Shown: positions 1 to 27,500 of the stretch, in pieces | Numbering within the stretch: position 1 is the stretch's first letter | Layout: every line of letters starts with the position of its first letter | DNA from: Chromera velia | Lineage: Eukaryota > Sar > Chromeraceae | DNA: 27,500 nt | Assembly (NCBI GenBank): GCA_018398765.1 | Contig: JAHBMJ010001600.1 | Coordinates: forward strand, 1 to 27,500 | Direction: 5' to 3' | Notes under the pieces: model-generated | What the model saw: the letters and a program-made list of their open reading frames with translations, nothing else | Told to the model about the DNA's origin: nothing | Databases searched by the model: none | Program-made: the position numbers and the translations under genes

Positions 1-166
1 TGCTGTGCACCCTCTTTCAGAAAAGTAGATTATCTGCCAGACAGACTAAATCATGGTCTGCACAAAAGATAGAAAGGAGGGAAAGGAACACACTGAAGAC
101 CATTGGCATGAGGAACAGCCTCAAAGAGGAACAGCCATGGGCTTGGCATGAGGGAGACTGACTGAC

Positions 167-783
167 CGGCAGAAAAGCCCTCAACCAAAAGAGCGTGGCT
201 GTGATTTCTCCTGTGTGCCCGGTGCTCCGAAGGGTGACAGGGGGGCCAAGGTCAAAATACTGGGCATGAATCAGGTCGAGCAAAAACATCCGATCGAGGG
301 AACCCCTCCCCTTCACGTTGTTCCGCGAGCTTAACTCAACCGTCAAAAATTCTTTCTCTTCCATCAACTGGTCTAACAAATAAACTTCGTCTCCTCTCTC
401 TTCCAACATCAAACTAACGTGTGCAGATTCGCAAGACTGAGAAACACTGTGACTTTATGCTTTACCAAGCTCGGCACTTATATATTCTGCAATGAGAGAA
501 TCGACAGCAGCGCAAGCGTCGTTGATGCACTGTGTATAGGCCTCAACGTTTGCTGCAAAGAAATCGTTCATCTGTCTTTTCAAGGTCTCCTTTACTAAAT
601 TGGCAAATCCCATGGCTATCTTCAAATGCCCCTCTGTGTCTGGCTGAACAGCTTTCCACTGAGCAGCATTTTTGAGCACATCCATCTGAGTCTTCAAGAC
701 TGTAGAGAAAGAGGTGCCTTGCATCAGATGAATTTTATGAGATGTTTGTAGCTTTACCCTGAAAGTACTTGTAAGCGCTTCTA
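167..783 (-). CDS. Hypothetical protein, partial minus-strand gene in two exon-like blocks
   Basis: Two open blocks lie on the minus strand. The first (783 down to 455) follows a CTCCAG acceptor-like site and encodes a mostly helical, Ala-rich stretch with pieces such as HLKIAMGFANLVKETLK and NDACAAVDSLIAEYISAEL. It has no ATG of its own at its start, so an upstream exon is likely. The second (about 411 down to 167) contains ELSSRNNVKGRGSLDRM and LDLIHAQYFDLGPPVT and ends at a good donor, CCG/GTCAGT, at 166-161. Both blocks are in the same frame, separated by a single TAA at 457-455. A GTAAAG donor-like site precedes the TAA, but no intron of plausible size restores the frame. It could therefore be two exons with an unrecognised intron, one gene ending at the TAA, or a gene broken by a nonsense change. 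I recognise no family. Coding character is inferred from frame and composition only. Confidence 0.35.
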
Positions 784-799
784 TTCTGGAGACCAACCA

Positions 800-1130
800 A
801 TCAAAACAAAGAAGAGAAGAGACCGATCAATCAACCTGTCAGTCCTGCATATGTAGTGATGTTTTCGAACAGTCACTTCCGAACAGATGTTCGAATGCTC
901 CAAAGCTTATGTGGAAACGACGTGGTCGAACGTGCAAGTGAACATGTTCGGATCTACTTTCGAACAGGAGGCAAAAACATTTCAGAACAGATATGGTGTG
1001 GATAAGAACACTGTTCGGATCCGCGCATACGGAAAAGCACAATTTTTCCGCGGATCAATTTTTCCGCGGATCCGCGGAAAAGTGCAATTTTTCTGCTATG
1101 GGACCTGGGATTAGGTATTAGGTATTAAGG
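800..1130. repeat. Intergenic cluster of TGTTCG/CGAACA and TTTCCGCGGAT motifs
   Basis: The motif TGTTCG or its complement CGAACA (with near matches such as GAACAG) recurs many times between about 860 and 1020. It is followed by three iterations of a TTTCCGCGGAT-type unit. The last pair forms a perfect 22-bp palindrome at 1060-1081 centred on GGATCC. The phrase AAAAGYRCAATTTTT flanks this block on both sides. No convincing gene is present. A regulatory site cluster or the remnant of a mobile-element terminus are both possible. Confidence 0.6.
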
Positions 1131-1719
1131 GGGGGTATGGGAGCATCCGCCCGTCCGGTGCATCACCTTAATTCATGCATGTCTGACTTTTTTTGTTCCA
1201 GGCAGGCATGATTCGCCTCGTTTCACATGTATAGTTTACAGTTTGGTCGGGGTGCGCCTGTGCGCCGCGGGTATATATACGCCAATCTTCTTATCTTATA
1301 TACCAAACATGGCCAGCCCCCCCACTATAGCATGCATTCCTTATATCGCCTCTCCGGGCGTGTGTTGGATAGCGTGCATGGTTGCATGCATGCATGAAAT
1401 CGATGCGTACATATATATAATACGCATGCATATATATGTATATATATATATATAGCTAGAGCTAAAGGCTCGATCTATGTGCAGATTCACCTTTCGTCAC
1501 TGTGCTTCCATTCTATATACATCAATGATTAAAGAACGCTTGAAGAATGGACTTCTCACTTGAGCATTGTAGAGTCGCGCAAGATGCAATGAGGGAGTAC
1601 ACTTTCTTCTTTCCCTTCTCTTTGTCTCGATCCAGTCTGAATACATGAAAGCCTCAAACGGAGCTTCTCATTACTCTCCTTTTCCTTCCAAGTTTGCAGA
1701 GAGCACTTAGAGTTTCCAA
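1131..1719. promoter_or_regulatory. Upstream region of the TPR gene with TGCATGCA and TATA-rich sequence
   Basis: This stretch contains no convincing gene. It holds overlapping TGCATGCATGCATG at about 1382-1395, another GCATGC near 1424 and an alternating (TA)n tract at about 1432-1454. TGCATGCA resembles the GCATGC-type sites bound by ApiAP2 factors in apicomplexans. Its position 300-350 bp upstream of the proposed start codon fits a promoter, but this is inference. The 36 bases before the first donor contain an in-frame TAG at 1708-1710, just ahead of the proposed ATG. Confidence 0.3.
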
Positions 1720-2982
1720 ATGCAGAAACAGTCAGGTGAGTGCTCACCGTTCCTCCCACACTGATCACTTGACCTTCTCTCATGCACGTATGTATCCATG
1801 CATGCGTTCCCCTCAAATACAGAGACTGCATGAACGTTGAAAGGTTACTTGCATGAACAGAGTGTGCGTACTCCAGCACACCTATACACCTGCATAACTG
1901 CAGCCCGCGAGCCGTCGGGACGACAGGCCTACTTACAGGGGGAGGTACAGCGTCTGGTGGCGTCCCTGAAGGAGATAGAGACTTCGACTCAAAATGAAAA
2001 GAGCCACATCCCAGGCGACCCCTCTGTGTCCTCCCAGATCCACATGTTCATGCAGACCATGAACCAGCTGGGCTGTCTGCACGCTCAGATGGGCCAGTAC
2101 CAAACTTCCTACGACTATTTCAGGACGGTCCTTAGGAGCGTGTACGCATCCCAGCCCTCCTCCCTGTCGGAGGCGGACCTCTCTTCTGTCCATCTGAACG
2201 TGACCTCCGTGCTGCTCCGGAATGGGAGGTGAGTCCAGTTCATCAAAACGCTCGTGGAATTTTACTACTTGTGCGTACAGTAATGCGTGCAGAGCTTGTC
2301 ACAGACGTATGAAAAGTGTCCCATTTTTGGCTCACCTGAATCTGCCTATATACCTCCCTGTACCTGCCTACCTGCCTGCCTGCCCCTGCCCCACCTACCT
2401 GCTGAGCAGCAAGAGGGTCTTCTTATCGAGTAGAAGAAGCTACGCTTTTATGCCGGCTTTCAGATGCTGGACGTAGGAATTTGAACTACGGAAGAGAATA
2501 TGGCGTGAAATGGCATCCGAGGAGAAGTGAGTGTGTATGGCATTCATCCTTGCGTCGGTAGTTCTTTGCCCCTTGCAAGATCTGCTCCAGTGTGTAAAGG
2601 TATGCAGGCACGCTTTCGTACGTGTGGGGTGTCCTTATGAGCTGTGAGCATTTGTGCGCAGGTTTCGAGATGCTCTGCACCACTCTCTGGCTGCGTATTC
2701 GTTCGCACACAAGTGTGTCTGCTCGGCTGCGGGGCTCTTCCCGTCGTCGGGGGAAGGTGCCGTCACAGAGGGGAGGGAGGCGAGCGGTGTGGAGTCTGTG
2801 CGGAGACTCGCGTGTTCGTTCTTCCTAGTGGCAGCGTGCTTCGAGGCCTTGAGCGACTTGCATCACACACAGGAGGTGATTGACGATGCGATTGGAATTT
2901 TGGGGAGGGAGACGTGGGAGGCGGAGTCGAAACAACTAGCGCCGGGGGTGTGGAAAGAATTAAAGAGGGGAAGAAAGGTCAG

Positions 2983-3065
<83 letters not shown>

Positions 3066-4823
3066 GTGTGTGTTTGCCGCGCGCACTTGAGGGGAGCGGA
3101 GTCGTTTCCACGCTCTTGGGGGTTGTGACAATTGAGACGACCCCTCACGGTTGCATGGGGTCTCTTGCCGTTTCGTATAGTCAGTGCCAGACAGAGCCCT
3201 AGACTTATTTACTTACTTAGGGGTTTTGTCGATACTAGGCGGTTTGTTTCGTTGGATCTGCATCGGGACTTACATATCGAACAGGCGTCCTCCCTCCCGA
3301 AAAAGATCCATTCTCTGACCTTTTGCTTCTTCTTTATTTCGATCTGCACTGTTCCCTTCATTCTCTCCCTCAAATTGGATGGATGCAGCTGCCCCTGCCG
3401 ACGCTCAGTCCTCTGGTGGCTTCTGCTGAGGTTTCCCCCCGGACAGGCTCTGCACCCCTGAAGGTTCAACGGAATCAGAAAGGCGGGGGGATCAGGGCGC
3501 TCCACTCCCCGGAGTTCCGACACACCGCGCAGTTGATGGCGTCCTCCCAGAGCCTGGTGCGTCTCTTCGCTCGGGAGTCTCCTGACCGTCTGCCTCTGAT
3601 GGATGGTCCGGAGATCAATTCGTTCGACGCGGTCATTCTCGACACACCAAATGGTCTCGAGCGAATGAGGGTCTCGAAGGTTGGTGCATCAGAGCTCTCC
3701 TCCCGACTGCTTCTACCCCCAGGGGTGGTGTCTGTGTTGGTGGCCTCCGTCGACTCTGGCCGGGGCACTGGCAGGGAGAAGGAGAAGAGCCCCGGGAGGG
3801 CGCTCTCTCTCAGGGCTCTGTGTCAACAGCTTCCAGGTCTCTCTGCAGAACATGTAGCCAGACTGCTGAGGAAGGAACCGAAAGGGGCAGAGACAAAGAC
3901 GGTGGGTGAGTGATTCCAGAATCTCTTTTTCTTTTTTCGTTGCCTTTTGGAAGGCAAACAAAAAACAACAAAGTAGCAGTGTGTTCCATCTGCCTGTCGC
4001 CTTCCAGTAGATCACCCTATTTTTCCGCGTTCATTTTTCGCGGTCATCTCTTCCATCAATGCATCTGATTCTTTCTTCCATGCACTCTTTGACTTGGCTG
4101 TCTTTTTTTCTCTTTCTGCCCTACAGGACTCTGCGGGCCCCTTTTCGTTCTCTTGCCTCTACGCACGGAGCCTGACTGGGAGAGAGACGGCCCCCAAACA
4201 AAACACACTGAGGAACGTGCAGAGCGAGGCTGTGACAAAGAGCCCCTCCCCTCCAAGGTCTCCCCCCCGCCCCCTGGTGATGGAGAGCCCTGCAGGGTCC
4301 CCGACTCGGACGGGCAGGCAGAGGGGACGGGGGGGACAGAGGATGTGTCTGACCTGCACGGCCCCAGACCTGCGTGCCACCTACCGACGGGGGAACCAGA
4401 GAGAGAGCCCCGGCCGGAGATACCCAGAGAGGGGGGATGAGGGTTCGTGGGGTGAGGGGGAAAGAGAGTCTCTGTGGCAACAGAATCCCAACAGCATGTC
4501 TCAACGCTCAAAGGTCATTCAGTGGATTTTGAGAGAGGGGGAGCTTCCTCTGCCTGGGCCTCTGGAGGATGCGAATGAGGAAGCGATTGCTTTGAGGGAA
4601 GTTTTATCGGAGTGCAGAGCCATTGCACTCCAGTGGAGAGTGGGTCATCAGATAGCCAAAAAGGCGTTGCAAGAGAGAGAGGAAGAGGACGCGTTGGTGT
4701 TCAGGGAAAGAGGGGGGGACAACGATGACGTCAGGGGGGGGGGATCGTGGAGTGTTCCAGAGGGAATCGATAAGATGTCTGTGTCCACACTCAGAAGACT
4801 GGTCAGTCAGTCAGTCAGTCAGT

Positions 4824-4855
<32 letters not shown>

Positions 4856-7800
4856 CTTTTCTCTCTATTTTGTGTCTTTTTGCTTTTGCCCTAGCTCTTT
4901 TTCCCCCTCCCGACTGTTGTTCCTCCTGCATTGCGTGGATGAGACGTGCGCCTCGATCAGAGAATGCGTTTACTTTCATACAGAATTCTTTTTCTGTATA
5001 TATATGTATATGTATAGTATGACACATTTCTTCCTGCATTACGTGGATGAGACGTGCGCCTCGATCAGAGAATGCGTTTACTTTCATACAGAATTCTTTT
5101 TCTGTATATATATGTATATGTATAGTATGACACATTTCTTCCTGCATTACGTGGATGAGACGTGCACCTCGATCAGAGAAAGGAGTCTGGGCACTTCATG
5201 TCATCAGAAAGGAGTTACTGTATAAGTATTTCTATTTAGGATGGAAGGGAAGTGCATATCCCTCCCTCCCTCCCTCCCTCCCTCCCTCCCATCGGACGTT
5301 GGCTGGGAACTCGCGCAGACAGGTGACGAAGGCCTGCGCTGGACTGTGAAAATACGAACTCTTGCTTGTCATGTGTCTATGCTGGTAGCTAAAATCTCTA
5401 ACAAGCTAGGTTGAATACATACGTGTACGTATGCAGGTGATGAAAGCCTGGAGAGACAATGCTCATTGGAAAAAGGAAGCTGAGGAACACCGAAGCAGAG
5501 CAGAGAGGGCAGAAAAGGGACGTCTGGCTGCAGACACTGCTCTTCAGGAGGTCAGCCGGTACCGAATATGTCGACGCATGCAGCGGCACATACACTCCTC
5601 AATAATATATTAACGAAGGTGCAGCGCTGTTTGGGAGGGAAGTTGACGTCTTGCGGAGGAACACCGCACTTTTGACCTTCCTCTGCTTAGTTCCTTCCAT
5701 TCTGTCCTTTTCTCCCTCAGTCTGTATCACTCGCCGACTCGCTCGCTCTACTGACGGTCAACTTCATGCACATCTTCCTTCCTTCCTTCTGCAGCTTCAG
5801 ACCACCAGCGCTGCCCAAAAGAACGAGTTGGAGTTTGCACAATACGAAGTCGCAAAGTACGCAGAGGACGCGGTGCAGCAGAGAGCAGAGCTCGCGGACT
5901 CCCTGGCGAGGGTGTCGGAACTCAACGCGGCTCTCCAAGAGGCCAGACAGGACGGGGAGGCAGCCAAACAAGAGGTACGTCGGCATTTATTTTCATACAT
6001 ACAGAAAAAAAAAAAGAGGCCAGACAGGACGGGGAGGCAGCCAAACAAGAGGTACGTCGGCAGCTAGACTGTATGAATAGCATTGCTGCAGAGAAAACAG
6101 ACACGTGGTCTTCGCAGCTGGCTGCGCTACCGAAAAGCTTCTGTGTCAAACACCTTCGCGAAAGAGCGTCCTACAAAGAAGGGAATGAAGCAATTTATCT
6201 GTTGTCACCTTTGTCCTGTCATTATTCTGTCTGTTTTTGAGCATGACGGTTAAGAAATCTTTCTCTACATTCTATCTCTCATGCGGGAGAGTGCATCTTA
6301 GCGGCTATATTGCTTTGACTTCGCACCTGCATGTTTGACTTTTTGCAAGCGCATTTTTGCTCGTGCTCACATGCTTGCATTGAATTAAATGTATTTCACT
6401 ATCCTGACTGCAGCTCCTTTCTCTTTTAATTCTTCCCCTTTCTCTTAAACAAAAAAAAATGTATCCCACTATCCTGACTGCAGCTCCTTTCTGAGCTTTC
6501 AGAACTCCGATCTCGCTTTGAGAAGGCGAGGGAGGAGATCAGAAAGGAACAGGCAGAGACCGACGAGAAGGCAAAGGAGGCAGCCCAAATGAAAGCCGCG
6601 AGAGATGTGGCAGTGGAACAGACCGATGAGGTCAGTCAGAAGAAGCAAATTAGAAACAAAGAAGGAATTTTTTAGGATCGATCAGCGTGGAAGGAATTAT
6701 TTGGCATGGTGATTACCATGAATTGCAAGGAAGCTTACCATTAACAGACCTATAACACCGGTCACTCAGGGTCCCGGGTGATAAAATCTCAAAAACACGT
6801 GCATGTGCACTTGTAATGATTCCTGTCGTAAAGGCGTTCTGCCCAGAGAAAATTGTTGTTTCCCTTCTAGTCCCGTCCCCTCCCTCTTTCAGGTCTCTCT
6901 TGATATTGTCGTGGCCTTTGTGCTGGTTGCTTCAACTGCAGTTGCACCCAAATGCCCTTCTGTCCCTGACGTATATTAATAGTGTTCTTAGTTGTTCTCA
7001 ACTTTTTCCCCTTCCTTCTTGCAGCTGGCAAAGCAATTACGGGAGGAACGCGAGAAGCTGCGAGAGGTCCAAAAGTCGTTCGAGACCGCAGACTACCAGG
7101 CGTTCTCTTTGCAGACAGAACTAGAGGCCGCGAAGAAGGAAATTCAAACCCTCAAATCAGAAGTGGTTAGTAGCTAGCTAGGTTGGCAGTCAACACAAGA
7201 TATATGTCTACTTGGATAGTGAAACAGTTCGACTGGTGTGCATGTTCTCACCGATCGAGTCGTGTATCTCGGTTTGCGATACGCGTCTGCTGCCAATTCG
7301 CTTCTATCCCCCATCTTTCTTTCCTGAAAGTGTCCGCCGAATGCTGATTGCTGCTAAAAGCAAAACAAGGAGACAAAATACATGCAGAATTTCGATCCAA
7401 AATTTTTTTCCCCTCCACTCCGATGCTTCTGCATGCAGGACAATGCCAACGCTGAGAAAGGGGAACTGACGAAGCAAGTCGAGGCTCTGTCTGCCAACGT
7501 GTCTCCCTCCGTCCAGCCAGAAAAGAGGGACGACGTAGAACAGGCGGGTTGGAATCCTCTGGCCGATATTGCAGAGCTGCCCGAGGGGAAGGAAGAGGAG
7601 AATCACGAAAAGGAACCCCGTGAAGGAGAGGGAGGAGGAGACGGTGCCAGTGAGGGGGGGGAGCAGAAAGAGCAAGAGGAGGATACAGGAGGAAGAGGAT
7701 TTCTGGACGCATTCGGACCAGACCCCCCTCAAGAGACCTCCTCAGCCTCTCAAGAGGAGGAGGAGCCCACCTCTGCATCCGCTTCCTCTCGTCCTCTCAT

Positions 7801-8566
7801 TCCGGTCCTTCCCCTCTTTCCCCTCATTGCTTTGTCTCCTCCAACACCCTCTGCTGCAGTCTCACACGACCGCAACAGCAGAAGACAACTTTCTCAGTGG
7901 GCAGATCCAAGAGCGTGTACAGATGGCAGCTCTGCAAGTTCCCGACGACACACACAATTCAATTTCAAACCACCAAGACCCATTCCCCCGGTCCTACTAT
8001 CCACTCCCCGCTCCACCTGCACCGACAGAGACAGAGACAGAGACAGAGACAGAGACAGAGTGGGACCCTCTCCCCTCGATCTCCTCCTCAGTCCCCCAAC
8101 CACCCGCCCTGCAGCCGCCACAGTCCACTCCAGCAGAGGAGCCAGAGCACCGAGGGACCTGCTTGAATCTGCAGCTGCCGTTCCACCAACAGCCTCTGTT
8201 CCTCTGAAGAAAATCGAAACCGCCCTGTACACCCCAAGCAGACTTCCGGGGCCGCCCAGAATTCCGGTCTCCAGAGTCTCCAAGACACGCCAAGAGCCCC
8301 GCACCACCACCTACATATCCTCCTCGACCTCTCGAGGCATGACTCTCTGGACTCCCCGCACAGAGACCCTCAGACTGCCTCAGGCTCTCGCAGGCACACC
8401 GAGGAGTCGACACTCTCCAGAAACAAAGGTTGCCGATGCAACACCGTTGATGCAGAGCAAGGGGACCCCCAGGTGGACTTCTTTGCGGGAGTCCTCGAGG
8501 GCCACCCCGACAGACTCTGTGTCTGTGCTGGTCCCGGAAGTGGACTGGATGAAGACTCGATACTAA
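1720..8566 (+). CDS. TPR and coiled-coil protein, ten exons, about 1184 aa
   Basis: Exons by frame and splice sites: 1720-1735, 1904-2228, 2662-2977, 3389-3901, 4127-4801, 5437-5550, 5795-5974, 6484-6630, 7025-7165, 7439-8566. They sum to 3555 nt in one frame. The start ATG at 1720 (CAAATGC) has an in-frame TAG 9 bases upstream and splices in frame to exon 2. Residues about 51-140 look like tetratricopeptide repeats (QLGCLHAQMGQYQTSYDYF, then LRNGRFRDALHHSLAAY). About 220-615 is low-complexity Ser/Pro/Arg-rich linker ending in a helical segment. About 616-809, encoded by exons 6-9, is a charged, heptad-like coiled coil (for example LAKQLREEREKLREVQKSF). The C-terminal ~375 residues are Pro/Ser/Glu-rich with an (Arg-Asp)6 run from a microsatellite. 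TPR plus coiled coil suggests a scaffold, perhaps cytoskeletal or vesicle-associated. No specific orthologue is recognised. The start and the exon 10 frame across the repeat are the least certain parts. Confidence 0.75.
2986..3073. repeat. (TC)n(TG)n compound microsatellite in intron 3
   Basis: About 40 bases of TC repeats run straight into about 48 bases of TG repeats, starting only 8 bases after the exon 3 donor (AAG/GTCAGC at 2978) of the TPR gene. The open frames across it on both strands are artefacts of the repeat. Confidence 0.95.
4801..4857. repeat. (TCAG)n(GCAG)n microsatellite starting at a splice donor
   Basis: The donor of exon 5 (CTG/GTCAGT at 4802) is the first unit of a tetranucleotide tract: about six TCAG followed by about seven GCAG. 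Several overlapping GTCAGT donor matches therefore lie in a row, and the GCAG half is built of acceptor-like tetranucleotides. Only the first donor keeps the exon free of repeat-encoded residues. Confidence 0.9.
4925..5180. repeat. 108-bp tandem repeat, about 2.4 copies, in intron 5
   Basis: Units start at 4925, 5033 and 5141 (CCTGCATTRCGTGGATGAGA...), almost identical, with the third truncated near 5180. Each full unit contains GAATTC followed by a TATATATGTATATG stretch. The period is a multiple of three, which leaves both strands open through the array, but the array sits between good splice sites and is intronic. Confidence 0.93.
5258..5290. repeat. (CCCT)n microsatellite in intron 5
   Basis: About eight CCCT units form a pyrimidine tract well upstream of the ATGCAG acceptor at 5436. 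Confidence 0.9.
5937..6062 (+). repeat. Direct duplication of an exon 3' end with its splice donor
   Basis: The 49 bases 5937-5985 (last 38 bases of exon 7 plus GAG/GTACGTCGGCA) recur exactly at 6014-6062, 77 bp downstream. The second copy follows an A-run. Using the second donor would add 77 nt and shift the frame, so the first donor (5975) is the functional one in my model. Confidence 0.93.
6386..6495 (+). repeat. Direct duplication of a splice acceptor region
   Basis: About 36 bases ending CTGACTGCAGCTCCTTTCT occur at about 6387-6422 and again 70 bp later at about 6457-6492, with two mismatches. The second copy is the true acceptor of exon 8 (6483/6484). Splicing at the first copy would lead to a TGA at the junction of the two copies. 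The second copy again follows an A-run. Confidence 0.9.
8024..8060. repeat. (GACAGA)n microsatellite within exon 10
   Basis: Six units of a hexanucleotide encode alternating Arg-Asp in the chosen frame, or Thr-Glu in another open frame that stops at 8207. Length change by one unit keeps frame. Which frame is translated before and after the repeat is not fully settled from sequence alone. Confidence 0.9.
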
Positions 8567-9294
8567 GTAATTACTTACTGATGTTTCTCCGGTCTTAGCT
8601 CCCATCTGTACATCAACTAGTGAAATCTTTAAACACAAGTCGGCAGGCAAAGGGGTACAACCACTGGCAGGGCCGGCTGGCCGATAGACTACATGCTAGT
8701 GCCGGGCCGACAAATCCCAACCCTATATGCGTAGTCATATGCCCAGTCATATGCATTGAAGTGACAATATGAATTCCACTCAGTGGCATCTTTTTTATAC
8801 TGACCTATTACTGGACCACACTACATCATTGGTCATATAGTTAGAGTTTATATACAATGCAAAGCCTACTATACATATATATCATATATGTATATATATA
8901 TATATATATACATATAAATATAAATAAATAAATAAATAAATAATAATGATGATGATGAGGTGACTTAACCCGGCAGGCATCGTGACCTACTGGCCAAGGG
9001 CAGTCTATTCGACTCTATTGCATACAAGTATATGATACAACATGCATTGTTCACAACGTAGGCCTATATTTAAATTAAGCTATTATATTTACCCCAACCT
9101 AGACCAAAACTAGGACTAAAACAAATTATTATTAACACGTTTATGTTTTATTTCAAAATACTATAAGTCAGACGTTTGAATTCAACTTAGAAGACGGACA
9201 CTTATACTTTTCTTTTTAGAAGGCTTTATTTTTAGCTTTATTTTAAGTTTACTAGCTTTGTTGTATCTAGTGTTCTACGCTACTAACGCTAGGT
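8567..9294. other. AT-rich intergenic region with (TA)n and (AAAT)n tracts
   Basis: No gene is seen. A perfect 14-bp palindrome (TAAGTAATTACTTA, 8564-8577) overlaps the stop codon of the TPR gene. A GC-rich patch with GGCCGGCTGGCC and GCCGGGCCGAC (about 8667-8711) could fold. A long (TA)n then (AAAT)n then (GAT)n tract spans about 8868-8957. Confidence 0.6.
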
Positions 9295-9821
9295 ATATTA
9301 TGCTGTTAGGAGTAACCACCGGCCCTTCTCAGAAAGCTTTTAGTTATCATCAAATTGGTAACCCAAACTTGGTAACTAGGGGGGTCTGAGGGGATTACCA
9401 CTACCACGGTAATCTGGCTGTATTTGCCCACAAATGTGTTGCATCGAGATCTAATATAGGCTAGAATATAGGAGAAACGCATCTTTAAAAACTGTGTACG
9501 AGTAGAGTACGACGTAAAAAAGATCATTTTTAAACTTTTTTTGTCTAAATTGTTTCTATAATATCAAGAACTTGACTTTAACTTACATATACTTATACAT
9601 ATTTTTAGATATCAGAGGATTTTACAATAAATCTACCTTTGGTACTCGATTTACCCACTAATTTGTTTTACTTAAAAGAATAATTACCACTGTTTTAGTT
9701 ACCGAAACAACGGTAATCAATATGACTCTGCACAATTACCATAACCATGAAAATGGTTACCGAGCGGCCTAACGGCCACCTCGGTAGCCAAACTAAGTTG
9801 GTTACTCCTAACAGCACAGTA
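9295..9821. mobile_element. MITE-like element with terminal inverted repeats and 11-bp flanking duplication
   Basis: The ends are inverted copies: TGCTGTTAGGAGTAACCA at 9301-9318, and its complement at 9798-9815. A weaker match (TATTA versus TACTG) extends to the element edges. The element is flanked by TAACGCTAGGT at 9284-9294 and 9822-9832, an apparent 11-bp target-site duplication. Subterminal GGTAAC, GGTTACC and GGTAATC motifs recur on both sides, as expected for transposase binding sites. No coding capacity is apparent. TSD length points to a Mutator-like superfamily, but the assignment is inference. Confidence 0.75.
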
Positions 9822-9832
9822 TAACGCTAGGT

Positions 9833-10998
9833 TGTACATATCTTGATTTTTTAACATAAACATGCGTGTGAAAAGCTTTTTGAAATTTTTCATAACAATT
9901 TTTTTCAAATTCTTTTTAAGACTATGGTTTTGAGGTCCATAATCAAGAATTCTTTTCTTCCATGTCTAGTTCCATGTGGCGAGTTTCAAGTTGTTCGTTC
10001 TTCCGTCCATTTACAAATTAACTGTGGGTATGGTTTGCCTGTCATACCGCGAGCCGTCTCGGCTTTAATTACATAAGCGCACGGACAGACAGGGAGAATG
10101 CATGTGCAAGAATTAATGTTCGCTTAGACTCTTTTCCTCTCTCACACACTGACGCAGGCACATATATACACTCACTCGCACACTCACACACGCAGGGAAG
10201 CCGTTTCGGCCGCGTCGCGTCAATTTTGCGATACCGTCACACTTTTCCTTTCCCTTCATTCAAGCTCAAGCAAGTCGATCGATCAGTCGACCGAGCAGCA
10301 TCAGCACTTGTCATCGTGGTACATCCAGTTGTGCTGTTGGCCTCCTGGAGGAGCTTCCGCGTCTGCAGGAATATTCAATTAAATGGAGGAATGTGCGTTT
10401 TGCCGGTGCACTACCACACGTACAGAGTGCGGGAGACCCCCGCGGTCGGAAAAATCGGAGTCAGACTGAAAGCATGGACAAAAGGGGTGTGATCCCTTAT
10501 CTTGCATCATCAGGAATGAAAAAACAAACAATGTGCATGGACAAAAGGCAGTCAAGCTGGATGCATTCAAGAGGTGTCTTTGTAGGCATGACTGGCCGAA
10601 TGTTTGCGTGCAGATTCAGAGAGACATGGAGAGAATTTGACCATCATAGCGCAGGAGCAACTGAAGATTCGCGGGAAAAATACGGGTAGTGTGTTGAGAG
10701 ATGGCAGAGGGCAGATGACAATCAAGTGAACGAGAGAAGATCAAAGAATGAGTCGGACTAAGCAGGACCGAAGAGAGGGTGTGGGAGAGAGCTGAACCAC
10801 AAATGTAGGGTGGTGGGAAGAAGATCGAGAGAGCGAAGACACAGGACCAGTGAAGCGAACGGAGACTGGATCAGAGGAAGGACTTGAGAGAGGAAGGACG
10901 CACCAGCAAGAGGAACGAATGGACGAAGCCACAAAAGAGGGCCTCAAAAAGAGAAAACCAAACACAAACGTTCAGCCAGATAGACAACAGCCAGTGCA
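9833..10998. other. Intergenic region without a supportable gene
   Basis: AT-rich to about 10060, then mixed composition with a CA-rich stretch at about 10140-10200. Short open frames between 10226 and 10690 lack family resemblance, conserved repeats or paired splice sites, and the longest begins at a non-ATG codon. A further exon of the minus-strand E2 gene could lie here, but I could not identify one. Confidence 0.5.
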
Positions 10999-11072
10999 TG
11001 ACGAGACGAGGACGAGACGAGACGAGACGAGACGAGACGAGACCAGACGAGACGAGACGAGACGAGACGAGA
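10999..11072. repeat. (ACGAG)n pentanucleotide microsatellite
   Basis: About fourteen ACGAG units with a few substitutions (GGACGAG, ACCAG). It creates Arg/Asp/Glu-rich or Ser/Arg/Leu-rich open frames on both strands that I regard as artefacts. Confidence 0.95.
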
Positions 11073-11284
11073 GAAGGGAAAGGCGGGTTGCGAAAAAGAA
11101 GCCCAGGTGAGAGATCGATGTGTTGTGCCAAGCATGTACGTGTCAATGCAGACAGGTTACACATAGGGGTCTCCTCGTGGGAAGGAAGACCCTGGACGAT
11201 AATGACCGCATGAATTCCTGGATTCTCGAAGAAAGGCATAAATGCCCTTTTCCTCCTTTCTCTTCATACTCACAAAAGTGCAGT

Positions 11285-11350
11285 CCAAGAAAGAAGAAGA
11301 AGAAGAAAAAGAGGAGGAGGAGGAGGCGGAGGAGGAAGACGAAAAGAAGA
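11285..11350. repeat. Purine (GAA/GGA)n tract downstream of the E2 gene
   Basis: A 60-odd base AAG/GAA then GAGGAG tract. On the minus strand it is a long pyrimidine run just past the E2 stop codon, so it could serve as the polypyrimidine tract of a further 3' exon. I found no convincing exon behind it. Confidence 0.8.
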
Positions 11351-11357
11351 ATTCTTA

Positions 11358-12197
11358 TCACCAATCAAACAAGCATTGTGAAAATAAGTAAAGCACAGAG
11401 ACGTGCAATGACTGACGTGCTGCGTTGTCGAGAGGAATTTTCTTTTCCTTTGCGCTGGAGAGCATGCTCAGAATGGCGAGTGCGATTGCAGATACCGTCA
11501 GTGTGGGTTTCCAGTCTGTGCCGAGAAGATTTAGGCAGATGTCTCCGTTCGTGTACACATGTGGATGTCTTGGGGCTGGTCTGAGGAAGTACACACTGGG
11601 GGGCACGAGGGGGTATTCGTCTGGGAAGACTACCTTCAGTTTGTACGTCTCTTTTTCGTACAGTGTCCCTTCCACCCCCTTGATCGTGATGATCCATGCG
11701 CGAAGATTGGAACCCACAGAGACACGACAGTTGGGAGGGGGGCTCTTGATGAACTCTTTCAGTTCCTGCAGGGAGAGGGGTGAGTGAAGGTGGGGGGGGG
11801 CACTATAGTCAACTTCCTGTCTCCGAGAAGGAGACGGGACTTCAGAATTCGGCATGTGTGACGCATTTGAGGGGCAGGTTCAGCTAGAACACGAAGGAAA
11901 TCAGGCACATGGAAGAGAAAAGAGGGCGAGGATGCATCCATTCAGACGGCAGGCCACGCTTGGGTAGGTGTGGAGGGCCTTGAGAGAAAGGAGACGGACT
12001 TTCTGGATTCTGTAGTTGGGGTTCCCTGGTGTCCATTTGGCCTTCAGGTGGTTCGATGTGGCGTCTGCCTTCTTCTTCCCTCCCGATTTCTTCCCCACTC
12101 CCGGCAAGACGGCGAGTCTTCGTCGAAAGAGAGAGCCGTGAGCGCATCCCGATAGCCACACAAGAAGAAGAAGAGACACACTGTAGAGACACCGCAT
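11358..12197 (-). CDS. UBE2W-type ubiquitin-conjugating enzyme (E2) with plastid-type bipartite leader
   Basis: Exon 1 is 12197-12000 and exon 2 is 11765 down to the stop at 11358, giving 201 aa. The donor is AAA/GTCCGT and the acceptor CCTGCAG, phase 0. Joining them rebuilds the E2 N-terminal helix (YRIQK then ELKEFIKSPPPN). The UBC core follows: GTLYEKETYKLKV, FPDEYPLVPPSVYF, then HPHVYTNGDICLNLL with the catalytic Cys at residue 143 (codon 11537-11535) and DWKPTLTV. HPH in place of HPN and SNG/TNG-x-ICL are typical of UBE2W and plant UBC15-18 enzymes. Residues 1-20 (MRCLYSVSLLLLVWLSGCAH) look like a signal peptide. Residues 21-62 are rich in Arg/Lys with almost no acid, like a transit peptide. 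This suggests delivery to the plastid or periplastid compartment. An alternative donor, GTCAGT at 11416, could replace the last residues; the Trp-Trp tail of UBE2W is not found. An ATG further upstream at 12275 is in frame but would bury the hydrophobic stretch. Confidence 0.82.
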
Positions 12198-12911
12198 GGT
12201 GGTCCTCTCCTCTCCTCTCTTGATCCACCACACGCGTCCTAAAGGGAACCTCCAAGCATCTGAGATCAGTCGCAAAGACGTTCAATCTTCATCATGCTCT
12301 GTGTGAGAACAGTGGGCACTGGGCAGAACGAGGCTGGCGCTGGCGTGTAGGCACAGGAGGTGATCCGGCCCGGATCGCCCCGGAATTTAAGCGAAGCGGG
12401 GGGGCCGTCGTTCCAGGCCGGGCCCGACCATTCACCTGCAGGGCGCGCGGCCCGGCCGGGCCATTATATATAGCGGACCATTAATATGCTCGCACGGAGT
12501 AACAGCTTCGATAAAGGGGGTACTCAAAAACAATGCTGGTACGCAGCAGCGTCGCAGCTCGACAAGGGGAGAAACCGTTCGATCCGATAAACTCTTTAAG
12601 TCTGACTTCTCCATCTGTGTGTTTGAAGTAATTTGCAGTTGCTGTCGGAACAATGGCGGTCAGTTCTTGCCCTGTCCCTGTCTGTTGATCCGTTTCGTGA
12701 CCTGAGCTCAATGAATTTGAACAGCTGCTTCCCCTCCCCCCCTCTTGTTTGCAGGATCGGTTCCTCATCAAGCCGTCTGTTCTTCCTTCAGAGTCAGTCG
12801 CCCTTCCGGCTTTCTCATAGACACTGCTTTCGACTTGCCAGAAATAACCCTCTAATGCCTGTCAATGTGTATTGAGAGTGAGTGTCTGTTCTGTCCTCGT
12901 GTGTGTGCAGC
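12198..12911. promoter_or_regulatory. Head-to-head promoter region between the E2 and RPL7 genes
   Basis: 714 bases separate the two start codons, so the genes probably share a divergent regulatory region. A GC-rich island at about 12360-12465 contains a 14-bp palindrome GGCCCGGCCGGGCC (12449-12462) and a second GGCCGGGCC at 12416. A TATATATA box-like stretch follows at about 12463-12473. The sequence GTGTGTGCAG ends one base before the RPL7 ATG, indicating a 5' UTR intron. I could not place its donor with confidence. Confidence 0.45.
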
Positions 12912-15900
12912 ATGGCTCCTCCGGAGTCTACTCTGAAGAAGAAGGCCAGGGACGACTCTCTTCTCAAGCAGAAGCTCCAGGCCATCAAGGACAAGCGCGG
13001 CGCGTACGCCACTCGTCAGAAGGCCCTTGCCAAGAGGGGCTTCGCTTACGACAAGGAGTACAAGGCAGCTGCCCAGGAAGTCATCGATGCCAAGAGGTCA
13101 GTGGGTCAGTGGGTGCCTGCTTGAGAAGGTCTCATTCAGCCTGTCTCGCTCTGCTCTCCCTCCAATGCCCCTTGTTTTTTATCCCTATTTGTCCCTCCCT
13201 CCCTGGGTCTGCAGAGCTGCTCGTGCCAGCGGTGGATTCTACCGTGAGGCCGAGCCCAAGGTCATCTTCGCCATCCGCATCAAGGGTATCAACAAGATCG
13301 CGCCCAAGCCCAAGAAGGTGCTCCAGCTGTTCAGACTCAGACAGATCCACAACGGAGTCTTCATCAAGGTGGGTTGGCCAGCCTGTCAGGTGATTGAATT
13401 TGCGTAGCTCTATGTCTGAGAAGGTCAATTTGAGGTAGCGACAAAAATCGAACGGACCAGAGCCCAGTGGCCGGGGTGGTGGTGGCGGGTGAAAAGAGAC
13501 GTCTTTGTCGGATTGGGAGGCCAGCTTTTCGCTCCTGTGCTGATTCACGCGAGAAGAGGAGAGAAAAGGGCTTACAGGCACCGAGGAGGTGAATGGAATG
13601 AAGCGGAGGAGGAAGGGGACGGAGTGAGAGGGGGTGGAGACGATGTGACGTGTTTTTTTTTTTCTGGAGATCAGTATCTGCACTCAAGTAGAACGATTGG
13701 AGAAGTGTGGTAATTGTTCCAATATTCACGTCTTTCTTTGATTGGCACAGTCACGAACTGGAGTTGTTGGTACTGACTGCATTGATTGAACGTGCGATTT
13801 GCAGGTGAACACTGCCACCAAGCAGATGCTCAAGCTTATCGAGCCCTTCATCGCCTACGGGTAAGGAGCAGAGGAAGATTGGGCATTTGGGGGGACAGAG
13901 AACGGGGGGGAGGTGTGGCGATCGTCTTGTTTTCTAAGGAGACCCCTACACTTCCTTTTTTTTCGATGCTTTGTGCGTCGCAAAGTGGAAGGGGCGACGA
14001 ATTCCGTGAGGCCAAGCACACGTTTTTTCATTTCTGATTTTTTGTTCTTGCAGATACCCCAGCCTCTCCACCGTCCGCCAGCTCCTCTACAAGCGTGGCT
14101 TCGGTGAGTGACGCACGCAAACAGAAGCGGAATGGAGAAGTGGCGAGAGAATGAGGAATAAGGCGACAGGCCTGACTGGTGCCGTTCATTTTTCTCTCAG
14201 TTCGTTTTTTCTTCCCGTCTTCTTCCCTCCAGAAGAAGCTGTACCCTTCTGTCGCACTTCTGGTCCTTCGGTGGCTTCGTCTCACATGTCCCCCTGTGGT
14301 TACGTGCTTTCCGGAAGGTTTCTGTCTTTTTTTTTGTGCAACTCGCGCGGTTTTGTGTGGATGTTTCTCTCTTTCAGGCAAGGTGAACAAGCAGCGCATC
14401 CCTCTCCGTGACAACACCACCATCGCCGATAACCTCGGCAAGGTCAGTCTTCCTTCCTAGCCTCTCTGTTTGGTTGTTTGTTGTTTGTTTATGTTTGTCT
14501 TTGTATGCATGTGTGTTTGCCGTCAAGCCATACAACTGGGAGTTGGGATGACGACAGGGACTGCTACACCGAAGAGGGGCATCCGGTCAGGGAGGGCTTT
14601 GTGGGCAATCCGGAATCTCGGAAAGACGCAGGGAGGACCCAGAGAAGCTGCCTGTCTTTGTGAGCGGAGGAGAGGTGAAGGTTCCTGCTCTGGGACGGAC
14701 GGGAAGAGAATGAGGAGACGGTACTGACCTTGAGAGGGCTACCTAAGGTGCCTTTCTTGGAGTTGGCTTGCAATCCGGGTGATGGCAATGATTTCTGAGG
14801 GGTCTCCCGCAGCTTCTGTTTTGGCTTTTGGTTTTGCAGGATCAAGCCTGCCCTGCCTTAGAGCGTTTGTTTTTCTGCGGTAGCAGCCGGGCAGGGAGAG
14901 GACAAAATGGAATCGGGGGGACTAATGGCACCGGAGGAGGGGGGGGGGGAACTATGTGTCTGTTGGAAGTTGAAGATGAGGGGGGAAGACCAGATGACTT
15001 AGTGGTGGCTCCTGGACCTTATCTATATAGATTTTCAAGCACATGCCATTCTCTGGAGCTCTTCTCTTCATATCCATCCCATTCTCTGGAGCTCTTCTCT
15101 TCAGGTCCATGCCATTCTCTGGAGCTCTTCTCTTCATATCCATGCCATTCCCTGGAGCTCTTCTCTTCATATCCATGCCATTCCCTGTCTGCACATCTCT
15201 GATTGACACCTCTTATTTTCAGTCCCTCTGTGTGTTCTCCCTTCTTTGCCGCCACCATCTGCCCGACCCTCTCCTTCCGCCTGCTCCCCCCGCTTTTTCT
15301 ATTCCCTCCTGTCCACCCTGGTTTGCCTGTTTCTGTCCTTCTTTGCTTATTTGTGTTTTGCTCCCTGTGGTCTTTCTCCTGGGATTTCCTGTCGGGTGTC
15401 TTCTTCTGCTGTCTTTCGATCCGTCTGTTCATCCTCCTCCTCCTTTTGGTCCCTCACACTCTCTTTCCGTTATCTCCCCGCCCCTTACATGCTTATCCCC
15501 TTGGTTTGTCTGAAGACTCCTGCCTTCTTTGTCCTTCCGGTGCCTTTCTGTTGCTTCGACACGTCCGCTTGCTCCTGATTCCTGCGTCTTCGTCACCTTT
15601 TTTCTCTTCTTACATGCTTTGCCCGCCTTTTCCCACCGTCTGTCGCCCGCCCACATTCTTTTCGCGCAGTTTTCGCCCTATCCCCTTGTATCTCTCCCCT
15701 GACTGGAGCGGTATCTTCCTTCCAAAGCCTCTGTGCTTTCCCTGTCCTCTCATTTTTTTATTTTTTTTCCTTTTCCATCCGCTGCCCCAACCGCATGCAC
15801 CCGCCTCGCATTTCCCTGAGCGTCGTTTTCTGTTGTCTTCTTGCTCTGTCCCTGCTATTTCTCCTCATTTTGTATCCATCTGTTCTTTTCTGCTGCTGTC

Positions 15901-16180
15901 TGTTCCCGGCTCACACATGAGTGTGTCTATCGATGCACCCCTCCATTCACCTTTCCCTGTCCACTTGCAGTGCGGCATTGAGGGTATGGAGGATCTCGTC
16001 CACGAGATTGTCACCTGCGGCCCCCACTTCAAGGAGGCCACCAACTTCCTCTGGCCCTTCAAGCTGAACCCCCCCAAGGGAGGGTATGTCTCCAAGAGAC
16101 ACGGATACAACGAGATCAGAGGGGGAGACTGGGGCAACCGCGAGGATCTGATCAACCAGATGGTCAAGAAGATGAACTAA
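12912..16180 (+). CDS. RPL7: 60S ribosomal protein L7 (uL30), six coding exons, 239 aa
   Basis: Cytosolic large-subunit ribosomal protein. Exons: 12912-13096, 13215-13368, 13805-13860, 14054-14103, 14378-14442, 15971-16180. They total 720 nt, and every junction keeps frame. The N-terminus is the basic extension of eukaryotic L7 ([15 protein letters not shown], then [20 protein letters not shown]). The L30-type core follows ([55 protein letters not shown], then [19 protein letters not shown]). The C-terminal part includes [27 protein letters not shown] and ends in INQMVKKMN. Length matches the usual 240-250 aa. Codon use is strongly biased to C/G-ending codons, as expected for a highly expressed gene. 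Intron 5 is 1528 bp, far longer than the others, and contains a minisatellite and a pyrimidine-rich stretch. A candidate AATAAA poly(A) signal lies near 16422. The start sits directly behind a GTGCAG acceptor, implying a spliced 5' UTR. Confidence 0.97.
15043..15192. repeat. 33-bp minisatellite, about 4.5 copies, in RPL7 intron 5
   Basis: Units start at 15043, 15076, 15109, 15142 and a partial one at 15175. Consensus begins ATGCCATTCTCTGGAGCTCT and ends TTCATATCC, with few substitutions. The 33-bp period is a multiple of three, so both strands stay open, but the block lies inside an intron of a conserved gene. Confidence 0.95.
15230..15900. other. Pyrimidine-rich tract filling the 3' half of RPL7 intron 5
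   Basis: The plus strand is overwhelmingly C and T for about 670 bases. This leaves a continuous open frame that runs into the real last exon by chance. No conserved protein or small RNA signature was recognised in it. Confidence 0.7.
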
Positions 16181-16625
16181 GCAGCGCGCGGTTTGGTTCA
16201 GTGGATGGAGGGCGTGGCATGTTGAGGAAGGAGAGGGGAAATGTGGGGTGGTTGAAGTTATTTAATCAGTAGTTGAGCCCTGCAAACTCCTGCAGTTTCT
16301 CGTGCTTCCGTTTCGGAAGTCAGAAACAACTTTCCTTCCTTATGGCCAAAGATACTTTCGACAGCTTCTGCAACAAAAAAAAATATACAGAAACGATCAT
16401 ATTATAATAGTTATTGGATGAAATAAAATGAATTGAAATGAGACTTGCGATTAATATTATGTTCTAGCTGTTCTTCCAGCGAAGTTTCATTTCAGTGAAC
16501 ACATGCACTAGTACATCATACACGTACTGTATGTCGATCATATCATAGTACATGAATAAGTTGAAGCTTAGCTATACGCACTATATTATAGCCTAGATCA
16601 TAGCTATAGTCTATATACAATACAT
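16181..16625. other. RPL7 3' UTR and AT-rich flank
   Basis: The first ~150 bases are the probable 3' UTR; part of it (GCAGCGCGCGGTTTG..., GTTGAGCCCTG) recurs in the pseudogene near 22880-22990. AATAAA at about 16422 is a candidate poly(A) signal. Beyond it the DNA is AT-rich with no gene seen. Confidence 0.55.
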
Positions 16626-17164
16626 CAATCCTGTAGGGTTACATAATCACTTTTTTTAAAATGTTTTGTTACACATTGTTTTGTTACTAGTTTTATTACA
16701 CATTTTAATAAAATTTTGATGAATGAATTAGTACACACTTTAGTGTGCAGTAATTCAAACTATTACTTTTAGGAATACATTAAGTACACACTTAATTTAG
16801 TGTGCATTGATTCAAACTATCACTTTTAGGAATGCATTCTTATACTTAGTCTTACACACTTAAATGTGACACTTTAGTGTGTATTAATTTTATGTTTCAT
16901 TTTCATCTTCTTCTTCTTCTTCAGGATGGTTTGAAGGTACTGCTTTTGGAGCAATGGTGTCGTCAGTAACGCGGCAAAGAAAACTTTTGAGCACTGGAGG
17001 CAAGGGTAAAAAGAACAAAGACGGGAGTAGGGGGGATGCCGTGAGAGAGACGGTGGATTTGTCTAGAATTATTGTAGACTAATTGTTACACACTTTTATG
17101 TGTAACAAGGGGGGGGTCAGGGGTAATTGTTACACATTTAACTTTGTGTAATACTACAGGATTG
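16626..17164. mobile_element. TIR element (539 bp) with an internal coding-like exon
   Basis: The ends are inverted: CAATCCTGTAG at 16626-16636 and CTACAGGATTG at 17154-17164, followed inward by TTACA/TGTAA at matching spacing. No target-site duplication is visible. The interior is packed with TTACACA/TGTGTAA motifs and contains a 53-bp direct duplication (about 16731-16783 and 16784-16836). Between these AT-rich arms, 16925-17082 has a different, coding-like composition and follows a (CTT)n-CAG acceptor. Confidence 0.6.
16925..17082 (+). CDS. Coding-like terminal exon inside the TIR element
   Basis: Behind a strong polypyrimidine tract and TTCAG (16921-16924), one frame stays open for 52 codons to TAA at 17080-17082. 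It reads WFEGTAFGAMVSSVTRQRKL, then STGGKGKKNKDGSRG and a tail ending ETVDLSRIIVD. The composition (Lys/Gly/Ser-rich, balanced GC) contrasts with the AT-rich arms on both sides. It may be the last exon of a degenerate transposase, or of a host gene captured by the element. No family is recognised and no upstream exon was found. Confidence 0.35.
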
Positions 17165-17787
17165 GCCCTGGTGTACTAATATGCAGAATATATTACGTTT
17201 CATAGTATTACCTAGAGTATTACGCTAGCTAGAGTGTTGCCGTGTGTTGCAGTCTAGGTTGCAGTGTTGCGTAGAGTGCATAAAGTGTTTTAAAAAAAAG
17301 CTAGGCCGGACATGCTAGGAACAGACTTAAAACTTGAATGCTTCCCCTCCCATTACGCTAGCTAGATATTATATTGTATTAATTTGTATAAACTTTTTTA
17401 ATGAAGTAAAAGTAGGTAACATAAAAAAGTTTATTTTTTACTTGTTATGTACAACTTGAACACTGTTAGTTAATTAATTGTAAGGTACATCGAGTCTGCT
17501 AGATTATAAGTTATTTCTTTAACTACTTTTTAGTTTTAGTTTGGGCTAGTAGTTTGGGCTGTAACAATTAATTTACCGATAGTAATTTACTAACAAATGA
17601 CCGCCGGTCACCGATCTAGGCCACAAGCTATATAGACGTCGATTAATTGAAGAAAAAAAAATATTTAATTCTAGATTTAATTATTCCAAAACCCTTGTAT
17701 ATAAGCTTTATTTTTTCTTTCTTTATTAATGATGTATATAACTGTTGTTTGGCTCTTAATTGCACAAGCGTTAACGTAGTATAGACT
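17165..17787. other. AT-rich intergenic region with a 15-bp direct repeat pair
   Basis: No gene is seen. ATTACGCTAGCTAGA occurs at 17219-17233 and again at 17352-17366, bracketing 118 bp that might be a short insertion with target-site duplication. The related string AACGCTAGGT flanks the element at 9295-9821. Confidence 0.5.
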
Positions 17788-17987
17788 CAACGACCAAACC
17801 AACGACGAGAGTGTCTGGATTTGGCGAGTTGATGAAGGAGGACGCTGTGGCCAGTGGCAAGCCGAACAAGCACTGGAGAGGCGCTCCCTGTACATGACTG
17901 AGTGCTCAAACGGGGACGGAGACGGAGACAGAAAATGAGATCGAAGGAGACGGAGACGGGGAAAGAGGGGACCGACTTCGAAAAGAA
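17788..17987 (+). repeat. Dispersed repeat A, copy 1 (~200 bp)
   Basis: The block from CAACGACC to the end of ACCGACTTCGAAAAGAA is clearly homologous, by eye at roughly 85% or more, to 22547-22753 in the same orientation. One plus-strand frame reads through copy 1 (DESVWIWRVDEGG, then LERRSLYMTECSNGDGDGD). In copy 2 the same frame is preserved apart from one stop codon, so the repeat may descend from coding sequence. GA-rich ends differ in length between copies. Confidence 0.85.
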
Positions 17988-18671
17988 GAGGGGGGGGGGC
18001 TGAGGAAGTCCGGGGGGTGCGTACATCAACAATCAGGTTGGTAGTCAATGTCTTTTGGGGAGTAAAATTCGATGTGGTTCTGTCACGTGTTTCAGGGGAA
18101 GACAGGAAACAGTGCCAGGCCGGGAAGAAAGCAGAAATGAAGAAATGAAGAAAAGAAAGAATACAGAAGTGAAATGGACTGAAATGATTGTACAGGGATG
18201 ACTTCAAGCACTCAATTGACTCGTGAGAGAGCGCTTTCAGCTTTCAATGTCTGCGCTTCTGGATGGATGGATGGATGGATGGATGGATGGATGAAATTCT
18301 TTCTCTTTCTTGTTGGACCGTCTCCGCTTTTGCCCTTGATTCTCCTCCACCCTCCTCCACGTTCGTGTGCTGATGGAAATTTGTAAGTTGGTCTGTGTGT
18401 TTCCCCTCAGTTTCTTCTGCCTTCCGGGAAGAGTCTGAGTTTGTCCGTTGAAGTCTGTCAACTTAAAGAAATGAGTTTCTGGGCCAAAAAGAAGAGCGCG
18501 GGACAAGCAAGGGAAGCGAGACGAGAGAGGAGGTTCATTCATTCTTTTATTCAACTTCTCTTTCACTTTCTCCTCGTCATTCTGCTCACAGATGAGCAAA
18601 ACCGAATTAGGACCAAAAGATGAGAAAGAATTTGAGAGCCCCCTGCCTTCATGATCGCACGCATTGCCAAT
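17988..18671. other. Intergenic region with (GGAT)n microsatellite
   Basis: A (GGAT)8 tract lies at about 18261-18292. On the minus strand, 18579-18500 shows a TGAGCAG acceptor followed by NDEEKVKEKLNKRMNEPP, which looks coding and might be a downstream exon of the 18672-19355 gene. No donor of matching phase was found, so I do not call it. Confidence 0.45.
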
Positions 18672-19355
18672 TCAGAGGAGATCCTCAAGGACCCCAGCAC
18701 CCTCACCCCCCCCCTTCTCCGAGGAGTCAGAACCGTCATCACTCGCCTTCTGGAGATCTGAAGATTCGCTGAGAGCGTCTGCAATTGGATCAGAATGGGT
18801 AACGGGGTTTGACAATCTTCCAGTTTCCTTCTTCGTTCCTGTTCGTGTAGAAGGAGGTTGATTTGGTTGTACGGGTGCTTCTCCCGCGGGAGAGGACGAT
18901 GGCGAAGGGGGAGAAGGAGAAGGATTCGGAGCTCCTGGCAAACCAGAAGCAGCCGCGGCGGCATCACCAACAGTCGCGGAAGCCGATGGCAAAGGGGAAG
19001 AAGGAGAAGGATTCGGAGCTCCTGGCAAACCAGAAGCAGCCGCGGCCGCATCACCAACAGTCGCGGAAGCCGATGGCGAAGGGGAAGAAGGAGAAGGATT
19101 CGGAGCTCCTGGCAAACCAGAAGCAGCTGCGGCGGCATCACCAACAGTCGCGGAAGCCGATGGCGAAGGGGAAGAAGGAGAAGGATTCGGAGCTCCTGAC
19201 AATCCAGAAGCGGAAGCGGTAGCATGCCCCATTCCTGCATACAGACACCCAATACAGTCATATCTTCGGCTCGATGCAAATGCAGAAGCGCACCGCCATT
19301 GGGCTACAGAAAGAGAGACAAACAGAGGCACGAGGCTCGCAAGAGTCACTTCCAT
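18672..19355 (-). CDS. Signal-peptide protein with 29-residue Ala/Ser/Pro repeats, possible plastid import leader
   Basis: The 227-aa frame starts at ATG 19355, chosen because it gives a classic signal peptide (MEVTLASLVPLFVSLSVAQ, then WRCASA). An in-frame ATG lies 11 codons upstream at 19388. Cleavage after ASA would leave Phe at +1 (ASA/FASSRR), the context used by plastid-destined proteins of diatoms and other algae with red complex plastids. After a short Cys-containing segment come about 3.5 repeats of a 29-residue unit (SGLPGAPNPSPSS, then SASATVGDAAAAA). An acidic, Ser-rich tail ends VLEDLL. There is no catalytic motif; a secreted or plastid-surface low-complexity protein is possible. 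A GTGAGG donor-like site near 18714 means further exons may exist. The 87-bp DNA repeat keeps other frames open as well, so coding status is not certain. Confidence 0.5.
   Translation of the reverse strand: MEVTLASLVPLFVSLSVAQWRCASAFASSRRYDCIGCLYAGMGHATASASGLSGAPNPSPSSPSPSASATVGDAAAAASGLPGAPNPSPSSPSPSASATVGDAAAAASGLPGAPNPSPSSPLPSASATVGDAAAAASGLPGAPNPSPSPPSPSSSPAGEAPVQPNQPPSTRTGTKKETGRLSNPVTHSDPIADALSESSDLQKASDDGSDSSEKGGGEGAGVLEDLL
18900..19205. repeat. 87-bp minisatellite, about 3.5 copies
   Basis: GGATTCGGAGCTCCTGGCAA recurs at 18922, 19009, 19096 and 19183, exactly 87 bp apart, with only scattered substitutions between units. The period equals 29 codons. On the minus strand it encodes the Ala/Ser/Pro repeat of the 18672-19355 frame. 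Confidence 0.95.
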
Positions 19356-19388
19356 GCAGTTCTGTAAAAGCACCTTTCCTCCGTACAT

Positions 19389-19870
19389 TGCAATGCAGTT
19401 GATCCGCCGTCTAATCGTGCCCCAAGGAGCTGTCAGTTGAATGCATTGGGACTTGAACTTTCACAGTTTGAACGAACAGGGCGGGTGATTTCATTGCAAC
19501 TTTGGGGGGCCAATTGAAACCCCGGTTTTCACAGAGCGAGCAAGAGAAGTCTCGGTCATGCACTATGAAATCGGCCTCGCAACATCAAAAGGGCCGCGCG
19601 TGGCTTCGATAAAAAAAGTGAATGCGTGAATGACTGACCAGCTGCCCCGTAGAGGCGAAATCCCGGAGTCACGGAAAGGCGGTCTCGTTCTCGCTCTGCA
19701 TTCGTTCTCCTTCGGGGACCTGGTACAGCTGTGCCGATTGATGGTGGGATCAGCGTTTGTTAGCACGTTTCAGCGAAGGTGCAAGCACAGGGAAACAGGG
19801 AGACCAAGCAGGAGACAGGAGCAGTTCACACAGTAAGCACGCAAGTCTGGTGCCAAAATTCCTTCACTGC
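19389..19870. other. Intergenic region, no supportable gene
   Basis: Short open frames occur on both strands (for example 19630-19836 plus), but none shows a domain, signal peptide or matched splice sites. Confidence 0.4.
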
Positions 19871-20155
19871 TCACTGACCGTTCTCAGGGCGTGAGGGCAG
19901 CAGGTTGGCGATTCTGGGGAATCCTGTGATGTATTTGAGATAAGAAGCTCCGTTGCCATTGGCCTCCTGGCCTGGATAGTACATCCGATCGTTTCTCGCT
20001 TGGGCTGCTTCCTCCAACAGGGCGAGACGTTCCATGTAGCGCGTGTGATTCTCCACGAAACGCCTTCTCTCTTCTTCAGCTGCCAATCTTTTTTCAACCT
20101 CCCATTCTTCTTCCACCTCCTCATCTGAAGACTCCTCCTCGTATGCTCTCTTCAT
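19871..20155 (-). CDS. Small charged protein, NGNGASY family member 1 (94 aa)
   Basis: The frame starts at ATG 20155 (CAAATATGAAG) and ends TGA at 19871. The N-terminal half is strongly acidic and then basic-helical (MKRAYEEESSDEEVEEEWEV, EKRLAAEEERRRFVENHTRY). It is followed by LALLEEAAQARNDRMYYPGQ, a conserved block ANGNGASYLKYITGFPRIAN, and LLPSRPENGQ. The closely spaced minus-strand neighbour at 20569-20907 shares helix, NGNGASY and IANxL motifs in the same order, so the two are tandem duplicates. Sequence similarity continues past the stop. A GTCAGT donor-like site overlaps the last codons in both (ENG/GTCAGT here), so the C-terminus could be spliced. I do not recognise the family. Selection on shared residues between diverged copies is the main support for coding. 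Confidence 0.62.
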   Translation of the reverse strand: MKRAYEEESSDEEVEEEWEVEKRLAAEEERRRFVENHTRYMERLALLEEAAQARNDRMYYPGQEANGNGASYLKYITGFPRIANLLPSRPENGQ

Positions 20156-20568
20156 ATTTGATGGGGAGACAAAGGAGGTATGCAGAGTCTGAGTTCAGAA
20201 ATGTTTCGATGTATGTATTAATATAAGGATAGACGACACCGACGGCAGTGGACCTCAAATGGAATGACCACAGGAACACAGCCTTTGGACGTGAAGCAGA
20301 CCGTTCGATCTGCAGAAGTCGAGGACGGAAACGAAACTCCGTTCTGACGAATCGACAGATAAGCGAGACCTTATTCATTCACCAGCACGTTGGCCTCGAT
20401 CGCAACATCGAAAAGCGCACCGACCACTTCGATCCAAAATGTCAATGAGGGACTGACTCGATGTCTTGAAGCCCGCTGTCACCGACAAGCGCTCAATCTC
20501 TCTCTGTGCTGCCGTCCTCTGTGGATGCGCAGGGGAAAAGGAAGATAAGATCAGGAGACATGAACGCG
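20156..20568 (-). other. Spacer between the paralogues with a possible minus-strand exon (20518-20375)
   Basis: On the minus strand, CATCCACAG/AGGACGG at 20519 starts a 47-codon open block reading RTAAQREIERLSVTAGFKTS, SQSLIDILDRSGRC and ending at TGA 20375. It looks coding and could be a 3' exon of the 20569-20907 gene. However, joining from the GTCAGT donor at the end of that gene puts it out of frame, so it is left unassigned. Confidence 0.3.
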
Positions 20569-20907
20569 TCATGCAGTAAGGGCGCAAACAGCTAGGCTTG
20601 TTCCAAAATCTTTTTCACTGCAGGACTGACTCCAGTTTGGATTCGAGTGCAGGATGTTCGCAATCTTTGCCTCAGAAGACATGTACTCTCGGTACGAAGC
20701 GCCGTTCCCGTTGTACTCATACCCGTGGTAAGCCTCCCTCTCTCTTCTCCCTTCCTCCAACAATTCCAGTCTCCTTCGTTTGATGTTTTCATTCTCATCC
20801 TGCCTCTGCCTGACGAAGTCCTCTTCCCTTCTCTTCTCCCTGTACCACGAGTCGTTAGAACAAAGAGACTCGCTGTCGCTCTCTTGAGTCTCCACAGGTC
20901 TTTCCAT
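20569..20907 (-). CDS. Small charged protein, NGNGASY family member 2 (112 aa)
   Basis: The frame starts at ATG 20907 (AGAATGGAAAG) and ends at 20569. The order matches family member 1: acidic Ser-rich N-terminus (MERPVETQESDSESLCSNDS), basic helix (WYREKRREEDFVRQRQ, then RRRLELLEEGRREREAYHGY), conserved block EYNGNGASYREYMSSEAKIA, then NILHSNPNWSQ. Here the reading frame continues 14 residues beyond the position where member 1 stops. Just at NW there is a GTCAGT followed closely by CTGCAG, so the end of the protein is uncertain. There is no signal peptide or transmembrane segment; the charge pattern suggests a soluble cytosolic or nuclear protein. It lies about 0.41 kb upstream of member 1 in the same orientation. 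Function unknown. Confidence 0.62.
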   Translation of the reverse strand: MERPVETQESDSESLCSNDSWYREKRREEDFVRQRQDENENIKRRRLELLEEGRREREAYHGYEYNGNGASYREYMSSEAKIANILHSNPNWSQSCSEKDFGTSLAVCALTA

Positions 20908-21454
20908 TCTGATGAATCGAACCCGTCTACGTGCTTTCGAGAGTCAAGGTCTCCTTGAGAGTCGTCTGGTTTTATTAATAGAACTGAATCTCTCTCTCTG
21001 CTCTATCTCAATTTGGTCAGCACACTCAATCCAATGAAAAGCCCGTCAGATCAATCGAGATGATGGAATGTCATTTCTCTGGGGCATTGCAGGACCAATG
21101 CAGGTGCACCAAGGTGGGATCTGACTGATTGATGTGCAATGATGTGCACGTGTTGCAAACTTGTGACGCGGAATCTGCGCCCGCAACACACTTAATTCAC
21201 CCGGCCTGCAGGCTTTCGTGTTGCATTTGCATGCATTGCATGTATCGGTCATGCAGCTGCTCGCCAATCTGCATGGTGCACTCATGGTGCACTCCGATTG
21301 CACTCCGTGCATGGCAGACCGTGCATGCGAGTGGCCCGGAAAGCGAAATTATAACTTTGTATCATGCAGCCAGCTTTGGACGTACTCGGAGTATATACTC
21401 TCCGAGTTGCCAGCTGTCTGAGATGTTTTACACGATTGATTACAGAGAAGAAGC
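20908..21454. promoter_or_regulatory. TGCA-rich intergenic region upstream of the paralogue pair
   Basis: No gene is seen. From about 21080 to 21335 the tetramer TGCA and longer forms (TTGCATGCATTGCATG, GGTGCACTCATGGTGCACTC) recur more than fifteen times. This resembles a cluster of GCATGC/TGCA-type transcription factor sites. It lies at the 5' side of member 2, which fits a promoter role, but that is inference. Confidence 0.4.
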
Positions 21455-21712
21455 TCAATTGACTCGAAGAGGTGTTCGATTCTGAGCACCTCTTCTGCGC
21501 AGGCAGGTTCCAAAGATGTTGTCCGGATCTATGATTCCAAACAACACCTTACTGAGTCGTAGACAACGGAGTGCGTTGCCTGCTTTGTCCTTCTGAGACC
21601 ATACCCAGCGCTTCACCATGCTGTTGCACAATTTCTGTTCCTTGACAGGGTTTCCTGCTTCAGGTATGGTAGAAGACCGCCCCCGATACCTGTTGGAGAT
21701 CTTTTTGGGCAT
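21455..21712 (-). CDS. Possible small basic protein (85 aa), hypothetical
   Basis: ATG at 21712 opens 85 codons with the central segment LCNSMVKRWVWSQKDKAGNA and LRLSKVLFGIIDPDNIFGT. The hydrophobic pattern looks protein-like, but there is no paralogue, domain or splice support. It may equally be a chance frame or the remnant of a gene. Confidence 0.22.
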   Translation of the reverse strand: MPKKISNRYRGRSSTIPEAGNPVKEQKLCNSMVKRWVWSQKDKAGNALRCLRLSKVLFGIIDPDNIFGTCLRRRGAQNRTPLRVN

Positions 21713-22196
21713 GTTGCTGACTTCTGAACGGCCTTGAAACAGTCTCTTGTCGTGTCCATGCCGCTTTGGGGTTGTTTCTGGAATCTAAAGGGGCGCCCCA
21801 ATTTGCGCCGGTCAGTGGCTGGGGGGGAGGGCAATGTTCGACCCTCCACGGCAAAAGCATGTACTCGCGTTGCTTTGTGAGATTCGTGAGAGCCCTTCAA
21901 GTGAGGGAACGGCCGGCCCCTGGATTAATTTGACGGTAGGGACGAATCTCTGACGTGTCTGTACATGCAGTGTGAGAGAATGTGTCGATCGAGCTAGGGG
22001 AGCATGTACTGACTGATTGCGTGTGCCCGTGCGGACTTGAGAGATCAGGTCTGAGCACAACTATGCGCTCGTCGGAAGGGAGGTGTGTGCTCCTTCATCA
22101 ATCAATCGATCGACGTGTTTGATCAACACAGAGAGGTGCAGACAGGCGAGACAGAAAGATCTCGGGGACATTGCAAGCAGACATCCATCGGCAGCA
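21713..22196. other. Intergenic region, no supportable gene
   Basis: I see no convincing gene, RNA or repeat beyond short chance open frames on the minus strand. Confidence 0.4.
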
Positions 22197-22331
22197 TGAC
22201 TCGATCAAGTTTTCTTCTGTGTGTACCTGTTTTCGATTTGGTTGTTTCAGCTGCCGGTATTCTTCTGGGTGCTGCTTGTCTTGTGCATGCATGGAGGGTC
22301 GGCTCTAGTGGGTCACACCTGCAGCGGTGAG
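22197..22331 (+). CDS. Possible signal-peptide or single-TM exon (44 aa)
   Basis: ATG at 22197 opens MTRSSFLLCVPVFDLVVSAA followed by GILLGAACLVHAWR and stops after HLQR. The hydrophobic run would serve as a signal peptide or membrane anchor. CTGCAGCG/GTGAGA at its end is a plausible donor, so this may be a first exon. No second exon was identified, and it directly precedes repeat A copy 2 by ~215 bp. Weakly supported. Confidence 0.2.
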
Positions 22332-22546
22332 AAGGCCAAAGGGGGCAAGAAGGGAAGTTCGACGTGCGCGCAGTGACTTCACCACAGTGACTGCATACAC
22401 TTACTCATCATTTTCGATTCTCTTTTCCTCTTCCCCCTGCCGCCACACCGACCTGCTGTTGGTCAGCCCTCATCTATGTTTGTGCCCAGTCTGACGCCGT
22501 CTCTTCCCTCCTGCTTTCCTCTGTGTGTGCCTGCCTGTTTGTGTTG

Positions 22547-22753
22547 CAACGACCGGACCAACGACGAGAGCGTCTAGATTGGGCGAGTTGATGAAGGAGG
22601 ACGCTGGGGCCAGTGGAGAGCCGAACGAGCACTGGAGAGGCGCTCCCTGTACATGACCGAGTGCTCAAACGGAGACGGTGAAGGAGAAGGAGACGGAAAC
22701 TGAGAAGAAGAAGGAGGCGGAGACGGAGAGAGAAAGGACCGACTTCGAAAGGA
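22547..22753 (+). repeat. Dispersed repeat A, copy 2 (~207 bp)
   Basis: Homologous to 17788-17987 in the same orientation, from CAACGACC to GACCGACTTCGAAA, with longer GA-rich spacing near its end. The frame open in copy 1 has a TAG here after DESV. The copy abuts the RPL7 fragment that starts 38 bp downstream. Confidence 0.85.
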
Positions 22754-22790
22754 ATACTGAAAGGCAGTCGTGTCCGAGTGCCTTACTTTG

Positions 22791-23005
22791 AGAGCCAGGG
22801 TTACAACGAGATCAGAGGGGGCGAGCTCGGAAAGCGCGAGAATCTGAACAATCAGACAGTCAAGAAGATTCACTGGGCAGCGCGCGGTTTGATCCGGTGG
22901 AGAGCATGGCATGTTGTGGACGGAGACGTTGGGAAGGGGAATTGAGGGGCGCCAGATGGAGTCTATGGTTTATTACAATTGAGCCCTGAAGGCTCCAAAG
23001 CCTTT
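22791..23005 (+). pseudogene. Truncated RPL7 pseudogene (end of last exon plus 3' UTR)
   Basis: 22801 onward matches the end of RPL7 exon 6 from TACAACGAGATCAGAGGGGG (16105) through the stop region and into the 3' UTR (GCAGCGCGCGGTTTG, then GGCATGTTG and TTGAGCCCTG). The translated part reads YNEIRGGELGKRENLNNQ against [18 protein letters not shown] in the gene. The stop TAA has become TGG, so the frame reads on. Only the last ~25 codons are present. Because no intron boundary is included, retroposition and DNA duplication cannot be told apart. Confidence 0.9.
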
Positions 23006-24313
23006 TTTGCTTCGCGTACGGCACTCTTTTCTTTCTTGTCTCTGACTTAGAGCTAGAAGCGGTGAAATCGACTGAAGTCAGCAGAGTGGATAGATGTCTG
23101 AATTTAAAGTTTCCAAGAAACTGCTTCTGTATAGGACCAGTGGTGTTTAAGCTGGAATGACTTGCGGTCTGAAGTTGTAGAGTTGTTTGCGAGATGTCGG
23201 AATAGACAATTTCTCATTTTCTGATAATTTTTATGAAACATCAATCATTCATATGCATTATTGTTTGTCAGTGTTTTGATTTTTTTTTGATTGATTGTTT
23301 GATGCAAAGCCATATATGTATACAGTCCCTTCGCAGTTGTTTGAGTGACAATCTAGTTGACTAGTCGATTGAACCTGATTCAGCCATATTCATATATACG
23401 TCGATCAGGGTGCACTATATAAAGAGATTAAAAAAAAAAAAATATACGTACATATTGTGCATGTGCACTATAAAAAGAAGTATATATACGTGATACACCC
23501 AACCAGTTGGGTGAGTGCCTCGGGGGGCATCAGTGGCTTGAATTAAGATCCCGCGCGTGTCTCGACCGTGCATGTTTATGCAAGTGCGCGCTGTTTCAGG
23601 GCCCCCAGGCTGGGCTGAGCTGCCCTTTGAGGCGAAATGTATATTGACTGACCTTGTTTCCTCAAATTAACCAACCGGATCCCCTGGGCATTGATTTGTA
23701 CTAACTTTTTATTTACTGGTGCTAACTGGTGCCTACAGTAATGAACATATATATCTGTCTGAATTCCTAAAATTACTAACAATGTCAACCTACCTACATC
23801 TTTCCTTTATGCACTTCTAATGGGAGTCTCTATTTCCCACACGCACTCTGAAAGGCCTTTTCCTTAGAAAAAAAGACCAAACAAATGGCCAAAAGCAAAC
23901 TATTGTTCTGTTCCCCCGTGCTCCCAGATAAAGCAACACATAAAAAAAAGTATCCGAAAAGGCCGCGTTTCTCTGATCTAACCATCGGGATTCATGCAGA
24001 AAAATATAAAGACTACAGAATAATACAGCTTTCATTGTTTGAATGATTCATTCAAAATCTTCTTTCTGTGTTGTCTAAGAAGCAATCTGAGGATTCTTCT
24101 TTCCGTATGTATTCATGCATGCACTGTCTTCCCTGTCTCGCCATATGCATAGACGGCGCTATGCCTGAACATGCATACCGGAACCACCTACAAAAAGTTG
24201 GTATACAAATCAATGCTCGGGGGATCCGGTGACATCGATCTTGCATGCATGATTGTGTAATATCGATATCAGGGCTTCTCGGCTGATCTCATGCAGCAAA
24301 GCTGAACTACCCC
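23006..24313. other. AT-rich intergenic region with hairpin and duplicated TATA-like motif
   Basis: No gene is seen. GTGCACTATATAAAGAG (23410) and GTGCACTATAAAAAGAAG (23463) form a diverged 53-bp-spaced direct repeat with TATA-box look. CACCCAAC-CA-GTTGGGTG at 23496-23513 is a perfect hairpin. A G/C-rich segment GGGCCCCCAGGCTGGGCTGA lies near 23599. TGCATGCA motifs occur near 24115 and 24243, upstream of the kinase-like gene. Confidence 0.5.
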
Positions 24314-24603
24314 GGGGCTGAAAAATAATTCTCTTATGGCCAGTATGCTGGGACGTGCTTAGCGTCGTGCTATGCATCCACGAACCCTCGTTCAAAATTC
24401 TCTTATCCCACCTGGTTGGATAAGCTTCGCTGACCCCCCCCCACATGGACCTCCCCCTCCCCTGGGTCCCATATGTGCCGCCGCATGGGTTTCCAACCAT
24501 GGGCGCCGCCGCATTTGACCGTGAATCAATCTGCCGTGGACCCCCCCCTAGCTTAATCATTTATCCAACCTGGTGGGATATAAGAGAATTATTTTTCAGC
24601 CCC
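24314..24603. mobile_element. MITE-like element with perfect 24-bp terminal inverted repeat
   Basis: The left end (24314-24337: GGGGCTGAAAAATAATTCTC then TTAT) is perfectly complementary to 24580-24603. Just inside, the phrase CCCACCWGGTTGGATAA follows AATTCTCTTAT at 24396 in the left orientation and also lies inverted next to the right TIR (about 24561-24579), so the inner part is palindromic as well. Both outer ends border G/C homopolymers. No clear target-site duplication and no coding capacity are seen. It lies about 250 bp upstream of the kinase-like gene's proposed start. Confidence 0.7.
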
Positions 24604-24854
24604 CCCCCGAGCGATCGTGTGCATGCATATATATCGCCTTACCTCGCTTAAACTCGCTTAAATTCTATTGTATACTATATAGCTGCTTTCCGGTAAGGGG
24701 AAGTCGGACCGCATGTGCGTACCACTACTTCACAGTGCTGTGCCCATCTACGTGCCTGCAAACCAATGCCTCGCTTTCCCATCGAGGCCTTATCAAGTCG
24801 CTTCAAGGTAGACCTCTTTGCTGAGCGAATCTGAATCTTTCTTCCACTGGCCGC
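24604..24854. promoter_or_regulatory. Immediate upstream region of the kinase-like gene
   Basis: Contains GTGCATGCATATATATCGCC at about 24619 and a TATACTATATAG stretch near 24671, both promoter-like. A CCG/GTAAGG donor-like site at about 24691 could mark a 5' UTR or earlier coding exon. Confidence 0.3.
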
Positions 24855-27500
24855 ATGCAAGTGACAAACAACTGTGGTGCTCCATCCACGCTTCCCCCCT
24901 TGTCAATGACCAGAGGGGAAGTCCAAAAGCGCCTCGAGAGCTTCCACCAGAACCACATGGAGGTGGAGAAGAAGCTGTTGAGTTGGGGCGATGCTCGAAG
25001 GAAGGCCAGAGAAGGCCAGTGGGCTTTTGGACAAATCCAAGCAATGAACAAGCTGAAGGAGGAGATTGAGATAGAAATCAGAGGTGCGTCAGTGCATATG
25101 GTGGAGCGCTGGAAGAAAGACCTCTACGGCAGCTCAGATCAAATGCACATGCATGCTTATGACAGAGAACAACCCACGCCTCAACTCGCGCATTGGAATC
25201 ATGCAAATAGAAAGTATATAGGCACTTCTCTTCTCATATATACGGCAGTGAACGTTCTGCATTTTGAAAAGCTAAGAAGACTTTTGAGTCTCTGAAAAGT
25301 ACTACACAACCAACCACCATGTTCTCTCGCTGTTTTGAATGCGTGGGAATAATTTGGTGTGGATGCAGATCTGCAAGCTCAGCTGCACGGAGAAGAAGAA
25401 CACTCAGAAGGCAACCGGGGGCCGGGTGACGACAGAAGTGCGCATGCCGCGAAGGAACCAGACTGCGGCATAAAGCTTGAGGCTCTCAAAGGTCCGTCTG
25501 ACAATCTCCTCCTTCGCGTAGAATGCAGCTTGCTCGTTTGTCTTCCACCCCGGATTCTCATTCCCTCATTTCTTCCACATTCTTTGAAGAAATCCATGGA
25601 TAGGGTTACCTGGTCTCTTGACTTCATCAGATAGAGATACTTCATTGACTCTGTTCTGCTGACTGTATGATAGTCTGTATCTGGCCACTTCATTGACTAT
25701 GCTTCTGAATACAGAAGGGGACAAACAGGCTCTCTCTGTCTCTGTGTTTCTCTCCCCCCTCCCCTCCCTCTCTCTCTCTCTCATCCACACACTCACATCG
25801 TTCTTTCTCTTCCTTTGCTTTGCGCTCTTCCTTCGACTGTCGCAGGGGAGTATCTCTCTGTGCCCTCTGACACGCTCCACAGCTTCAGGAGAATTCAGGA
25901 GGAGGCAGAGGGAGCGGGGCTGCCCCGGCTAGATCGCGACATGGTAGTGTCGGTGACTCGCGTGGGTGCGGGGGCGTACAAGAGGGCCTACTCAGTCCAG
26001 TTGACGGAGGAAGGAAGGAGACGGCTTCAAGGCAGCGAGTCCTCCTCAGGCGATGAATACGTGCTTCTGTCTCCAAAGTCCGCAGCAGATCTGCATCTCA
26101 GCGCCTGGTTCCGTCAGCTGAAAAACCAGATTGAGATGGTTAAGCAGGGCCTGTCGAGGGTGTGCGGCCTGGTTGGAGTCTGCGTGATAGAGGGAGAAGA
26201 GGGGGAAGACGGGAGAGCTTGTGTGTTTGCGGCGTTTGTTGGTCTCCGCGTGGAGGCCCTGGAGGGGAATACTGAGCTTCTTGCGTTCCTCCGTGGTCTC
26301 TCTGTCAGAGAGAAAGAGAAAAAAATCGCCGACCTGATCGGAGAGGTCGTGTCCGCACACGAAAAAGGATTTTCTCACAGAGACATCCATCCTTGCCAGT
26401 TTGGTCTGTTGAAGGAGGGAGGTGAGAGAGTTGGGGGAAAGCTGAAACTTCTAGATTGGCAGGGGTCTTTAGGAAGGGAATCAGTTGAGGAGTACGACCT
26501 GTTTCGAGACAGTGACACAGGCGATGTCTCTCTTCTGGGAAGCATTGCGCTGTCGACCTGCTGCCCTCCGTTTCCCCCTCATGACCTTTTTGCGTGCTCT
26601 CGCGAAGATCCTGCATCCTTTGGGTCTTTTGTGGGGCCCAATCCCGACTACCTACCTCCCGAAATGCTGATAGCCCATCCACAGGAGCTACATCAGAGGA
26701 GTGTGCACGATGTCTTTCACACTCTTCTCTTCTGTGAGAGGAGGCGGATCCATGCCTTTCTTGGAAGGGGAGTCGAATGGAGCCGAGAAGCGCAGGAGTG
26801 GAGACCTGCGGACGCGAATGCGTTCTATGACTTCAGAGATGCAACATCCAGAATCTTCAATCACACCGCAGCCGGACTGTGCGAAACGGAAGGAGGACCC
26901 TTGGCCTGGGATATCCCTTTTGACACATTCGCTCTGAGCCACTCTCTGATGTCCATTTTCTTTCCCCCTCCCCATCTGGCTGCTCATCTGTACGAAGAGG
27001 CAGAGTTTCAACGCAATTTTATCAAACCGTACGATTGGGTCAGTCAGGTGTACGCCAACAAGGGGAGAAGTCTCGCCGAGTGGCGGTTCGGGGACCGAGC
27101 GTCAAAGTCTCTGAAAGTCGACAGGGCAATACTCTCTCTCCATGCGAGCGACCTCCTTCCCATTCTGCAGCTGCCTGAATCCTTCCGATCTGCACTGCAA
27201 CAGTTTGCGCCAGCTCCTCCTTCACCCCTGCCCGAATTGCAAGGTCCAAATCTGCAGGACAACTCCCCCTTCCCCTGTCTGGAAACACTTCTGACGCACG
27301 CAGGAGCTCCGAAAAAGTGGGACAGACTCAGTTTGCCCTGTCTGCTGGAATATCAGAAGGAGAGAAAAAAGAGAGAGAGCGTCGCAGAGACAATGTCGTT
27401 TCTCTTTGATCCCCACAGCCCCCCTTCGCCGCTTCCCACCGAGGCTGAGCAATCAGAAAGACTTCGCAGAGATTCTTCGCAGGCCTCCCCCGCCCCTGTA
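24855..27500 (+). CDS. Divergent protein-kinase-like protein, incomplete at the right edge
   Basis: Exons: 24855-25083 (AGAG/GTGCGT), 25369-25491 (AAAG/GTCCGT), and 25846 to the window end, an uninterrupted 551-codon frame. Phases match at both junctions, giving at least 669 codons. The start ATG 24855 is the first in frame; ATG 24906 (MTRGEVQKRL) is an alternative. Residues ~20-76 form a charged helix. The kinase-like region then shows: a Gly-loop equivalent VGAGAYKRAYSV (157-168), LLSPKS with a possible beta-3 Lys (195), a catalytic loop SHRDIHPCQFGL (294-305) with Asp 297, then LKLLDWQGSLG (317-) where DWQ replaces DFG, and PDYLPPEML resembling the APE region. The usual Asn of HRDxxxxN is Gln 302. 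A long C-terminal part is Pro/Ser-rich and unrecognised. An active but divergent kinase or a pseudokinase are both possible. The C-terminus lies beyond the window. Confidence 0.75.

Follow-up and report, generated by a model that had tools for sequence, protein, structure and literature searches.

We find that the window, which is the whole 27,500-base stretch of DNA analysed here and makes up the entire contig C1598 in an assembly of 177.8 Mb, carries on its minus strand an apparently intact gene for a ubiquitin-conjugating enzyme (E2). We propose, with a probability of roughly 0.86, that this gene encodes the E2 serving the periplastid (SELMA-type) import machine in an alga with a complex plastid of red type, and that it is orthologous to the apicoplast enzyme E2Ap; very probably the known apicoplast/SELMA family of E2s gains a new algal member with it. 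The gene model, the UBE2W class, the E2Ap orthology, the leader-like N-terminus and a set of leader-bearing Der1, Cdc48 and ubiquitin genes can be read from the sequences themselves, and from these we infer the location, role and substrates of the enzyme. In the mechanism that we favor, the leader would send the E2 into the periplastid space, where Cys143 would be charged with ubiquitin or with a related modifier, for instance the leader-bearing ubiquitin of the same genome. The E2 would then hand this modifier to proteins emerging via the Der1 channel, and the marked cargo would be pulled in by Cdc48. The less familiar point is that the SELMA E2 would belong to the UBE2W class.

The E2 gene and its class

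The full model has three exons with in-phase junctions and encodes 202 residues. Exon 1 (12000..12197, minus strand) is 198 bases long and encodes the 66 residues MRCLYSVSLLLLVWLSGCAHGSLFRRRLAVLPGVGKKSGGKKKADATSNHLKAKWTPGNPNYRIQK, comprising a signal-peptide-like part (residues 1-21), a basic transit-like stretch, the E2Ap-type segment HLKAKWTPGNPN and the start of helix 1 (YRIQK). Its ATG at 12197, in the context ACCATG, is the sole ATG from the upstream in-frame stop to the splice site. Intron 1 (11766..11999, minus strand, 234 bases, GT...AG) is in phase 0, with the donor AAA/GTCCGT at 12000 and the acceptor TGCAG/GAACTG at 11765. Exon 2 (11417..11765, minus strand) encodes the UBC core, with the UBE2W-class HPH triad at residues 133-135 and the catalytic cysteine in the context GDIC143; the PF00179 profile scores 109.7 bits against a cut-off of 27 (E 1.1e-31), in agreement with the catalytic site originally named. 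The splice from 12000 to 11765 had also been predicted, and it stands: the phase is 0 on both sides, and the junction lies within helix 1, where RIQK/ELKEF resembles Plasmodium YRIQKEL and human RLQKEL. Likeness to Plasmodium reaches further upstream, with 13 of 19 residues identical between HLKAKWTPGNPNYRIQKEL and HIKTKYNLGNANYRIQKEL; this similarity extends into the exon-1 peptide and so speaks for exon 1 as a coding part of the E2 gene.

The 3' end of the gene differs from the original prediction, in which it ran from 12197 to a stop at 11358. The start codon and exons 1 and 2 of that span hold, and the predicted C-terminus is a read-through into intron 2 (10363..11416, minus strand, 1054 bases, GT...AG), which contains it together with its stop. 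Nothing in the UBE2W tail corresponds to the final 19 residues of the read-through frame, and an in-phase exon 3 (10301..10362, minus strand), missed previously, restores that tail as (H)AEAPPGGQQHNWMYHDDKC followed by a stop. The donor of exon 2 is CAC/GTCAGT at 11417 and the acceptor of exon 3 is CCTGCAG at 10362; the split codon CAC leads into DNAAHAEAPPGGQQHNWMYHDDKC and the stop. We sought exon 3 as the source of a UBE2W-type tail, and the tail was then seen in the alignment with human UBE2W 2MT6, which extends to the final residue of that chain. The exon ends in WMYHDDKC, and the pattern W.[YF]HDD.C followed by a stop, derived from exon 3 itself and from UBE2W, was found once in six frames over all 27,500 bases of the window.

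To place the enzyme among E2s, we compared the 202-residue model with 177,635 distinct PDB sequences by phmmer. Among the best 60 of 288 matches, two Plasmodium E2s come first (2H2Y, 170 bits, E 5.9e-49; 2FO3, 167 bits, E 5.9e-48), followed by two UBE2W chains, human 2MT6 (118 bits, E 4.8e-33) and 8A58 (113 bits), then UbcA1 3WE5 (92 bits) and UBE2W 2A7L (90 bits); the best E2 outside the W class in this set scores 81 bits against 118 for UBE2W. The core shares 67 of its 113 positions with 2H2Y. The 2H2Y match begins 16 residues ahead of helix 1, within exon 1; at this point the window E2 has 61 residues including the leader, whereas the 2MT6 chain has 5. UBE2W, UbcA1 (3WE5) and the plant enzymes UBC15/16/18 share with the window E2 the HPH triad, an RxxKEL-type helix 1, a PLDN/PPDN motif and the WxYHDDxC tail, which here comes from exon 3; the segment of the tail between DN and W has diverged. 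The window reads YRIQKE against the RRxxKE family variant given in PMC4630614, and 2MT6 itself reads KRLQKE. Passages of the same paper treat the replacement of HPN by HPH as a trait unique to this family, identify 3WE5 as fungal UbcA1, and describe 2FO3 as the search model for solving a Ube2w-family structure, with no plastid link drawn there. Judged by its HPH triad and WxYHDDxC tail, the window E2 is a member of the UBE2W class that has diverged from canonical UBE2W, and the original assignment of the core to this class is borne out by its greater closeness to UBE2W than to other E2s.

When 2H2Y itself was the query, the nearest chains outside Plasmodium were from UBE2W (86.8, 84.3 and 80.2 bits), with other E2s at 77.3 bits, a narrow gap; because this lead is narrow, the class of the Plasmodium E2 rests partly on a tree and on the algal intermediate. 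The tree was built from 12 rows, several of them fragmentary and two with less than half of the columns filled, and its outgroup consisted of six other E2 pieces from the same genome only. The six W-class rows are set apart by a branch supported at 100/99 and recovered in all 200 bootstrap trees; human UBE2W, UbcA1 and a W-type fragment on contig C2438 fall together at 90/91, a grouping displayed as an open fork. The window E2 groups with 2H2Y and 2FO3 at 94/90; a tree with apicoplast E2s and UBE2W had first been suggested as a check. By its top PDB matches and this grouping, the window E2 is an ortholog, at the level of sequence comparison, of the apicoplast E2Ap PF3D7_1345500.

The fragment on C2438 bears on how this gene relates to an ordinary UBE2W. 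PF00179 has 37 matches in the assembly, 34 of them over the cut-off. With the window protein as query there are eight matches, two of which are its own gene, and only the one on C2438 among the other six has HPH. This fragment (loci L012/L032, exons near 3044-3780) reads SPEHPHCYSNGHICLSVLG and then, in the next exon, WTPAMTVHSTALSILSMLSSCKKK, and UBE2W is its nearest PDB chain with 65.9 bits, while 2H2Y scores 53.5. Two exons were seen; a motif search of the flanking stretch found no tail exon, and the 5' DNA reads N. The exons are preceded by a tandem array (unit beginning YFCLPSVQPMDS) and by the unreadable DNA. Going by these sequences, part of a canonical UBE2W gene coexists in the genome with the leader-bearing copy.

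Could the window gene instead be the host's ordinary cytosolic UBE2W, with exon 1 brought in by a mis-joined or alternative transcript? We consider this very unlikely indeed. Its core and tail are clearly UBE2W-like and, with the N-terminus of the C2438 copy unreadable, the cytosolic one of the two is not told apart, as this reading would allow. Against it, the second Met of the model comes only at residue 167, helix 1 requires exon 1, the exon-1 residues resemble Plasmodium E2Ap and fall outside the human UBE2W alignment, and the fragment on C2438 offers a second, canonical UBE2W.

Two gene names occur for the Plasmodium enzyme, MAL13P1.227 and PF3D7_1345500, which we take to be one gene; their reported sizes of 32.8 kDa and 278 aa agree. 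Cryptosporidium lacks an apicoplast, so an E2 branch restricted to Plasmodium and T. gondii would fit a link to the plastid. Such a branch is described for MAL13P1.227 in the part of PMC2408969 that covers its 2008 E2 tree, an analysis that included Cryptosporidium. According to PMC12007708, as far as its relevant passages go, 2H2Y is PF3D7_1345500 and 2FO3 its P. vivax homologue. A passage of PMC4053746 gives PF3D7_1345500 a length of 278 aa, of which the 28-aa signal peptide is removed after apicoplast translocation. In the sections of PMC3681736 consulted, MAL13P1.227 is the apicoplast-located Plasmodium homolog, TgE2Ap lies at the organelle periphery and its loss impairs apicoplast import; Cys573 and His565 of TgE2Ap are critical, His563 is likely dispensable, and apicomplexans have HxH. 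The E2Ap proteins (PF3D7_1345500, 2H2Y, 2FO3, TgE2Ap) have a leader, as the window E2 appears to, and share with it an N-terminal stretch of the type HxKxK-xxGNxNYRIQKEL, and the spacing of H133, H135 and C143 equals that of H563, H565 and C573 in TgE2Ap. They differ in that the window has HPH where 2H2Y has HTH and TgE2Ap has HVH, and in that Trp follows the catalytic Cys in the window E2 and Tyr in Plasmodium. The 61 residues ahead of helix 1 in the window E2 compare with reported precursors of 278 aa / 32.8 kDa in Plasmodium and 70.4 kDa in Toxoplasma. Previous placements speak against the UBE2W reading, or at any rate differ from it: in PMC2408969 the MAL13P1.227 branch adjoins the UEVs, not a named W class, and in PMC3681736 (2013) TgE2Ap was modelled on yeast Ubc4, as the cited portions of both papers have it.

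The putative leader and candidate companion import proteins

The signal-plus-transit leader that was originally described is apparent in the sequence. The E2 starts with the hydrophobic stretch MRCLYSVSLLLLVWLSGCAHG, followed in residues 22-61 by 10 Lys/Arg and one Asp/Glu, as called by eye and from composition and hydropathy. Among 80 open frames of the window with an ATG start and at least 61 aa, only E2 exon 1 has at least 10 basic and at most two acidic residues together with a hydropathy peak, over 11 residues, no lower than that of the E2; the limits were set post hoc, and the count therefore serves as a description. With looser limits, a scan of the light-harvesting (LHC) loci returned several frames that look like chance only, and because of such chance-looking leaders the leader taken alone is weak evidence.

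A basic flank past a hydrophobic stretch could likewise belong to a membrane anchor with its N-terminus out and C-terminus in, which counts against the SELMA reading. The positive-inside rule places a basic flank on the cytosolic side. With 10 Lys/Arg and a single acid in residues 22-61, this rule favors a cytosolic C-terminus, and an uncleaved signal anchor would tether the E2 to the ER membrane on its cytosolic side as an ordinary ERAD-type enzyme, not a plastid one. We think this unlikely: the hydrophobic stretch is short and is followed by AHG-S, by eye a plausible cleavage site, Der1, Cdc48 and ubiquitin of the same genome bear comparable leaders, and the Plasmodium and Toxoplasma orthologues sit in the apicoplast.

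The organism is very probably photosynthetic, because the assembly holds 58 LHC-family matches, counted exon by exon; in this its probable way of life, as read from the genome, is unlike that of the hosts of E2Ap. For one LHC exon the best PDB match is the multi-domain LHCI-11 (9VFJ, 85 bits), followed by antenna proteins with mostly diatom-, cryptophyte- and red-type names. Photosynthesis, taken with the Plasmodium-like E2 and the size of the genome, tentatively suggests a chromerid such as Chromera velia.

We searched the same assembly for partners of a periplastid E2, judging their leaders by eye. DER1 has six matches: those on C3784 and C1678 bear leaders, that on C2075 starts without one, and the remaining three cover inner profile positions only, two of them in identical DNA. 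CDC48_N has two, one leader-bearing (C3521) and one plain (C3757). From 63 ubiquitin matches 20 were cut as loci and 13 read, and one of these 13 bears a leader (C2371), starting MKSSVQYCVALCLAAFFVAESSTLSRR and ending in a ubiquitin domain with LRLRGG. In all four companions (C3784, C1678, C3521 and C2371) the leader begins at the first Met downstream of an in-frame stop. The ubiquitin locus (L054, C2371:18091-18291, minus strand) appears to have an intron within the ubiquitin domain and is a candidate plastid ubiquitin, or PUBL.

The genome thus resembles the SELMA of red complex plastids in having leader-bearing Der1, Cdc48, ubiquitin and E2 together, and differs from it in that leader-bearing E1 and Ufd1 were not found: none of four E1 matches on three contigs of the assembly was seen to bear a leader, and the start of its single Ufd1 match is unreadable. 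A weak E1-like fragment, PTETAHVVQWARDVFHGLFFEGP (L040, C1503:58808-59032, minus strand), has stop codons within the match and could be a second E1 exon or a relic. The earlier suggestion of a SELMA-type E2 gains from this set and from the Plasmodium apicoplast E2s being the best relatives, while location and role are still inferred. It is very unlikely, in our view, that the E2 is imported and serves some purpose other than protein import, such as general periplastid ubiquitin chemistry. Such a role would be compatible with what the sequence shows, a leader and orthology only; the import role reported for TgE2Ap (PMC3681736) and the leader-bearing Der1/Cdc48/ubiquitin set speak for a part in the import machine instead.

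Three of the four companions have RGG where the leader ends or close to that point: AVLRLRGGAGDGEE in Der1 (L018, C1678), GDLRGGAVAAA in Cdc48 (L036, C3521) and VLNIRGGDDGG in ubiquitin (L054, C2371). None was seen in the other Der1 (C3784), and the E2 leader has only KKSGGKKK, without RGG. The motif resembles the C-terminus of ubiquitin itself; it is conceivable as a processing site, and RGG occurs by chance in other frames too. Passages of PMC5487736 describe an RGG ahead of the ubiquitin domain in Toxoplasma PUBL, and Chromera velia ubiquitin homologues appear there in the legend of a plastid/cytoplasmic tree.

The question of N-terminal tagging

How cargo is marked at the periplastid membrane is unsettled, and membership in the UBE2W class ties this question to a family with a known and unusual chemistry. 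In the general model, imported cargo crosses the membrane N-terminus first. One idea, which we regard as doubtful, is that the red-plastid import E2 is a UBE2W recruited for tagging free, flexible N-termini: cargo would arrive transit end first, and a single modifier on its alpha-amine would give Cdc48 a handle without a lysine or a chain. Direct N-terminal tagging of cargo by the window E2 has perhaps one chance in five. The HPH triad with its tail, cargo arriving N-terminus first and the dispensable lysines of PUBL count for it and would make it attractive.

In the portion of PMC4630614 concerned, the triad and tail are linked to alpha-amine ubiquitin transfer, and UBE2W is said to work slowly even without an E3. 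As excerpted, PMC5487736 reports that PUBL can do without four of its five lysines and that the fifth could not be tested; it also relates work by Lau et al. in P. tricornutum, in which import was abolished when all transit-peptide lysines were mutated and returned once a lysine stood at another site in the transit peptide. This lysine dependence in the diatom is in tension with N-terminal tagging. Other points count against it. With recombinant PfE1/E2Ap and ubiquitin, ubiquitylation was undetected until an E3 was added, according to a passage of PMC3681736, and this need contrasts with the slow, E3-free activity of UBE2W; the tail of the window E2 has diverged between DN and W; and in the Plasmodium enzyme both the P of HPH and the Trp that follows are gone. 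N-terminal tagging would fit the four dispensable PUBL lysines and must be squared with the transit-peptide lysines reportedly needed in a diatom. The algal E2 has kept HPH and the tail, which makes N-terminal tagging testable with an enzyme from a non-pathogen.

The published record, as far as the parts we cite go, poses the same question: a 2018 review names as the remaining question what the modifier PUBL does mechanistically, and the PUBL paper (PMC5487736) asks what the target of PUBL is. In the openly accessible literature searched, we found no statement that the SELMA E2 is of the UBE2W class; the algal gene may well already be annotated in gene databases. The word UBE2W is absent from the main texts of PMC2408969, PMC12007708, PMC3681736 and PMC5487736. 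In papers that pair UBE2W with Plasmodium (including PMC4630614 and PMC11354881), the titles and opening abstract lines do not have the plastid E2 as their subject. Literature that names both the apicoplast and UBE2W mentions the two apart, in the passages seen, and notes a UBE2W homologue in Apicomplexa; SELMA, ubiquitin-conjugating and Chromera velia all occur in PMC5756292 and in PMC6564033.

Surroundings of the gene in the window

The first two coding exons of ribosomal protein L7 (uL30) lie at 12912..13407 on the plus strand, a divergent neighbor outside the E2 system. Against the PDB, this two-exon piece matches 9SPJ first and 5XXB, presumably from Toxoplasma, second, with others close behind. 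The start codons of E2 and L7 are about 0.7 kb apart and divergent, so that 12197-12912 is a possible shared promoter region. Rfam gave no matches in the window. Tandem arrays occur at 18892-19225 (87-base unit), 15034-15198 (33 bases) and 4920-5180 (108 bases); all three units are multiples of three, and each array overlaps long open frames. There are also two pairs of dispersed direct repeats, 17788-17928 with 22547-22687 (91% alike) and 16095-16205 with 22791-22901 (80% alike), possibly the remains of a mobile element. The two members of the latter pair have a 12-residue peptide in common in one frame.
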